Source of the DNA: Williamsia maris | GTDB lineage: Bacteria; Actinomycetota; Actinomycetes; Mycobacteriales; Mycobacteriaceae | DNA length: 64,000 nt | Reading direction: 5' to 3' | NCBI RefSeq assembly: GCF_024171815.1 | Contig: NZ_JAMTCJ010000001.1 | Location: 1,116,001-1,180,000, forward strand | In this document: positions 1 through 64,000 of the stretch, one piece after another | Numbering within the stretch: the stretch's first letter is position 1 | Layout of the letters: every line of letters begins with the position of its first letter | Made by a program: the position numbers and the translations under genes | Notes under the pieces: generated by a model | The model's database searches: none | The model's input: only the letters and a program-made list of their open reading frames with translations | Told to the model about the DNA's origin: nothing

Positions 1-442
1 GGAACACCATCGCCACGCGCATGACCACGTAGCCGAGGACCGCGACGCGATTGTCGATGTGCTCGCCCTCGGCGACAGAGGTGAACACCGGCTCGATGCC
101 GAGCGCGAGGATCAGTACGCCGCCCATCTGCACCATCGTGACGACGCGGAACACCCAGTCGTCGGTGTCGAAGGCGGAGGCGAACCACGAGAAGTTGATC
201 CACGCCCAGATGCTGGAGAACGTCGCGAATCCGAACCCGATGATCGCGGTCTTGTAGTCGCCGTCGGCCAGATAATGCGCCACCTGGGTGCCGGCCAACG
301 AGAACGCGACGACGAAGGTGAGGTCGAAGAAGAGTTCGAGATTGGTTGCCGTGCGGCCCTCTTCGTCCCGCGCCCGGCCGGTCATCTTCGCGACACGATG
401 GCTCAGGACCAGTGATCCGCCGCTGCCGGGGTCTGAGGTCAT
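1..442 (-). CDS. Low temperature requirement protein A (LtrA) family, 3' end cut by window edge
   Basis: Only the N-terminal 147 residues are inside the window; the gene continues past base 1. The visible part has the LtrA signature ELFFDLTFVVAF at about residues 33-44, then hydrophobic segments and WAWINFSWFASAFDTDD at about residues 74-90, all typical of this polytopic membrane family. LtrA was named for cold growth in Listeria; its biochemical role is not established. The ATG at 442 has a TACTAT -10 element six bases upstream (449-454), so a leaderless transcript is likely. The family call is firm and the function is open. Confidence 0.88.
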   Translation of the reverse strand, partial: MTSDPGSGGSLVLSHRVAKMTGRARDEEGRTATNLELFFDLTFVVAFSLAGTQVAHYLADGDYKTAIIGFGFATFSSIWAWINFSWFASAFDTDDWVFRVVTMVQMGGVLILALGIEPVFTSVAEGEHIDNRVAVLGYVVMRVAMVF

Positions 443-518
443 CGGGAAATAGTACGTATTGTCCGTTGTCCGCGTGCGACACCGGTGCCGTCAGGGTGGG
501 TGGAGTGCGAAACCCGCG

Positions 519-1505
519 TCAGCGGGCGATGGCCGCACGGATCGCGGCGGCGGCGGGTTTCGGGTTCCCGAATTGGTCCCACACCCCGAAAAAGCCCTCA
601 CGCGGACCGACGCCGGCACCCTGGTCGAAGGGCTCGTAGGCGAACACCGTTCCGCACCAGCTCTGCTGGGCCAGGTATCCGAGCGCATCGGAGTAGGTTC
701 GTGCCTGCACATCCCGTGAGACGCTGTCGGGCGTGATCCCCGTGGACGCCCCGAACTCGGTGAGCCACAGCTTTTTGCCGGAGTCGCCGGCCCTGACCAT
801 GATCGCCCTCGACGACGGCAGCAATCCGCCCCCCGTGAACGCCGCGCGGGGTAGCGCCGGATACGTGTACGGGTGGACGCCGACCCAGTCGGAGTTCGCG
901 GCGAGACCGTGGTCGTACATCGAGCGGAGATACGCACCGGCATCGGCACCGCCGTTGGCCAGACCGGCCGAACCGACCGACACCGACGGGTTCACCGACT
1001 TCACCGCTGCGCGCACGGCGATGAGGTATCGCATGTAGGAGGGCGCCGAGAAACCGGGGATCAGATTCGGCTCGTTCCCCACCTCGATCGCCGTGACTGC
1101 CGGATAGCGCCGTAGTCCGGCGACCGCAGATGCGGCAAGACTCGCCGGACTCTGAGACGGGTCGAACACCATGCACGCCAGAAAGTTCGAGATCCCGGCA
1201 GCGCGTCCTGCGTCGTAGAGGACGTCCTGACCGAAGGTGAACCGGTACCACGAGGCGCCGACACCGGTGACCAGATCCATCATCCGGTTGGCGGTCGCCG
1301 CCGAGAACCTCGGAGTTCTGTTGCCGTCGGCCGCGAACCCGAAACGACTCGACGGGAACAGTGCAGCCGCATGTGCCGCCGCCGGGATCGCGAGTGCACC
1401 CGTCGCGACACCCGCACCCACGAGAACCGATCGACCGAGGAATTCCCTCCGGCCCAACGTCGATCGCCCACGTACACCACTGTCATCGATCTCTGATCTC
1501 CCCAT
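519..1505 (-). CDS. Tat-exported glycoside hydrolase, clan GH-A (cellulase-like)
   Basis: Predicted secreted glycosidase of 328 residues. The N-terminus carries a twin-arginine signal (GRREFLGRS at about residues 18-26, then a hydrophobic stretch ending AHA-A near 47). The mature part looks like a (beta/alpha)8 glycosidase: the acid/base glutamate is E145 in EVGNEPN and the nucleophile E250 in LTEFGAS, the spacing expected of GH5/GH39-like enzymes. Substrate cannot be read from sequence; a cell-wall polysaccharide is a guess. The frame is open upstream, but I start at the ATG that places the Tat signal first and lies six bases behind a TATCCT -10 (1512-1517). Confidence 0.82.
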   Translation of the reverse strand: MGRSEIDDSGVRGRSTLGRREFLGRSVLVGAGVATGALAIPAAAHAAALFPSSRFGFAADGNRTPRFSAATANRMMDLVTGVGASWYRFTFGQDVLYDAGRAAGISNFLACMVFDPSQSPASLAASAVAGLRRYPAVTAIEVGNEPNLIPGFSAPSYMRYLIAVRAAVKSVNPSVSVGSAGLANGGADAGAYLRSMYDHGLAANSDWVGVHPYTYPALPRAAFTGGGLLPSSRAIMVRAGDSGKKLWLTEFGASTGITPDSVSRDVQARTYSDALGYLAQQSWCGTVFAYEPFDQGAGVGPREGFFGVWDQFGNPKPAAAAIRAAIAR

Positions 1506-1573
1506 CCGTCGAGGATATATCGCATCGATGCGGCACTTCGGCGTGGATCTGGCGCCGAACGGTGCAGAAACCC

Positions 1574-2062
1574 CTAGTCGGACACCCGGGCGATGAACGC
1601 GCCGAGGTTGGTGCGCACCCGCCCGATCTTCGATTCCACGTCGAGGTCTTCGCGGTACTGCTTGCCCAGTGCCGGGGTCTTCTTGCCGCGGGCGTAGAGC
1701 GAGCAGGCGAGATCGGTGCACATGTAGGTGCCGACCGAATTGCCCTTACGACCCGCCTCGCCGGACCGGTTCGCCGTCATCAGCGAGACCCCGCCCGACG
1801 GGTGCGTGGTGAGGCAGATCTTGCACATCTGGGCGCGTCGGGACCCGCCGGTCTCGTGCCGCAGGGCAAGGCCGACGAAGCCGTCCCCGTCCGGGGCGAC
1901 GAGGTAGCACCGTCCGGCGTACGTCGGATCGGTCCACCCGAGGAAGTCGAGCTCGTCCCACGGGCGCGAGTCGAGATCGCGCGGGATGACGATGCGCTTG
2001 GCCTCGCCCTTGGTGCAGTTGACGAACGACGACCTGATGTCGGCTTCGGTCACGGGATACAT
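1574..2062 (-). CDS. FBP-domain (FusB-like EF-G-binding) zinc-finger protein
   Basis: A 162-residue cytoplasmic protein matching the family whose C-terminal treble-clef zinc finger resembles that of FusB, which binds elongation factor G and frees it from fusidic acid-stalled ribosomes. The four likely zinc ligands are C80 and C83 (MCKICLTTHP) and C115 and C120 (YMCTDLACSLY). Actinobacterial members are common and have not, to my knowledge, been tied to resistance, so ribosome rescue is only an inference. It is a single gene between the glycosidase and the terminator of the glycosyltransferase pair. I use the ATG at 2062; the upstream open frame overlaps that terminator. Confidence 0.8.
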   Translation of the reverse strand: MYPVTEADIRSSFVNCTKGEAKRIVIPRDLDSRPWDELDFLGWTDPTYAGRCYLVAPDGDGFVGLALRHETGGSRRAQMCKICLTTHPSGGVSLMTANRSGEAGRKGNSVGTYMCTDLACSLYARGKKTPALGKQYREDLDVESKIGRVRTNLGAFIARVSD

Positions 2063-2159
2063 GGGAATCACTCTTCGTTGATCGTCGGTCGGACTCGGCG
2101 AGTGACGGTACGCCCGGGTCGGCGCACCGCACAACGAGTTTTCCGTACCCGTCGACAAC

Positions 2160-2196
2160 GCGACGGCCGCCGGATCGGGGGTCCGACGGCCGTCGC
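2160..2196 (-). terminator. Intrinsic terminator-like hairpin of the GT39 operon
   Basis: Arms 2160-2169 and 2187-2196 pair perfectly over 10 bases (GCGACGGCCG with CGGCCGTCGC) around a 17-base loop. It begins ten bases after the stop of the minus-strand GT39 gene. No U-tract follows, as is usual in actinobacteria. Confidence 0.6.
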
Positions 2197-2205
2197 TGCC
2201 ATGAC

Positions 2206-4326
2206 TCAGCTGGTCGGCTGGGTCAAGTCGTAGAGCGTCACCGTGCCGACGGTCTTCGCCGTGTAGTGCGTGGTGATCCACTCACTGATCGCGGTGGCCG
2301 TACCCTCGGCGTTCATGCCGCCGCCCGTGCGTCCACCACCGATGAAGTAGTGGATCTTGCCCTGGCGCACGTACTCCTGGAACTGAGCCAACGTCGGCGA
2401 CGGATCGCTGCCGTTGAAACCTCCGATGGGCATGACCGATTTCTGTGTCGCCAACTGGTAGCCGGACGCGGAGTTCGATCCGATGGCCGCAGCGACCCAG
2501 GTGTACTTGTCGGCATCGGTCTCCAGCAGCGTCACCATCTCGGCGGTCGGCTTCGATCCCTCGAGCAGACCTCCGCCGGGACCACCCATGCCGCCGGCGC
2601 CACGGGTCGTGGCGCCACCCGCCTGTGCTCCGGGGGTGGTTGCACCGTTCGTGCCGGGCTGTCCGGGAGCCTGGCCGCCCTGAGCCCCGCCACCGAACCC
2701 GCCGAACCCGCCCGGGCCGAATCCGCCGCGCATCCCGCCGCGACGTCCGCCCATACCGCCGAACGGACCGCCACCGTTGACCGACGGCCCGGCGGTGATG
2801 ATCGAACCCGTCGTGGGTGTGCCCGCGGTGTCGATCGCGTAGGCGGCTGGCCCCGCAAGACCCATCACGATGGCGACCCCCGCGACGATCGCGGCCACCC
2901 GCGGCAGGCGTGGGACGAGCAGTGCGATCGCGGCGATCGCGGCCGCGACGATCACGACCCATCGCAGCCACGGCACGAAGTCCGGCGATCGGTTGAGCAG
3001 GAAGAACGACATCGCGCCGGTCACCGCGACGGCGACCGCGAGCACGATGCGCACCCACGTGAGGTGACGACCCTTCCAACACATGGCCGCACCCGCGCCG
3101 ATGAGCGCCGCGATGGCAGGCGCCAACGCGACGGTGTAGTACGCGTGGAAGATGCCGGACATGTAGCTGAAGACGGCCATGGTGGTGAGCAGCCAGAGCA
3201 TCCAGACCGAGATCAGGGCGCGATGGATGTTGGTGCGAGATGACCTGCCGCACAGCACCAGTGCCGCGATCCCGAGGATCAGGGCGGTCGGGATGAGCCA
3301 GGCGATCTGACCGCCCTGCTCGGGCTGGAACATGCGGAAGAACCCGGTCTCGCCCCACATGCCGCCGCGACCGCCGGGCCCACCTGCGCCACCGGGACCA
3401 CCCGCGCCGAAGCCGCCGGTCGCGGCGGTCTCACCGATCGCGCGACGCGCGCCGCCCCCTCCGCCTCCGGTGCTACCGGTCTCGTTGCCGGTGAGTCGTC
3501 CGAAGCCGTTGTAGCCGAACGTCAACTCCAGGATCGAGTTGTGTTGCGAACCACCGATGTAGGGGCGAGAGTCCTTCGGCCACAGCGTGACCGCCAGTAC
3601 CCACCAGCCCGCGCTGACAAGCATCGCGACCAGCGCGGTGATCAGGTGGCCGAGTCGCTTGACCCAGGTGTGCTGGCCGAACGCCAGGTAGGTGATCGCC
3701 AGCGGCGGGATGACCAGGAACACCTGCAACTGCTTGGTGAGGAACCCGATACCGACCAGTGCGCCGGTGAGCACCATCCATCGGATCCGACCGTCCTCGA
3801 TCCCCTTCAGGGTCGCCCAGACGGCACCGATCATCAGCAGCACCAACAGTGCGTCGGGGTTGTTGAAGCGGAACATCAACGCGGCCACCGGGGTGAGAGC
3901 CAGTGTCGCGCCCGCCAACAGACCGGCGGGAGCACCCAGATACTTCTTGACGATGAGGTGGAGCAGCGCCACCGAGGCGACACCCATCAGCGCCTGCGGG
4001 ACCAGGATCGACCACGAGTTCAGCCCGAAGATGCGTACCGCGATTCCCGGGATCCACAGGGAGACCGGGGGTTTGTCGACGGTGATGGAGTTCGCGGCGT
4101 CTGACGACCCGAAGAACCATGCCTTCCACGACTGCGAGCCGGCCTGGATGGCCGCGGAGTAGAAGGAGTTGGCGTACCCGTTCGCGCTCAGGCTCCACAG
4201 GTAGAGCACCGCGGTGGCGGTGAGCAGGACGCCGAGGCCCCACCGTTCCGGATGTGGCAACGCCCGCCGACGCCTCCCATCATCGGATGGTGAGACGCCG
4301 GTGGGGGTGTCGAGTACAGATGTCAC
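2206..4326 (-). CDS. GT39-family membrane glycosyltransferase (ArnT/YkcB-like)
   Basis: A 706-residue polytopic membrane protein expected to move a sugar from a polyprenyl-phosphate donor to an acceptor outside the membrane. The first TM is at about 28-46, followed by the family's DKPPVSLW motif at 84-91 in the first extracytoplasmic loop, then many TM helices to about residue 500 and a soluble C-terminal domain (590-706). Two glycine-rich stretches (about 284-325 and 517-587) interrupt the protein and are unusual in length. The GTG start overlaps the stop of the upstream GT2-GtrA gene by four bases (GTGA), so the two are translationally coupled, as in the ykcC-ykcB pair of Bacillus. The acceptor is unknown. 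Confidence 0.85.
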   Translation of the reverse strand: MTSVLDTPTGVSPSDDGRRRRALPHPERWGLGVLLTATAVLYLWSLSANGYANSFYSAAIQAGSQSWKAWFFGSSDAANSITVDKPPVSLWIPGIAVRIFGLNSWSILVPQALMGVASVALLHLIVKKYLGAPAGLLAGATLALTPVAALMFRFNNPDALLVLLMIGAVWATLKGIEDGRIRWMVLTGALVGIGFLTKQLQVFLVIPPLAITYLAFGQHTWVKRLGHLITALVAMLVSAGWWVLAVTLWPKDSRPYIGGSQHNSILELTFGYNGFGRLTGNETGSTGGGGGGARRAIGETAATGGFGAGGPGGAGGPGGRGGMWGETGFFRMFQPEQGGQIAWLIPTALILGIAALVLCGRSSRTNIHRALISVWMLWLLTTMAVFSYMSGIFHAYYTVALAPAIAALIGAGAAMCWKGRHLTWVRIVLAVAVAVTGAMSFFLLNRSPDFVPWLRWVVIVAAAIAAIALLVPRLPRVAAIVAGVAIVMGLAGPAAYAIDTAGTPTTGSIITAGPSVNGGGPFGGMGGRRGGMRGGFGPGGFGGFGGGAQGGQAPGQPGTNGATTPGAQAGGATTRGAGGMGGPGGGLLEGSKPTAEMVTLLETDADKYTWVAAAIGSNSASGYQLATQKSVMPIGGFNGSDPSPTLAQFQEYVRQGKIHYFIGGGRTGGGMNAEGTATAISEWITTHYTAKTVGTVTLYDLTQPTS

Positions 4327-5657
4327 GCTGCGGCCTCCATGCCTGCGGTGTCGTCGTCGGACCGGGGCCCGTGCCCGGACGCATCGGCGTGGGCGTTGCG
4401 GAACACCCAGCGGAACGCGACGAAACGGGTCAGTGTGGCAACGAGGTTCGCGACCACCAGGACGAGGAGTTCGATGTGCTTCGATGCGCCGGGTGCACCG
4501 GCCTCCAGAGCGAGCAGCGAGCCGGCGGTGATGGCCCAGCCGAACAGGAAGACCGCGATACCCTGCAGGTGGTGCTTGGCCGCATCCTCCCGCCCCTTGA
4601 CGCCGAAGGTGAAGGCTCGGTTGGCGGCGGTGTTGAACACCGCGGTGATGAGCAGCGCCGCGAAGTTCGACAACTGTGCGCCCAGCATCGAGTGCAGGAC
4701 GAGGTAGAGCACCGCGTAGGCGACGGTGGAGATGACGCCGATGACGCCGAAGCGGACCAGTTGACCGATCATGCCGTGCGGTACCCCCGTGACGTGCGGA
4801 TCGTCGAACCGGTTGCGTCCCAGACTCCGTCGGAGTTCGGCCACCGGGAGGTCGCCGTTGGCGAGCGCGCGACCGACGCGCCAGCATCCCTTGAGGTCTT
4901 CGGTCGCGGTCTTGACGATGTCGACGCTGCTGTTGGGGTCGTCGATCCAGTCGACCGGCACCTCGGCGATCCGCAGGCCGATCCGCTCGGCCAGCACCAG
5001 CAGCTCGGTGTCGAAGAACCAGCCGGTGTCGTGGACGTAGGGCAGCAGTGCATGTGCGACGTCGCCGCGCATCGCCTTGAACCCGCACTGTGCGTCGGAG
5101 AACTTCGCCCGCATCGTGGTGCGGAGGATCAGGTTGTAACTGCGCGAGATGAATTCACGTTTGGCGCCACGGACCACCCGCGACGAGCGGGACAGGCGCG
5201 AGCCGATGGCGACGTCGGAATGTCCCGACAGCAGCGGCGCGACCAACGGCATCAGGGCGTTGAGGTCGGTGGACAGATCGACGTCGCAGTAGGCGACGAC
5301 GGTGGCGTCGCTCATGCTCCAGGTCGCGTTGAGCGCACGACCGCGGCCCTTCTGCGCCAGGTGCACGACGCGGACACTGTCCATCGTCTGGGCCAGCTCC
5401 ACGCCCACGGCGAGAGTGCTGTCGGTGCTGGCGTTGTCGGCGATGGTGATGCGTGCCGAGTACGGGAAGTTGGTGTGCAGGTGCTCGGCGAGGCGGCGGA
5501 CGCAGCCGGCCAGGTCGGCCTCCTCGTTGTAGACCGGCACGACGACATCGAGGTCGGGATGGCGGGGCGTGCGGTCTACGACGACGATCATCTCGGGAGC
5601 GTCGGTCGGGTCCGGCATCGCCGTGCCGCCCGATCGATCGACGGTGTCTGTTGTCAT
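4323..5657 (-). CDS. Glycosyltransferase family 2 fused to a GtrA-like flippase domain
   Basis: A 444-residue protein. Residues about 36-270 form a GT-A fold GT2 domain like polyprenyl-phosphate glucosyl or mannosyl synthases (DVVVPVYNEEADL near the start, DVDLSTDL as the metal/nucleotide DxD region). Residues about 310-440 form a four-helix GtrA domain, the family that helps flip polyprenyl-phosphate sugars. The fusion therefore makes and may translocate the lipid-linked sugar that the coupled GT39 partner uses. The start codon has a CAGAGT -10-like element seven bases upstream. Sugar identity is not readable from sequence. Confidence 0.88.
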   Translation of the reverse strand: MTTDTVDRSGGTAMPDPTDAPEMIVVVDRTPRHPDLDVVVPVYNEEADLAGCVRRLAEHLHTNFPYSARITIADNASTDSTLAVGVELAQTMDSVRVVHLAQKGRGRALNATWSMSDATVVAYCDVDLSTDLNALMPLVAPLLSGHSDVAIGSRLSRSSRVVRGAKREFISRSYNLILRTTMRAKFSDAQCGFKAMRGDVAHALLPYVHDTGWFFDTELLVLAERIGLRIAEVPVDWIDDPNSSVDIVKTATEDLKGCWRVGRALANGDLPVAELRRSLGRNRFDDPHVTGVPHGMIGQLVRFGVIGVISTVAYAVLYLVLHSMLGAQLSNFAALLITAVFNTAANRAFTFGVKGREDAAKHHLQGIAVFLFGWAITAGSLLALEAGAPGASKHIELLVLVVANLVATLTRFVAFRWVFRNAHADASGHGPRSDDDTAGMEAAA

Positions 5658-5731
5658 GACACAGACTCTGATCGGTCAAGCTGCCCCGTCTCTGCGGCCG
5701 ACCTGTCAGCTTCCTGTGAGCGGAACCACCC

Positions 5732-6157
5732 TCAGTCGGAGGTGTGCTCCTCGTGCCCGGCAGCGCGCAGAGCTGCGCGGATACGCGTCGCGGCGTCGTC
5801 GAGTGACGCGGGATCGGGGTCCTTCTCGGCCAGCGCGAGGTCGAAGGTCTCCAGCGAGTGCGCCGGGAAGACGTGGATGTGCAGGTGCGGCACCTCGAGC
5901 CCGGCGATGAGCAGGCCCATGCGAGGGGCGTCGAACGCGTCGCGGGTCGCCTGGCCGACCGTCTGTGACACCGCCGTCAGGTGGGCGAAGACCGCCGGGT
6001 CGACCTGCTCCCAGTGGTCGATCTCCTCGCGCGGCACCACCAGCACGTGCCCGGGCGTCACCGGGTTGATGGTGAGGAACGCGACGGCCGTGTCGTCCTT
6101 CCAGACGAAACGTCCCGGGATGTCGCCGTTGATGATCATGCTGAATACCGAAGCCAT
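5732..6157 (-). CDS. HIT-family nucleotide hydrolase
   Basis: A 141-residue histidine-triad protein with the catalytic motif HLHIH at residues 91-95 and the fold's conserved VTPGHVLVVPR segment at 33-43. HIT proteins cleave nucleotide phosphoramidates or dinucleoside polyphosphates; the middle histidine is the nucleophile. The true substrate is unknown. The frame is open further upstream, but the ATG at 6157 matches the family N-terminus and has TACGAT six bases before it (6164-6169), pointing to a leaderless start. Confidence 0.88.
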   Translation of the reverse strand: MASVFSMIINGDIPGRFVWKDDTAVAFLTINPVTPGHVLVVPREEIDHWEQVDPAVFAHLTAVSQTVGQATRDAFDAPRMGLLIAGLEVPHLHIHVFPAHSLETFDLALAEKDPDPASLDDAATRIRAALRAAGHEEHTSD

Positions 6158-6198
6158 GGGTCGATCGTATGCGTCCCGACCGACCCGACGGGTCGGTG

Positions 6199-7335
6199 TC
6201 AGCGCAGTGCGGCGATGCGCCCGAGAGCGGTGGCGATGATCTCGGGCGACGTGCCGATGTTCATCCGGACCCAGCCCGCGCCGGGTCCGCCGAACGAGAC
6301 ACCGTCGCTCACCTTCACCCGCGCACGATCCAGCATCGCCCCGGCCGGATCGGCTCCGAGGTCGAGTCGGCGGCAGTCCAGCCACGCGAAGTACGACGCC
6401 GCGCCCGGGCAGTAGCCCACCTGCGGCAGTGTGTCGGCCAGCAGTCCGGCCACGACCTCGGCGTTGTGCTCCAGTTCGCCGATCAGCTGGTCGAGCCAGG
6501 CCTCGGAGTCGCGGTACGCCGCGATCGACGCGATGACCCCGAAGTGGCCGACCGCCCAGGCGACCTGATCGCTGAACGACGGCAGGTCAGCGCCGATCAA
6601 CAGGCCACATTTCAGGCCGGCGATGTTCCACGCCTTGGACGCGCTGTGGGCGGCCACCGCCGTGTCCCCCGCCACCTCGAGATACGGGGTGAACTCGGTG
6701 TGCGAGAACGTCAGCGGGGCGTGGATCTCGTCGGAGACGACCCGGACTCCGTACCGCTCGGCGAGCGCGGCCAGCGTGGAGAGATCTGCCCGACTGTGCA
6801 CGGTCCCGGTCGGGTTGTGCGGGTTGGCCAACAGGAGCGCCCGCGCTCCCGCACGCATCGCGGCGTCGATGCCGTCGAGGTCGAGGCGACCGCCGTCGCC
6901 GATGTCGATGAGGGGCACCTCCACCGGGCGGACGCCGACCGCGTCGAAGTAGGAGAAGAACGACGGATAGACCGGGGTGGTGACGATGACGCCGTCACCC
7001 GGCCGACAGAGATGGCGCAGCAGGTCGGTGATCGCCACCCCGACGTCGGTGAACGGGATCACCGGTTGCGTCACCGACCACCCCCAGCGACGCTGCGCGA
7101 AGTCGGCGAACACAGCAGGCAGTTCGCTGTCGTGCGCCGCGTAACCGGTGTCCGACCGCTCCACCGCGGCGTGCAGGGCATCGGCGATCGGTTGCGCGAG
7201 AACCGAATCCATCTCGGCCACCCACATCGGCAGGACGTCGCCGGCCAGATTCTCCCATTTCGCGCTGGTGCGACCTGATTGCAGATCGGTCAGCGAGGAC
7301 CCGAGGATCGCGGTGCGCGGATGGGTGTCGGCCAC
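6199..7335 (-). CDS. PatB/MalY-type pyridoxal-phosphate C-S lyase
   Basis: A 378-residue fold-type I PLP enzyme of the MalY/PatB branch, which cleaves cystathionine and related C-S bonds (AecD in Corynebacterium). Visible motifs are the substrate-binding PMWVAEMD at about 36-43, NPHNPTG at 171-177, D202 of SDEIH, which contacts the pyridine nitrogen, and the Schiff-base lysine K234 in HSASKAWN. It could serve methionine supply or cysteine-conjugate breakdown. The GTG start is preceded by TAGAGT at six bases, inside the 3' end of the phoR reading frame, and the gene begins four bases after phoR ends. Confidence 0.85.
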   Translation of the reverse strand: MADTHPRTAILGSSLTDLQSGRTSAKWENLAGDVLPMWVAEMDSVLAQPIADALHAAVERSDTGYAAHDSELPAVFADFAQRRWGWSVTQPVIPFTDVGVAITDLLRHLCRPGDGVIVTTPVYPSFFSYFDAVGVRPVEVPLIDIGDGGRLDLDGIDAAMRAGARALLLANPHNPTGTVHSRADLSTLAALAERYGVRVVSDEIHAPLTFSHTEFTPYLEVAGDTAVAAHSASKAWNIAGLKCGLLIGADLPSFSDQVAWAVGHFGVIASIAAYRDSEAWLDQLIGELEHNAEVVAGLLADTLPQVGYCPGAASYFAWLDCRRLDLGADPAGAMLDRARVKVSDGVSFGGPGAGWVRMNIGTSPEIIATALGRIAALR

Positions 7336-7339
7336 CGCC

Positions 7340-8857
7340 TCACTCTAACCGCGGCAACCGAACCCAGAAGGTGGCTCCGCCGCCGGGGGTGTCCTCGACA
7401 CCCACGGTGCCGCCGTGTGCGGCGACCAACGCGGCCACGATCGACAGCCCCAGTCCACTGCCACCCGACTTCTCGTCCCGATGCCGAGAGCTGTCGCCCC
7501 GGTAGAAGCGTTCGAAGACCCGCGCCTGGTCGTCGGGGCTCAGCCCGGGACCGGTGTCGGCGACGGCGAGGATCGCGCTGTGCTCGTCGGTGCCGACGCG
7601 GATGATGATCCGCGCGTCGTCAGGGGTGTGCCGGATGGCGTTGGTGATCAGGTTGCTGAGCACCTGCGACAGCCGTGGGGCGTCACCCATCACGGCCGGG
7701 ATCCCCGGCCCGTCGATCATCTCCACGGAGATGTCGCGACCGGGAGCGGTGGCCCGAGCACTGTGGACCGAGTCCGACGCCAGGCCGAGCAGGTCGACCT
7801 GGGCACGTTCGAGGGGACGCTGCGCATCGAGCCGGGCGAGCATCAGCAATTCCTCGACCAGCAACCCCATCCGGCCGGCCTCGTGCTCGATCCGCGACAT
7901 CAACTGGTCGGGATCGGTCATGGCACCCTGCCGGTACAGCTCGGAGAAGCCGCGGATGGAGGTCAGCGGGGTGCGTAGTTCGTGACTCGCGTCGGCGACG
8001 AAGCGCCGCATCTTGTCCTCGGAGCGACGAGCCTGTTCCTCGGACGCGGCGGTGGTCGCGAACGCGGTCTGGATCTGGTGCAGCATCACGTTCAGCGACG
8101 CCGCGAGCCTGCCGACCTCGGTGTTCGCCGGCGACACCGGGACACGCTGATCGAGGTCGCCGCCTGCGATGGCCTCGGCCGTGACCTCGACGCGCCGCAG
8201 CGGTCGAAGGCTGCTGCGCACCAACAGGTATCCGAGCCCGCCGACGATGACCACGACCCCGAGGCCGATGGCCAGCTGCAGCCAGATGAGGCGGGTGACG
8301 GTGTCGTCGACGTCGGTGAGCTTGATCGCCACCACCGAGGTCGTCATCGCGCCGGAGGAGTTGGCCGCGGTCACCTTCACCACGCGCCAGCGGACGTCCG
8401 AGCCGGTGGCACTACCGACCGTCTCGGGATCCTCACCGAGGCGGTCGACGTCGGAGAGGTCCGGGGATCCGCCGACGTCGTTGATGGTGAACGTGGTGCC
8501 GTCCGATCGGAACAGCATCACGTAGTACGGCGACGGTGGCCGCCGCTCGGCGGTGGGGCTGCCGCTGGTTCCGCCGGAGTTGTTCGAGAACGGTCCCTTG
8601 TCGTCGCCCTCACGCGGACGGGCCCACCCGTCGGCGGCGTTCTTGAGTCCGTTGTCGGTCCGCTCGATGAGGCGGTTCTGCATCGCCGACGTCACCGAGA
8701 CGCCTGACACGAGCAACCCCAGCGCGACGAGCACCAGCATCAACCCGACGAGCGACACCCTCAGCGGGATCCCGCGACGATGCCGGGGCTGCGTCGGCGG
8801 CGGTGCGGACGATGCCGCGGGCGCGACCACGACGTGATCCGGATGGGCAGTGGTCAT
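7340..8857 (-). CDS. phoR: Sensor histidine kinase, PhoR-like
   Basis: A 505-residue membrane kinase partnered with the coupled response regulator. It has TM helices near 33-55 and 193-215 flanking an extracytoplasmic sensor domain, then a HAMP linker. The catalytic part shows the phospho-acceptor histidine in SHELRTPLTS, N box ITNAIRHT, G1 DTGPGLS and G2 GGSGLGLSI. The start ATG overlaps the stop of the regulator by four bases (ATGA). PhoPR in mycobacteria controls envelope lipids and acid or redox adaptation. The name rests mainly on the partner's close match, since kinases of this group resemble one another. Confidence 0.82.
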   Translation of the reverse strand: MTTAHPDHVVVAPAASSAPPPTQPRHRRGIPLRVSLVGLMLVLVALGLLVSGVSVTSAMQNRLIERTDNGLKNAADGWARPREGDDKGPFSNNSGGTSGSPTAERRPPSPYYVMLFRSDGTTFTINDVGGSPDLSDVDRLGEDPETVGSATGSDVRWRVVKVTAANSSGAMTTSVVAIKLTDVDDTVTRLIWLQLAIGLGVVVIVGGLGYLLVRSSLRPLRRVEVTAEAIAGGDLDQRVPVSPANTEVGRLAASLNVMLHQIQTAFATTAASEEQARRSEDKMRRFVADASHELRTPLTSIRGFSELYRQGAMTDPDQLMSRIEHEAGRMGLLVEELLMLARLDAQRPLERAQVDLLGLASDSVHSARATAPGRDISVEMIDGPGIPAVMGDAPRLSQVLSNLITNAIRHTPDDARIIIRVGTDEHSAILAVADTGPGLSPDDQARVFERFYRGDSSRHRDEKSGGSGLGLSIVAALVAAHGGTVGVEDTPGGGATFWVRLPRLE

Positions 8858-9552
8858 CGGGGTTCGCGCATCACGTACCCCACGCCACGCAACGTGTGGA
8901 TCAGGCGCTTCTCGCCGGTGTCGACCTTGCGGCGCAGGTAGGACACGTACGACTCGACGACGTTGACCTCGCCGCCGAAGTCGTAGTTCCAGACGTGGTC
9001 GAGGATCCGCGGCTTGGACAGCACCGTGCCCGCGTTGATCATGAAGTACCGCAGCAGCGTGAACTCCGTCGGCGACAACGACACCAGCTCGCCGTCCTTC
9101 CACACCTCGTGGGTGTCGTCGTCGAGCTCGATGTCGGCGAACGTGATCCGGGTGGGTTCGGCCTTCTGCTCACCGAAGCCGTTGCGGCGCAGGATCACCC
9201 GCAGACGTGCAACGACCTCCTCGAGGCTGAACGGCTTGGTGACGTAGTCGTCGCCGCCGATGGTGAGACCGTTGATCTTGTCCTCCATCGAGTCGCGCGC
9301 GGTGAGGAACAGCGCGGGCGCCTCGATGCCGTCGGCACGCAGCCGCCGCAGCAGGCCGAAGCCGTCCATGCCGGGCATCATCACGTCGAGGACGAGCGCG
9401 TCGGGACGGAAGGTCCTCGCCTTGTCGATCGCGGCCGGACCGCTCGCCGCGGTGGCGACGTCGAAGTGCTGGAACTTCAGCGACACCGACAGCAACTCGA
9501 GAATGTTGGGCTCGTCGTCGACGACGAGCACCCGTGCACCGGAATCAGTCAT
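8854..9552 (-). CDS. phoP: OmpR-family response regulator PhoP
   Basis: A 232-residue two-component regulator. The receiver domain has the acidic pair in VVDDE, phospho-acceptor D56 in LDVMMPGMDGF, the switch threonine in FLTARD and the lysine in YVTKPFSLEEVV. The winged-helix domain (about 135-232) contains LSPTEFTLLRYF and VVESYVSYLRRK. These segments match mycobacterial PhoP as I remember it nearly word for word, better than TcrX or TrcR. A GGAAGGTG ribosome-binding site sits just before the ATG at 9552. The frame could extend 23 residues upstream, but no such signal supports that. Confidence 0.85.
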   Translation of the reverse strand: MTDSGARVLVVDDEPNILELLSVSLKFQHFDVATAASGPAAIDKARTFRPDALVLDVMMPGMDGFGLLRRLRADGIEAPALFLTARDSMEDKINGLTIGGDDYVTKPFSLEEVVARLRVILRRNGFGEQKAEPTRITFADIELDDDTHEVWKDGELVSLSPTEFTLLRYFMINAGTVLSKPRILDHVWNYDFGGEVNVVESYVSYLRRKVDTGEKRLIHTLRGVGYVMREPR

Positions 9553-9637
9553 GGTGACACCTTCCGTGATTACGCTGGGCCGCCGCTGAGCACTTCCTGG
9601 CAGCTCGCTGTGAACTCTCATCGCACCACGCGGTCGG

Positions 9638-10180
9638 TCAGAAGAGCGTGGGTTCGCCGAACCCCGGAACGCTCTCCGCGGCCAGGATCCGCCCCTTGGT
9701 CGCCGCTCCCCCGGGCGCCGAGAATCCCCCGACCTCGGTTCCCGCCCCGAGTACGCGGTGACACGGGATGACGACCGGGATGGGGTTGCGGCCCAGCGAC
9801 CGCCCGACCGCCTGCGCGGCCAACGGCTGGCCGATCCGCGCCGCGACCTGCCCGTACGTCAGGGTTCGTCCCCGCTGGATCGACCGGGTGACCGCGTAGA
9901 CCCGTTGGTCGAACTCGGGGAGGTCGGCGATGTCGACGACGATCGCGGACAGGTCGACGTCCTCACCGGCGAACAGACGGTCGATGGACTCGATCACCTC
10001 GTCGACCGCCTCGGGCGGGGACTGTTCGGTGGCGTCGAACCCGCGGAGGTAGTCGACGACATCGCGCGCGTCCGGCTCGGGCAACGCGACGGCGACGATG
10101 CGATCCTCGAGGTCCCAGGCGAGCCCACAGGTTCCCAGCGCGGTGTCGAACAGGGCGAATCCGCGGTCCCGGCGGGTCAT
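9638..10180 (-). CDS. ogt: Methylated-DNA-protein-cysteine methyltransferase
   Basis: A 180-residue suicide DNA-repair protein that transfers the alkyl group from O6-alkylguanine to its own cysteine. The acceptor is C140 in the family motif IPCHRV, and the helix-turn-helix with its arginine finger precedes it (about 108-132). A variable N-terminal domain fills residues 1-85. The gene is 13 bases downstream of the AlkZ-like gene on the same strand, so the two may form an alkylation-repair operon. The gene name is by family; ada/ogt subtypes are not separated. Confidence 0.88.
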   Translation of the reverse strand: MTRRDRGFALFDTALGTCGLAWDLEDRIVAVALPEPDARDVVDYLRGFDATEQSPPEAVDEVIESIDRLFAGEDVDLSAIVVDIADLPEFDQRVYAVTRSIQRGRTLTYGQVAARIGQPLAAQAVGRSLGRNPIPVVIPCHRVLGAGTEVGGFSAPGGAATKGRILAAESVPGFGEPTLF

Positions 10181-10193
10181 GTTCTCCCCGCGA

Positions 10194-11393
10194 TCACGCG
10201 ACCGTGTCCCGCATGAACGGGGCCGGATAGCCCGGCTTGGGACGGACCTCGCCGAGCCAGGCGGCCAGGGCGTCGGCACGCGTGGTCAGGTCCTTGATCG
10301 CCGCGCGCGGAAGCTTCTCCAACGGGTGCAGCCCGATCGAACCGTCGGCGCGGAGGAACCATCCGCCCACGATCCGGCCGTCCCACCAGATGCTCTGTCC
10401 CCCGTTGCCGTTGCGGTCGAACATTGCCGCGCCGTGCTCACCGAGGTACCACCCACGCTCCTTCCACCCCATGGTCGTGGGGTCGAGTTCGGGCAGCACG
10501 GACCCGGTGGGCGGCACCGGCTCGACGGGGTCCAGATCGTCGGGAAGCAGATACCCGACGTCGAACCGGCCGGTGTCGACCTCGACATCCACCTCGACCG
10601 CACCGAGCTGCGCCAGGGCGGTGCGGACCGCCTTCTTGGTCGATCCCAACCACCACACGATGTCGGTCTCGGTACCGGGCCCGAACGACCGCAGCCACCG
10701 CTCCACCATGGCGCGGTGGCCGGTCTCGGGATCGGCGAGGGGGAGATCGGCCCCCAGCCAGCTCGACATCGACGACCAGCGAGGACGGGACACGTGCCAG
10801 CCGGCGGTGTTGGGGCCGCGGACGATGTCGCCGGCCGCGCTCATCATGTTGAGCACCCGCGGCCCCATGGGCGACGATCCACCCCACGTGTCGAGCGGTC
10901 CGGAGACGATGACCCCGTCGAGTTCGGTCAGGCGTGCGCGCAGTTCGGACGACGACGCCAGGGTGCCGTCGGACAGTTCGGCGACGACGGCCGAGCGCGC
11001 GGTGTCGATCCAGCCCTCGGGATCAGCGAAGTCGGCGCTGCGTCGCAGATCGCGCAGCATGTTGGTCCGTTCACTCGCCGCGACCCGCGGGCCGACCGCA
11101 CTGACCGCGTCGGCGAGGGTCGATCGGTCGACGACGAACACGGTGCGACGCATCGCGAGCTGTTTGACCAGCGACCGTGATTCGTACAGCAGGGCCTGCA
11201 GATCATCGGGCACGAAACCCGTTGTGCGCGCCCACACCGACATGAACACCGTCGGCGGGCAGGTGGCGTGCAGCGCGACGACCGCTCGCGCCACCTCGAG
11301 AGCGTCGTCGGCCCGGGCGGCGTCGGTCAGCAGGTGCCGTCGCAGCATGCGCGCGCGTCGCTGCTCGGCGGTGACTCGCAACCGGGTGGACAT
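10194..11393 (-). CDS. Winged-helix DNA-binding (AlkZ-like/HTH_42) protein
   Basis: A 399-residue protein of the family that includes AlkZ/YcaQ glycosylases, which unhook interstrand DNA crosslinks. Typical elements are LHATCPPTVFMSVWAR at about 44-59, the conserved arginines near MRRTVFVV, and WWLGSTKKAVRTAL in the middle. Its neighbour is ogt, which fits a role in repair of alkylated or crosslinked DNA. I cannot confirm a QxQ or QxD catalytic pair, so activity is inferred from family and context only. The start was chosen because the family's arginine-rich first helix begins there. Confidence 0.75.
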   Translation of the reverse strand: MSTRLRVTAEQRRARMLRRHLLTDAARADDALEVARAVVALHATCPPTVFMSVWARTTGFVPDDLQALLYESRSLVKQLAMRRTVFVVDRSTLADAVSAVGPRVAASERTNMLRDLRRSADFADPEGWIDTARSAVVAELSDGTLASSSELRARLTELDGVIVSGPLDTWGGSSPMGPRVLNMMSAAGDIVRGPNTAGWHVSRPRWSSMSSWLGADLPLADPETGHRAMVERWLRSFGPGTETDIVWWLGSTKKAVRTALAQLGAVEVDVEVDTGRFDVGYLLPDDLDPVEPVPPTGSVLPELDPTTMGWKERGWYLGEHGAAMFDRNGNGGQSIWWDGRIVGGWFLRADGSIGLHPLEKLPRAAIKDLTTRADALAAWLGEVRPKPGYPAPFMRDTVA

Positions 11394-11404
11394 CGAAGTG
11401 CGGG

Positions 11405-11806
11405 TCAGCTCTGCGGGATGGCCGCGATCGCCTCGATCTCGACGAGCTGACCGTCGTGGGCGAGCACGGTCACACCGACCAGGGTGCCCGCCGGCTTGTG
11501 GGCACCGAACGCCTCGACCACCGCGTCCCACGCCACCGAGAGGTCGGCCTGCAGGCCCTCGGCGACGTAGACCGTCACCTTGGCCACGTCCGAGAGGGAA
11601 GCGCCCGCCTCGGACAGGATGGTGGTGAGGTTGAGCATGCACTGGCGCGCCTGGGCCTGCACGTCGCCGGGTCCGGAGGTCGAGCCGTCCGCCTCGGTGG
11701 GTGCTGCACCGGCGGTGAAGATGATCGAACCGGGCAACGCCGTTGCGCTGTAGGTGAATCCACCGTCGTAGAGCGTTTCGGAGCCGTTCAGGCGTAACTG
11801 CGACAT
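11405..11806 (-). CDS. RidA/YjgF/Rid-family protein lacking the usual catalytic arginine
   Basis: A 133-residue trimeric-type Rid protein with the family landmarks FTAGAAPTEADG (about 30-41), QARQCMLNLTTIL and VEIEAIAAIP at the C-terminus. RidA proper hydrolyses reactive imines/enamines and needs an arginine in the segment PARSTVGV; here that segment reads KPAGTLVGV, with glycine at the arginine site. The protein therefore probably belongs to a Rid branch with another activity. The start has TAGGGT seven bases upstream, suggesting leaderless transcription. It ends 11 bases before the AlkZ-like start. Confidence 0.85.
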   Translation of the reverse strand: MSQLRLNGSETLYDGGFTYSATALPGSIIFTAGAAPTEADGSTSGPGDVQAQARQCMLNLTTILSEAGASLSDVAKVTVYVAEGLQADLSVAWDAVVEAFGAHKPAGTLVGVTVLAHDGQLVEIEAIAAIPQS

Positions 11807-11936
11807 GGGGTCCACCCTACGTCGTTGCCCTCCGCCGACGCCCGCATCCGAGTAGCGTCGGCACGTGTCCCGGATCTCGGCACACCGCAGCGTCTCCAGC
11901 ATCGGGCCTGTTCCGCTATCGATGAAGGAGCGCCAC

Positions 11937-12725
11937 ATGGCCGCATCCACACCGGTGATCTTCATCCACGGCCTCTGGCTGCACTCGTCCACCTGGAAGC
12001 CCTGGGTCGACCTCTTCGACGCCGAACACATCCCCGCGACGGCACCCGGGTGGCCGCGCGAGCACTCGTCGGTCTTCAAGTGCCGTCAACGCGGCGAGGA
12101 CGTGGTGGGCATGGGCATCGCCGAGGTCGCCACGCACTACTCGCGCATCGCCGCCGAGTTCGACAGCCCGCCGGTGGTGGTCGGCCACTCCCACGGCGGA
12201 CTGGTCGCCGAGTACCTGCTCGCCAGGGGACTCGCGTCGGCCGCGGTCGCCATCGACCCGGCCCGGCTGAGCGAGGAACTGCCTCAGCCCATCTCACAGC
12301 TGATCGCCGAGTACCCGGCCATGGCGAACCCGGCCGATCGCGGCCGCGAGGTCAATCTGAACAACCGCCAGTTCCGGTCGGTGTTCGGCAACGCGATCAG
12401 CGAGGACGAGTCGGACAGCCTCTACGAACGGTGGACGATCCCCGCATCCGGCGCGCTTCTGTTCGAGACCGACTTCGCGGGCAGCGAACCGCCCGCGACG
12501 GACGACCCGGCCCGGGGGCCGCTGCTGCTCGTCTCCAGCGGCCGAGGCCAGGAGGCCGACGACACCCCGCCCACGTCCAGTTTCGAGTCGTATCGCCATG
12601 CCGACGCGGTCACCGAACGACGCACCTTCGCCGATCGCGGACACTCACTCGTCATCGATCACGACTGGTCCGACGTCGCGAAGTCCGTTCTGGAGTGGAT
12701 CACCGCACACAGCGACCGCGGATGA
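11937..12725 (+). CDS. Alpha/beta hydrolase
   Basis: A 262-residue soluble alpha/beta hydrolase. HGLW near residue 11 forms the oxyanion hole, GHSHGG gives nucleophile S85, and the catalytic histidine is in DRGHSLVID near 240. The substrate is not recognisable. A GGAG Shine-Dalgarno lies eight bases before the ATG, in contrast to the many leaderless neighbours. Its stop overlaps the ATG of the FNT channel gene by four bases (ATGA), so the two products are made together; a joint role in small-acid metabolism is possible but unproven. Confidence 0.82.
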   Translation: MAASTPVIFIHGLWLHSSTWKPWVDLFDAEHIPATAPGWPREHSSVFKCRQRGEDVVGMGIAEVATHYSRIAAEFDSPPVVVGHSHGGLVAEYLLARGLASAAVAIDPARLSEELPQPISQLIAEYPAMANPADRGREVNLNNRQFRSVFGNAISEDESDSLYERWTIPASGALLFETDFAGSEPPATDDPARGPLLLVSSGRGQEADDTPPTSSFESYRHADAVTERRTFADRGHSLVIDHDWSDVAKSVLEWITAHSDRG

Positions 12726-13528
12726 CCGAGCAGCAACGCCGCAGCATCGGCCGTAACGACGGTCCCCTCGAGAGCGAACTCGAGGACAGCTTCGATGTCA
12801 TCGTCACCGAGGGCGCCGAACGACTGCACCGCACGGTGCGGACGGTGGTCATCACCGGACTGTTCGGCGGCATCGAGGTCGCCCTCGGGATCATGGCGAT
12901 GCTGGCCGTGCTGCACGAGACGGGGAACCATCTGCTCGCCGGTCTGGCGTTCAGCATCGGACTCATCGCGATCTTCCTCGCGCACAGCGAACTGTTCACC
13001 GAGGACTTCCTGATGCCCGTCGCCGCGGTGGTCTCGCGGAACGGGTCTGTCGGTCAGCTGGCCAAGTTGTGGGTCGGGACGCTCGCAGCGAACCTCGTCG
13101 GTGGGTGGGCGATCATGTGGATCATCACGCGGGCGTTCCCCGAATGGTCCGACGTACTGAGCGAATCCGCCCACCACTTCGTCGACGCGCCGCTGGCGTT
13201 GCAGTCGATCTGCCTGGCGGTACTCGGTGGCGCCACGATGACCCTGCTGACCCGCATGCAGCAGGGCACGCAGTCCGACGTCGCGAAGATCGTCGCGGCC
13301 GTGGGTGCCGCGTTCCTGCTCGCCGGGCTGCAGCTGTTCCACTCGGTCCTGGACTCGCTGATCATCTTCGGCGCCATCGAGACCGGCGCCGACGTCAGCT
13401 ACCTCGACTGGCTGAACTGGTTCTGGTACACCACGCTCTTCAACATCATCGGCGGCGTGGTGCTGGTGACGGCGCTGCGACTGCTCCGCACCAAGGAGCT
13501 CGTCGAGGAAGAGCGCGCGGAGGGCTGA
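12722..13528 (+). CDS. Formate/nitrite transporter (FNT) family membrane protein
   Basis: A 268-residue polytopic protein with about six TM helices and the FNT pattern: HSELFTEDFLMPVAAVVSR near residues 85-103 and SICLAVLGGATMTLLTRMQ in the middle. FNT proteins are pentameric channels for monovalent anions (formate, nitrite, hydrosulfide, lactate). The branch with an N-terminal acidic extension and this sequence is common in actinobacteria and its ion is unknown. It is co-translated with the preceding alpha/beta hydrolase and ends at a shared bidirectional terminator. Confidence 0.82.
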   Translation: MTEQQRRSIGRNDGPLESELEDSFDVIVTEGAERLHRTVRTVVITGLFGGIEVALGIMAMLAVLHETGNHLLAGLAFSIGLIAIFLAHSELFTEDFLMPVAAVVSRNGSVGQLAKLWVGTLAANLVGGWAIMWIITRAFPEWSDVLSESAHHFVDAPLALQSICLAVLGGATMTLLTRMQQGTQSDVAKIVAAVGAAFLLAGLQLFHSVLDSLIIFGAIETGADVSYLDWLNWFWYTTLFNIIGGVVLVTALRLLRTKELVEEERAEG

Positions 13529-13554
13529 CCCGCCGCCACCACGTCGACACGGAC

Positions 13555-13593
13555 AGACCCCGCCGCGAATGACAATTCATCGCGACGGGGTCT
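13555..13593. terminator. Bidirectional terminator between convergent genes
   Basis: Imperfect hairpin with arms AGACCCCG...CGCGA and TCGCG...CGGGGTCT, one unpaired base on each side and an AT-rich 11-base loop. It separates the FNT gene (plus) from the LapA-like gene (minus) and can serve both. Confidence 0.65.
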
Positions 13594-13603
13594 GGAGAAG
13601 AGG

Positions 13604-13873
13604 TCAGCGGAGCGCGCGGCGGGCGCGGACGGCTCCGCTGAGGGTCAGCGCGACCACGGCGCCGACGACTGCCGAACCCAGCAGCGCGACACCGACACCC
13701 AGGTCGAAATCCCAGGCGATGAAGCTGATGGTGGTGTGCACCGTGTTCTGCAGGACGAAGACGACGAGCGCGGCGACGAGAACGGTCGCGACGGCGAGCA
13801 TCAGCTTCGACGCGGCGCCGAAGGTGCGGCGTCCGGAACGGTGGGCGGTGGTGTCGGTGGTGGCGGTGGCCAT
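13604..13873 (-). CDS. LapA-domain (DUF1049) small membrane protein
   Basis: An 89-residue protein with two TM helices (about 22-43 and 58-80) separated by the family's QNTVHTTISFIAWDF segment. Related proteins in Gram-negatives (LapA/YciS) act in lipopolysaccharide assembly; the actinobacterial role is unknown. The basic C-terminus (VRARRALR) faces the cytoplasm if the topology is N-in/C-in. It is alone in its transcription unit, between two hairpins. Confidence 0.75.
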   Translation of the reverse strand: MATATTDTTAHRSGRRTFGAASKLMLAVATVLVAALVVFVLQNTVHTTISFIAWDFDLGVGVALLGSAVVGAVVALTLSGAVRARRALR

Positions 13874-13951
13874 GGCGATGCCTTCTCTCTGGGGTGGTGA
13901 GGATGGGGGGTTCAGGGCGGGGCGGCGGCGGGTGGCCGGACCGCGGCCCTG

Positions 13952-13980
13952 CGGGTCGCCGCCGGATGGGCGGCGACCCG
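13952..13980 (-). terminator. Perfect GC-rich hairpin downstream of csbD-like gene
   Basis: Arms of 12 bases (CGGGTCGCCGCC and GGCGGCGACCCG) around a 5-base loop. It lies 35 bases past the CsbD-like stop on the minus strand, in the otherwise empty 142-base gap before the LapA-like start. Confidence 0.6.
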
Positions 13981-14015
13981 ACGAGCGTGCGTCGAGCGGG
14001 AGATCACCGAGCTGA

Positions 14016-14186
14016 TCAGCTCAGCTTGTCCTTGATGTTCTCGCCGACCTTCTTGGCGCCGGAGACGCCCTGATCCTTCTTGCCCTCGGCCTCGAGGTCG
14101 GAGTTGTCGGTCACGTCACCGACGACCTCCTTGGCCTTGCCGATCGCGTCTTCTGCAGCGTTCTTGGCCTTGTCGACGATCCCCAT
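14016..14186 (-). CDS. CsbD-family small stress protein
   Basis: A 56-residue hydrophilic protein beginning MGIVDKAKNAAEDAIGK and ending GENIKDKLS, with the lysine/alanine-rich helical pattern of CsbD (a sigma-B-controlled stress protein in Bacillus, molecular function unknown). The clear ribosome-binding site GAAAGGAAT stands seven bases before the ATG. No promoter could be fixed with confidence in the 116-base upstream gap, though general-stress control would be expected for the family. Confidence 0.85.
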   Translation of the reverse strand: MGIVDKAKNAAEDAIGKAKEVVGDVTDNSDLEAEGKKDQGVSGAKKVGENIKDKLS

Positions 14187-14302
14187 GATGATTCCTTTCT
14201 CAGGTCCGCGACCGGAGTGCCGCGGTTACATCCAGTGAGTCGTGGGCCGACGGAGTTCTGCACTCGACATCCCGCGTGACACCGATCACGCAGCGGCACG
14301 AG

Positions 14303-15394
14303 CTAGCGGTGGATCGGCCCGTCCAGCGACGACAGCGGTCGCGCCGAGGCGTCCGAGCGCACCGCGATGATCTGCGCCGCGATCGACACCGCCGTCTCCT
14401 CGGGGGTGCGGGCATCGAGGTCGAGGCCCATCGGGCTGTGCAGGCGGGTGAGATCGGCGGGGGCCACGCCCGCATCGACGAGTCGCGACAACCGGTCGGC
14501 GTGGGTCCGACGAGATCCCATCGCCCCGACGAAGGCGAACCGGTCGAGGGTCAGTGCCGCCTGGATGGTCGGGACGTCGAACTTGTCGTCGTGGGTCATC
14601 ACCGCGATCACGGTCCGTGCGTCCAGGCGCCCGGCCGCGTGCTCTCCGCGCAGGTAGCGGTCCGGCCAGTCCACCACGACGGCGTCCGCACGCGGAAAGC
14701 GTTGCACTGATGCGAAAGTGGCGCGGGCGTCGACCACCGTGACCTCGTAGCCGAGCGTCCGGGCGGTGTCGGTGAGCGCCCGGACGAAGTCGTTGGCGCC
14801 GGCCAGGATCATCCGTGGCGCGGTGGCGAACGACTGGACGAACACCGTGAGACGACACCCGGCCGCCTCCTCGCCCTTGTTGATCTCGCTGCCGCCGACC
14901 ATCCCGCTGCGACCGACGGCGAGCAACGCGCGGGCATCGCGGTCGACGCGGTTCCACGGCGTGGCCGCCGTGCAGCTGTCCGAGCCCGCCAGCACCGTGC
15001 GCAGCGTGGGTGCACCGACGGTGGTCACCAGGGCGCACGGCGTCCGCGCATCGATCCGGGAACGCAGGTCGACGAGGACCCCGGGACCGTCGACCCGTTC
15101 GATGAGCACCTCGATCTCACCGCCACAGGTCAATCCGACCGCGAACGGGTCGATGTCGGATCCACCGAAGCGCTCGAACGATGGTTCGCCGGTGGCGATC
15201 ACGTCGGCCGCAGCGGCGACCACGGCCGCCTCGACACACCCGGACGACAACGATCCGACGACATCTCCGTCGGCCGTGACCATGAGCGCGGAACCCACCG
15301 TGCGCGGGGACGATCCGGTGACACCGACGATCCGCGCGAGTGCCACCGGCGATCGGGTGGACTCGACGACCAGGGCGTCGAGGATGTCGAGCAT
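14303..15394 (-). CDS. XdhC/CoxI-family protein
   Basis: A 363-residue protein with an N-terminal XdhC_CoxI segment (VGVTGSSPRTVGSALMV at about 23-39 and LSSGCVEAAV near 49-58) and a C-terminal Rossmann-like XdhC_C domain (about 195-345, with GAMGSRRTHADR). Such proteins bind sulfurated molybdenum cofactor and insert it into xanthine dehydrogenase-type hydroxylases. No molybdenum hydroxylase is nearby, so its client must be elsewhere. A TAATCT -10 six bases before the ATG (15401-15406) suggests a leaderless message. Confidence 0.87.
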   Translation of the reverse strand: MLDILDALVVESTRSPVALARIVGVTGSSPRTVGSALMVTADGDVVGSLSSGCVEAAVVAAAADVIATGEPSFERFGGSDIDPFAVGLTCGGEIEVLIERVDGPGVLVDLRSRIDARTPCALVTTVGAPTLRTVLAGSDSCTAATPWNRVDRDARALLAVGRSGMVGGSEINKGEEAAGCRLTVFVQSFATAPRMILAGANDFVRALTDTARTLGYEVTVVDARATFASVQRFPRADAVVVDWPDRYLRGEHAAGRLDARTVIAVMTHDDKFDVPTIQAALTLDRFAFVGAMGSRRTHADRLSRLVDAGVAPADLTRLHSPMGLDLDARTPEETAVSIAAQIIAVRSDASARPLSSLDGPIHR

Positions 15395-15436
15395 CCGATG
15401 AGATTATCGTGTTCAGCGACAGTGTGATCGGACTCG

Positions 15437-15511
15437 TGGAGCCTCCTGTCGGGATTGAACCGACGACCTTTCGCTTACAAGGCGAGTGCTCTACCGCTGA
15501 GCTAAGGAGGC
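15437..15511 (-). tRNA. tRNA-Thr(TGT)
   Basis: Cloverleaf read on the minus strand: acceptor GCCTCCT paired with AGGAGGC, D arm GCTC...GAGC, anticodon loop CTTGTAA giving anticodon TGT (reads ACA), T arm GTCGG-TTCAATC-CCGAC, discriminator T and an encoded CCA end. The first pair of the anticodon stem is a C-A mismatch (position 27-43); the other four pair. Its -10 element TATACT lies at 15528-15533, inside the region that precedes thrE. Confidence 0.93.
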
Positions 15512-15527
15512 GTGTGTCTCGTGCGTG

Positions 15528-15535
15528 AGTATATC
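15528..15535. promoter_or_regulatory. Overlapping divergent -10 elements shared by tRNA-Thr and thrE
   Basis: The eight bases AGTATATC read as TATACT on the minus strand (15528-15533, about 17 bases from the tRNA 5' end) and as TATATC on the plus strand (15530-15535), followed by six bases and the GTG of thrE. The four central bases are used by both. The spacing fits a normal tRNA transcript in one direction and a leaderless thrE transcript in the other. Confidence 0.6.
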
Positions 15536-15541
15536 GGCCGG

Positions 15542-17050
15542 GTGTTGCGCCCATTGGCGGGCTCCAAGCGCGCCACGATCGACACGATCGAGCCGTACAC
15601 ATCGCCGCTGTCGCCTCGGCAGCCGGTCGATCTCACCGACGACGGCGCGGTCACCGAGGTCCTCGATCTCGCGATCAAGGTGGGATCGGTGCTGCTCGAC
15701 TCCGGCACCGGCGCGATCGACACCCAGACCCAGATCCGGTTCGTGGCCGGGATGTTCGGCGTCGAGCGGTGCGACGTCGATGTGACCTACAACACGATCA
15801 TGGCCAGCGCCCGTCGCGGTTCGTCGATGCCGCCGGTCACCGCGATGCGCACGGTGCACTACCGCTCGCTCGACTTCACCCGCCTCGCCCAGGTCGACCG
15901 GCTCATCCGCAAGATCCGCAGCCTCGCCGTCACCCCGGCCGAGGCCCACATCGTCATCGACGAGATCATCGCCGCCCCGCACCCCTACGCCCGCTGGGTC
16001 GCGACGCTCGCGTGGTCGACGATGGCGGCGGCGTTGTCGGTGACGCTGGGCGGCAACTGGCTCGTCGCGGTGGTGTCGTTCCTGACGACCGCGGTCATCT
16101 ACCGGCTCAACCAGGCACTGAACCGCCTCGGCACCCCGGTGTTCTTTCAGCAGATCGCGGGCGGCTTCGTCGCGGTCATCCCGGCGGCGATCGTCTACCA
16201 GTATCAGGAAGCGCTCGGCGTCGGGATATCCCCGACGCTGGTCATCGCCGCGGGTGTGATCGTGCTGTTGTCCGGGCTGTCGTTGGTCGGCTCGGTGCAG
16301 GACGCGATCACCGGCGCCCCGATCACCGGCGTCGCCCGCTTCTTCGAGCTGCTCATCCTGACCGGCGGAATCATCGCCGGCGTCAGTGTCGCGATCCAGT
16401 TGCTGGAGAGCACGGGCATCTATCTGCCCACCATCACCAGCACCACCCAGCTCGGGCTCATCGACGCCCCGGCCCAAATCCTCGGTGGCGGCACCGCGGC
16501 CGGCGCGTACGCGCTGGCCAGCTACGCCGAGAACCGCGCGTTGCCGGTGGCGTTCATGGGCGGGTTGATGGGGGCTGCGGTGTCGGCGGTCGCGGCCCTG
16601 GCGGACATCGGCGGCGTCATCGCCGGAGGCATGGCCGCGCTCACCGTCGGGTTCGCCGGTGGTCTGCTCGCCCGCCGTGCGCTGACACCGCCGCTCGTCG
16701 TCGCGGTCGCCGGCATCACGCCCCTGCTCCCCGGTCTGGCGGTCTACCGCGGTCTGTACGGGATCCTCAACGAGCAGACGCTCGACGGCTTCACCGCCCT
16801 GGCGTCGGCACTCGGTGTCGGTGCCGCCCTGGCCGCGGGAGTCACCCTCGGCGAGTTCATCGCCCGCAGCCTGCGACGTCCGCGGATCACGACGCGACCC
16901 ACCCGCGCCCTGCTCACCGCGCGGTCGGCACTGCGACCGAAACGGTTCACCCGACCCGACACCGAGCCGCAGCCGGTCAGCGATCCGCTGCTCAGCGCCA
17001 TCACCGAGCCGCTCCGGGCACAACCCGATTCGACGAACCGGGTAAAGTAG
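15542..17050 (+). CDS. thrE: Threonine/serine exporter ThrE
   Basis: A 502-residue inner-membrane exporter of threonine and serine driven by the proton gradient. It has the cytoplasmic N-terminal part with VDLTDDGAVTEVLDLA near 28-43, the conserved SGTGAIDTQTQ and GAPITGVARFFE segments, and about ten TM helices; GGLLARR and PLLPGLAVYRGLYGILN match Corynebacterium ThrE. The frame is open to 15512, but the GTG at 15542 has a TATATC -10 at six bases and puts the VDLTD motif at the same distance from the start as in C. glutamicum. An upstream start would lie inside the tRNA promoter. Confidence 0.88.
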   Translation: MLRPLAGSKRATIDTIEPYTSPLSPRQPVDLTDDGAVTEVLDLAIKVGSVLLDSGTGAIDTQTQIRFVAGMFGVERCDVDVTYNTIMASARRGSSMPPVTAMRTVHYRSLDFTRLAQVDRLIRKIRSLAVTPAEAHIVIDEIIAAPHPYARWVATLAWSTMAAALSVTLGGNWLVAVVSFLTTAVIYRLNQALNRLGTPVFFQQIAGGFVAVIPAAIVYQYQEALGVGISPTLVIAAGVIVLLSGLSLVGSVQDAITGAPITGVARFFELLILTGGIIAGVSVAIQLLESTGIYLPTITSTTQLGLIDAPAQILGGGTAAGAYALASYAENRALPVAFMGGLMGAAVSAVAALADIGGVIAGGMAALTVGFAGGLLARRALTPPLVVAVAGITPLLPGLAVYRGLYGILNEQTLDGFTALASALGVGAALAAGVTLGEFIARSLRRPRITTRPTRALLTARSALRPKRFTRPDTEPQPVSDPLLSAITEPLRAQPDSTNRVK

Positions 17051-17055
17051 AGGTC

Positions 17056-17226
17056 ATGCCAGCGAAGACCACGGACAAGACCGACATTCCCGACGAAGAA
17101 CTGGCGACGGTCGCAGACGAGACAGCCCGTGCCGCGCGTCGCGTGGTGGCCGCGTTCGCCACCGACGCCGACGAGTGCCGGATGCTCCTGGCCATGCTCG
17201 GGATCGCACCCACCGACGAAGCCTGA
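17056..17226 (+). CDS. Conserved 56-aa protein upstream of otsA (Rv3489-like)
   Basis: A small acidic protein, MPAKTTDKTDIPDEELATV..., with a helical middle (DETARAARRVVAAFATDA) and the C-terminal segment ECRMLLAMLGIAP. No domain is recognised. In M. tuberculosis a protein of about this size, Rv3489, also sits directly before otsA, so the link to trehalose synthesis looks conserved. The gap to otsA is three bases. TAAAGT seven bases before the ATG could give a leaderless start; AGAGG in the same place could instead be a ribosome-binding site for read-through from thrE. Confidence 0.75.
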   Translation: MPAKTTDKTDIPDEELATVADETARAARRVVAAFATDADECRMLLAMLGIAPTDEA

Positions 17227-17229
17227 GCG

Positions 17230-18729
<1,500 letters not shown>

Positions 18730-18791
18730 CTCCGTCACGATCGATCGCTGATCCGTTGCGCTCGATTGGACGGGTACATGGCTTCGCGCTC

Positions 18792-18797
18792 TAGACT
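18792..18797 (+). promoter_or_regulatory. -10 element for the OtsB-GH15 gene
   Basis: TAGACT ends six bases before the GTG start, the geometry seen at many starts in this window, so the gene is likely transcribed on its own and leaderless rather than only with otsA. Confidence 0.5.
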
Positions 18798-18803
18798 CAC
18801 CGG

Positions 18804-21362
18804 GTGAGTGCCCAAGATCTAGCACCGGAACTTCGGCGCGCGCTGAAGGACATCGCGCGCACCCCTCGGCTCCTCGTCGCCTCTGATTACGACGGCTGTA
18901 TGGCCCCGATCGTGTCGCGACCCGAGGACGCCCGCCCCAACCCCGATTCGGTCCGGGCGATGCGCGCGATCGCCGACCTCGACTCCACCACCGCCGCGGT
19001 CATCTCCGGTCGTGCGCTGCGTGACCTGGCCACCCTCTCGCGCCTTCCCGCCGAGGTCCACCTCGTCGGCAGCCACGGCAGCGAGTTCGACATCGGTTTC
19101 GTCCACGAGATCAGCCCCGAGGCCAACGAACTGCTCGACACCGTGATCACCGAACTGCGGGCCATCGCCGTCGACTACTCCGGCGTCACCGTCGAGACCA
19201 AGCCGGCGAGCACCGCACTGCACGTCCGCAACGCGTCGACCACCGACGCCGACGCCGCGGTCCACCGGGTGCGCACCGGACCCGCGTCGTGGGACGGGGT
19301 GCAGGTCACCGAGGGCAAGTCGGTCATCGAGCTGGCCGTCATCCGCACCGACAAGGGACAGGCCCTCGACATCCTGCGTCATCAGGCGGGCGCGGGCGCA
19401 GCCATCTTCTTCGGCGACGACGTCACCGACGAGAAGGCGTTCCGCCGGCTCCACGGACCCGACTTCGGCGTCAAGGTCGGTGACGGCGACACCCTCGCCA
19501 CCTACCGCGTGTCCACCACCGACGACGTCGCCACGGCTCTCGCCTTCCTCTACGAGGAGCGTCGCGCCTGGCTGCGCGGGGAGAACGCCGCCCCCATCGA
19601 GCGGTTGTCGATGCTGGCGTCGCCACGCACCGTCGCACTGATGACGCCGGACGCCAAGATCTGTTGGATGTGTCATCCCGAGCCCGACTCGGCCGCGGTG
19701 TTCGCCAGCCTGCTGGGCACCGTCGACGCCGGCGAGTTCGGTGTCCGTCCGTGGGTCGACGGCGATCGACGTCCGCCGCTGCCGCAGAGCCAGCGCTACG
19801 TCGACGGCACCATGACGATCGAGACCCGGTGGGCCGGGCTCGAGGTCATCGACTACCTGCCGCACGATGTCGCACCGGGCCGTACCGATCTGATGCGCGT
19901 GGTCACCGGGACCGTGCCGACGCTGGTGGAGTTCGCGCCGCGTCCGGAGTTCGGTCAGGCCAGCGTGCAGCTCGAGGCCGTCGACGAGGGTCTGCGGGTC
20001 CTCGGCTCGAACGAGCCGATCGTGCTGCGGTCGCCGGGGGTCACCTGGCGCATCGACACCGACCGCTTCTACCAGCGCGCAACCGCCGTCATCGATCCGT
20101 CCGACGGACCCATCATCCTCGAATTGCGGTGTGGCACCGACTACATCGGCGAGGAGGAACGCAGCGAGGAGCAGCGTCGCGCGCTCACCGAGACGTACTG
20201 GAGCGACTGGGTGTCCCGCCTGAGCCTGCCTCCCCTCAAGCCCGACCTGATGAAGCGGTCGGCGCTCACGCTCCGCGGGCTCGTGCACGCCGATTCCGGA
20301 TCGATCATGGCCGCGGCCACGACATCGCTGCCCGAGGAGATCGGTGGTGTGCGCAACTGGGACTACCGCTACTGCTGGTTGCGCGATGCCGCGATGACCG
20401 CGTCGGCGTTGGTGTCGGTGGGCTCGCACGCCGAGGCCGAGGGGTACCTGAACTGGCTCTACCGGGTGCTGGGGACGGTCAACGGTCCCGAGTGGCTGCA
20501 CCCGCTCTACACACTCGCCGGCGGTGGCCTGCCGCCCGAGGCGATCATCGACTCGCTCCCGGGATACGCGGGATCGCGGCCGGTCCGCGTCGGCAACGCC
20601 GCCAATCAGCAGGTCCAACTCGACGTGTTCGGTCCGATCGTCGAACTCATCGGCCACCTCGCCGATGCGCGTGCCGCCTCCGGGCTGGCCACCCCGCTCA
20701 CCGACGCCGACTGGGATCTCGTCGCCAACATGGTCTGGGCCGTCGAACGTCGGTGGTTCGAACCCGACCACGGCATCTGGGAGATCCGCGGCAACCCGCG
20801 TCACCACGTGTACTCGAAGGTCATGTGCTGGTTGACCGTCGACCGCGCGCTGAGCATCGGCGCCCGTTTCGGGCGCGAGGTCGAGCCGGGCTGGTCGGTC
20901 CTGCGCGACGTCATCGCGGCGCAGGTCCTCGAGCAGGGGTGGAACGCCTCGGCCAAGTCGTTCACCGCTGCCTACGACGGCGTCGACCTCGACGCGGCCA
21001 CCCTGCACATCGGGCTGTCCGGCCTGATCGATCCGACCGACGAGCGGTTCGCCCAGACTGTCAAGGCCACCGAGGCCGAACTGCGCAGTGGCGCAACCGT
21101 GTACCGGTACCACCACGACGACGGCCTGCCCGGTGGCGAGGGTGGCTTCCACCTGTGTGCCGCCTGGCTCGTCGAGGCCTACCTGCTGATCGGTCGCCGT
21201 TCGGATGCCGAGGCCCTGTTCGACCAGCTCGTGAAGGCCGCCGGCCCCACCGGCCTGCTGTCCGAGGAGTACGACCCCGTCGCCGAGCGCTCACTGGGCA
21301 ACCACCCGCAGGCCTACAGCCACATCGGGTTGCTGCGCTGCGCGGCCCTGCTCGGGGCCTGA
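18804..21362 (+). CDS. Trehalose-6-phosphate phosphatase fused to a GH15 (trehalase-type) hydrolase
   Basis: An 852-residue two-domain protein. Residues about 15-255 are a HAD-type OtsB: motif I DYDGCMAP with D28 and D30, VISGR near 66-70, SHGSEF at 90-95, ETKPAS near 131 and motif IV FFGDDVTDEKAF at 202-213. Residues about 262-852 form a GH15 module with RNWDYRYCWLRDA (517-529), HGIWEIRGNPRHHVYSK, QGWNASAKSFTAAYDG and SEEYDP with NHPQAYSHIGLL at the end. Actinobacterial GH15 members include phosphate-requiring trehalases, so one chain may both make and cleave trehalose. Motif I has Cys-Met where Thr-Leu is usual. Glucoamylase or isomaltase activity of the GH15 half is an alternative. Confidence 0.88.
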   Translation: MSAQDLAPELRRALKDIARTPRLLVASDYDGCMAPIVSRPEDARPNPDSVRAMRAIADLDSTTAAVISGRALRDLATLSRLPAEVHLVGSHGSEFDIGFVHEISPEANELLDTVITELRAIAVDYSGVTVETKPASTALHVRNASTTDADAAVHRVRTGPASWDGVQVTEGKSVIELAVIRTDKGQALDILRHQAGAGAAIFFGDDVTDEKAFRRLHGPDFGVKVGDGDTLATYRVSTTDDVATALAFLYEERRAWLRGENAAPIERLSMLASPRTVALMTPDAKICWMCHPEPDSAAVFASLLGTVDAGEFGVRPWVDGDRRPPLPQSQRYVDGTMTIETRWAGLEVIDYLPHDVAPGRTDLMRVVTGTVPTLVEFAPRPEFGQASVQLEAVDEGLRVLGSNEPIVLRSPGVTWRIDTDRFYQRATAVIDPSDGPIILELRCGTDYIGEEERSEEQRRALTETYWSDWVSRLSLPPLKPDLMKRSALTLRGLVHADSGSIMAAATTSLPEEIGGVRNWDYRYCWLRDAAMTASALVSVGSHAEAEGYLNWLYRVLGTVNGPEWLHPLYTLAGGGLPPEAIIDSLPGYAGSRPVRVGNAANQQVQLDVFGPIVELIGHLADARAASGLATPLTDADWDLVANMVWAVERRWFEPDHGIWEIRGNPRHHVYSKVMCWLTVDRALSIGARFGREVEPGWSVLRDVIAAQVLEQGWNASAKSFTAAYDGVDLDAATLHIGLSGLIDPTDERFAQTVKATEAELRSGATVYRYHHDDGLPGGEGGFHLCAAWLVEAYLLIGRRSDAEALFDQLVKAAGPTGLLSEEYDPVAERSLGNHPQAYSHIGLLRCAALLGA

Positions 21363-21374
21363 CCGCCGACTGAG

Positions 21375-21435
21375 ATCGTCTGACATACGGGCCATCGAGG
21401 GCATATTGCCCTCGGAGACACCCATATCGGACGAT
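21375..21435 (+). terminator. Structured terminator-like region after OtsB-GH15
   Basis: An inner perfect hairpin (21397-21413, seven-base arms GAGGGCA and TGCCCTC with a three-base loop) sits inside an imperfect outer pairing (ATCGTC at 21375-21380 with GACGAT at 21430-21435). It follows the stop by 13 bases. Confidence 0.5.
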
Positions 21436-21473
21436 TTCAGCAACTCGCCCAGTCCAACCGGTACGTTCGGCTG

Positions 21474-22088
21474 ATGACGCTCTCCGAGTCGTGGGCGAGC
21501 TACGTGTCGCTGCTGACCGACCGCGCCCCGCGTACCGCCGCGGCTATCCGCGCTCCGCGGAGCGCAGAGGCCCGGCAGAAGGCGGACTTCTCGAAAGTGC
21601 CCTGGAACGGCGACCTTCGGGAGTTCTTTTCCCTGCACGACGGGCAACCTCAGCGGACGACTGCAGAAGCAGACGCCGGCACGGTGCTGCCGCAGCTGTG
21701 GCTGCTCGGCATCGACGAGGTGGTCGAAGCCCATTCCCGCTGTCGCCAAACGCATTTCTACACCGACCACCTCGGTACCGACTGGCCACAGGTCGCCGGC
21801 GCCGAGCCCGCGAGTGTCGTCGTCTCGATGTTCCGGGACGCCTACGTCCCCTTCGCATCAACTGGCGACGGCAACTACCTCTGCGTCGACACCGGCCCTG
21901 GCGAACACCACGGATGCGTTCGCGAATTCGGTCTGGAGTTCGCCGTCTGGAGGGATCTCCCCGTCATGCAGGCGGCGTTCGCACTCATGGAGGCCCTGAC
22001 CGGCGTCCGGGTGACCCTGGACCTTCTGCGCGAATCGACGTATCTGAGCCTCGACATACCGCTCCCCACTGAACCCGCCGTGAACTGA
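21474..22088 (+). CDS. SMI1/KNR4 (SUKH)-like protein
   Basis: A 204-residue soluble protein. The pattern W...LREFFSLHDGQ (about 44-59), a middle segment PQLWLLGIDEVVEAH, and FASTGDGNYLCVDTGPGEHHGCVREF (about 127-152) is that of SMI1/KNR4 proteins. In bacteria many SUKH proteins are immunity partners of polymorphic or contact-dependent toxins, while others are stand-alone. No toxin-like gene is adjacent. The ATG has TACGTT six bases upstream. The stop is within the arm of the terminator at 22088. Confidence 0.75.
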   Translation: MTLSESWASYVSLLTDRAPRTAAAIRAPRSAEARQKADFSKVPWNGDLREFFSLHDGQPQRTTAEADAGTVLPQLWLLGIDEVVEAHSRCRQTHFYTDHLGTDWPQVAGAEPASVVVSMFRDAYVPFASTGDGNYLCVDTGPGEHHGCVREFGLEFAVWRDLPVMQAAFALMEALTGVRVTLDLLRESTYLSLDIPLPTEPAVN

Positions 22089-22119
22089 CGAACCCGCGTC
22101 CTGCAGGACGCGGGTTCGT
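22088..22119. terminator. Strong bidirectional terminator
   Basis: Perfect 14-base arms (22088-22101 and 22106-22119) around the tetraloop TGCA. It lies between the convergent SMI1-like and transglutaminase genes. Confidence 0.75.
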
Positions 22120-22145
22120 GAGTTGAGAGCGGGTTTGCTCGGCGG

Positions 22146-22958
22146 TCAGCCGATGCTGACGTGGTCGGCGCCGTTGTCGATGGGCAGATCCCCGTCGACG
22201 GTCGCGATGACCTCGTAGTTGTTCAGGGTGATGTTGCCCGAGTGGTTGTCGAGGAACGCCGTGTCGGCGGCGTCGCGACCGGTTGCGATGCGGACCAGGG
22301 CCTGACGAGGCGCCAGTCCGGTCGCGTCCACGACCAGCCACTTGTCGTCGATCAGCGCCTCGGCGACGGCATGGAAATCCATCGGGACACATCCCGGCGC
22401 GTAGACGGCGACGAGACGGGCCGGGATGTTCAGCGCCCGCAGCAACGCGACGACGAGGTGCGCGAAGTCGCGGCACACGCCGGCGTTGGCCAGCAGCGTG
22501 TCCTCGGCGCCGTCGATCGGGTCGCTGGCGCCGGGGATGTAGTTGAGGCGGGCCGCCACGAATCGCGACACCTCGTAGAGCAGCTCGATCGGGGGCTTGC
22601 TCAGGTCGAATTCCGCTGAGACGTAACCGAAGAACTTGTCGGCCTCGGCGTACCGACTGGGACGCAGATACAGCGACCGCTCGCCGACCTGGACCGCGAC
22701 GGGATCGGCCGGGGTGTTGATCGCGGCCGAGTACTGCACGAGCACGTTGCCGCGCTCGACGTTCAGCCGGTGGATCCGGGTCCCGGCCTCCCCCATGATC
22801 TCCTCAGGGGTCACGGCATTACCGTTCACCGACACCGACAGGGTCTCGACGAGGTCCATCCCCGGGAGACGCGCCACGGTGACCTGCAGCTCGAGTTCGG
22901 TGGCCGAATCCACCCAGATGTCCATCATCGATGAAACGTCACGCTTGATTGTGCCCAT
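22146..22958 (-). CDS. Transglutaminase-like cysteine protease-fold protein
   Basis: A 270-residue cytoplasmic protein with an N-terminal beta-rich domain and a C-terminal transglutaminase core. The triad is visible: C162 in NAGVCRDFAHL, H196 in PMDFHAVAEAL and D211 in LVVDATG. Bacterial members hydrolyse or ligate amide bonds; some cluster with circularly permuted ATP-grasp and alpha-E genes, which are absent here. No signal peptide is seen. The start is the ATG that opens the beta domain; the frame is open further upstream without support. Confidence 0.82.
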   Translation of the reverse strand: MGTIKRDVSSMMDIWVDSATELELQVTVARLPGMDLVETLSVSVNGNAVTPEEIMGEAGTRIHRLNVERGNVLVQYSAAINTPADPVAVQVGERSLYLRPSRYAEADKFFGYVSAEFDLSKPPIELLYEVSRFVAARLNYIPGASDPIDGAEDTLLANAGVCRDFAHLVVALLRALNIPARLVAVYAPGCVPMDFHAVAEALIDDKWLVVDATGLAPRQALVRIATGRDAADTAFLDNHSGNITLNNYEVIATVDGDLPIDNGADHVSIG

Positions 22959-23076
22959 GTGCGGTCGGCGCCCTAACCGTCGGTGATTCTCTGCGTCGCG
23001 GCGGTCCCCGACCTTCTTCAAGGCGCCTGTGGGTCCAAGCCTAAGGTGCGCACGCCGCAACCGTAAACTCGACGAC

Positions 23077-23835
23077 ATGAGCGACACATCGAAATCGTCT
23101 GACCCCCGTCCCGTCGCGGTTGTCACCGGCGCCAGTTCCGGCATCGGCGAGGCGACGGCGAGAACGCTTGCCGCACAGGGTTATGAGGTCGTCATCGGCG
23201 CCCGTCGACTCGACCGACTCAGCGAGGTGGCGGCATCGATCAACGGTCGCGCCATCGAACTCGACGTCACCGACGACGACTCCGTCGCCCGGTTCTGCGA
23301 GCAGCTCGACTCGGTCGACATCCTCGTCAACAACGCGGGCGGCGCACGCGGACTGTCGACGGTGGCCGACGCCGACCTCGACGAGTGGCGGTGGATGTGG
23401 GAGACGAACGTCCTCGGCACACTGCGGATGACCAAGGCGCTGTTGCCCGCGCTGATCGCGTCCGGCGACGGACTCGTCGTGACCATCACGTCGATCGCGG
23501 CCGTCGAGGCCTACGACAACGGCGCCGGCTACACCTCGGCCAAGCACGCGCAGGCGGTCCTGCACCGCACGCTGCGCCTGGAGTTGATCGGTCAGCCCGT
23601 CCGGTTCACCGAGATCCTGCCCGGGATGGTGGAGACCGAGTTCTCGCTGGTGCGGTTCGACGGCGACTCCGATCGCGCCGACGCCGTGTACGACGGACTG
23701 ACGCCGCTCAGCGCGTCCGACGTCGCCGAGGTCATCGGCTTCGTCGCCTCACGCCCGCCGCACGTCAACCTCGACCAGATCGTGCTCAAGCCCCGCGATC
23801 AGGCAAGCGCCCGCCGCAACGTCAAGACCGGATAG
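23077..23835 (+). CDS. Short-chain dehydrogenase/reductase (Rv0484c-like)
   Basis: A 252-residue Rossmann-fold oxidoreductase. It has the nucleotide motif TGASSGIG (about 17-24), NNAGG, and the catalytic tyrosine/lysine pair in YTSAKHA, with ITSIAAVEAY supplying the serine. Arginines after the second strand (GARRLDR) favour NADP(H). The substrate is unknown. From memory, Rv0484c occupies the same position next to the L,D-transpeptidase in M. tuberculosis. TAAACT lies seven bases before the ATG. The gene converges on the transpeptidase, with six bases between the stops. Confidence 0.85.
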   Translation: MSDTSKSSDPRPVAVVTGASSGIGEATARTLAAQGYEVVIGARRLDRLSEVAASINGRAIELDVTDDDSVARFCEQLDSVDILVNNAGGARGLSTVADADLDEWRWMWETNVLGTLRMTKALLPALIASGDGLVVTITSIAAVEAYDNGAGYTSAKHAQAVLHRTLRLELIGQPVRFTEILPGMVETEFSLVRFDGDSDRADAVYDGLTPLSASDVAEVIGFVASRPPHVNLDQIVLKPRDQASARRNVKTG

Positions 23836-23841
23836 GTCCGA

Positions 23842-25158
23842 TCAGCCCGTCGGGCCCTGGCGGGCCGGGGCCGGCGGGGTGGTCGAGATGCCGGACAGCT
23901 GAGGGGCGTTCGACGGGGTGGCCGGTGCGGTCGAGCTGGTGACCTCACCCTCCAGCGCCGACATCGCCTTCCAGTCGTCCCAGGAGAACGTCCAGTCGTA
24001 GATGTCGCCGTCGGCCTCCGACAGTGGGATCCGGGTGTTGGTGACCTCGACCGGATCGCCGTAGATGGCGACGTTGAAGTACTGCTGGGCGTTGTCCAGC
24101 GACAGGTTGATGCAACCGTTGGTGACGTTCGACGAGCCCTGCACGCCGGTGGTCTCGGGGTTGGCGTGGATGAACTCGCCGTTGTTGGAGATACGCACCG
24201 CGAACCGCTCGCGGATGTTGAAGTATCCGGCCGCGGGGTTGGACATGTAGAAGTCCTCGTGCTTCTCGCTCACCACGTGGATGCCCGAGCGCGTCACGTT
24301 GCGGTCGAGGTCGCCGCTGCCGTAGCTGCACGGCAGGGTCATCAGGACGTTGCTGCCCTGCATGACGTCGATCTTGAACGACGTCGCGTCCGCCTTGACG
24401 ATCTGCGAGCGGCCGATGACGAAGTCGCTGGTGACGTCGGCGGCACCGTAGGCGCCGTCGCCGTGGTTCAGGCCGTAGAGCTTCGCCCGCATCGACACCT
24501 TCGTGCCCGGCGCGAAGTACTCCTTCGAACGCCAGTGGGCGCGGGAACCGTTGTCCTCGGGCAACCAGGCCCAGCTGCCCTCGGTGGGCGGGGTGGTGGT
24601 CACGGTCAGCGCACGCTCGACGGCCTTCTTGTCCGACACGGTCGAGTCGAACTTCAGGATCAGGGGTACGGCGATGCCGACCTCCTGGCCGTCGGCGATG
24701 TTCACGACGACGTTGACCTGCTCCTGCGGGGTCAGCGTGGTGACGGTGCCCTCGATCGGCACGACCTTGCGGTCCTCGCCGATCGCCGACCCGGACCAGG
24801 TGTACGTGCCGCCGTAGCCGAGCGGCTCGGTGACGGTGTAGGTCGAGCGGTCCTCCGACAACGCGCCGGTCACGACGGTGCCGCGGGCGTTGGTGAGCTT
24901 GACGTCCGGGTTGAGCTGGCCCTTCGACACCTTGACGGCGAACTCGGCCGTCGGGCTCGGGTTCGCGTCGGAGTCCGACTTGGGCAGGTAGCTGATCTCT
25001 GCGGTCGGCTCGGCGCTCTCGGACGCGGCGGCTCCGGTGGACGAACCACCGTTGTCGCTCTTGCTGCAGGCTGCGGCGGTCACGCCGACAGCGCCCACGG
25101 CCAAAGCCGCGAGAGCTCCTCGCCTGGTCAACCGCACTGGGTCACGACTGTCGATCAT
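23842..25158 (-). CDS. L,D-transpeptidase, LdtMt5 (LprQ)-type lipoprotein
   Basis: A 438-residue cell-wall crosslinking enzyme that makes 3-3 (mDap-mDap) peptide bridges. A signal segment with RR near residue 12 ends in a lipobox-like TAAAC with C31 as the lipid site. Two Ig-like domains (about 65-270) precede the YkuD catalytic domain. The active site reads [11 protein letters not shown] followed by VTNGCINLS, with TNGC in place of the usual SHGC; I recall the same Asn-Gly-Cys feature in LdtMt5. The tail is Pro/Ser-rich. It is next to murB, as Rv0483c is to Rv0482. TATCGT seven bases before the ATG suggests a leaderless start. Confidence 0.9.
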
Positions 25159-25207
25159 TTCTTCGACGATACCTGGTGATCTGCGGTGCCCGTCTCCCCC
25201 GAAGGAC

Positions 25208-26296
25208 CTACAGGCGGCAGCCGACCAGCACCGGCTCCGGTTCCAGACGGACCCCGAACGCCGCCTCGACGCCGTCGCGCACCTGGCGGGCGAGGGTGAG
25301 CAGTTCCTCGGTCGTGGCGCCGCCACGATTGGTCAGGGCCAGGGTGTGCTTGGTGGACAGACGTACGGACACGGTGTCGTCGGGGTAGCCGCGGGAGAAA
25401 CCGGCGCGCTCGATGAGCCATCCGGCGGACAGTTTGACGCCACCCTCGGCGGCGAATCGGGGCACCGGGACGTCGCCCACCCGCGCCGAGATGGCGTCCA
25501 GGATGTGAGGGAGATCATCGTCGGAGACGATCGGATTGGTGAAGAACGACCCTGCACTCCACGTGTCGTGGTCCCCGGCGTCGAGAACCATCCCCTTCCC
25601 CGACCGCAGCGCGAGGACCTGCTCGCGGACGACAGCGACCGGGACGCGCTCGCCCTGCTCGACCCCGAGCGTGTGCGCGAGCTCGCGATATCGGATGGGC
25701 GCACTGAGGCCGTCGTCGGTCAGCCGCATGGCGACACGGACCACGACGCGGTCGTCGTGATGCTTCAGCGCGCTGGTCCGGTAGGCCAGGGCGAGTTCGG
25801 ACGGGGTGATCCACCGCAGCGCACCGTCGGTTCGATCGAGCACCTCGACGCCGTCGAGCACGTCGGCGATCTCCACGCCGTACGCGCCGACGTTCTGCAC
25901 CGGCGTCGACCCGACCGCCCCGGGGATCCCGGAGAGGCACTCGAGGCCGCCCAGGTTGCGCTCGACGGTGTCGGCGACCACGGCGTCCCAGCCGGCGCCC
26001 GCGTCGGCGACCACCCGCGGACAGTCGTCCGGACCGACGTCGTAACGGACCTCGTCGTTGGCGATCTGCACGACGGTCCCGGCGAAACCGGCGTCGGAGA
26101 CAACGAGATTGGACCCCCCACCGACCAGCAGGACCGGTTCTCCGGCGCGATCGAGGCGCCCGAGGGTCTCGACGAGCTCATCGGCGGTGGTCACGCGCAC
26201 GAACGCGCGGGCCGGACCGCCCAGACGCAGGGTGGTGAGCTGCGACAGCGACACCGGCTGACCGGGGTAATCCGCGTAGTCGCGTTCGGGGCTCAC
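25208..26296 (-). CDS. murB: UDP-N-acetylenolpyruvoylglucosamine reductase MurB
   Basis: A 362-residue FAD enzyme for the second step of UDP-MurNAc synthesis. FAD-binding motifs are [10 protein letters not shown] (about 59-68) and [20 protein letters not shown] (about 124-143). The type I active-site serine is in SAGSFFTNP, and a late glutamate lies in the LEPEP tail. The GTG start gives the canonical short N-terminus. It is separated by 49 bases from the downstream L,D-transpeptidase, so precursor supply and crosslinking sit together. Confidence 0.95.
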
Positions 26297-26322
26297 GGCC
26301 CCAACGGTAACGTCTGCAGACC

Positions 26323-26823
26323 ATGGCGACGAAGCTGCGGCACACGATCACCTTCCCGTTCGGAATGGCGGCCTACGTCGCCGCGGTCTCCGACACCGAG
26401 TACTGGAAGGCCCTGTCCGTCGGGTCCCCGGAGGCACCCGGTGAGCTGGAGTCGACCGACATCACCGACACGGGGGCCGAGGTACACCTCATCCAACGCA
26501 TCCCCGGCGACAAGCTGCCCCCGGCGGTCACCGCACTCGTCTCCGGCGATCTGGCCGTCAAACGGTCGGTGATCATGGCGTTCCTGGCCGACGACCACAC
26601 CACCGGATCCTTCGACGCCGACGTGACGGGTACCCCGGCGACGACCAAGGGGACGATCGACGCGACCGGCGCCGATGAGTGCACCGTCGTCTTCACCGGC
26701 TCGGTCAATGTCCGAATCCCATTGGTCGGCGGCAAGATCGAGAAGATGATCGCCGAGAATCTCGTGGGCCTGTTCGACGCGGAGCGCGATTTCACCATTG
26801 CCTGGCACGACGAGCACAGCTGA
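26323..26823 (+). CDS. DUF2505 protein, first of tandem pair
   Basis: A 166-residue protein of the DUF2505 family (SRPBCC-like helix-grip fold by appearance), from RHTITFPFGMAAYVAAVSD to RIPLVGGKIEKMIAENLVGLFDAERDF. The second copy starts 27 bases after it. The family is conserved in Mycobacteriales (Rv0481c lies at the matching place beside murB) with unknown ligand. The start is divergent from murB with only 26 bases between, so the two promoters must overlap; TAACGT sits nine bases before the ATG. Confidence 0.8.
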   Translation: MATKLRHTITFPFGMAAYVAAVSDTEYWKALSVGSPEAPGELESTDITDTGAEVHLIQRIPGDKLPPAVTALVSGDLAVKRSVIMAFLADDHTTGSFDADVTGTPATTKGTIDATGADECTVVFTGSVNVRIPLVGGKIEKMIAENLVGLFDAERDFTIAWHDEHS

Positions 26824-26849
26824 CCTGACCGGCAGGTAAGGTACCGATC

Positions 26850-27359
26850 ATGGCGCGCCGTCTCAGTTATTCAGCCCGATATGAGCATCCAACCGAGAAG
26901 GTCTACTCGGCACTGTCCAGCCGTGAGTTCTGGGACGACCAGATGGTCGAGTTCCGCAAACTGACCCCGCAGTCCGACGTCGACAAGTTCGTCGTCGACG
27001 AGAACGGTGTCGACATCGTCCTCGTGCAGACCCTCCCGAAGTCCGATCTGCCCGCCATCGCCAGCGCGGTGATCAAGAAGGACATGATCATCACCCGCAA
27101 GGAGTTCCTCGGGCCGTACAACCCGGAGAAGACCGAGGGCACCTACAGCGCGGGCATCCCCGCCGGCCCGGGCAACGTCTCCGGCGTGCAGGAGCTGTTC
27201 CCCACCGAGACCGGGTGCACCCTGCGACGCACCACCGAGGTCAAGGTCTACGTCCCGTTCGTCAACGGCAAACTCGAGCAGCTCATCCTGGTGAACCTCG
27301 TCGACCTGTTCCGCGGCGAGGCGGAGTTCACGGCCGACTGGATCGCCAAGAACAGCTGA
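26850..27359 (+). CDS. DUF2505 protein, second of tandem pair
   Basis: A 169-residue paralogue of the preceding gene. Both share the layout of an N-terminal strand with SARYEHPTEKVYSALS, a central variable part, and YVPFVNGKLEQLILVNLVDLF near the end. Divergence is large enough that the duplication is old. TAAGGT seven bases upstream of the ATG suggests its own leaderless transcript despite the short intergenic gap. A lipid or small-ligand binding role is plausible for the fold but not shown. Confidence 0.82.
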   Translation: MARRLSYSARYEHPTEKVYSALSSREFWDDQMVEFRKLTPQSDVDKFVVDENGVDIVLVQTLPKSDLPAIASAVIKKDMIITRKEFLGPYNPEKTEGTYSAGIPAGPGNVSGVQELFPTETGCTLRRTTEVKVYVPFVNGKLEQLILVNLVDLFRGEAEFTADWIAKNS

Positions 27360-27374
27360 CCCCCGGCCCGGTCG

Positions 27375-28166
27375 GTGGCACGCGACGGGTTCCTGCGGGC
27401 GCAGGGTCAGATCACCCGCGGCACCACCAACCTCAACCGTCTGCGACGCGTCGACCGATGGATGGCCGGACGTATTGAGATCGTCGAACTCCTTCGCGCG
27501 CAAGCAGATCCGCTCGCGGTGGACCTGGGTTACGGCGACCGCCCGGACACCGCGGTGGAGATGTCCCGCCGGTTGCGTGCGGTGGCGCCGCGGACCGCGC
27601 TGGTGGGCCTGGAGATCGACCCCGCCCGCGTGGTCGACGACCGCGACGGGGTGCACTTCGCCCGTGGCGGTTTCGAGCTCGCCGGGCTACGCCCGCACCT
27701 GGTCCGCGCGTTCAACGTCCTGCGGCAGTACGACGAGTCCGAGGTGGGCCCCGCGTGGGCGCGTATGCAGTCCGGCCTCGCACCCGGCGGACTGATCGTC
27801 GAGGGCACGTGCGACGAGATCGGTCGGCGGTGCGCCTGGATCCTCCTCGACGCCGACGGTCCGCGCTCGCTGACCCTGGCCTGGGATCCCGAGCACACCG
27901 ATCGCCCGTCCGACATCGCCCCGCGCCTGCCCAAGGCGCTGATCCACCACAACGTGCCGGGTACCCCGATCCACGACCTGCTCACCGCCGCCGACCGGTG
28001 CTGGGATGCCGCAGCGCAGTACGCGCCCTACGGCCGACGCGTCCGGTGGAGTCACGCCCGGACCGCGCTGCACGCCCAGGGCGTGCCCTGTGAGCTGCCC
28101 CGCCGACGTCTCCGCGACAACGTCCTGACCGTCCCGTGGGACGTGGTCTCGCCCGTCCGACCGTAG
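27375..28166 (+). CDS. Class I SAM-dependent methyltransferase-like protein
   Basis: A 263-residue protein. The SAM-binding strand is AVDLGYGDRPDTAVEM (about 48-63), the second acidic strand end is LEIDPARVV, and ARMQSGLAPGGLIVEGTCDE matches the motif-post region. DLGYGD departs from the usual DxGxGxG, so methyl transfer is not certain. The substrate is unknown. It starts with GTG 15 bases after the DUF2505 gene and ends ten bases before the nitrilase, so it belongs to this plus-strand group. Confidence 0.75.
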   Translation: MARDGFLRAQGQITRGTTNLNRLRRVDRWMAGRIEIVELLRAQADPLAVDLGYGDRPDTAVEMSRRLRAVAPRTALVGLEIDPARVVDDRDGVHFARGGFELAGLRPHLVRAFNVLRQYDESEVGPAWARMQSGLAPGGLIVEGTCDEIGRRCAWILLDADGPRSLTLAWDPEHTDRPSDIAPRLPKALIHHNVPGTPIHDLLTAADRCWDAAAQYAPYGRRVRWSHARTALHAQGVPCELPRRRLRDNVLTVPWDVVSPVRP

Positions 28167-28176
28167 AATCGGGCCC

Positions 28177-28986
28177 ATGCGTATCGCGATGGCCCAGGTC
28201 CCCAGCGGGACCGATCCCGCCGCCAACCTGGACCTGCTGCGCGTACGGGCCGGGCAGGCCGCGGCCGACGGCGCCGATCTCGTGGTGTTCCCGGAGGCGA
28301 TGATGTGCCGGTTCGGCGTGCCGCTCGCCCCGATCGCCGAACCCCTCGACGGCCCCTGGGCCACCGGCGTCCGCGACACCGCGACGACCTCCGGTGTGAC
28401 GATCGTGGCGGGGATGTTCACCCCGGCCGACACCCTCGACGGTCGCCGACGGGTGCGCAACACCCTGATCGTCGCCGCCCCGGACGGCACGGTGACCTCC
28501 TACGACAAGATCCACCTCTACGACGCGTTCGGATTCCGCGAGTCCGCCACGGTCGCGCCCGGATCGACCCCGGTCGTGATCGAGGTTGCCGGACACACCG
28601 TCGGCCTCGCGACCTGCTACGACATCCGGTTCCCAGAACTGTTCACGACCCTCGCGACGGCGGGCGCCGAGCTGATCGTCGTCCCGTCGTCGTGGGGCGC
28701 CGGACCGGGCAAACAACAGCAGTGGCGGGTGCTGGCCCAGGCCCGCGCGCTCGACAGCAGCACCATCATCGCCGCGGTGGGTCAGCCCGTCCCCCCGGAT
28801 CCCGACGTCGCGGACTCCGCCGCGCCGACCGGGATCGGCCATTCGCTGCTCGTCGACCCGTTCGGCGACGTGCTCGCCGAATACGGTGACGAGGAGTGCC
28901 TCGACCTGCATGTTCTCGACTTCGACCGCGTGGGTGCAGCCCGGTCGACGATCGCGGTTCTCGACAACAAGATGTTGCACGTCTGA
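28177..28986 (+). CDS. Carbon-nitrogen hydrolase (nitrilase superfamily, Rv0480c-like)
   Basis: A 269-residue enzyme with the full nitrilase-superfamily triad: glutamate in VVFPEAMM (about 44), lysine in YDKIHLYDAFGFRES (about 111) and cysteine in LATCYDIRFPEL (about 148). The DAFGFRES and RFPEL motifs resemble omega-amidase/deaminated-glutathione amidase branch proteins, so repair of deaminated glutathione-like or glutaramate-like metabolites is the best guess. TAGAAT seven bases before the ATG points to leaderless transcription. Confidence 0.88.
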   Translation: MRIAMAQVPSGTDPAANLDLLRVRAGQAAADGADLVVFPEAMMCRFGVPLAPIAEPLDGPWATGVRDTATTSGVTIVAGMFTPADTLDGRRRVRNTLIVAAPDGTVTSYDKIHLYDAFGFRESATVAPGSTPVVIEVAGHTVGLATCYDIRFPELFTTLATAGAELIVVPSSWGAGPGKQQQWRVLAQARALDSSTIIAAVGQPVPPDPDVADSAAPTGIGHSLLVDPFGDVLAEYGDEECLDLHVLDFDRVGAARSTIAVLDNKMLHV

Positions 28987-29053
28987 CGTCGCGGTCGGAC
29001 CTTTCAGAGAAGTCTCACGATCGGCACAACATGGGCAGGCAGAATCGAGGGCG

Positions 29054-30055
29054 ATGAATGAGCGCAACGACAACGACGACGCCCCCACCGCCAAGGCCTA
29101 CTCACAGACCCGGCCGTTCGAGGCTCCTCCCGGGACGGAGTACCCGGCCGTGCCCGGTTACGGTCCGCCGTCGGGACCGCCTCCGCCCGGAACGGGGTTC
29201 GACGACCCGGCCCAGCCCGCGGGCGACCCGCCGCGGCCGGCGAAACCGCGCCGTCGCGTCGGGATGATCGTCACGATCAGCGCCCTGGTGCTGGTGCTCG
29301 TGTTGGTCATCGCCGGGGTGGGCAGTGAGCTCTACCTGCGCAACGCGACCAAGGACTGCCTCGAGCAGTCGTTCGCGGAGCTGACCGGGTCGTCGGCGTC
29401 GGTGTCGTTGAGCAAGAAGCCGATGCTGTTGCAGGCGGCCACCAAAGAGGTCCCCTACGTCCAGATCGACACCTCCGGGGACGACGGGTCGGCCATCTCG
29501 CTGCACGGCCGCGCCGACAACATCAAGGGCATCTCCGACGGCTCGACCATCGGCAGTCTCGCCGCCACCGGGTCGGTCCCCTTCGCGCGGATCGTCGAGC
29601 TGAGCAAGCAGTCGTCGCAGCAGTCCACCGCCACCGACCAGCAGCAGTCGACCGGACTCGGCGGCCTGTTCGGCGACTTCACGCTGGACAGCCTCACCGG
29701 CGACCCGTCGACCGGCACCATCACCGTCAACGCAGGCGTGAGCGTGGCCGGGCTGATCTCCATCCCGGTCAGCACCGAGATCAAGCCGGTCACGACCGGC
29801 GGCAAGATCGACTTCCAGGTCGTCAAGGCCAGCGCCCTCGTGTTCGGCATCCCGTCGAACTTCGCGCAGACCCTCGTCGACGGGGTGTCGAAGTCGTTGT
29901 TCCCGCCCCTGTTCGACAAGCTCTCCATCGACAAGCTCTCCGTCACCTCCACCGGCGTGGACTTCGCGGTCACCGGAACCGATGTGCCGCTCGACCAGAA
30001 CACGTCCGGCTCGACGTCGGGGTCGCAGGGCCAGACCACCTGCACGGTCATCTGA
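29054..30055 (+). CDS. DUF2993 protein with proline-rich N-terminus and one TM anchor
   Basis: A 333-residue membrane-anchored protein. Residues 1-67 are cytoplasmic and rich in Pro/Gly/Ala, residues about 70-92 form one TM helix, and the rest is an extracytoplasmic DUF2993 domain (LmeA-like fold) from about 98 to 315, ending in a Ser/Thr/Gln tail with a lone cysteine. LmeA, another DUF2993 protein, binds phosphoinositides and helps lipomannan elongation in mycobacteria; a lipid-binding envelope role is inferred from that only. CAGAAT lies eight bases before the ATG. Confidence 0.78.
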   Translation: MNERNDNDDAPTAKAYSQTRPFEAPPGTEYPAVPGYGPPSGPPPPGTGFDDPAQPAGDPPRPAKPRRRVGMIVTISALVLVLVLVIAGVGSELYLRNATKDCLEQSFAELTGSSASVSLSKKPMLLQAATKEVPYVQIDTSGDDGSAISLHGRADNIKGISDGSTIGSLAATGSVPFARIVELSKQSSQQSTATDQQQSTGLGGLFGDFTLDSLTGDPSTGTITVNAGVSVAGLISIPVSTEIKPVTTGGKIDFQVVKASALVFGIPSNFAQTLVDGVSKSLFPPLFDKLSIDKLSVTSTGVDFAVTGTDVPLDQNTSGSTSGSQGQTTCTVI

Positions 30056-30062
30056 TGCGGTC

Positions 30063-31547
30063 ATGACCTCGAAGCCGGAACCGTTGTGGCTCTTCGCCGA
30101 TCAGCTGGGTCGCCACATCCACTCCGCGCCCGAGCACTCCGATCGCGACATCATCCTCATCGAGTCGACCGCGGCGCTACGCCGACGCGGCGGCCATCGT
30201 CAGAAGGCGCACCTGCTGCTGTCGGGGATGCGACACCTCGCGGCCGAACTCGGTGAGCGAGCGCAACTGTGGCAGGCCGACGGCTATCGCGACGCGCTCG
30301 TCGAACTCGGCCGACCGGTGGTCGTGCACGAACCGACCTCGCGGGCGGCACACGATTTCGTACACGCCCTCGTCGAGGAGGGGCTCGTTGCCGAGGTGCT
30401 GCCGAACCCTTCGTTCGCCCTCTCGCGGGAGGACTTCGAGAAGTGGGCGGGCACGGCGTCGTCGTTCCGCATGGAGACCTTCTATCGCGAACAACGCCGC
30501 CGTTTCGACATCCTCATGGACGGTGACCGGCCTGCGGGCGGGACGTGGAACTACGACCACGAGAACCGTGAGTCGCCGCCGAAGTCGGAGACCCTGGGCG
30601 TCGACCCGCCCTGGTGGCCCACCGAGGACGAGATAGACGAACAGGTCCGCGCCGACCTCGACGCCCTCGAGATCGAATGGTCCGGCGCCGACGGGCCGCG
30701 ACTGTTCGCGGTGACCACCGACGAGGCGAACGAAGCCCTGCGGACCTTCATCGACCAGCGGCTCGCGACGTTCGGGCGCTACGAGGACGCCATCATGGGG
30801 GCGGACTGGACGATGTCGCACTCGCTGCTGTCGGTGCCGCTCAACCTGTCGCTGCTCGATCCCCTCGACGTGGTGCACGCCGCCGAGGACGCCGCGCGCA
30901 GCGGCGACGTGGACCTCGCCGCCGCGGAGGGGTTCATCCGTCAAGTCATCGGGTGGCGCGAGTTCATCTGGCATCTGTACTGGCACTTCGGTGCGGAGTA
31001 CATGACGAACAACAAGCTCGACGCGCACGTGCCGCTGCCGGACTGGTTCCGCGATCTCGATGCCGACGCCGTCACCGCCCGGTGCCTGTCGGACGCGCTC
31101 GAAGGTGTCCGAGACCGCGGCTGGGTTCACCACATCCCCCGACTGATGATCCTGGGCAGCCATGCGCTGCAACGTAATTACGACCCGGCCGAGCTGACCG
31201 AGTGGTTCCGCGCCAACTTCGTCGACGGCTACGAGTGGGTCATGCCGGTCAACGTCATCGGGATGAGTCAGCACGCCGACGGCGGTCTGATGGCGACGAA
31301 GCCGTACACATCCGGCGGCGCCTACATCAACAAGATGTCCGACCACTGCCGCTCGTGCGACTACAACCCCAAGAAGCGGGTCGGCGACGACGCCTGCCCG
31401 TTCACGGCCGGGTACTGGGCGTTCACCCATCGCCACCAGGAGATGCTGTCGGCCAACCACCGCACCGCACGTGCGGTCTCGACGATGAACCGACTCTCCG
31501 ATCTCGACGCGGTGCTCGAACAGGAAGCCCATCGGGAGGTGTTCTGA
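30063..31547 (+). CDS. Iron-sulfur bacterial cryptochrome/(6-4) photolyase (FeS-BCP, PhrB-like)
   Basis: A 494-residue flavoprotein of the deoxyribodipyrimidine photolyase-related family. It carries four cysteines at 341, 429, 432 and 445; their spacing (88, 3, 13) equals that of the [4Fe-4S] ligands of Agrobacterium PhrB (350, 438, 441, 454) as I recall them. The N-terminal alpha/beta domain begins LWLFADQLG; the FAD domain has GWREFIWHLYWHFG and MPVNVIGMSQHADGG. It probably repairs (6-4) photoproducts with blue light. The start follows the DUF2993 stop by seven bases, so the two are likely co-transcribed. Confidence 0.93.
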   Translation: MTSKPEPLWLFADQLGRHIHSAPEHSDRDIILIESTAALRRRGGHRQKAHLLLSGMRHLAAELGERAQLWQADGYRDALVELGRPVVVHEPTSRAAHDFVHALVEEGLVAEVLPNPSFALSREDFEKWAGTASSFRMETFYREQRRRFDILMDGDRPAGGTWNYDHENRESPPKSETLGVDPPWWPTEDEIDEQVRADLDALEIEWSGADGPRLFAVTTDEANEALRTFIDQRLATFGRYEDAIMGADWTMSHSLLSVPLNLSLLDPLDVVHAAEDAARSGDVDLAAAEGFIRQVIGWREFIWHLYWHFGAEYMTNNKLDAHVPLPDWFRDLDADAVTARCLSDALEGVRDRGWVHHIPRLMILGSHALQRNYDPAELTEWFRANFVDGYEWVMPVNVIGMSQHADGGLMATKPYTSGGAYINKMSDHCRSCDYNPKKRVGDDACPFTAGYWAFTHRHQEMLSANHRTARAVSTMNRLSDLDAVLEQEAHREVF

Positions 31548-31629
31548 TGGGGTCGGAAGAACGCCGATGTCGACGGGGGCTGCGCGCGTACGATCGACAA
31601 CACTTCCCAAGGGGCGAGACGAGGTGAAC

Positions 31630-31878
31630 ATGATCATGCCTGAGCAGAACCGAGCCGCGGTCGCGATCGTGAGTTATGCCGGCGTTCTGTACGCCGCGGT
31701 GGCGGTCTTCGCCGTCACCCTGTTCTATTCGACCGCCGTCGATCACGGCCCGCGGCACGAATACCCCGTGGAGCACTGGATTCTCGCGGCCGGGGTGTCC
31801 GCGCTCGTCGCGGGCGTCCTGCTGCTCGCGGTCAACGCGCTGCTCCGCGACACCCGGACGGCACGCACCCGAACCTGA
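31630..31878 (+). CDS. Small two-TM membrane protein, unknown
   Basis: An 82-residue protein with TM helices at about 12-33 and 50-72 separated by a histidine-containing loop (DHGPRHEYPVEHW), and a basic C-terminus with RDTRTARTRT. I do not recognise a family. GAGG lies eight bases before the chosen ATG; an ATG six bases later is also possible. A TACGAT element about 34 bases upstream may be its promoter. Confidence 0.6.
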   Translation: MIMPEQNRAAVAIVSYAGVLYAAVAVFAVTLFYSTAVDHGPRHEYPVEHWILAAGVSALVAGVLLLAVNALLRDTRTARTRT

Positions 31879-31960
31879 CGCGGACCGTCCACGTCGACTT
31901 GAACCCGCCGAGGGTCTAACCGTCGACGACGCCTGACCGGCACGCATAGCGTCGGACCGC

Positions 31961-33388
31961 GTGTCTGTGAAAACCGTCGAACCGTCCCCACGGCCCACCC
32001 CGGACGACGCGGGGCCCGAGTCCACGGACCCGACCCGGCTGCGACTGGTCGTCGCCTCGGCACTGCTCGGCACCACCATCGAGTGGTACGACTTCTTCCT
32101 CTACGCCACGGCCGCGTCGCTGGTGTTCAACAAGCTCTTCTTCCCCGACAGCAGTTCCTACGTGGGGACCATGTTGTCGCTGGCGACGTTCGCGGTCGGT
32201 TTCGTCGTCCGCCCCATCGGCGGCGTGGTGTTCGGACACATCGGCGACAAGATCGGCCGAAAGCGCACACTCGCCGTCACGATGCTGCTGATGGGGACCG
32301 CCACCGCGCTGATGGCGGTCCTACCGACCGCGGCGCAGGTCGGGGTCGCCGCACCGATCCTCCTGCTGGTCCTGCGGGTCGTCCAGGGATTCGCCCTCGG
32401 CGGGGAGTGGGCGGGCGCGGTCCTGATGTCGGTAGAACACGGCCCTCGCGGTCGGACGGGCCTCTTCGGGTCGATCCCGCAGATCGGGCTGGCGCTGGGC
32501 CTCGGACTCGGCACCGCGGTGTTCGCGACACTGCAGACCGTCTTCGACACCGCCGACTTCCTCGCCTACGGCTGGCGCATCGCGTTCGGCGTGAGCGTGA
32601 TCCTGGTGATCGTCGGCTTCGTCGTCCGTCTGGTCGTCGACGACACCCCGTCGTTCCGTGCCGCCGAACGCACGGTCGCCACCGTGCGCGCACCCATCGC
32701 GGCCCTGTTCGCCGATCGACATCTGCGTCGCCAGACCTTCTTCGGTCTGCTGTCGCGCTGGGCCGAGGGCGCGGCGTTCAACACGTGGGGCGTCTTCGCC
32801 ATCACCTACGCCACCGGGACGCTGGCGATGGACAACGTGTCGGTGCTGTGGTCGGTGACGATCGCGACCGCGGTGATGGCCGTCGTGATCCCCTTCTCGG
32901 GACTGATGGCCGACCGCATCTCCCCCAAATGGATCTTCATCAGCGGGGTCGCCGCGTACGGCGTGGCCGTCTATCCGGTCTTCGCGCTGTTCAGCACCGG
33001 CGACATCGTGTGGTTCACCATCGGCCTGGTGATCGTGTTCGGTCTCGTGCACGGGTGGTTCTACGGCGCACAGGGCACGCTCTACGCGCTGGTGTACCCC
33101 ACCGAGGTCCGCTACACCGGGATCTCGTTCATCTACAACTTCGCCGGCGTCTACGCGTCCGGCCTCACGCCGCTCATCCTCACCGCACTCATCCACAGCG
33201 GCAGCGGGAAACCCTGGGGTGCAGCGGGTTACCTCGTCGCGACCGCGGTCATCTCGGTCGTCGGGTCGGCGTTCCTCACGCCCGCACGCCCCGACGAGGC
33301 CCTCACATGGGTCGACGACGATGTCCTGCTCGCGCGACCCCATGCGGGCGAGTCGGTGACCGCCGGCGTCGGTGTGCCACGCTCGTAG
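31961..33388 (+). CDS. MHS-family major facilitator transporter
   Basis: A 475-residue, 12-TM symporter of the metabolite:H+ subfamily (ProP, ShiA, KgtP relatives). Signatures are [18 protein letters not shown] near residue 36, [21 protein letters not shown] at the first cytoplasmic loop and [15 protein letters not shown]. Substrates of the subfamily are betaines, shikimate or dicarboxylates; none can be chosen here. The GTG start has TAGCGT eight bases upstream. deoC begins two bases after its stop, so the pair is likely one transcript. Confidence 0.85.
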
Positions 33389-33390
33389 GC

Positions 33391-34080
33391 ATGACCGAGT
33401 CCATCACCTCGCAGTACACCCGCCGACAGGTCGCGGCCATCGTCGACCACACCCTGCTCAAGCCCGAGGCGACCCGCGCCGACGCGGAGGCCACCGTCGC
33501 CGAGGCCGCCGAACTGGGCGTCGCGGCGGTCTGTCTGTCGCCCTCGATGCTGCCCATCGACACCGGCCATCAGGCGACCTGCGTCGTCGCAGGATTCCCG
33601 TCGGGCAAACATCATTCGTTGGTCAAGGCGGCCGAGGCCCGTCTCGCCGTGGACTCCGGCGCCCATGAGGTCGACATGGTCATCGACATCGGCGCGGCCG
33701 TCGCCGGGCACTACGACGAGATCTTCGCCGACGTGCTCACCGTCCGCGAGGCGGTGGGCCCCGAGGTGGTGCTCAAGGTGATCATCGAGTCCGCCGCCCT
33801 GCTGGAACTCAGCGGCCCGGACTGCGTCACCCAGGTCTGCGTGAAGGCGGCCGCGGCCGGTGCGTCGATGGTGAAGACGTCGACGGGTTTCCACCCGTCC
33901 GGCGGGGCGAGCGTCGAGGCGGTGACGTTGATGCGCGCCGCCGTTCCCGGACGGGTCGGCATCAAGGCGTCCGGCGGTATCCGGACCGCGGAGTTCGCGG
34001 CCGAGTTGATCGCCGCCGGTGCCACGCGACTGGGGTTGTCGGGCACGCGCGCGGTCCTCGACGGGTTCGACGACGTCTGA
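33391..34080 (+). CDS. deoC: Deoxyribose-phosphate aldolase
   Basis: A 229-residue class I aldolase that splits 2-deoxyribose-5-phosphate into glyceraldehyde-3-phosphate and acetaldehyde. K162 in VKTSTGF forms the Schiff base, K192 in GIKASGG activates it, and the aspartate in EVDMVIDIG completes the site. Length and motif order are normal. It directly follows the MHS transporter and has no separate promoter-like signal, so the transporter might bring in a deoxyribose-related or unrelated acid substrate. Confidence 0.95.
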
Positions 34081-34101
34081 ACGCCGGTCGGTCCCGCGCG
34101 G

Positions 34102-35172
34102 TCAGGCGATGAACTGCGCTCTGTCGGTGGTCTTCTCGATGAGCTCGGTGAGCAGCCGGTCGTAGGCGTCGTGCTCCTCGATGTTGCTCATGTGTCCGGT
34201 GTGCGGCAGCACGAGGTACTCGTGGAGGTGGCCTGCGTCCTCGAGCGTCGCGGCTATCGCATCCGAGTGCTTGCGCGGGGTGAGGCGGTCGTCGGTCCCG
34301 ACGACCACCGCGGTGGGCACGGTCAGGTTGAGCACGCCCTGCCACACGTCGAGGTCCAACATCGCGGCGCCCCATCGCGCCCGCGCGACGGCCGGGCACT
34401 CGGAGATCATGCGGTCGCAGAACTCCACGTGGGCGAGTCGGGCCTGGGTGTTCAACGCGATGTACTGCGCCATCTTGGGCGAGACGGTGGTGTGCGGCAA
34501 CGGCATCGGGGTGGTCGCGATCATCCGACCGACCGCGAACTCGAGTGGGCGGGTGAACCGCGGCAACCCCTCGGGGATCACCGCGAGGTTCTGCATGATC
34601 TCGACCGCGGCCGTCGAGGTGAGCACGACGCCCCTGGCGAACCGGTCGACGCTCTGCGGATGATTCGCGGCCCACGCGAGCACCGACATCCCGCCCATGC
34701 TGTGGCCGGCGATGATGGCCCGGCGATCCGATGGGACCACAGCCTGTAGAACCGATTCCAGATCGGAGCCGAGCAGGTCTGTGCTGAGCTTGGTCTTGCC
34801 GAGCGGGGTCTCGCCGTGGCCGCGCTGGTCGTAGACCACCACGCGGCACGTGTCGGCGAAGTCGTTGATCTGCGCCCACCAGTGCCGGGTGTTGCAGGTC
34901 CATCCGTGGGCCGCGACGATCAGGTCACCGTCGGCCGGGCCGTAGGCGAGCACGTTGATCGGGTTGCCGTCCGCGGCGCGCACGGCGATCCGTTCGGGCG
35001 TCGCACGCGGTCGGTCGAGCAGGTGATCGGGGCCGTCGTCGACCGGCGGGGCGGCGGTGAGCGCCGAGCGCACCAGTGCGGTGAGAATGGTGCCGACGCC
35101 GATACCGACCGCGCCGACGCCGACACCTCCGGCGACGGCGAGACCGGTGAGTGCCTTGCTGGACCTGGTCAT
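34102..35172 (-). CDS. Membrane-anchored alpha/beta hydrolase
   Basis: A 356-residue hydrolase with an N-terminal Gly/Val-rich hydrophobic segment (about 8-34) that could be a TM anchor or signal. The catalytic S158 is in AGHSMGG, HGWTCNTRHWW forms the oxyanion region, the acid is in VVGTDDRLTP (about 293) and the histidine in LPHTGHMSN. Lipid ester or lactone substrates are typical of the group. It lies 17 bases downstream of the MerR gene and behind the AurF-like oxygenase, so the three may work in one pathway. Confidence 0.83.
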   Translation of the reverse strand: MTRSSKALTGLAVAGGVGVGAVGIGVGTILTALVRSALTAAPPVDDGPDHLLDRPRATPERIAVRAADGNPINVLAYGPADGDLIVAAHGWTCNTRHWWAQINDFADTCRVVVYDQRGHGETPLGKTKLSTDLLGSDLESVLQAVVPSDRRAIIAGHSMGGMSVLAWAANHPQSVDRFARGVVLTSTAAVEIMQNLAVIPEGLPRFTRPLEFAVGRMIATTPMPLPHTTVSPKMAQYIALNTQARLAHVEFCDRMISECPAVARARWGAAMLDLDVWQGVLNLTVPTAVVVGTDDRLTPRKHSDAIAATLEDAGHLHEYLVLPHTGHMSNIEEHDAYDRLLTELIEKTTDRAQFIA

Positions 35173-35189
35173 GGAATCGGTGCCTCTCG

Positions 35190-35975
35190 TCAGGTGGTCT
35201 GGGTTCCGCTGCCGTCAGGCGCGATGTCGAGCTGGTCGTCGAACTCGCCGTGGTCGCCCTCGAGTATCTCCGACGCCTCGCCGATCGCGATCGAGATCTT
35301 CCGGTCGAGCGCACGTCGGAAGGCCGACTGCACGATCTCGTGCGCCATCGGCCGCACCGTCCGGATGAGGTGGGCGGCCTTCGCGACCTCCTTCTCCTCG
35401 AGGTCGAGCAGTTGCCCGTCCTCGCCGAAGTACTTGTCGGTGATGATCGCGACGAAACTGTCGGCCACGTCGTCGAGGTCGTTCTGCACCCGCTCCCACT
35501 TGCGCAGCAACGACTCGAGGTCGATGCCCGCCTTCACCAGGACCTCGGCGCCCTCGAGGAGTTCCGGGCTCTTGATCGCGTACTGCGCACCCTCCTTGGC
35601 CAGCAGACCGAGACGCTGACTCATGGCGATGGTGGTGTCGGTGGCGCCGATGGTGCGGCGCAGTTCGGTCATGGTGATCGTCGCGGCCCGTTTGAAGGTC
35701 CGCCAGCGGCCGCCCTTGGGCTCGCCGTCGAGAACGTGCTCGACCTTCATCCCGTAGTGCGCGGCCAGCAGCAACTCGCTGATCGTCGCGAACGTGTAGC
35801 CGCGGTCGAGCAACTTCGAGATGAGGTTCAGCCGGACGAGGTGCTCCTGCGAGTACCACCCGGTCCGCCCCTTGATCTTGGGAGACGGCAGCAGACCACG
35901 GTCCTGGTACACCCGGATGTTTCGGACACTGACACCCGAGATGTCGGCAAGCTCGTTGATCCGGTATTCAGCCAC
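35190..35975 (-). CDS. MerR-family transcriptional regulator
   Basis: A 261-residue regulator. The MerR winged-helix DNA-binding domain fills residues 1-72 (YRINELADISGVSVRNIRVYQ, then DRGLLPSPKI and YSQEHLVRLNLISKLLDRGYT). The long C-terminal part is helical, without the cysteine pattern of metal sensors, so it probably senses an organic ligand. TAGAAT six bases before the GTG start gives it its own leaderless promoter. It is flanked by a diiron oxygenase and a hydrolase, whose expression it may govern; the dyads at 36988-37050 are candidate sites. Confidence 0.87.
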   Translation of the reverse strand: MAEYRINELADISGVSVRNIRVYQDRGLLPSPKIKGRTGWYSQEHLVRLNLISKLLDRGYTFATISELLLAAHYGMKVEHVLDGEPKGGRWRTFKRAATITMTELRRTIGATDTTIAMSQRLGLLAKEGAQYAIKSPELLEGAEVLVKAGIDLESLLRKWERVQNDLDDVADSFVAIITDKYFGEDGQLLDLEEKEVAKAAHLIRTVRPMAHEIVQSAFRRALDRKISIAIGEASEILEGDHGEFDDQLDIAPDGSGTQTT

Positions 35976-36020
35976 CGGGCGATTCTATCCGCGCACGTCG
36001 CGCGTTCTCGTACGCGGCGA

Positions 36021-36938
36021 TCAGATGATCGCGCCGCGACGCAGCAGAATCTTGCCCGGACCGCCGATGAGTCCGCATTCGTCGAGGAAGGACACGGTCT
36101 TCGCGCAGCCGTTCCGCTTGCGGTCGTTGTAGAACGTGTTGCGACGCGCAGCCTTGACGGCGGCCTTCTTGTCGAGCCCGGCCGCCTCGTACACCTTGGG
36201 GTTGACCAGGCAGAACACGACCATGTAGACGGTGATGGCAAGCATCAGCCGGGTCATGTGCCGACGGATCGGGCTCATGTCGGCCGCGATGCGCACGGTC
36301 TCCTCGCGGGCGAACCGGATGTGGCGCGCCTCCTCGAGCACGTGGATCTTGCTGACCGTGCGGGTGACCGGCTGGACGCGCGGATCCTTCATGAAATCGC
36401 GCTGCATCATGTCGAGGATCTCCTCGGCGGCCAGCGTGCCACCGAACGCGAGCGATCCCGAGGCCAGTGCCTTGAACGGCCGGCTGAGGAAGTTGATCCA
36501 CTTCGGGCGCTCGTAGTTCGGGATGCCGAAGTAGTCGGCCGCCTTGGCGAACATCGTCGAGTGGCGGCACTCGTCGGCGATCTCGGTCAGCGCGAACTGG
36601 AAGTGCGGCGACGCGGGATCCTGCTTGTAGGCGTCGCGGATGAGCATCTGCATGAGGATGATCTCGAACCAGATGCCGGTCGCGCTGATGCTGGCGGCCT
36701 CGTGCTCGGTGAGCGTTATCCGCTGCTCCTCGGTCATCTGATCCCACATCTCGGTGCCGTACAGGCTGCACCACTCGGGGGTCATCCCGTAGAAGCTCTC
36801 GTGGTCGATGGGGGCTTCCCAGTCGACCTCGATCAGCGGGTCGTAGGACTTCCGTGCCGACGACGCGAGCAGGCGACGCGCAACATCCTGGCGATCCAGT
36901 ACCTTGTCGAGCCGGGTGAGCGGTTCTGCGATGGTCAT
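36021..36938 (-). CDS. AurF-like diiron oxygenase
   Basis: A 305-residue ferritin-like diiron enzyme of the AurF/CmlI family. Carboxylate and histidine ligands are visible in order: TEHEAASISATG, ALTEIADECRHSTMFAKA, TLAAEEILD and HVLEEARHIRFAREE. Relatives oxidise arylamines (AurF) or other substrates, and many actinobacterial ones, without a known cluster, may act on lipids. An AGGAG site lies nine bases before the ATG. The upstream interval carries several TGTCA/TGACA dyads, and a MerR regulator follows 45 bases downstream. Confidence 0.85.
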   Translation of the reverse strand: MTIAEPLTRLDKVLDRQDVARRLLASSARKSYDPLIEVDWEAPIDHESFYGMTPEWCSLYGTEMWDQMTEEQRITLTEHEAASISATGIWFEIILMQMLIRDAYKQDPASPHFQFALTEIADECRHSTMFAKAADYFGIPNYERPKWINFLSRPFKALASGSLAFGGTLAAEEILDMMQRDFMKDPRVQPVTRTVSKIHVLEEARHIRFAREETVRIAADMSPIRRHMTRLMLAITVYMVVFCLVNPKVYEAAGLDKKAAVKAARRNTFYNDRKRNGCAKTVSFLDECGLIGGPGKILLRRGAII

Positions 36939-36987
36939 CGTGCACTCCTATGCGGGCCGGACGGCCCGTCGTCGACGACAAAAACCT

Positions 36988-37050
36988 TGTCAATCAACGA
37001 TGCAACATGACACTGCTCGATGTCAAGGTATTTCGACAACGAACATTGTC
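36988..37050 (-). promoter_or_regulatory. Cluster of TGTCA/TGACA dyads upstream of the AurF-like gene
   Basis: Three inverted repeats overlap or abut here: TGTCA-N15-TGACA (36988-37012), TGTC-N10-GACA (37021-37038) and GACAA-N6-TTGTC (37035-37050). They look like operator sites for a dimeric regulator, the adjacent MerR protein being the first suspect. The exact -10 element was not identified. Confidence 0.5.
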
Positions 37051-37063
37051 ATATCGGGTGCGC

Positions 37064-37375
37064 TCAGACCTTGCGGAACCACTTCTTGTTCTGGATCGAG
37101 TCGACCCGGGGACGGACGTCGACCAGGTAGACCAGCACGGCGACGATCCCGATGATGCCGAAGATGCCCAGGAGTCCGAAGAGCCAGAGGAACAGGGTCG
37201 CGACGACCAGGATGCTGACCCAGATCACCTTGCTCTGACGATCGACGGCCGGGAACGCATCGGGCCGCTGGATCGCGGCATGGATGAGTGCGATCACTGC
37301 CGCGACACCGGCGATCACGGTGAGGATCAGCACGAAGAAGCTGCGGGAGTAGTCCAACACGGAGACGAAGTTCAC
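37064..37375 (-). CDS. DUF2516 small membrane protein (Rv0476-like)
   Basis: A 103-residue protein with three hydrophobic segments (about 9-30, 47-64 and 66-86) and a basic tail DSIQNKKWFRKV. It belongs to DUF2516, a family confined to actinobacteria and found beside hbhA in M. tuberculosis as well. The function is unknown. The GTG start has a clear TAGACT -10 six bases upstream (37382-37387), so the gene has its own leaderless promoter even though hbhA lies just upstream. Confidence 0.82.
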   Translation of the reverse strand: MNFVSVLDYSRSFFVLILTVIAGVAAVIALIHAAIQRPDAFPAVDRQSKVIWVSILVVATLFLWLFGLLGIFGIIGIVAVLVYLVDVRPRVDSIQNKKWFRKV

Positions 37376-37440
37376 GCGCGCAGTCTAACCGGTGGGTAAT
37401 GCCCTGTTTGTCGCACTCACGCGACCCCGGACACGACGAC

Positions 37441-37473
37441 GCCCCCGGTGGACTCGATGAGTTCACCGGGGGC
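37441..37473 (-). terminator. Terminator-like hairpin after hbhA
   Basis: Perfect ten-base arms GCCCCCGGTG and CACCGGGGGC around a 13-base loop, 23 bases past the hbhA stop. Confidence 0.65.
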
Positions 37474-37496
37474 GCGGTCGAGCTGGTACGGAAGGG

Positions 37497-38168
37497 TTAC
37501 TTCGCAGCCTTCTTGGCCGGGGCCTTCTTGGCCGGGGTGGCCTTCTTGGCCGGAGCCTTCTTGGCGGGCGCCTTCTTGGCCGGGGCCTTCTTCGCGGCGA
37601 CGGGCTCGTTCTTCAGCTCGTCGAGCTTCTTGGCCGGCGAGTCCTTGGCGCCACGGCCCTTGGCCTCGACGGTGCCCGCGGCGCCGGCGACCTTGCCCGA
37701 GGCGAGGTTGGCGAGCTTGGCGGCGCGCTCGCCGACGGCCTTGGTCTGCGACGAGATGGTGCCCAGCGCGTCCTCGGTCAGGTCGATCGCGTCGTTGTAG
37801 GCCTTCTCCGCCTTCGACACGTTCTCCTGGAACTCGGGCTGCTGACGCAGGCGCTCGACGGTCTCCTCGCCGCGCTCGGCGAGCGAGTTGTAGATGCCGG
37901 TGGCGACCTCGATGTAGGCCTCGGCGACCTTGCGCAGCTCCTCCTGGGTGAAGCGGGTACGCAGCTCGTCGATGCCGGCCGGGACGTCCTCGGGCAGCGA
38001 GTTCAGGCGCTCACGGGTCTCCTCGATGCGGGTCTGCGCGGTCTCGGCAGCCGCCTCGGTGCGCTCGCGGAGCTGGCTGAGGACCTCGTTGACCTGCTGC
38101 AGGGCGAGGTCGCCCGCGCCGACTGCGGCGAAGATCGGGGTGGTGATCTTACGATCTGACTTGCTCAT
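37497..38168 (-). CDS. hbhA: Heparin-binding hemagglutinin homologue HbhA
   Basis: A 223-residue surface-associated protein. An N-terminal helical coiled-coil part (about 15-175) is followed by a lysine/alanine/proline tail of PAKKA repeats (about 177-223) like the heparan-sulfate-binding and methylated tail of mycobacterial HbhA. In non-pathogens the protein may act in cell aggregation, lipid-body handling or cell shape. The tail is nearly all P, A and K, so the DNA is locally repetitive. GAGGGAG precedes the ATG. The XRE regulator lies just upstream, as Rv0474 precedes hbhA in M. tuberculosis. Confidence 0.9.
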
Positions 38169-38247
38169 GCTGTCTCCCTCATTTGACTGATCTGGTGATG
38201 TCGGCGCGGTGGTCGCGACCGATGGATTCTCGAATAACCATGTGCTG

Positions 38248-38685
38248 CTAGGACTTCGCGGAGTCCGAGCTGTTCTCTCTGCAGAACGACTCGTAGATCT
38301 CCAGCAGCATCTGCTTCTGTCGCTCACTGATCGCCGAATCGACGAGCAGCGCGTCGCGCACAGGGCTGGCTGGGCGTTCTTCGAGAATGCCGGCGCGCAC
38401 ATAGAGCACTTCGGCCGACACGCGCAGACCCTTGGCGATCTGCGCCAGCACATCGGCGGAGGGCTTGCGCAGCCCTCGTTCGATCTGACTGAGATACGGG
38501 TTGCTCACGCCTGCGCGCTCCGCCAACTGACGTAGCGACACCTCCGCGGCGACCCGCTGAGACCGGATGAATCCACCGATGTCCAGTGCGGCACTGGCAA
38601 CGCCCGCGACCGCTCGACTGGCTGCATCCTCGGAATCGACGTCAGCTGACGTGTTCTCCGTGGGATCAACCGCCTCTGGCTTCAT
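38248..38685 (-). CDS. XRE-family regulator (Rv0474-like)
   Basis: A 145-residue repressor-type protein. A disordered acidic N-terminus (1-45) leads into a helix-turn-helix (about 52-108, SLRQLAERAGVSNPYLSQIERG) and a short C-terminal helix. A strong AGGAGG site fixes the ATG at 38685. The homologous position in M. tuberculosis is Rv0474, reported as a copper-responsive repressor. The promoter carries a 7-base inverted repeat around its -35, suggesting autoregulation. The gene is 79 bases upstream of hbhA. Confidence 0.85.
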   Translation of the reverse strand: MKPEAVDPTENTSADVDSEDAASRAVAGVASAALDIGGFIRSQRVAAEVSLRQLAERAGVSNPYLSQIERGLRKPSADVLAQIAKGLRVSAEVLYVRAGILEERPASPVRDALLVDSAISERQKQMLLEIYESFCRENSSDSAKS

Positions 38686-38712
38686 CGGTAACCTCCTCTG
38701 GTTCCGATCGCC

Positions 38713-38747
38713 AGTATTCGCATGAGTGCTAGCAAATGCAAGCACTC
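38713..38747 (-). promoter_or_regulatory. Promoter and operator of the XRE regulator
   Basis: On the minus strand TTGCAT (38736-38741) and AATACT (38713-38718) are separated by 17 bases, a good sigma-70-type promoter. The -35 is enclosed by the inverted repeat GAGTGCT-N10-AGCACTC (38724-38747), a likely repressor site. Confidence 0.6.
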
Positions 38748-38785
38748 AGCTAATTTTCCCCGTCATAAGTGGTCGACGCCACATT

Positions 38786-40123
38786 TCAGGAGAACAACAG
38801 CACCGACACCGAGTAGATGGCGAGACCGGCGAGCGAGCCGACGACCGTGCCGTTGATGCGGATGAACTGCAGATCGCGGCCGACCTGCAGCTCGATCTTG
38901 CGGCTGGTGTCCTCGGCGTCCCACCCGCGCACGGTCTCGGTGATCACCGAGACGATCTCGGTCGCATAGTTGTTCGCGACGTGGCGGGCGACGCGCACGG
39001 TCCACATGTTCATCTTGGCCTGCAACGGCTCGTCGTTGCTGACGCGTGTGGCGACCTTGATGACCGCGTCGGCGAGGTTGGAGCGCAGCGTGCTGTCGGG
39101 GTCGTCGAGGGCCTGTCCCAGCACCGCCTTGGCCGAGCGCCACGCCGTCGAGGCCGCACCGGCGACCTCGTCGCGGCCGATGAACTCGTCCTTGATCTGC
39201 TCGAGACGGGCAATGGTCTCGGGATCGTGCTGGAGGTCCTGGGCGAACTGTTCGAGGAACTCGTTCATCGCCCGACGGATGTCGTGGTCGGGGTCGGTCC
39301 GCACCTTGTCGGTGTAGTCGACGAGTTCACGGTGGATCCGGTCGCCCACCACGGCGTTGAGGAACTTCGGCGCCCACGCGGGCCCGTCCTTGTCGATGAC
39401 CTTGTCGATCAGGCCCTGACTGCCCTCCGCCCAGTCGTGCGCGCGGTCGCACAGCATCTGGATGACCGGCGCGAGACGGTTCTCCTCGATGAGCGACTCC
39501 AGGACACGGCCGGCCGGCGGGCCCCACTGGGGCTCGGCCATCCAGCGCATCCCGGCGACGATGAACTGTTCGATGTCGTCGTCCTGGAGCATCTCCCCGG
39601 CGAGTCCGATGGCACGAGACGCCTCTGCACTGACCCGGGGCGAGTTCTTCGGATCGGCCAGCCACCGCGAGACGCGCTGCGGCAGTTCCAGCTTCGACAC
39701 CTGCCCCTCGATGACCGAGGGGGTCATGAAGTTCTGTTCGACGAAATCGCCGAGCTGCTCACCGATCTGGTCCTTCTTGCGACGGATCAGGGCGGTGTGC
39801 GGGATCGGCAGCCCGAGGGGCTGGCGGAACAACGCGGTGACGGCGAACCAGTCGGCGAGCGCACCGACCATGCCCGCCTCGGACGCGGCCCGGACGTAGG
39901 CCACCCAGCCGGCGGTGTCATCGCCGCCCCGGTCCTCGAGCCATCGGGTGAAGAGGTAGACGAGCGCGGCGAACACCAGCAGTCCGGTGGCCACGATCTT
40001 CATCTTGCGCAGCGAACGGCGGCGTTCGTCGTCGGCGGCGGTACCACCGCTGAGGCCGCCGAGCGTGTTCGGCGACGGGGGCGACACAACGGTGTCGCGC
40101 TCCTGGACATGGGTCGGGTTCAC
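38786..40123 (-). CDS. DUF445 membrane protein (Rv0473-like)
   Basis: A 445-residue protein of the DUF445 family: an N-terminal TM segment (about 40-60), then ASEAGMVGALADWFAVTALFRQPLGLPIPHTALI, long amphipathic helices, and a C-terminal TM hairpin (GTVVGSLAGLAIYSVSVLLF). The role is unknown; family members sit at the envelope. I start at the GTG at 40123 because TAAGAC is seven bases upstream and because the in-frame ATG at 40186 would leave only 24 bases to the divergent tetR start. The ATG start would add 21 residues and cannot be excluded. Confidence 0.82.
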   Translation of the reverse strand: MNPTHVQERDTVVSPPSPNTLGGLSGGTAADDERRRSLRKMKIVATGLLVFAALVYLFTRWLEDRGGDDTAGWVAYVRAASEAGMVGALADWFAVTALFRQPLGLPIPHTALIRRKKDQIGEQLGDFVEQNFMTPSVIEGQVSKLELPQRVSRWLADPKNSPRVSAEASRAIGLAGEMLQDDDIEQFIVAGMRWMAEPQWGPPAGRVLESLIEENRLAPVIQMLCDRAHDWAEGSQGLIDKVIDKDGPAWAPKFLNAVVGDRIHRELVDYTDKVRTDPDHDIRRAMNEFLEQFAQDLQHDPETIARLEQIKDEFIGRDEVAGAASTAWRSAKAVLGQALDDPDSTLRSNLADAVIKVATRVSNDEPLQAKMNMWTVRVARHVANNYATEIVSVITETVRGWDAEDTSRKIELQVGRDLQFIRINGTVVGSLAGLAIYSVSVLLFS

Positions 40124-40210
40124 CCGTCCAGTCTTACCCGAATCGGCCCCATCGGCAGTCACTGCGGCAGCAACGTCGTCGACCATCGTGACCAGCGATA
40201 CTGTTGTGTC

Positions 40211-41002
40211 ATGCCAGCCCGCCACACCACAGCCGCCGCCGCACGCGCCGCCGTGGCCGCGGCAGCGCACGCGACGAAGGGGCTGGAGGCGGCGCTGCGC
40301 GCCACGGCCCCCGCCGAGGCGAACGGCAGCAAGACCGACGGTCGCAAGCAGCGGTGGACGCAGCACAAGGAGGAGCGCCGCACCGAGCTGGTCGACGGGA
40401 CCCTCGAGGCGGTCCGCGTGCTCGGCGCCGACGTGGGGATGGACGAGATCGCCGCCCACATCGGGGTGTCGAAGACCGTCCTCTACCGCTACTTCACCGA
40501 CAAGAACGACCTGAACACCGCGGCGATGGTGCGGTTCATCGAGATCACGCTGCTGCCGCGACTCACCGAGACGCTGGTCGAGGACGTCGACGAGTTCACG
40601 ATGACCCGGGGCGTCATCTCGGTGTACGTGCAGACCATCTCCGACGAGCCGGAGATCTACGCCTTCGTCACCAGTTCGAACTACGCCAGCCCGAAGGTCC
40701 TCGCGGACTCCGAGAAGCTCATCGCGCAGGTGGTCTCCTACGCCATGACCGATCGCCTGTCCGACCGCGACCTCGACACCAGCGGGTTCGAGACCTGGGC
40801 CTACGCCCTCGTCGGCGGGGTGCAGCTGGCCACCCACTGGTGGATGGTGGAGCGGCGCCTGTCACAGGAGGCGCTGATCAACCACCTGACGATGCTGGTG
40901 TGGACGTCGTTCGTGGGCATCACCGAGGTCGGCGGGTCGGCGGAACTGTTCAACGCGCAGGAACACCCGCTGCCGCACTTCCCCTCCGACGCCGCACCGT
41001 GA
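40211..41002 (+). CDS. TetR-family regulator (Rv0472c-like)
   Basis: A 263-residue regulator with a long Ala-rich N-terminal extension (1-55) before the TetR helix-turn-helix (about 66-110, MDEIAAHIGVSKTVLYRYFTDKNDL). The ligand-binding domain follows, and the C-terminus resembles that of Rv0472c-type proteins. It is divergent from the DUF445 gene, which may be a target. GATACT lies eight bases before the ATG. The next genes (DUF4873 and SDR) follow at 17 bases and could be co-regulated. Confidence 0.85.
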   Translation: MPARHTTAAAARAAVAAAAHATKGLEAALRATAPAEANGSKTDGRKQRWTQHKEERRTELVDGTLEAVRVLGADVGMDEIAAHIGVSKTVLYRYFTDKNDLNTAAMVRFIEITLLPRLTETLVEDVDEFTMTRGVISVYVQTISDEPEIYAFVTSSNYASPKVLADSEKLIAQVVSYAMTDRLSDRDLDTSGFETWAYALVGGVQLATHWWMVERRLSQEALINHLTMLVWTSFVGITEVGGSAELFNAQEHPLPHFPSDAAP

Positions 41003-41019
41003 GCATCTAGTCTCCTTCC

Positions 41020-41367
41020 ATGAGCGATGCCGATGAACACGGCCATGACGATGACGACGCGGGGAGTTACTCCGGCCCCGCCACGGTGACCGTCGCCGGG
41101 CGTCGACCCGTCGAGGTCGCCGTGCAGCTGGTCGGCCACTTCGACCCCATCGGTGGGAAGTTCGTGTGGCAGGGTCGTATTCGCGGGTTGTCCGCGGCGT
41201 CGGACCCGGCTGATCCGCCCGTGACCGACGGCACCGACGTCCACATCGCGACCCCTCGGGGCGCCGGCGACGGACTGCTCGCGGCGCAGGATGCATTCGG
41301 CGGCCACGTCGTGACCGGCGTGGGTGCTCCCCCGTTCGCGCAGCTGCCCGACGACGTGGACCGGTGA
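41020..41367 (+). CDS. DUF4873 protein
   Basis: A 115-residue protein with an acidic, histidine-containing N-terminus and the DUF4873 pattern YSGPATVTVAGRRPVEVAVQL...GHFDPIGGKFVWQGRIRG. This domain also occurs fused to flavin monooxygenases; alone its role is unknown. TAGTCT is six bases before the ATG. The stop overlaps the GTG of the following SDR gene by four bases, so their products are made together. Confidence 0.8.
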   Translation: MSDADEHGHDDDDAGSYSGPATVTVAGRRPVEVAVQLVGHFDPIGGKFVWQGRIRGLSAASDPADPPVTDGTDVHIATPRGAGDGLLAAQDAFGGHVVTGVGAPPFAQLPDDVDR

Positions 41368-42203
41368 CCGACCACCGGGTCGCCCTGGTGACCGGCGGCA
41401 GCCGTGGCGTCGGCCGCGGTGTGGCCACCGCACTGGGCGCGGCCGGGTGGACGGTCTATCTCACCGGTCGTGGCAGCACCGACCCCGACGACCCTCTCGG
41501 TCGGGTCGCGGCCGACATCACCGCGGCGGGCGGGCGCGCCCACGCGGTGACCTGCGACCACGTCGACGACGACCAGGTGGCCGAGGTCTTCGCCCGGATC
41601 CGCACCGACGAGTCGCGGTTGGATCTGCTCGTCAACAACGTCTGGGCCGCACCACGGGGTTTCGGCGGTTTCAGCGACACGTTCTGGCAGCGGCCGATCT
41701 CGGACTGGGACACCCTGATCGAGGTGGGTCTCCGGTCGCACTACGTCGCCTCGGTGCACGCCGCGCAGACAATGGTCCCGCAGGGCTCCGGGCTGCTGGT
41801 CAACATCTCGTCGTTCGGGTCACGGGGTCATCTGCACTCGGTGCTCTACGGGATGAGCAAGACCGCGCTGGACAAGATGTCGTTCGACATGGGCCACGAA
41901 CTCACCGGCACCGGGGTCACGGCGATCAGCCTGTGGCTCGGCCTCATCCGCACCGAACTGCTCCTCTCGCTCGGCATGGACGAGTTCGCCGGGTTCTCGC
42001 TCGAACGCGCCGAGGACCCGACGTTCGTCGGACGTGTGATCGACGCGCTGGCCGCCGATCCCGAACTGGGTACCCACAACGGCGCGACGCTCGTCAGCGC
42101 GGAGTTGGGTGCGGGCTACGGACTCACCAACGACAACGGCAGCCGACCGGACTCGCACCGCGAGGCCTTCGGTGGCGGCGGCCTGTTCCCACCGGAAGGG
42201 TGA
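41364..42203 (+). CDS. Short-chain dehydrogenase/reductase (DHRS1-like)
   Basis: A 279-residue SDR with TGGSRGVGRG (about 10-19), LLVNNVW and the catalytic YGMSK motif. The long substrate loop and C-terminal RxDSHREAFGGGGLF-type tail resemble DHRS1-like enzymes. It is translationally coupled to the DUF4873 gene and followed five bases later by ppk2, so the group TetR-DUF4873-SDR-PPK2 may be one transcription unit. The substrate is unknown. Confidence 0.85.
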   Translation: MTDHRVALVTGGSRGVGRGVATALGAAGWTVYLTGRGSTDPDDPLGRVAADITAAGGRAHAVTCDHVDDDQVAEVFARIRTDESRLDLLVNNVWAAPRGFGGFSDTFWQRPISDWDTLIEVGLRSHYVASVHAAQTMVPQGSGLLVNISSFGSRGHLHSVLYGMSKTALDKMSFDMGHELTGTGVTAISLWLGLIRTELLLSLGMDEFAGFSLERAEDPTFVGRVIDALAADPELGTHNGATLVSAELGAGYGLTNDNGSRPDSHREAFGGGGLFPPEG

Positions 42204-42208
42204 GGTAG

Positions 42209-43081
42209 ATGAGCAAGACCAAGGACCTGGGCAGCAGCAAGAAGCCGGACCGCATCCGATCGTCGACGCTCCGACCGGAGACACTCGGGCGGCTCGACAC
42301 CATCGACACCCGTGCGAAACCCGGTTTCGACGGGTCGAAGTCGGACGGCGCGAAGCTCCTCACGAAGCGCGGTGAACGTCTGGCCGGTTTGCAGGAGTTG
42401 CTCTACGCGGGCGGACGCAGCGGGGACACGCGGTCGGTGCTGCTGGTCCTGCAGGGGATGGACACCTCGGGCAAGGGCGGGATCGTGCGCCACGTGATGG
42501 GCATGGTCGACCCGCAGGGGGTGTCGCACGCGTCGTTCGGGAAGCCGACCGACGAGGAGCTGGAACACGACTTCCTGTGGCGCATCAAGAAGAAGCTTCC
42601 CGATCCCGGCCAGATCGGGGTGTTCGACCGGTCGCACTACGAGGACGTCCTCGTCGTGCGGGTGCATGATCTGGTCCCGATGCCGGTGTGGCAGAAACGG
42701 TATGAGGAGATCAACGCGTTCGAGCGTGAACTCGTCGACGCCGGCACCACCGTCGTCAAGGCGATGTTGCACATCTCCCCCGACGCACAGCGCGAGCGCC
42801 TGGCCAAGCGTCTCGACCGGCCCGACAAGTACTGGAAGTTCAACCCCGCCGACATCGACGAGCGCGCGTACTGGTCGGGCTACCAGGAGGCCTATCAGGC
42901 GATGCTGGAGGAGACCGACACCGACGTCGCACCCTGGCACGTCGTGCCGGCCGACCGCAAATGGTATGCGCGGCTGGCGATCACCGAGCTGGTCATCGAC
43001 GCCTTGGAGGCCATGGACCTCGGGTGGCCGGACCCCGACTTCGATGTCGAACACGAGAAGAAGCGCCTCGCCGAGAGCTGA
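42209..43081 (+). CDS. Polyphosphate kinase 2 family, PPK2_rel_1 subtype
   Basis: A 290-residue P-loop kinase that moves phosphate between polyphosphate and nucleotides. Walker A is GMDTSGKGG (about 88-96), Walker B is GVFDRSHYEDVL, and the lid arginines lie in WKFNPADIDERAYW. These motifs match the subtype with roughly 270-300 residues often called polyphosphate:AMP/ADP phosphotransferase (class II/III-like), distinct from the EGRDAAGKGG subtype at 61163. A GGTAG-type site precedes the ATG. Its last 187 bases overlap, antisense, the open frame of the rhomboid-like gene. Confidence 0.88.
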   Translation: MSKTKDLGSSKKPDRIRSSTLRPETLGRLDTIDTRAKPGFDGSKSDGAKLLTKRGERLAGLQELLYAGGRSGDTRSVLLVLQGMDTSGKGGIVRHVMGMVDPQGVSHASFGKPTDEELEHDFLWRIKKKLPDPGQIGVFDRSHYEDVLVVRVHDLVPMPVWQKRYEEINAFERELVDAGTTVVKAMLHISPDAQRERLAKRLDRPDKYWKFNPADIDERAYWSGYQEAYQAMLEETDTDVAPWHVVPADRKWYARLAITELVIDALEAMDLGWPDPDFDVEHEKKRLAES

Positions 43082-43731
43082 CGCGGGATCGTCAGCAGAG
43101 TTTCCCGGTGAGCGGGAGAGTTTGCTGACGATCCGACACCGCGGGTCAGCGGGTAGCAGGCGAGCCCGATGAGCACGGCCGAGAAGTGTCCGAGGTTGGT
43201 GACACCGACATCGACGATCAGCGGTGTCAGGCAACAGGTCACGATGACCGCGACGTACACCGCACGCCACCGACCGGTGAACCGGTAGGCGAGCACACCC
43301 ATGATGGCGAACATGAAGTAGCTGACGCCGACGTCACGCATCGACACCTCCGACGGCCCGGCGAACCCTGCGTAGATCGCCAGCCAGAGCGCGCCCTGAC
43401 TGATGTAGGTGGCCAGCACGTGACCGGCGACCCCGACCATGAGCCACCGGCGCGCGCCCAGCCAGTGCTCGGTCGGGACGAGGAGCACGCCGAAGAACAG
43501 CGCGTACGGGAGCCAGTAGGCGCCGTCGAGCCAGACGAGGCTCGACGCCAGCACCGACAGCGGCTCACGCGAGAGATGTACGAGGTCGGTCGACGACTCG
43601 GCCAACCACCTCGACACCGTCGCCGCCGACACCGCGTGCTGCACGATCGTGGTGATCAGCAGCACCAGCAACCACGCCGTGGTCAACGGCGCGCGGGCGA
43701 AGTGCGTCCGTACCGAGCGCGCGAGTTCCAT
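42895..43731 (-). CDS. Rhomboid-like membrane protein with apparent 3' read-through into ppk2
   Basis: The first ~195 residues form about six TM helices with the rhomboid-like layout EHWLGARRWLMVGVAGHVLATYI...RDVGVSYFMFAIMGVLAYR; GVSY stands where active rhomboids have GxSG, so protease activity is uncertain. After CYPLTRGVG the frame stays open through a terminator-like hairpin and 187 bases of antisense ppk2 to a stop at 42895, giving 278 residues with a low-complexity, Ser/Arg-rich tail. The natural end is probably near 43145, which would mean a lost stop or small indel. The start is the ATG before LARSVRTHFARAPL. Confidence 0.65.
   Translation of the reverse strand: MELARSVRTHFARAPLTTAWLLVLLITTIVQHAVSAATVSRWLAESSTDLVHLSREPLSVLASSLVWLDGAYWLPYALFFGVLLVPTEHWLGARRWLMVGVAGHVLATYISQGALWLAIYAGFAGPSEVSMRDVGVSYFMFAIMGVLAYRFTGRWRAVYVAVIVTCCLTPLIVDVGVTNLGHFSAVLIGLACYPLTRGVGSSANSPAHRETLLTIPRQLSARRFFSCSTSKSGSGHPRSMASKASMTSSVIASRAYHLRSAGTTCQGATSVSVSSSIA
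43086..43134. terminator. Large hairpin between ppk2 and the rhomboid-like gene
   Basis: Perfect 12-base arms (43086-43097 and 43123-43134) enclose a loop that can partly pair (CCCG/CGGG). It starts five bases after the ppk2 stop. It falls inside the apparent 3' reading frame of the minus-strand gene. Confidence 0.65.
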
Positions 43732-43795
43732 GCGCTCGACACTGCCGACGCCGCCTGTGGCCGCACTCGTCTGCGGCTGTGAGGTCGCTGGGTGC

Positions 43796-44539
43796 TCAGA
43801 CCGGCCGATACCCGGCGCCCACACGACCCACACGGTCGAGGTCGGCGAGGATCGCGCCCATCGACGTGGCGGCCAGCGGGGTCCGCGCGGCATCGGCACG
43901 CGTCGAACACGAGGGATACGCGGATCCGGCGACGCCGGAGTAGACGACGCTCCCACGCAACAGTCCGACGACGCGGTCGCCAGCGACGACCGGGCCACCG
44001 GAATCACCGGGTTGCGCGCAGGTCGCGACGATGATCGTGGTCGCCGACAGCCGACGGAGCACCGGTCCGCAGCTGTAGCCGGTGGTTCGCCCCTGCTTGC
44101 AGGCCGTCGCACCGATGGCGGGGTCCCTTCCGATGCCTGCGATGACAACCCGGCCACGAGCGGCGGTCGGTCGGACCTTCCCGGTGTCGAAGCCGATCAC
44201 CGCGTAGTCGAGTCCGGACACCGACGACGGTGCGGCGGTTCGTGTCGACGCTCGGACGACTCCGATCACGCCGGAACCCGCTGCATTCTCGAGTCGCACC
44301 GTCTCGCCGACGCTCGCACAGTGGCCCGCGGTGAGCCCGACCAGTCCGCCGAAGCGGTCGCGACCGATCGAGTTCAGAGTGCACAACTGCGCCGACGACC
44401 CGGTGCCGATGAGCACTCCGGCGCCGCCGCCGACGGTCACGTTCGGCGCGGCCTGCGCCGACCCGAGACCGCCCGACACCGACGCGATCACGAGGGCCAC
44501 GACCAGAACCGACAATCGGACCCGCCGGCGAGCAGTCAT
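43796..44539 (-). CDS. Secreted trypsin-like serine protease (S1 family)
   Basis: A 247-residue protein with a Sec signal (about 1-31, ending AQAAP). The catalytic triad is visible: histidine in LTAGHCAS, aspartate in GLDYAVIGF and serine in CAQPGDSGGPVV. Cysteine pairs near the histidine and in the C-terminal third suggest two disulfides, as in streptogrisin-type enzymes. A GGTGGAG site lies close to the ATG at 44539. The substrate is unknown. It stands alone between the rhomboid-like gene and fadB2. Confidence 0.85.
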   Translation of the reverse strand: MTARRRVRLSVLVVALVIASVSGGLGSAQAAPNVTVGGGAGVLIGTGSSAQLCTLNSIGRDRFGGLVGLTAGHCASVGETVRLENAAGSGVIGVVRASTRTAAPSSVSGLDYAVIGFDTGKVRPTAARGRVVIAGIGRDPAIGATACKQGRTTGYSCGPVLRRLSATTIIVATCAQPGDSGGPVVAGDRVVGLLRGSVVYSGVAGSAYPSCSTRADAARTPLAATSMGAILADLDRVGRVGAGYRPV

Positions 44540-44621
44540 CTCCACCTCACACCTGCGCCACCGGTTCGGTGACGTGGGAGAAGTAAACACCGCCGCCGGC
44601 GATCCGGCGCGGGGAATGCGT

Positions 44622-45494
44622 CTACTTCTTGGCGTACTCGTAGAAGCCGTGTCCGGACTTCTTGCCGAGGCGCCCGGCCTCGACGAGGCGCAGGAGCAGC
44701 GGCGGCGGTGCGTACAGCGGCTCCTTGTACTCGTCGAACATCTTGTCGGCGATGGACTTCACGGTGTCGAGCCCCACGAGGTCGGTGAGCTTGAGCGGAC
44801 CCATCGGGTGCGCGCACCCCAGGACCATGCCCTTGTCGACGTCCTCGGCGGTGGCGAAGCCGCTCTCCACCATGCGGATCGCGGAGAGCAGGTACGGCAC
44901 CAGCAGGGCGTTGACGATGAAGCCCGAGCGGTCGGCCGAACGCACGACCTGCTTGCCGAGGATCTCACCGGCGAACTGCTCGGCGCGGGCGGAGACCGCG
45001 TCCGACGTCGCGAGGCTGGTGATCAGCTCGACCAGCGGCAACACCGGGACAGGGTTGAAGAAGTGCATGCCGATGACCCGCTCGGGGTTGGCGGTGGCCA
45101 CACCGAGTCGCGTGATCGGGATCGAGGAGGTGTTGGAGGCGAGGACGGCGTCGGGGTCGGTGACGACCTTGTCGAGCTCGGCGAAGACCTTCGTCTTGAT
45201 CGTCTCGTCCTCGATGATGGCCTCGCACACGATCTGGCGATCGGCGAAGTCGGCGAGGTCGGAGGTGAAACGCAGGTTGTCGGTGGCCTGTTCGCGTTCG
45301 CGCTCGGTCAGCTTGCCGCTGCTCACGCCGCGGTCGAGCGACTTGAGGATCCGGTCGCGACCGGCGGCGACCAGTTCGGGGGTGTTCTCGTACACCAGGA
45401 CGTCGGCGTGGGCACGTGCGCACACCTCGGCGATGCCTGCGCCCATCTGGCCGGCGCCGATGACACCGACCCGCGAAATCTTCTCGCTAGCCAC
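44622..45494 (-). CDS. fadB2: 3-hydroxybutyryl-CoA dehydrogenase FadB2
   Basis: A 290-residue NAD(P)-dependent dehydrogenase that interconverts acetoacetyl-CoA and 3-hydroxybutyryl-CoA. VGVIGAGQMGAGIA (about 8-21) binds the cofactor, MHFFNPVPVLPLVE holds the catalytic histidine and SGFIVNALLVPYL leads the helical C-terminal domain. AAGGAG five bases before the GTG at 45494 decides the start over an upstream ATG. It lies downstream of aceA on the same strand, separated by a strong terminator; fadB2 follows icl in mycobacteria too. Confidence 0.93.
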   Translation of the reverse strand: MASEKISRVGVIGAGQMGAGIAEVCARAHADVLVYENTPELVAAGRDRILKSLDRGVSSGKLTEREREQATDNLRFTSDLADFADRQIVCEAIIEDETIKTKVFAELDKVVTDPDAVLASNTSSIPITRLGVATANPERVIGMHFFNPVPVLPLVELITSLATSDAVSARAEQFAGEILGKQVVRSADRSGFIVNALLVPYLLSAIRMVESGFATAEDVDKGMVLGCAHPMGPLKLTDLVGLDTVKSIADKMFDEYKEPLYAPPPLLLRLVEAGRLGKKSGHGFYEYAKK

Positions 45495-45608
45495 AACTAC
45501 TCCTTCAACAACACGACGTGAGAATTCAAGATGCTTGCGCAACAACAGATCAAAGGCGAGATGAGGGTAACCCTTATCGGGTACCGACTCAGATGACCGA
45601 AAGACCAG

Positions 45609-45643
45609 CAGGCGGCCCGCAGCGAAACGCTACGGGCCGCCTG
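45609..45643 (-). terminator. Strong terminator after aceA
   Basis: Arms CAGGCGGCCCG and CGGGCCGCCTG with an inner AGCG/CGCT pairing and an AAA loop; one bulged base on each side. It begins 31 bases past the aceA stop. Confidence 0.75.
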
Positions 45644-45674
45644 ACAGGTCGGCGAAGAGTTCCGGGGTGGCGGG

Positions 45675-46970
45675 CTAGTGGAACTGGCCCTCTTCGGTGG
45701 AGCCCTTCAGTGCTGCGGTCGACGTGTTGGGGTCGACGGTGGTGGCGATGCGGTCGAAGTAGCCGGCGCCGACCTCACGCTGGTGCTTGACGGCGGTGAA
45801 GCCACGCTCCTCGGCGGCCTTGAACTCACGGTTCTGCAGGTCGACGAACGCCGTCATGCCGTTGCGGGCGTAGCCGTGCGCCAGATCGAACATGCCGTAG
45901 TTGAGCGAGTGGAAACCGGCCAGGGTGATGAACTGGAACGTGAAGCCCATCGCGCCGAGCTCCTTCTGGAACTTCGCGATGGTGTCGTCGTCCAGGTGCT
46001 GTGACCAGTTGAACGACGGGCTGCAGTTGTAGGCCAGCAGCTGGTCGGGGAAGTCCGCCTTGACCGCCTCGGAGAACTTGCGGGCCAGCTGGAGATCGGG
46101 GGTGCCGGTCTCCATCCAGATCAGGTCGGCGTACGGCGCGTAGGACTTCGCACGCGCGATGCACGGCTCGATGCCGTTCTTGACGTTGTAGTAACCCTCG
46201 GCGGTGCGCTCACCGGTGACGAACTGCTTGTCACGGTCGTCGACATCGGAGGTGATGAGGGTCGCGGCCTCGGCGTCGGTGCGGGCGATGACCACGGTGG
46301 GCACGTTCGCGACGTCGGCGGCCAGACGAGCCGAGTTCAGGGTGCGGATGTGCTGCTGGGTGGGGATGAGCACCTTGCCACCGAGGTGGCCGCACTTCTT
46401 CTCCGACGCCAGCTGGTCCTCCCAGTGGGTACCGGCTGCACCGGCGGCGATGAGCGCCTTCTGCAGCTCGTAGACGTTGAGCGCGCCACCGAAGCCGGCT
46501 TCACCGTCGGCGACGATCGGGACGAGCCAGTTGTCGATGGACTTGTCGCCCTCGACCGCTGCGACCTCGTCGGCACGCAGCAGCGCGTTGTTGATGCGAC
46601 GGACCACGGTCGGCACCGAGTTCGCCGGGTACAGCGACTGGTCCGGGTAGGTGTGGCCGGACAGGTTCGCGTCACCGGCGACCTGCCAGCCGGAGAGGTA
46701 CACGGCCTTCAGGCCGGCGCGCACCTGCTGCACGGCCTGGTTGCCGGTGAGGGCGCCCAGCGAGTTGAGGTAGCTGCCGTCACCCTTGGTGACGCCGTCC
46801 CACAGGATCTCCGCGCCGCGGCGGGCGAGGGTGTGCTCCTCGACGACGGTGCCCTGGAGCTCCGACACCTGCTCGGCGGTGTAGTCACGCGTGACGCCGG
46901 CCCAGCGGGGGTTGGTGTCCCAGTCCTGCTGGATCTCGGCGGGGGTCTTCGGCTTTCCGACAGTGCTCAT
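45675..46970 (-). CDS. aceA: Isocitrate lyase
   Basis: A 431-residue glyoxylate-shunt enzyme that splits isocitrate into succinate and glyoxylate, needed for growth on acetate and fatty acids. The catalytic [11 protein letters not shown] loop is at about 189-199, with the metal site in [10 protein letters not shown] and NCSPSFNW in the C-terminal half. It aligns along its whole length with M. tuberculosis Icl1 as remembered, starting at MSTVGKP; an ATG three codons upstream is the alternative. The divergent regulator ramB and RamB-type boxes upstream indicate acetate/glucose control. Confidence 0.96.
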
Positions 46971-47385
46971 GTTCGCCACTTCGCTTTCGTTGTTTCATCG
47001 TGCGATTTGCGGACCGCCTACGTCGACACGAATTTCTTCGCAATCAACTGGCTGACTGGGCGGTGCCTGCAACGAGAGTGCCACAGAACAAACGTGCTGG
47101 TCCACACCTCGCAACTGCCAATTCAGGCCAGCATTTGCACAGTTCTTGCGAAGTTTGCAAAGTTGGGTCTGCGAAGCCCCGGGGCATCAGGCGCCAAAAA
47201 GTACGCCCGTACTGCGTTTTTACACGGGCGGGGCGCAGAGCCCGCCGCGATCGTCCGACGCGGCACACGACGTGTCCACACGGGGACAAGACGGCCCACA
47301 GTGACGACAATCACATTCCGGGTCCGACAACCCGGACCCTGTCGTCGGCGCGCGACCCCCGCCGAACGCGTCGTAGCCTGAGACG
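46971..47385. other. 415-base aceA-ramB intergenic control region
   Basis: The only gene-free stretch above 300 bases. Open frames crossing it have no coding character. It is visibly richer in A and T than its surroundings and contains RamB-type boxes near 47133-47163 and the ramB -10 TAGCCT at 47374-47379, six bases before the ramB GTG. The aceA promoter must also lie here; I could not fix its -10. Confidence 0.7.
47133..47163. promoter_or_regulatory. RamB-type operator boxes
   Basis: AAGTTTGCAAAGTT at 47151-47164 (core TTTGCAAA at 47154-47161) matches the (A/G)AA(A/C)TTTGCAAA-like box described for RamB in Corynebacterium. A weaker half-site, ATTTGCAC, lies at 47133-47140. Both are between aceA and ramB, where autoregulation and aceA control are expected. 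Confidence 0.65.
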
Positions 47386-48795
47386 GTGAGCAAGACCTAC
47401 GTGGGATCGCGACTGCGCCAGCTGCGGTCGGAGCGTGGGCTCTCCCAGGTCTCGTTGGCCCAGACACTCGCGATCTCGCCGTCGTATCTGAACCAGCTCG
47501 AGCACGACGCGCGGCCACTGACCGACCCGGTGCTGCTCAAGCTCAGCGAGGTCTTCGGGGTCGACGAGGTGTTCTTCAGCTCGCAGGACAACGTGCGGCT
47601 GGTCGCCGAGATGAACGAGGTGCTGCAGGATCCCGATGTCGGCAGTGGCACCGAATCGGCCGAGGTCACCGACATGGTCCGCGCCCACCCCGACCTCGCC
47701 CGCGCCATGGTCAACCTGCACCGGCGCTACCGGATCGCCACCGACCAGCTCGCGGCGGCGACCGACGACCGCGTCGACGGCAGCATGCGTGGCGCGATCA
47801 CCGCGCCCCACGAGGAGGTCCGCGACTACTTCTACCAACGGCACAACTACCTGCACGACCTCGACACCGCCGCCGAGGAACTGACCAACCGGATGCGGAT
47901 GCACTCCGGCGACGTGCGCCGCGAGATCCACAACCGGCTCGAGACCGTCCACGGGGTGTCGGTCGTACGCCGCGTCGACATGGGCGACACCGTCCTGCAC
48001 CGGTTCGACCCGACCGCACGGCGACTCGAGATCTCGCGTCACCTCTCCGGTGGACAGCGGACCTTCAAGCTCGCGGCCGAGCTGGCCTACCTGGAGTACG
48101 GCGACCTGCTGAACACGTTGGCCGACGAGGGCAACTTCACCAACGACGAGGCACGCAGTCTGGCGATGCTCGGCCTGGCCAACTACTTCGCCGCCGCCAC
48201 CGTGCTCCCCTACGCCCAGTTCCACGGTGCCGCCGAGGATTTCCGCTACGACATCGAACGGCTGTCGGCGTTCTACCAGGTGTCCTACGAGACCGTCTGC
48301 CACCGATTGTCGACGCTGCAGCGGCCGAACCTGCGCGGCGTCCCGTTCTCGTTCGTCCGGGTCGATCGCGCCGGGAACATGTCGAAGCGACAGTCCGCCA
48401 CCGGTTTCCACTTCTCCTCGAGCGGCGGCACCTGCCCGCTGTGGAACGTCTACGAGACCTTCGCCTCGCCCGGCAAGATCCTCACGCAGATCGCGCAGAT
48501 GCCCGACGGGCGCACCTACCTCTGGGTCGCGCGGACGGTCGAGCGTCGCGCGGCCCGCTACGGCCAGCCGGGCAAGACGTTCGCCATCGGCCTCGGCTGC
48601 GAGCTGCGGCACGCCGGGCGGTTGGTCTACGCCGACGGCCTGGAGATCGGCCCGCAGGCGCAGGTCACCCCGATCGGCGCCGGTTGCCGCGTGTGCGAGC
48701 GGGTCAACTGCGCGCAGCGGGCGTTCCCCGCGCTCGGGGCGACCCTGCAGATCGACGAGCACCGAAGCACCATCTCGCCGTACCTCATCGAGTGA
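47386..48795 (+). CDS. ramB: RamB, regulator of acetate metabolism
   Basis: A 469-residue regulator: XRE helix-turn-helix at about 8-60 (LRQLRSERGLSQVSLAQTLAISPSYLNQLE), a central IrrE-like domain (about 175-290) and a C-terminal short-chain fatty-acyl regulator domain (DUF2083) with cysteines in GTCPLW and GCRVCERVNC. The IrrE-like helix reads LAAELAYLEYG, without the HExxH zinc site, as in other RamB proteins. It represses glyoxylate-cycle genes on glucose in Corynebacterium and mycobacteria. The GTG start is behind TAGCCT at six bases, so the mRNA is likely leaderless. Confidence 0.95.
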   Translation: MSKTYVGSRLRQLRSERGLSQVSLAQTLAISPSYLNQLEHDARPLTDPVLLKLSEVFGVDEVFFSSQDNVRLVAEMNEVLQDPDVGSGTESAEVTDMVRAHPDLARAMVNLHRRYRIATDQLAAATDDRVDGSMRGAITAPHEEVRDYFYQRHNYLHDLDTAAEELTNRMRMHSGDVRREIHNRLETVHGVSVVRRVDMGDTVLHRFDPTARRLEISRHLSGGQRTFKLAAELAYLEYGDLLNTLADEGNFTNDEARSLAMLGLANYFAAATVLPYAQFHGAAEDFRYDIERLSAFYQVSYETVCHRLSTLQRPNLRGVPFSFVRVDRAGNMSKRQSATGFHFSSSGGTCPLWNVYETFASPGKILTQIAQMPDGRTYLWVARTVERRAARYGQPGKTFAIGLGCELRHAGRLVYADGLEIGPQAQVTPIGAGCRVCERVNCAQRAFPALGATLQIDEHRSTISPYLIE

Positions 48796-48814
48796 CTCGG
48801 CTACCGTCGACCGC

Positions 48815-49345
48815 GTGACCGAACCTCGCATCGCCCCAGGCACCCTCCGCCAACTCGGCCCAGTCAACTGGGCCTTCTGCCGTATCGCGTCGCGCACGCT
48901 GGGCCTGCCCGACATGCACATCTTCTCCACCCTCGGGCGCACCGGCGGGCTGTTCCGCGGGTGGCTCTACTACTCGGCCCGCCTCATGCCCTTCGGGACG
49001 CTGTCGCGGCGCGACACCGAGATGGTCATCCTGCGGACCGCGCACCTGCGCGACTCCGCCTACGAGATGGACCACCACATCCGCCTCGGCCGTCGCGCCG
49101 GGATCGACGCCGCGATGGTCGAACGCATCGTGAACGGACCCGACGCCGGGTGGTCCGCGCGGGACACGGCGATCCTGCGCGCGGTCGACGAGCTCGTCAC
49201 CGACCGCGACATCACCGACAGCACGTGGCAGACGATCACCGAGCACCTGTCCGAGCGCCAGCAGATCGGTCTGGTCATGCTTGTCGGACAGTACGATTCG
49301 CTGGCGACCACGCTCGGGACCCTGCGCGTACAGCGCGACCGATGA
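48815..49345 (+). CDS. AhpD-like (carboxymuconolactone decarboxylase family) protein
   Basis: A 176-residue all-helical AhpD-fold protein (Rv0464c-like). The family helix LSRRDTEMVILRTAHLRDSAYEMDHHIRLGRRAGI is present, with glutamate and histidine at active-site positions, but the Cys-x-x-Cys pair of AhpD is missing, so peroxidase-reductase chemistry is unlikely. The GTG start follows ramB by 19 bases, and the stop overlaps the following methyltransferase start by four bases. Confidence 0.82.
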   Translation: MTEPRIAPGTLRQLGPVNWAFCRIASRTLGLPDMHIFSTLGRTGGLFRGWLYYSARLMPFGTLSRRDTEMVILRTAHLRDSAYEMDHHIRLGRRAGIDAAMVERIVNGPDAGWSARDTAILRAVDELVTDRDITDSTWQTITEHLSERQQIGLVMLVGQYDSLATTLGTLRVQRDR

Positions 49346-50094
49346 CCGCGCCCACCGACCGGATCCGGGCCCTGCTGACCGTGCCCGTCCGCGATGACTC
49401 CGCCGGCTACCTCGATGTCCTCGACCCCCCGGAGGCCGCGGACTCACTGAGCCTCCGGGTGATGCAGAACCCGCTGTTCGCCGAGGTCTACGAGCGGGCG
49501 TGGCGCCCGGTCTTCACCCGCCTGTTCAGCCTGGGTGGTGCGTCGACGGCCGTGCAGGACCGCACCCTGACCGCGCACCTCAGCCGATCGGGCGACCGGA
49601 AGGTCCTCGACGTCGCGTGCGGCCCCGGCAACTACACCCGACGCTTCGCCGCCGGGTTGACTGGTGACGGACTCAGTGTGGGCGTGGACTTCTCGGCGCC
49701 CATGCTCAGTCGGGCGGTGCGCGACAACAGCGGAGCGCGCACGGGATACGTCCGTGGGGACGCGCACGCACTCCCGTTCGCCGACAACACCTTCGACACC
49801 GTCGCCTGCCTCGCCGCGCTCTACCTGATCACCGATCCGTTCGCGGTGGTCGACGAGCTGGCCCGCGTCGTCGCGCCCGGTGGCGAGGTCGCGGTGTTCA
49901 CCACCGTCCGCACCCGGATCACCGCGGTGCCCGGACTCGGCGTCCTCAACAAGGTCAGCGGCTTCCGGATCTTCGGCCGCCACGAGATCACCGACCGACT
50001 GGCCGCGGCCGGCCTGGTCGACATCGAGCAGACCATCACCGGCCAGGGCCAGTTCGTCACCGCCCGGAAATCCCCACAGACGACCTCGCGGTAA
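49342..50094 (+). CDS. Class I SAM-dependent methyltransferase
   Basis: A 250-residue methyltransferase with VLDVACGPGNYTRRFA (about 85-100), GVDFSAPML, RGDAHALPFADNTFD and the motif-post region LARVVAPGGEVAVFTT. It resembles UbiE/menaquinone-type and mycobacterial small-molecule methyltransferases; the substrate is not clear. The ATG overlaps the stop of the AhpD-like gene (ATGA), so the two are co-translated in the ramB downstream unit. Confidence 0.85.
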   Translation: MTAPTDRIRALLTVPVRDDSAGYLDVLDPPEAADSLSLRVMQNPLFAEVYERAWRPVFTRLFSLGGASTAVQDRTLTAHLSRSGDRKVLDVACGPGNYTRRFAAGLTGDGLSVGVDFSAPMLSRAVRDNSGARTGYVRGDAHALPFADNTFDTVACLAALYLITDPFAVVDELARVVAPGGEVAVFTTVRTRITAVPGLGVLNKVSGFRIFGRHEITDRLAAAGLVDIEQTITGQGQFVTARKSPQTTSR

Positions 50095-50133
50095 CGGCCC
50101 GCCAGGGCGTCCGGTGGGTTAGCCTGGCACTCC

Positions 50134-50190
50134 ATGCCGGGGGGTATGTACACAAAGCATCCGGGGGGAAGCTGCCATGTTCACAGGTGA
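50134..50190 (+). other. Possible 18-codon leader ORF before the PucR-type regulator
   Basis: An ATG eight bases behind TAGCCT (50120-50125) opens an 18-codon frame, MPGGMYTKHPGGSCHVHR, whose stop (50188-50190) lies 11 bases inside the regulator gene. It could be a leaderless leader peptide coupling translation of the regulator, or chance. The same -10 would also serve the regulator with a 40-base leader. Confidence 0.35.
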
Positions 50191-51532
50191 GCGCACATCC
50201 AGCGAAAAATCGATGACCGACGCACTGCACGAGACATTCCGCTCCTACCTGCTCGATCCGCAGTCCGGGACCGACCTCGCACCGTTGGCCCACCACCTCG
50301 TCGACCGTGCCGCGGCCACCATCGCCTCGCACCGCATCCCGGCGCCGGACGCGTCCACACCCGTCGTCGACGCGCTCGTCGAGACGTCGATGCGGGCCGC
50401 GATCGCCACGGTGCCCGAGGCCATGGCGCCGGCGGGGTTCCTCCGCACCGGTCCCGAACCCCTTGTCCGCCTTCGTGAGACGGTCGCCGAGTGGGCCCGC
50501 GACGGCGTCGACCTCGCCTCGGTGTTGGCGCTGCTCGACCGCGGCTTCGACATCGTGTTCACGGCGCTCGCCGAACGTGCCGCCACCACCGGCCGGTTCA
50601 CCACTGACATCAAACTCCTCGTCGACGTGCGCGCCGACGTCGCCACCCAGGCGGCCGGGGTGTTCGCCGCCACCGACACCCGCGTGGTCACGGCGTCGTC
50701 CCGCCGGGGCTTCGGCGAGGCGCTCCTGGCCGGACGGATCGACATCAGCGGTGCACGCCGGGTGGGTCTCGAGGTCGCGGAGCGCTATCAGGTGATCGCA
50801 CTGGCCGTCGAGGAGCGAGTGCCCGAGCACGGCGGCGGCGACCCCGGCGCGACCACCCTCGGGTCCCTGGACTCCGCGGTCCGACGCGTACTGGGTCATC
50901 AGGCGTTGTCGGTGCTCAGTGAGGCCGGCGGCACCGTTGTCCTGCCCGCCGACCGGGCGCACGCACTCGTCGCAGCCGAGGCGGTGGCGGCCCTGGGTCG
51001 CGCCGTCGGCGCCGACATCACCGCGACGCGGGTCGTGGGCACGGCCGAGTCCATTCCCGACATGGCCCTGCGCGCCGACGAACTGCTCGATCTCGCTCGC
51101 GCGATCGGCCGACCGCCGGGGGTCTACACGATGGACGACCTGGTGGTCGAGTACCAGATCACCCGGCCCGGTCCGGCCCTCGACCGGCTCGCCGCCCTCA
51201 TCCGCCCCTTGGAAGAGGCGAGCGCGGAGCTGTTGGAGACCCTGCGGGTGCACATGTCGTGCGGCATGAACCGCCGGGAGACCGCCCGTCGGCTCTCGGT
51301 CCACCCGAACACCGTCGACAACCGGATGACGCGGGTGGCGGCCGCCCTGGGCGTCGACCTCAACCGGCCGAAGGCCATCGCGCAGACGCAGTCGGCGATC
51401 CTCGCCTTCGACGCCCTGCGCCGACCCGGACGCCTGCGAACTCTGCCCGCGCCGGCGGGCTCGTCGCGTGAACGAACGATTTCGAGTTCTCTGTTCCCGG
51501 TCACCAGGACTGCGTTCGTTTCGTCTGTTTAG
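50177..51532 (+). CDS. PucR/CdaR-type helix-turn-helix regulator
   Basis: A 451-residue regulator. The C-terminal PucR helix-turn-helix is clear (about 375-410, MNRRETARRLSVHPNTVDNRMTRVAAALGVDL); the middle is a GGDEF-like/CdaR domain and the N-terminus is helical. The ligand is unknown. A GGGGGAAG ribosome-binding site precedes the ATG at 50177. The final ~20 residues (SSREERTI-like, Ser/Thr-rich) look unstructured. The GT2 gene begins eight bases after the stop but has its own -10. Confidence 0.83.
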   Translation: MFTGERTSSEKSMTDALHETFRSYLLDPQSGTDLAPLAHHLVDRAAATIASHRIPAPDASTPVVDALVETSMRAAIATVPEAMAPAGFLRTGPEPLVRLRETVAEWARDGVDLASVLALLDRGFDIVFTALAERAATTGRFTTDIKLLVDVRADVATQAAGVFAATDTRVVTASSRRGFGEALLAGRIDISGARRVGLEVAERYQVIALAVEERVPEHGGGDPGATTLGSLDSAVRRVLGHQALSVLSEAGGTVVLPADRAHALVAAEAVAALGRAVGADITATRVVGTAESIPDMALRADELLDLARAIGRPPGVYTMDDLVVEYQITRPGPALDRLAALIRPLEEASAELLETLRVHMSCGMNRRETARRLSVHPNTVDNRMTRVAAALGVDLNRPKAIAQTQSAILAFDALRRPGRLRTLPAPAGSSRERTISSSLFPVTRTAFVSSV

Positions 51533-51540
51533 AATCGTCG

Positions 51541-52416
51541 GTGCCCATTTCGGTAGTTCTGCCCGCATACAACGAAGAAGCCGGCATCGTCTCCTGCCTG
51601 GAGCGCCTGATCCACCAGGGCGAGGCGGTCGCCGAGATCATCGTGGTGAACAACAACAGCACCGACGCCACCGCCGAGCTGGTGACCGGGATCGCGCGAC
51701 GCGACAGCCGCGTGCGCATGATCGACGAGTCGAAGCCGGGGGTCTCCCACGCGCGATACGCGGGGTTCGACGCGGCCTCGCACGAGGTGATAGCCAGCAT
51801 CGACTCCGACACCGAGGTCGTGTCCGGCTGGGCCGAGGCGATTGAGCAGACCTTCGCCGAGCACTCCCAGATCGCGGCGGGGGGATCGTTGATGATCATG
51901 CACGACCTACCGTTCCAGAAACATTTCCAACGCCGACAGGACCGCATCAAGCGGATGGCGGCGAGGCGGCTGGCCGACGGCAGGCACCTGCGACTGCTGG
52001 CGTTGAGCGGCGCCAACTCCGCCATCCGGCGCCACGCGTGGGAGGCGATCAAGGACCAGGTGTCCTACCGCCGTGACGTCTTCGAGGACCTCGACCGCAG
52101 CCTGCATCTGCAGGAGGCCGGGTTCGAGATCGCGCTGATACCGGGCATGGGCGCCACCGTGTCCGGCCGACGACTCCTCGCCGGGCCGCGCGAGTTCCTC
52201 AAGTACGCGGCGTGCGGCGCCCGGACGTACCGACTGCACGGGAAGACGGCGATGGCCGCGTTGGCGTGGGTCACCGGGATCGGCAACCTGGTCCGCATGA
52301 CCGTCCTGCTGCCCGTCAACCGGGCCTGGGATCCGGACACCCGCACCTTCTCGCTCCGACACATGCGTTCGCACGACGAGTTCCGCGAGTCGCCGATCAA
52401 GTCCGGACTCGACTGA
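51541..52416 (+). CDS. Glycosyltransferase family 2
   Basis: A 291-residue GT-A fold enzyme with VVLPAYNEEAGI at residues 5-16, VNNNSTDATAE, and SIDSDTEV as the DxD motif (about 83-90). RRDVFEDLDRSLHLQEAGF fits the ED acceptor-base region. No TM helices are evident beyond a weak hydrophobic stretch near 235-260. The acceptor is unknown. The GTG start lies five bases after TAGAAT, so the transcript is probably leaderless. It converges with the AlkA-like gene, 25 bases between stops. Confidence 0.85.
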   Translation: MPISVVLPAYNEEAGIVSCLERLIHQGEAVAEIIVVNNNSTDATAELVTGIARRDSRVRMIDESKPGVSHARYAGFDAASHEVIASIDSDTEVVSGWAEAIEQTFAEHSQIAAGGSLMIMHDLPFQKHFQRRQDRIKRMAARRLADGRHLRLLALSGANSAIRRHAWEAIKDQVSYRRDVFEDLDRSLHLQEAGFEIALIPGMGATVSGRRLLAGPREFLKYAACGARTYRLHGKTAMAALAWVTGIGNLVRMTVLLPVNRAWDPDTRTFSLRHMRSHDEFRESPIKSGLD

Positions 52417-52441
52417 GTCGTCCTCGTGTCGGCGACCGCAC

Positions 52442-53317
52442 TCAGATCGAGCGGTAGTCGCGGATCGACATCCGTGCGCCGTGCCGTTCGGCCCGGATGC
52501 CGAACATCTCGGTCAGGCGGACCACGCGATATCGCTGTCCCGCATACGGTTTCAGAAGCTCCAGCATGCCCGCGTCGTCGACCGGTCGGCCGATCAGCGT
52601 CTGCCCGACGGTCCGGCAGACGTGGTAGTCCCCGACCGGGACCACATCGGGATCGCCGAGTGCTCGACACCGGGTCTCCGACTCGGTCCACCGGCCGACT
52701 CCGCGCAACATCGTGAGCCGGGTGTGGTGGCGTTCGACGTCGAGCATCGTGGCGCCCCGGATGGTCCGCATCCGCACCGGCTCGGCGCCGCTGCGGTGCC
52801 ACTCCCAACTGGGGATGTCCTGCCAATCACGCTGCGGCGGAGCAACTCTCATGTCGGGCGCACCCGGCGCCGGTGTGCCGTAGCGCATCAACAGATGCCG
52901 CCAGGCCCGAAACGCCTCCCGGCCGACGACTTTCTGTTCCAAGATCGCCGGGACCAACGCCTCCCACACGCGATCGGTGCGCCCCAGACGCACGCCCCCG
53001 GATCGTTTGATCAGCCCGGCGACCACCTCGTCCTGAGCGACGAGGGCGTCGGGGTCGTCGTCCGCGCCGAGAAGGCTCGGCAGGTGATCGAGCATCCAGG
53101 ACGCCCCGGGCCCCCAGGCGTGACCGGTGACGACCCCGTCGCGACGGGTGATGGCCACCGTGCCCGGGCCGTCCGGCGTGTAGGAGGTCTTCCAGACCGA
53201 GCCGTCGGTGCGGAACCGGAACGCCGGATCGCCCGCGCCGCGGCGGTGCAGCGACAACGTCCGTCGGATGTCGAGCGGCCAGGGCGGTGTCCACGCCCTG
53301 GTCAGCTCGGCATCCAT
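52442..53317 (-). CDS. DNA-3-methyladenine glycosylase II-like (HhH-GPD) protein
   Basis: A 291-residue base-excision glycosylase of the AlkA type. The helix-hairpin-helix and catalytic region are LRGVGRWTESETRCRALGDPDVVPVGDYHV (about 205-234), with the aspartate of VGDYH as the likely catalytic residue. VWEALVPAILEQKVVGREAFRAW matches the conserved helix before it. It should remove alkylated purines. The start is the second in-frame ATG, which leaves a normal N-terminal domain; an ATG five codons upstream is possible. Confidence 0.82.
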   Translation of the reverse strand: MDAELTRAWTPPWPLDIRRTLSLHRRGAGDPAFRFRTDGSVWKTSYTPDGPGTVAITRRDGVVTGHAWGPGASWMLDHLPSLLGADDDPDALVAQDEVVAGLIKRSGGVRLGRTDRVWEALVPAILEQKVVGREAFRAWRHLLMRYGTPAPGAPDMRVAPPQRDWQDIPSWEWHRSGAEPVRMRTIRGATMLDVERHHTRLTMLRGVGRWTESETRCRALGDPDVVPVGDYHVCRTVGQTLIGRPVDDAGMLELLKPYAGQRYRVVRLTEMFGIRAERHGARMSIRDYRSI

Positions 53318-53369
53318 GGTGGGCCTCTCCAACAGCAGGCCTCTACGACGTCGGGCCCCTCGAACGGTC

Positions 53370-54755
53370 CTACAGGTTGATCATGTGGCCGATCGCTCCG
53401 TGGAACGTCTCCTGCATCGCCTCCGACAGCGTCGGGTGGGTGTGGACGTTGCGCGCCAACTCGTTGGCGGTGAGGTCCCACTTCTGCGCGAGGGTGAGCT
53501 CCGGCAGCATCTCGGCGACGTTGTCGCCGACGAGGTGCCCACCGAGGAGTTCGTCGTGCGTCGTGTCGGTGATCAGCTTGACGAAGCCGGCCGGCTCGCC
53601 GAGTCCCTGCGCCTTGCCGTTGGCGGTGAACGGGAAGGTGGTCACCTTCACGTCGTAGCCCTCGTCCTTGGCCTGGTCCTCGGTGAGACCGAACGACGCG
53701 ACCTGCGGCTGACAGAACGTCGCGCGCGGCATCATCCGGTAGTCGCCGAGCGTCATGGTCTCGGCGCCCGCGATGGTCTCCGCGGCCACGACGCCCTGTG
53801 CCTCGGCCACGTGTGCGAGCTGCAGCTTGGCCGTGACGTCGCCGATGGCGTAGACGCCGTCGACGTTGGTGCGCATGTGGTCGTCGATGGCGATGGCGCC
53901 ACGCTCGGTGAGCTCGACGCCGGCCTTGTCGAGACCGAAGCCGTCGACGCGGGGCGCGAAACCGACCGACATGAGGACCTTGTCGACCGTCAGCTCACCC
54001 TCTTTGTCCTTGGCGTCGGTGTACTTCACGACGACCTGCGAGCCCTGGTCGTCGATGGTGTCGACCTTGGTCGAGGTCATGATCTTGATGCCGAGCTTCT
54101 TGTACTGCTTGGCCAGCTCCTTCGAGGAGTCCTTGTCCTCGTTGGGCAGCACACGGTCGAGGAACTCGACGATGGTGACGTCGACGCCGTAGTTGGCCAT
54201 CACGTAGCCGAACTCCATGCCGATGGCGCCCGCGCCGACGATGACGATCGACTTCGGCAGGTCACGGGTCAGGATCTGCGTCTCGTAGGTGACGACGTTG
54301 TCCGACAGCTCGACGCCGGGGAGCAGCTTGACCGTCGACCCGGTGTCGATGATGACGTTGTCGAAGGTGATCTCACGATCGTCGACCTTGATGGTCTTGG
54401 CGTCGGTGAACACGCCGTACCCGTCGATCTCGGTGATCTTGTTCTTCTTCATCAGGTAGTGGACGCCCTTGACGATCCCCTCGGAGACCTTCCGGCTGCG
54501 GTCGAACGCCGCGCCGTAGTCGAAGGAGACGTCTCCGGAGATACCGAAGGTCTTCGCCTGCGAATGGAAGATGTGTGCCAGCTCGGCATTGCGCAGCAAC
54601 GCCTTCGACGGGATGCAGCCCACGTTCAGGCACACACCGCCCCAGTACTTCTCTTCGATGACGGCGGTCTTCTGCCCGAGTTGCGCCAGCCGGATCGCGG
54701 CGACGTACCCTCCGGGACCTGCGCCGAGGACAACTGTGTCAAAGTGTTCAGCCAC
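53370..54755 (-). CDS. lpd: Dihydrolipoyl dehydrogenase
   Basis: A 461-residue FAD-disulfide oxidoreductase that reoxidises lipoamide in pyruvate and 2-oxoglutarate dehydrogenase complexes and, in mycobacteria, peroxynitrite reductase. FAD motif [13 protein letters not shown] (about 8-20), redox pair [16 protein letters not shown] (C41/C46), NAD site [18 protein letters not shown]-type [14 protein letters not shown], and the catalytic [10 protein letters not shown] at the C-terminus. The GTG at 54755 is seven bases behind TAGGCT and gives the family's N-terminus; the frame is open beyond it. Confidence 0.95.
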
Positions 54756-54883
54756 GATGGTCAGCCTACGTGGCGACCCCGACTCGAGGTAGGCCGAGTG
54801 CCCCGGTGTCACGATGCCGGGCATTCCGCGCCAACCGGTCACCGACGTGGCCGAATGCCCTCGGCAGGCGCACACTCGGTCCG

Positions 54884-55834
54884 GTGAGCGCACTGCACGA
54901 ACCGCTGACCGTCGAAACCGCCCTCGTCACAGGGCATCTCGACCTCGTCACCATCGCCGTCTGTCTTGTCGTACTTGCCGGATACTGGTGGGGGTGGCGG
55001 CGTTCGACGGTGTCGGTCGGGCGCGGCGTCGCGTTCAGCGTCCTCGGGGTCGGCATCTGGGTGGCGAGCACCTCGAGCTTCATCGGCGCATACGCCGACA
55101 TCCTGTTCTGGGTCCGCGCCCTGCAGGTGGTCCTGTTGCTGCTGGTGGTCCCGTTCGGGCTCGCCGCGGGCATGCCGATCACCGTCCTGCGCGACTCCCT
55201 CGGGCCCGCGGGCACTCGCCGGTTCGATGCCGTGCTGGCGAGTCGGTTCGCGCGGGTGCTGACCTACCCGGCGGTCGCGTCGGGCCTCATCCTCGTCACA
55301 CCGTGGCTGTTCTACCTCACCGGCTGGTACGAGGCGGTCCTGCGCGGGACGGCCACAGACGTCGCGACGCGGCTGCTGTTCGTCGCGGTCGGGTTCCTCT
55401 ACTTCTATTCGCGTCTACAGCTCGACCCGGTGCCGCGTCGGTTCCCGCAGGTCATCTCGCTGGTCATCACCATCGTGGAGACCATCGGCGACGGTGCGCT
55501 GGGTGTGGTGATCTGGCAGGGCCACGACATCGCCCACGGCTATTACGCCGCGCTCGAGCGGACCTGGGGCCCGGCGCTGCGCACCGACCAGATCATCGGG
55601 GCCGGGGTGTTGTGGGTGCTCGGCGACGTGGTCGGGTTGCCGTTCCTGCTGACGCTCATGAGTCGGTTCACCTCCGACGAGAAGGTGCGGGCGACCGAGA
55701 TCGACGCCGAACTCGACGCCGCCGACGCGGACGCGACCCCGTCCGGCACCGACCACGCCGACACCGCGGTACCCGCGCCGCCGGCACTGTGGTGGGAGGC
55801 CGACCCGGGCCTCAAGGACCGGTTCACCCGGTGA
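54884..55834 (+). CDS. CtaG-type cytochrome c oxidase assembly membrane protein
   Basis: A 316-residue protein with about seven TM helices of the Caa3_CtaG family, with [47 protein letters not shown] and [22 protein letters not shown] as landmarks. Members help deliver copper to the Cu-A/Cu-B centres of cytochrome oxidase. A hydrophilic Asp/Ala-rich tail follows about residue 265. The GTG start fits the family; the frame is open upstream to 54770 without membrane or signal features. It is divergent from lpd. Confidence 0.83.
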
Positions 55835-55872
55835 GTGGGCGGTCCCGGCGACGACACTGAGAGAATCGACCG

Positions 55873-57963
55873 GTGACCGACATCCACTCCGATCCCGCGG
55901 ATCGCACCGCTGCCGACTCAGCCGCCGACGACCCGTACCTCTGGCTCGAAGACGTCTCCGGGGAGCGATCCCTGGACTGGGTCCGCGCGCACAACGCGCC
56001 GACGGTGGCCGCGCTCACCTCGGGCGACCGGTTCGCCGAGCTCCAGGCCTCCGCCCAGGAGGTCCTCGACACCGACGAGCGGATCCCCTATGCGCGCCGT
56101 CGCGGCGCATACCTCTACAACTTCTGGCGCGACGCCACCAACACCCGCGGACTCTGGCGTCGGACGGATCTGGAGTCCTATCGCACCGAGGTCCCCGTGT
56201 GGGACGTCCTCGTCGACCTCGACCAGCTCGCCGAGTCCGAGGACGAGAACTGGGTGTGGCAGAGCGCGTCGGTCCTGCGACCCGACTACGACCGCGCCCT
56301 GATCTCGCTGTCCCGCGGCGGCGCGGACGCCGCGGTGGTCCGTGAGTTCGACCTCGTCACGCGAACATGGGTCGACGCCGAATCCAACGGTTTCGCATTG
56401 TCGGAGAACAAGTCCGACGTCAGCTGGATCGACCGCGACACCGTGTTCGTCGGGACCGACTTCGGCGTCCACACCGACGGCCTGGCCTCGCTGACCGATT
56501 CGGGATACCCGCGGGTGGTCAAACGGTGGACCCGTGGAACCCCGTTGGAGGCGGCCGAGACGGTCTTCGCCGGAGACGTCGCCGACGTCGCGGTCCAGGT
56601 GGGTCACGATCACACGCCCGGCTTCGAACGCGACTTCCTGGTGCGCGCCACCGACTTCTTCCACCAGGAGATGGTCGAACTGCGTCCCGACGGCGAGGTC
56701 GAGATCCCGGTCCCGACCGACGCGCACACCATGATCCGATGCGAGTGGTTGTTCGTCCTGACCCGGTCGGACTGGGAGCACGGCGGCGTCACCCACCCGA
56801 CGGGCACCCTGGTCGTCTTCGACTACGACGACTTCGTCGGCAGCGGCGACGCGCCCGGCGAGGTCCTGTTCCGCCCCGACGAGCACACCAGCCTGCAGGA
56901 CGTGCAGTTCACCCGGTCGCACCTCGTGCTGGTCACGTTGCGCGACGTGCAGACCCACGTGCACCTGCGCGACATCGGCGACGGGTGGACCGAGTCGACC
57001 ATCGCAGGCCTGCCCGAGTTGGCGACGATCTCCGTCCTCGACACCGACCCGGATGTGAGCGACGAGATCTTCCTGTCGGCCAGCAGCTTCACCACCCCGC
57101 CGAGCCTGCTGCACGGTACGACAACCGACGGGGTGTCGGTGCTCAAGCAGACACCGGCCTTCTTCGACGCCGAATCCATCTCGGCCACCCAGTTTTTCGT
57201 CTCCTCCGACGACGGCACCCCGATCCCCTACTTCGTCGTCAAGCGCGACGACGTCAGCACCGGCCCCACCCTGCTCTACGGGTACGGCGGCTTCGAGAAC
57301 TCGATGACCCCCGGCTACTCAGCCATCTCCGCCCGTAGCTGGATCACCCGCGGTGGGATCTACGTGATCGCGAACATCCGCGGCGGCGGCGAGTACGGCC
57401 CGTCCTGGCACACCCAGGCGATCAAGGCCGGCCGACACCTCGTGTACGAGGACTTCGCCTCGGTGGCCAGGGATCTCGTCGCGCGCGGACTGACGACGCC
57501 CGCACAGCTCGCCGCGCAGGGCGGGTCGAACGGCGGTCTGCTGATGGGCGTCATGGCGACCTCGTACCCGGAGTTGTTTGGTGCGTTGGTCTGCCAGGTC
57601 CCGCTGCTCGACATGCGTAGGTACCACCTGTTGCTCGCCGGCGCGTCGTGGGTCGCCGAGTACGGGAACCCCGACGACCCGGCCGAATGGGAGTTCATCT
57701 CGGCGTACTCGCCCTACCAACGCGTGCGACGGGAGGCGACCTACCCCGCCCTGCTGGTGACGACGTCCACGCGCGACGACCGCGTCCACCCCGGACACGC
57801 CCGCAAGTTCACCGCCCGACTCGAGGAGTACGGGCACACCGTGTCGTACTACGAGAACATCGAGGGTGGCCACGGCGGCGCGGCCGACAACAAGCAGGCC
57901 GCGTTCAAATCGGCACTCGCGTACGAGTTCCTGTGGCAGACCGTGGGCGGAGCGAACGCCTGA
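55873..57963 (+). CDS. S9 prolyl oligopeptidase-family peptidase (PtrB-like, Rv0457c-like)
   Basis: A 696-residue peptidase: N-terminal beta-propeller (about 70-400) that filters substrates by size, and a C-terminal alpha/beta hydrolase. The catalytic serine is in QGGSNGGLLMG (about 554), the aspartate in STRDDRVHPGHARKF (about 636) and the histidine in IEGGHGGAAD (about 666). It cleaves short peptides in the cytoplasm. DPYLWLEDVSGERSLDWVRAHN at the N-terminus is the family opening. GAGAAT six bases before the GTG indicates a leaderless start. Confidence 0.92.
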   Translation: MTDIHSDPADRTAADSAADDPYLWLEDVSGERSLDWVRAHNAPTVAALTSGDRFAELQASAQEVLDTDERIPYARRRGAYLYNFWRDATNTRGLWRRTDLESYRTEVPVWDVLVDLDQLAESEDENWVWQSASVLRPDYDRALISLSRGGADAAVVREFDLVTRTWVDAESNGFALSENKSDVSWIDRDTVFVGTDFGVHTDGLASLTDSGYPRVVKRWTRGTPLEAAETVFAGDVADVAVQVGHDHTPGFERDFLVRATDFFHQEMVELRPDGEVEIPVPTDAHTMIRCEWLFVLTRSDWEHGGVTHPTGTLVVFDYDDFVGSGDAPGEVLFRPDEHTSLQDVQFTRSHLVLVTLRDVQTHVHLRDIGDGWTESTIAGLPELATISVLDTDPDVSDEIFLSASSFTTPPSLLHGTTTDGVSVLKQTPAFFDAESISATQFFVSSDDGTPIPYFVVKRDDVSTGPTLLYGYGGFENSMTPGYSAISARSWITRGGIYVIANIRGGGEYGPSWHTQAIKAGRHLVYEDFASVARDLVARGLTTPAQLAAQGGSNGGLLMGVMATSYPELFGALVCQVPLLDMRRYHLLLAGASWVAEYGNPDDPAEWEFISAYSPYQRVRREATYPALLVTTSTRDDRVHPGHARKFTARLEEYGHTVSYYENIEGGHGGAADNKQAAFKSALAYEFLWQTVGGANA

Positions 57964-57973
57964 CCGAGGCGGG

Positions 57974-58807
57974 TCAGCGCGCCTGACGACGCTCGAAGAT
58001 CAGCGACACCAGGATCCCGAGCGCCACGGCCACGACCCCCGCGCCACCGACGACCAACGCGGTGGTGTGGAAGTCGGCCACGGCCTTGTCGATGATCAGT
58101 TCGGCGACCCGACGCGGTGAGTTCTCGGCGCCGGCGACCTCATCCCGGGCACGGCTGCGCATCAGCGCCCCGAGCAACCAGCTGACCGCGGCAGCGGCCA
58201 CCACACCGACACCCAGGGCGGCCAGGGTGAAGCCGCGACGACGGGCGATCACGAGCGCGAGGAGCGCGGCGATCGCGGCTACCGCAGCCGCCCCGAACCC
58301 GACCTGTGTGATGCGGTCGCCGATGGCGCGATAACGACCGGCCTCCAGGCCGCTGCGCTGCGACTCGCTCAGCGCCACCTCGATCTGCCCGTCGACCCGG
58401 ACGCCGGAGAGTCCGTACCCCTTGAGGACACGGTTGACCATCGGCGTCAGGTTGAGCTCCATGATGCCGTTGCGCTGCGCCTCGGTGGTCGGTTCGGTGA
58501 ACAACCAATCATGTTGCTGGCCCAGGACATCGGCGAAGTCGGCCGGGAACTGATCGCTGCGGGTGTAGGCGCGCGTCGCCGGCTCGACGATCGACGACGG
58601 GACCACCCCCGACGCCTGGTCGGAGATCTGCACCGCGAGTTCGTCGGCGATCAGGTCCTGGATGGCACGGTCGGTGGCCATGGGTTCGACGAACGACGTG
58701 AAGCCGGCCGGATCGACCACCCGATAGTGCGCCCACAGCGACGGCACCGCGCAGACCACTGCGATCGTCGCGATCAGGGTGAGCAGGCCCGCGCCGAGAG
58801 TTCGCAC
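57974..58807 (-). CDS. Membrane protein with large extracytoplasmic loop, unknown
   Basis: A 277-residue protein: a first TM (about 5-24), an extracytoplasmic stretch to about 165 rich in D, Q and E, then TM helices at about 170-188, 193-214 and 246-268. The arrangement suggests an envelope protein of actinobacteria; I do not recognise the family. The GTG start has TAGCCT six bases upstream. It converges on the S9 peptidase gene, with ten bases between stops. Confidence 0.72.
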   Translation of the reverse strand: MRTLGAGLLTLIATIAVVCAVPSLWAHYRVVDPAGFTSFVEPMATDRAIQDLIADELAVQISDQASGVVPSSIVEPATRAYTRSDQFPADFADVLGQQHDWLFTEPTTEAQRNGIMELNLTPMVNRVLKGYGLSGVRVDGQIEVALSESQRSGLEAGRYRAIGDRITQVGFGAAAVAAIAALLALVIARRRGFTLAALGVGVVAAAAVSWLLGALMRSRARDEVAGAENSPRRVAELIIDKAVADFHTTALVVGGAGVVAVALGILVSLIFERRQAR

Positions 58808-58872
58808 CCGTTCAGGCTACCGATGCGGTCGGTCCGGGTTCGCCTCCCGGTGTTGACGGTAGCGTCGGAGCC

Positions 58873-59391
58873 GTGATCGTCTGGATCAACGGCACCCACG
58901 GCGCAGGCAAGACGACGACCGGCGCCGTCTTGTCGACGTTGATACCGAACTCTCGGGTGCTCGATGCCGAGAAGGTGGGCGTGACCCTGATGGACATCAC
59001 ACCCGGGCTACCCGCGACAGACAACTTCCAACACTGGCCCCCGTGGCGATCGCTGGTGGTGGAGACCGCGCATCACGTGCTCGCGTATACGGGTGGTGTC
59101 CTGATCATGTCCATGACGATTCTTGTTCAGCAGTACTGGAACGAGATCAGCACGGGTATCACCGACCACGGGATCCCGTTGCGCCATTTCGTGCTCCATG
59201 CCGACCCCGGAACACTGCGCGGACGAATCATGAGCGACACCGCGATGGGCCCCTCGTCGTTCCGTCTGCGGTACCTCGATGCCTACGCAGATGCAGCCGA
59301 GACGTGGCTCCACGACGCTGCCGAGGTGATCGACACCTCCCACCGAGATCCTCGGAGCGTCGCTCGCGGCATCGCGGACGCCGTGTCCTAG
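58873..59391 (+). CDS. TmrB-like P-loop ATPase/kinase
   Basis: A 172-residue protein with Walker A INGTHGAGKTTTG (about 5-17) and the small-kinase layout of TmrB (tunicamycin resistance) and related predicted nucleotide or antibiotic kinases, including LRGRIMSD near residue 117. It may phosphorylate a small molecule; there is no evidence for a particular one. The GTG start is seven bases behind TAGCGT. Divergent from the preceding membrane gene with 65 bases between. Confidence 0.78.
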   Translation: MIVWINGTHGAGKTTTGAVLSTLIPNSRVLDAEKVGVTLMDITPGLPATDNFQHWPPWRSLVVETAHHVLAYTGGVLIMSMTILVQQYWNEISTGITDHGIPLRHFVLHADPGTLRGRIMSDTAMGPSSFRLRYLDAYADAAETWLHDAAEVIDTSHRDPRSVARGIADAVS

Positions 59392-59487
59392 GACGTGACG
59401 GGCCGACTCCGCGGCCATCGGTCGAGTTGTCCACAACCTGGTTTCAGAGACTGTCGGGTGTCAGACCCCCGCATTAGAATCGAACAC

Positions 59488-61137
59488 ATGATCGAAGGGG
59501 GCTGGTCCGGGGTACCGGCGGCGACGGTCGGATTGCTCGCCGAGCCGATCGGTGCGCCGGTCAACGACCTCCTGCTGGACATGAAACACGCGGCGGCGGG
59601 TCTGTCGTATCTCGAGTGGGTGCGGTTCCACCGGGCCGCGGAGTTGTACACGCAGTTGGTGGCGCCGGACGAGGCGAACGACAAGCGACGGCTGGATGCG
59701 TTGTCGCGGTGCGCGACCCGGATCGCGGTCGTACACGCCATCCCGCAGGCCACTGCGGAACGTCTGCTGGACACCTCGGTCGCGCTCCGCGACCGGTTGC
59801 CGACCGTGAGTGACTGCCTACGGGACGGACTGATCACGGCCCGACAGGTCACGACGATCGTCGAACGCACCGATCTCGTCCTCGACCCGGACCTGCAGTC
59901 GTCGGTCGATGCGGACATCGCGGCCACACTGCGCCGAGGCGGGTCATGGTCGACGCCCCGGATGCGCGACATGATCGACCGCATCGTGTTCCGAGTGGAC
60001 CCGGCCGCCGTCCGAGCCCGACGAGCACGGGCCCGCGACGCGCGGGGGTACTGGTTCGAACGCGGCGAGGACGGGATGGCGACCGTCACCTCGTCGATGA
60101 CGGCCGAGAACGCGATCGCCCTCACGCGGCGGATCGCGCTGCTGGCCTCGTGCGTGTGCCGCAACGACCCGCGGACGAAGCAGGCCCGGGGCAGCGACGC
60201 CCTGTTCTGCCTCGCGATGGGCGTCGCCTGGGAATGCCAGTGTGGCGGCACGGACTGCGATGCACCCACCGTGCCCGAGCCGAGCGCGCCCGCATCGAGG
60301 GACGTGCCGGGCGCGTCGGGGACGACCACCGTCATCCACGTCCTGTGTGACCTCGAGACCGCGGCCGGCGACGGCGAGCACCCCGGGTTCATCGACGGCT
60401 ACGGCGTCGTCTCCGCTGACCATGTGCGGGACATGATGTCGGAGCCCGGGACCAAGATCCGGCCGATCGGCGCCGACGACGCACCCTTCCCGTCGACTCG
60501 ACCCAGCGATCCGTACCGTCCGTCGACCGCCCTGGACACCGTCATCCGCGCTCGTGGTCTGTACTGCGACATCCCCGGCTGCAACCAGCCGGCGTGGCGC
60601 TGCGACCTCGACCACACCGACGAGTACGACCACGAGAACCCGGAGCGCGGTGGCCAGACCACTCCGGCCGGACTGGGCCCCAAGTGCCGGTTCCACCACA
60701 ACATGAAGACGTTCAGCGACTTCCTCGACACCCTGGTCATCGGCGATGACGGTCGCGCGGAGACCAGCATCATCACCCCCGAGGGGCTGATCGTGCCCGG
60801 GCCGGCGTTCACCGGCGACGACCTGTTCCCGTCGCTGCGCGACATCCGATTCGAACAACCCACCCACGCTCCGCCGCCCACGGAAGACGAACCGGATCGC
60901 GAACCCACCAGACGCCGAGCCCGCCTGGAGGAGAAGCACGCCCGCCGACGGAACGCACGCGTCACCAACCAGCAGGCGATCGAGGACGCGGCGGCGGCGG
61001 CCGAGACAGCCGCAGCCGAGTTCGAGGCAAAGGTGGCCGACGACCCGTACGGCATCTACGACCTCGGACGGGTCGCCTCGTCCGAGACCCGCCCCGCCGA
61101 CTACGGGTTCGACGACGACAGCGAACCGCCCTTCTGA
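59488..61137 (+). CDS. DUF222-HNH endonuclease (13E12 repeat family)
   Basis: A 549-residue protein with an N-terminal DUF222 region (about 10-310) and an HNH nuclease motif at about 360-415: two CxxxC-like pairs in LYCDIPGCNQPAWRCDLDHTDEY and KCRFHHNMKTF, with the central LDHT and final H-H. This is the family often present in many copies (REP13E12) in mycobacteria and Gordonia; its role in the cell is poorly known. The frame opens 31 codons earlier, but the ATG at 59488 has TAGAAT seven bases upstream and matches usual starts. The C-terminus is charged and helical. Confidence 0.88.
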   Translation: MIEGGWSGVPAATVGLLAEPIGAPVNDLLLDMKHAAAGLSYLEWVRFHRAAELYTQLVAPDEANDKRRLDALSRCATRIAVVHAIPQATAERLLDTSVALRDRLPTVSDCLRDGLITARQVTTIVERTDLVLDPDLQSSVDADIAATLRRGGSWSTPRMRDMIDRIVFRVDPAAVRARRARARDARGYWFERGEDGMATVTSSMTAENAIALTRRIALLASCVCRNDPRTKQARGSDALFCLAMGVAWECQCGGTDCDAPTVPEPSAPASRDVPGASGTTTVIHVLCDLETAAGDGEHPGFIDGYGVVSADHVRDMMSEPGTKIRPIGADDAPFPSTRPSDPYRPSTALDTVIRARGLYCDIPGCNQPAWRCDLDHTDEYDHENPERGGQTTPAGLGPKCRFHHNMKTFSDFLDTLVIGDDGRAETSIITPEGLIVPGPAFTGDDLFPSLRDIRFEQPTHAPPPTEDEPDREPTRRRARLEEKHARRRNARVTNQQAIEDAAAAAETAAAEFEAKVADDPYGIYDLGRVASSETRPADYGFDDDSEPPF

Positions 61138-61162
61138 GCGGTAAGCGGAAGCCGAGCGGGCG

Positions 61163-62122
61163 TTATTCGCCGATGAGGCTCTTCGCGCGTCCGACGATCA
61201 GCGGATCCGGGGTGGCGACGATGGATTCGTCCTTGCCGTCGTAGGCGAACAGGCTCAGGACATGACGCATCGCGTTGACGCGTGCACGCTTCTTGTCGTT
61301 GCTCTTCACCACCGTCCACGGGGCGAAATCGGTGTCGGTGTGGGAGAACATCTCCTCTTTGGCGGCCGTGTACTTGTCCCACTTGTCCAGGGACGCCAAG
61401 TCCATCGGCGACAACTTCCACTGCCGCACCGGATCGACCTGACGGATTGCAAAGCGGGTGCGCTGCTCCAACGCGGTCACCGAGAACCAGAACTTCACCA
61501 GGTGGATGCCGTCGTCGATCAGCATCTTCTCGAAGAGCGGGACCTGCCGGACGAAACGCTCGTGCTCGGCGTCGGTGCAGAACCCCATCACCCGCTCGAC
61601 GCCGGTGCGGTTGTACCAGGACCGGTCGAGCAGGACGAGTTCCCCCGCGGCGGGCAGGTGCTTGACGTAGCGCTGGAAGTACCACTGGGTGGACTCCCGC
61701 TCGGACGGCTTCTCCAGGGCGACGACCCGCGCACCACGCGGGTTGAGGTGCTCCATGAACCGTTTGATCGTGCCGCCCTTGCCCGCGGCGTCGCGCCCCT
61801 CGAACAACAGGACAACCCGCGCGCCGGTCTCCTTCGTCCAGTTCTGCAGCTTGAGCAGCTCGATCTGCAGGAGCCGCTTCTCCATCTCGTAGTCGGCGCG
61901 CGACATGCGCTCGTCGTACGGATAGTCCTCGCGCCACGTGTCGACCACCGCATGGTCGGACTTCAGGATCAGCCGCGGATCGTCGTCGTCGGTGTCGTCG
62001 ACGGAGAAACCCGACGTGTCCGCGAGGTCGACGATGTCGGCGAGCTGCTCGCGACCGATCGACGTGCTGAGATCGACGATGTCGGTGACGGGCGCCAGGT
62101 AATGATCCTTGAGTTCACTCAC
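61163..62122 (-). CDS. ppk2: Polyphosphate kinase 2 (class I)
   Basis: A 319-residue PPK2 of the short, single-domain class I. Walker A is FEGRDAAGKGG (about 108-118), Walker B region LLDRSWYNRTGVERVMGF, and lid residues in QRTRFAIRQVDPVRQWKLSPMD. It converts GDP/ADP and polyphosphate to GTP/ATP or the reverse. A first 95-residue acidic extension (IVDLADTSGFSVDDTDDDD) precedes the core. The GTG start is six bases behind TAGCGT. This is the second PPK2 in the window and a different subtype from the one at 42209. Confidence 0.92.
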   Translation of the reverse strand: MSELKDHYLAPVTDIVDLSTSIGREQLADIVDLADTSGFSVDDTDDDDPRLILKSDHAVVDTWREDYPYDERMSRADYEMEKRLLQIELLKLQNWTKETGARVVLLFEGRDAAGKGGTIKRFMEHLNPRGARVVALEKPSERESTQWYFQRYVKHLPAAGELVLLDRSWYNRTGVERVMGFCTDAEHERFVRQVPLFEKMLIDDGIHLVKFWFSVTALEQRTRFAIRQVDPVRQWKLSPMDLASLDKWDKYTAAKEEMFSHTDTDFAPWTVVKSNDKKRARVNAMRHVLSLFAYDGKDESIVATPDPLIVGRAKSLIGE

Positions 62123-62202
62123 TGCTACACGCTAGAACGTCGTCGGTACGGACACATGGCCTGCAGGTGAACGAACGGGGCCTCGACTCGGTCGGCAGCG
62201 GG

Positions 62203-62739
62203 TCAGCGCACGTTGGTGAAGTACGTCCGACCGGTGCCGAAGCAGTAGGTGCCCGTGGTGGTGTCGTAGGCCGCGGCCGCACCACCCGAGCAGCGCACGC
62301 CGCCGGCGCCGGAGAACGCGTTGCCGCCGATGCCCGCGACGGCGATCGAGGTGCCGCCGAGGCGTGCCTGCGAGACCGCGATCCCGCCCGGTCCGGTGGT
62401 GACCGAGTAGCTCGTGCCACCGGAATCAGCGCCCGACAGCGCACTGGACTTCGGCGCGGTGTTGTACGAGTTGGCCCGACCGTTGCGCTGCGCCGAGGCG
62501 ACGGCGGTGCCGACACCACTGCGGTCCTCGGCGTGGGCGCGGCTCGGGGTCAGCGCCCGCGCGCCGCAGCCGCCGGTGCCGACCACGCGGTTGACCTGCT
62601 GGCCGTTGACCGCGTCGCACACGAGCGGAGCGGCCGGTGCGCCGCCCGCACCGATCAGGGAGGTGAGGGCCACCGCGGACGAACCGATGAAAGCCACTGC
62701 GACGCCGCGCAGAGCAGACCGACGATCAACACGAAACAT
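62203..62739 (-). CDS. Small secreted protein, unknown
   Basis: A 178-residue protein with an N-terminal signal (RVDRRSALRG, then a hydrophobic stretch to APAAP near residue 38). The mature part is rich in Gly, Ala, Ser and Thr, with four cysteines placed near its ends (LVCDAV, GGCGA, VRCSGG, TYCFG), likely two disulfides. RR in the signal allows Tat export, but the motif is imperfect. GAGGTG lies four bases before the ATG. No family is recognised beyond actinobacterial secreted proteins. Confidence 0.7.
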   Translation of the reverse strand: MFRVDRRSALRGVAVAFIGSSAVALTSLIGAGGAPAAPLVCDAVNGQQVNRVVGTGGCGARALTPSRAHAEDRSGVGTAVASAQRNGRANSYNTAPKSSALSGADSGGTSYSVTTGPGGIAVSQARLGGTSIAVAGIGGNAFSGAGGVRCSGGAAAAYDTTTGTYCFGTGRTYFTNVR

Positions 62740-62888
62740 GGTGCACCTCAAATGATTTTCTCTTCGCAGCGAACAGACAGACAACTATTTCGTCTGCCGA
62801 ATGATCGCTAGCGTACTACCAGCGACTGCGGTTTCGAGCGCGACGCGTGCAACGGTCCGATCACGAACTCCCGAGCCGGGACGCGGCG

Positions 62889-63326
62889 CTACGAACTACG
62901 ACGCTTCGCCTCGGCGATGAGTCCCTTTTTGGCGGTGTCGACCGCCTTCTTCTGGGCCTGCTTGACGATCATCCCGGGGAGCTTGATCTTCAGGTCGGCC
63001 TCGAGCTCGAACGCGACATGCGCACCGCCGTTCTTCTCGGTGACGGTGTACTTGCCCTTCTGCGACGACAGCTGATCGGCCTCCACCAGCTCCCAGGAGC
63101 ACGAGTTGTCGGTCCAGGTGTAGTCGAGCACCTCGTTGTCGGTCAGTCCGGCCATGCTGACGGCGACCTTGACCCGCTTCGGGGAACCGTCGGAATGCGT
63201 CTCGACGATCTCGGCGCTCTTGTGCGGACCCGACCAATCGGGCAACGCCTCCACATCGAGCAAGATCTCCATGATCACCGACGGCGCGACGTCGACATCG
63301 AATTCGGTTTCTCCACTGACAGCCAT
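62889..63326 (-). CDS. SRPBCC-fold (polyketide cyclase/START-like) protein
   Basis: A 145-residue protein of the SRPBCC family, from ETEFDVDVAPSVIMEILLDVEALPDW through a beta-sheet core (EVLDYTWTDNSCSWELVE, VTEKNGGAHVAFELEADLKIK) to a C-terminal helix with KKAVDTAKKGLIAEAKRR. These proteins bind lipids or other small hydrophobic ligands. The mycobacterial paralogues are conserved and uncharacterised. TAACTT six bases before the ATG marks it as leaderless. Confidence 0.8.
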   Translation of the reverse strand: MAVSGETEFDVDVAPSVIMEILLDVEALPDWSGPHKSAEIVETHSDGSPKRVKVAVSMAGLTDNEVLDYTWTDNSCSWELVEADQLSSQKGKYTVTEKNGGAHVAFELEADLKIKLPGMIVKQAQKKAVDTAKKGLIAEAKRRSS

Positions 63327-63364
63327 GCCGCGAAGTTACCCGACGTCACCGGCGCGGGGTGACG

Positions 63365-63445
63365 CTATTCGCGCTCTTCGAGACGCAGCAACCTATTCGC
63401 GCTCTTCGAGACGCAGCAACCTATTCGCGCTCTTCGAGACGCAGC
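63365..63445. repeat. 28-base tandem repeat, 2.9 copies, duplicating a gene's 3' end
   Basis: Units 63365-63392 and 63393-63420 are identical; a third copy, 63421-63445, matches over its first 25 bases and is the tail and stop codon of the gene that ends at 63421. Each unit starts with CTATTC and, on the minus strand, encodes LLRLEERE plus TAG. Confidence 0.9.
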
Positions 63446-64000
63446 GGCCAGGCCTCGTCCGGGATCTCGTGGATCGAGCACGGCCGATCGGCCGCGGTGA
63501 ACCATCCGCGGAAGTGCATGATCTCGCCCAGGGTCACGTTGCGTACCGTCGCGTCGAGCCGGAACCGCTGCGCCTCGTCGTCCCACTCCTCCACGTAGCG
63601 CATCGACGTCGCGAACAGCCCGCGCATGCCCATGCGCAACCCGCGACTGAGCATCCGCATCGGCTCGCTCTCCAGGATCAGCGATCCGCCCGGCCCGACC
63701 CGCGGGGTGAGCGGGATCAGCAGGTCGGGACCGTCGCCGAAGTAGTCGATCAGACCGGTCGACCCGTTCACCAGCAGGGAATGCAGACGCTGCTCGCCGT
63801 TGGAGTACGCGAACCGACGGATGACGGCCAGGCACTCGCGGCCACGCTCGTCGCGATAGCAATAGTTGTCCATGAAGAACGGGACCAGGCGACTCGTCGT
63901 CGTCGGCATGACGTTGCGCTTGCGGAAGAAGCGCAGCACCGGCGGCGTGAGCTTCGACGTGCAGAAGACGGATTCGACCATGCCGCTGGTCATCTGGGCG
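63421..64000 (-). CDS. Conserved hypothetical protein, 5' end cut or at the window edge
   Basis: The frame is open to the right edge; the first in-window ATG is at 63993 (191 residues, or more if the gene continues). The sequence has RFFRKRNVMPTTTSRLVPFFMDNYCYRD at the start, and GTGLIDYFGDG-like and RVGPGGSLILESEPMRML segments in the middle, then a beta-rich region ending in PLRLEERE. A DUF4166-type relative is possible, but I could not confirm it. No signal or TM segment is obvious. Its last codons and stop are tandemly repeated downstream. Confidence 0.7.
   Translation of the reverse strand, partial: AQMTSGMVESVFCTSKLTPPVLRFFRKRNVMPTTTSRLVPFFMDNYCYRDERGRECLAVIRRFAYSNGEQRLHSLLVNGSTGLIDYFGDGPDLLIPLTPRVGPGGSLILESEPMRMLSRGLRMGMRGLFATSMRYVEEWDDEAQRFRLDATVRNVTLGEIMHFRGWFTAADRPCSIHEIPDEAWPLRLEERE

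Follow-up and report, generated by a model that had tools for sequence, protein, structure and literature searches.

Bacterial variable-number tandem repeat (VNTR) or minisatellite loci consist of near-identical units arranged head to tail at one locus, with a copy number that differs between relatives. The MIRU elements of mycobacteria are dispersed intercistronic repeats that lie between co-directional genes and carry stop codons. The nearest published parallel to the locus described here comes from Mycobacterium tuberculosis, where PMC12817950 describes copy-variable promoter tandem repeats at dop (57 bp), lpdA (58 bp), and cysG (54–56 bp), two of the promoter repeats lying proximally upstream of leaderless promoters. 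Our literature searches found no paper on a stop-carrying gene-tail repeat of the present kind, nor on the 21-nt arrays reported below.

The array of 28-nt units studied here lies in a 64,000-nt stretch of DNA from Williamsia maris (the window) and is a minisatellite, or VNTR-like, locus, real and ordinary in kind. It occupies the gap between two co-directional genes, in the following arrangement:

Position equal to window 64095, minus strand: likely ATG of the DUF4166 gene, placed from upstream sequence read in L004
63421..64000, minus strand: 3' part of the DUF4166 gene (ORF; Pfam PF13761, E 9.9e-32), which runs beyond the window edge
63421..63448, minus strand: copy 1, the coding tail with the TAG stop (63421–63423), GCCGCTGCGTCTCGAAGAGCGCGAATAG, 26/28 against the other copies
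63393..63420, minus strand: copy 2, non-coding, with TAG (TRF and in-register alignment)
63365..63392, minus strand: copy 3, non-coding, with TAG, the same as copy 2 (TRF and in-register alignment)
63333..63338, minus strand: predicted -10 box TAACTT of a leaderless promoter, 6 nt before the SRPBCC ATG (TANNNT-N5-8-ATG in orthologues)
62889..63326, minus strand: SRPBCC-type gene (Polyketide_cyc2), next downstream (ORF; Pfam PF10604, E 1.9e-9)

TRF places the array at 63365–63445 with a period of 28, 2.9 copies, a 100% match, and a score of 162, the highest among the 16 TRF arrays listed for the window. The DUF4166 gene ends at the TAG at 63423..63421, with the protein C-terminus PLRLEERE, and the units at 63365–63392 and 63393–63420 behind it are identical (GTTGCTGCGTCTCGAAGAGCGCGAATAG). 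A sequence-only reading of the window had proposed that the last 28 bases of the gene, stop codon included, are repeated twice downstream. The two identical 28-nt copies found by TRF bear out the copying of the tail with its stop, but 28 is slightly generous for the gene's own end, which agrees with copies 2 and 3 at 26 of 28 positions, 25 of them contiguous. The same reading held the protein to be protected from change, and it is, as the first stop always wins; the unit length not divisible by three, which it also cited, is irrelevant. Between copy 3 and the -10-like box, a 7-bp inverted repeat (CGTCACC-N7-GGTGACG on the minus strand, window 63344–63364) can be seen, which, read by eye, is not intact in the related genomes G005 and G001. 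Upstream of the DUF4166 gene, just beyond the right edge of the window (L004:3594–3646, minus strand), a TAGATT box lies 8 nt upstream of a very short ORF of 11 codons in the genome containing the window (G000), in G001, and in G005, and of 10 codons in W. herbipolensis. The TGA of this ORF overlaps the likely DUF4166 start as ATGA and, again read by eye, the peptide varies and the layout is constant.

The unit is confined to this one place. A 25-mer of it occurs three times in the window and in none of 100 dinucleotide shuffles of the window (at most 3 mismatches), and across the whole 4.93-Mb genome G000, whose closest named relatives are Williamsia, the 24-nt core is found in only three places at the same tolerance, all inside the array. 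Among 339 gene ends in a 400-kb stretch of G000, called by conservation against G001, the focal gene alone has its last 24 nt recurring downstream (at least 18/24, ungapped, within the next 104 nt), and among the stronger arrays of that stretch (period at least 12, score at least 70) only the 28-nt array reaches 100%. A pattern search with up to 2 mismatches found the core in 5 of 401 family genomes: in G000, G001, G003, and G005 at the focal locus, and in G224 at one unrelated-looking place with 2 mismatches. A dispersed repeat was rejected, as neither the genome search nor the 401-genome family search shows a further array locus. The resemblance to MIRU elements, as repeats with stop codons between co-directional genes, thus ends where dispersal begins: MIRUs occupy many genomic loci, and the 28-nt unit occupies three places in one array.

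Copy number differs among close relatives. Counting the coding tail, the eight Williamsia genomes, one per species and assigned to the genus via named relatives, carry 3, 3, 2, 2 plus a decayed third, 1, 1, 1, and 1 copies. The three-copy genomes are G000 and G005, the latter a MAG (contig NZ_JAEMTF010000012.1) with the same GTT linker; G001 has two, the second of which (GTCGCTGCGGTTGGAAGAGCGCGAATAG) differs at 4/28 nt. In CHRR-6 (G003), two copies at 27-nt spacing are followed by a degenerate third, and copy 2 ends in TGG in place of TAG, a stop loss of no effect on the gene since the protein already terminates at the stop of copy 1. A single copy is present in each of W. herbipolensis, W. 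deligens, W. serinedens, and isolate 235-3Z. In a tree of eight neighbouring proteins, of which both outgroup rows contain only part, G000 and G001 join (support 0.899), followed by G005 and then W. herbipolensis, and CHRR-6 groups with the outgroups (0.970) and is hence basal in the genus. Because G005 branches outside G000 and G001, the three-copy state with its GTT linker would be older than the split between them; most simply, then, the array was in place before they separated, or else the stretch passed from one species to another, and G001 either lost one copy or likewise took part in an exchange. The array of CHRR-6 may be an older one that was kept there, with two losses elsewhere, or it may have been gained independently. 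Slippage of VNTR type, which the sequence-only reading had proposed with copy number among strains as its check, is supported between species. Like bacterial VNTR loci, the array shows near-identical units head to tail, within the usual unit size of about 10–100 nt (28 nt, 2.9 copies, 100%), at a single locus with copies that differ between relatives; it departs from them in that a gene's coding end, stop included, serves as its first unit, and that the variation is between species only.

How old the copies are, and whether anything holds them alike, can be judged from the divergence around them. G000 and G001 mismatch at 8.0% over 358 kb aligned, and G000 and G005 differ by 12.9% in intergenic and 9.1% in coding DNA. 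The perfect copies had been taken as a sign of a recent event, which is only partly right, as the array is common to G000 and G005, genomes about 9% apart in coding DNA. The 56 copied non-coding nucleotides show no difference between these two, and 26 of 105 four-fold sites of the DUF4166 gene do. Strong selection on the copies was considered on that comparison (26/105 against 0/56) and is unproven, since 178 of 1687 intergenic 56-nt windows are equally unchanged between G000 and G005. The control is mixed: among ten comparable 56-nt windows that immediately follow a stop, only that of the array is unchanged, and the others carry 3–21 changes. In G001, where the bases behind copy 2 also clearly differ from G000, none of the three substitutions that fall in the tail part of copy 2 would alter an amino acid encoded by the gene tail, an outcome expected for 1.0% of random triples, 2.4% of triples with the same spacing, and 6/27 at those very positions; this copy may formerly have been coding sequence, for example prior to some exchange among strains. 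Taken as they stand, these comparisons would fit turnover of the array, and any sign of homogenisation or constraint is mild at most.

A TANNNT box shortly before an ATG is the signature of a leaderless promoter, and such a box stands 5–8 nt before the SRPBCC start in 43 of 43 orthologous loci with the start placed (66 loci were tried and 23 were not placeable). A conserved -10-like motif is thus present, and the array lies at -39 to -94 relative to the predicted leaderless start. It is conceivable on this account that the number of units upstream of a leaderless SRPBCC promoter tunes expression, as has been proposed near dop, lpdA, and cysG of M. tuberculosis. What speaks for this is the position before a conserved leaderless-type promoter, the copy-variable repeats reported near leaderless promoters in a related genus (PMC12817950), and the junctions of G000 and G005, each of which reads TAGGTT, itself a TANNNT box. 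In the comparison with the M. tuberculosis repeats (PMC12817950), the likeness extends to tandem units by a predicted leaderless promoter with variable copy number in a mycobacterial relative, but here the unit ends at -39, has no -10 box, and repeats the tail of the upstream gene. The promoter core is not part of the 28-nt unit: the predicted box at 63333–63338 falls outside the repeat region 63365–63448, and from -1 to -66 before the SRPBCC start only two linker bases differ from the one-copy state (GTT for GCC), so that the promoter-proximal sequence barely alters with copy number. Since each unit is a copy of the gene tail, the SRPBCC promoter would hardly register how many there are. The junction box, moreover, needs merely one T after the fixed TAG-GT and is missing in G001 and CHRR-6, half of the genus does without the array, and a scan of 63300–63480 for promoter or terminator consensus found none. 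We regard tuning of expression by the array as improbable. The 94-nt gap itself is ordinary for a DUF4166/SRPBCC pair: 43 orthologous gaps range from 34 to 150 nt with a median of 66, and 11 of the 43 are 94 nt or more. The longer 3' UTR envisaged by the sequence-only reading holds in so far as the gap exceeds that of the one-copy state, but it stays within the range of the orthologues.

The remaining alternatives fare less well. A functional RNA or 3'-end element, such as a terminator or stability element conserved as RNA, might be transcribed after the gene, provided that transcription continues across the pair, and the 7-bp inverted repeat at 63344–63364 follows the array; the array itself has no unusual fold, being less stable than its shuffles (z +1.46, with 183 of 200 shuffles at least as stable), no terminator-like site was found in 63300–63480, the unit is altered in copy 2 of G001, and 4 of 8 species have no extra copy. 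Such an element was rejected on the fold statistics (z +1.46), and we hold it to be very improbable. In favour of an attachment-site scar, or a dispersed mobile repeat, as the source of the duplicated gene end is that the 3' ends of genes are common integrase targets, where a partial duplicate is often left behind. Against this, the unit shows no further genomic occurrence with 3 mismatches allowed, no exact 24-mer match in the viral contig collection, and, among the 401 family genomes, only the four Williamsia matches at the focal locus and the one 2-mismatch match in G224, and nothing lies between the copies; the chance of such an origin appears slighter still. That tandem repeats are prone to miscounting would allow for an assembly error, which we consider the least probable of all, given that a separate assembly with a diverged background (the MAG contig NZ_JAEMTF010000012.1) has the same three copies.

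We consider it probable that the 28-nt array is a single-locus minisatellite produced by slippage or unequal exchange and hidden from both of its neighbours, the copying slip being probably ordinary and harmless. We posit a tandem duplication, in a Williamsia ancestor, of the final 28 nt of the DUF4166 gene, with the break just behind the stop codon, after which slippage or unequal exchange altered the copy number, from 1 to 3, and kept the copies alike. The array would persist since neither neighbour sees the copies: the first stop ends the protein, and the promoter region is almost unchanged. The perfect array, its confinement to one locus, the varying copy number, the decay of copy 2 in G001 and of copies 2 and 3 in CHRR-6, the weak fold, the ordinary gap, and the lack of promoter or terminator consensus in 63300–63480 count for this explanation; the 0/56 changes between G000 and G005 together with the synonymous triple in G001 count against it.

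The sequence-only reading had also suggested that the copies could act as a hot spot, and here the evidence is suggestive only: in two Gordonia species this gene end has stop-spanning repeats of other units. With a score of 12 or more and an overlap of 10 nt or more with the gene required, stop-spanning tail duplications occur in 6 of 66 DUF4166 orthologs, namely four times as the Williamsia array, in G. namibiensis (G142; L134 = L036) as a 41-nt unit, and in Gordonia G411 (L109) as a 13-nt unit in four copies; at score at least 12 alone the count is 7/66, the seventh being Gordonia G391 (L124), whose 24-nt repeats begin at the DUF4166 stop and which was dropped because they do not enter the gene. 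The 66 loci are the 8 genus genomes, L013–L019, and L095–L145; left out were the most distant loci, L020–L022, and the named loci L023–L038, of which L023–L028 duplicate genomes already counted, L036 duplicates L134, and the remaining nine are Gordonia loci that may overlap with the set. Of 51 testable SRPBCC gene ends, one has a tail duplication, a 24-nt stop-spanning unit in W. herbipolensis (L008), a species without the 28-nt array. The difference between 6/66 focal and 1/51 next-gene ends gives a Fisher p of 0.14, and counting distinct units (3/66 against 1/51) gives 0.63. By the same criterion, G000 and G001 each have 3 qualifying ends among 339, one of which is the focal gene in both; 6/66 focal against 4/676 non-focal ends gives p 0.018, where two of the four control ends are orthologous to each other, judging by position and sequence pattern, the genomes are not independent, and the genome-wide controls come from G000 and G001, none from Gordonia. 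In a further test of 28 gene ends (18 genomes and 10 named Gordonia), the tail was found again downstream at 0/500 shuffles in L005, L006, L007, L012, and L036, and more weakly in L037 (0.008) and L034 (0.02), the values being uncorrected. The DUF4166 gene end may on these counts be a hot spot for tandem repeats.

Tandem arrays of another kind were seen elsewhere in the genome. A 21-nt family with the core CCAGTTGGGCACGTAA occurs at 77 places in G000 (at most 1 mismatch; 0 for the reversed control), and all six multi-copy clusters in the 400 kb, which lie outside the window on contig C1 (L051, L058, L060; 1102228–1102306, 1103318–1103375, 1109709–1109787, 1246294–1246330, 1287867–1287924, and 1287983–1288040), stand 5–68 nt past the stop codon of a gene, on the sense strand of that gene, two of them facing each other behind convergent genes. 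The core recurs at 53 places in G001, 64 in W. herbipolensis (G004), and 30 in G005, was not found in the four other Williamsia, and has a single place, in one genome, among eight genomes of other genera; relatives of these arrays with 22-nt units exist. As a lead, these post-stop arrays are better than the 28-nt array. At least three different units at the DUF4166 end (28, 41, and 13 nt), the 24-nt unit at the SRPBCC end of W. herbipolensis, and the 21-nt post-stop arrays together would suggest that tandem arrays arise preferentially at gene 3' ends in Williamsia and Gordonia, where a process or function shared at transcript ends favours repeats behind the stop, although we judge this unlikely.

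The 28-nt array is an instructive case of how a duplication can be hidden, in that its unit carries the stop of the upstream gene and repeats sequence already present upstream of the next promoter. If copy number also varies within species, the array might be used for typing Williamsia. Should the recurrence at the DUF4166 gene end and the post-stop 21-nt arrays share one cause, this would be a sign of a hitherto unstudied process acting where actinobacterial transcripts end.
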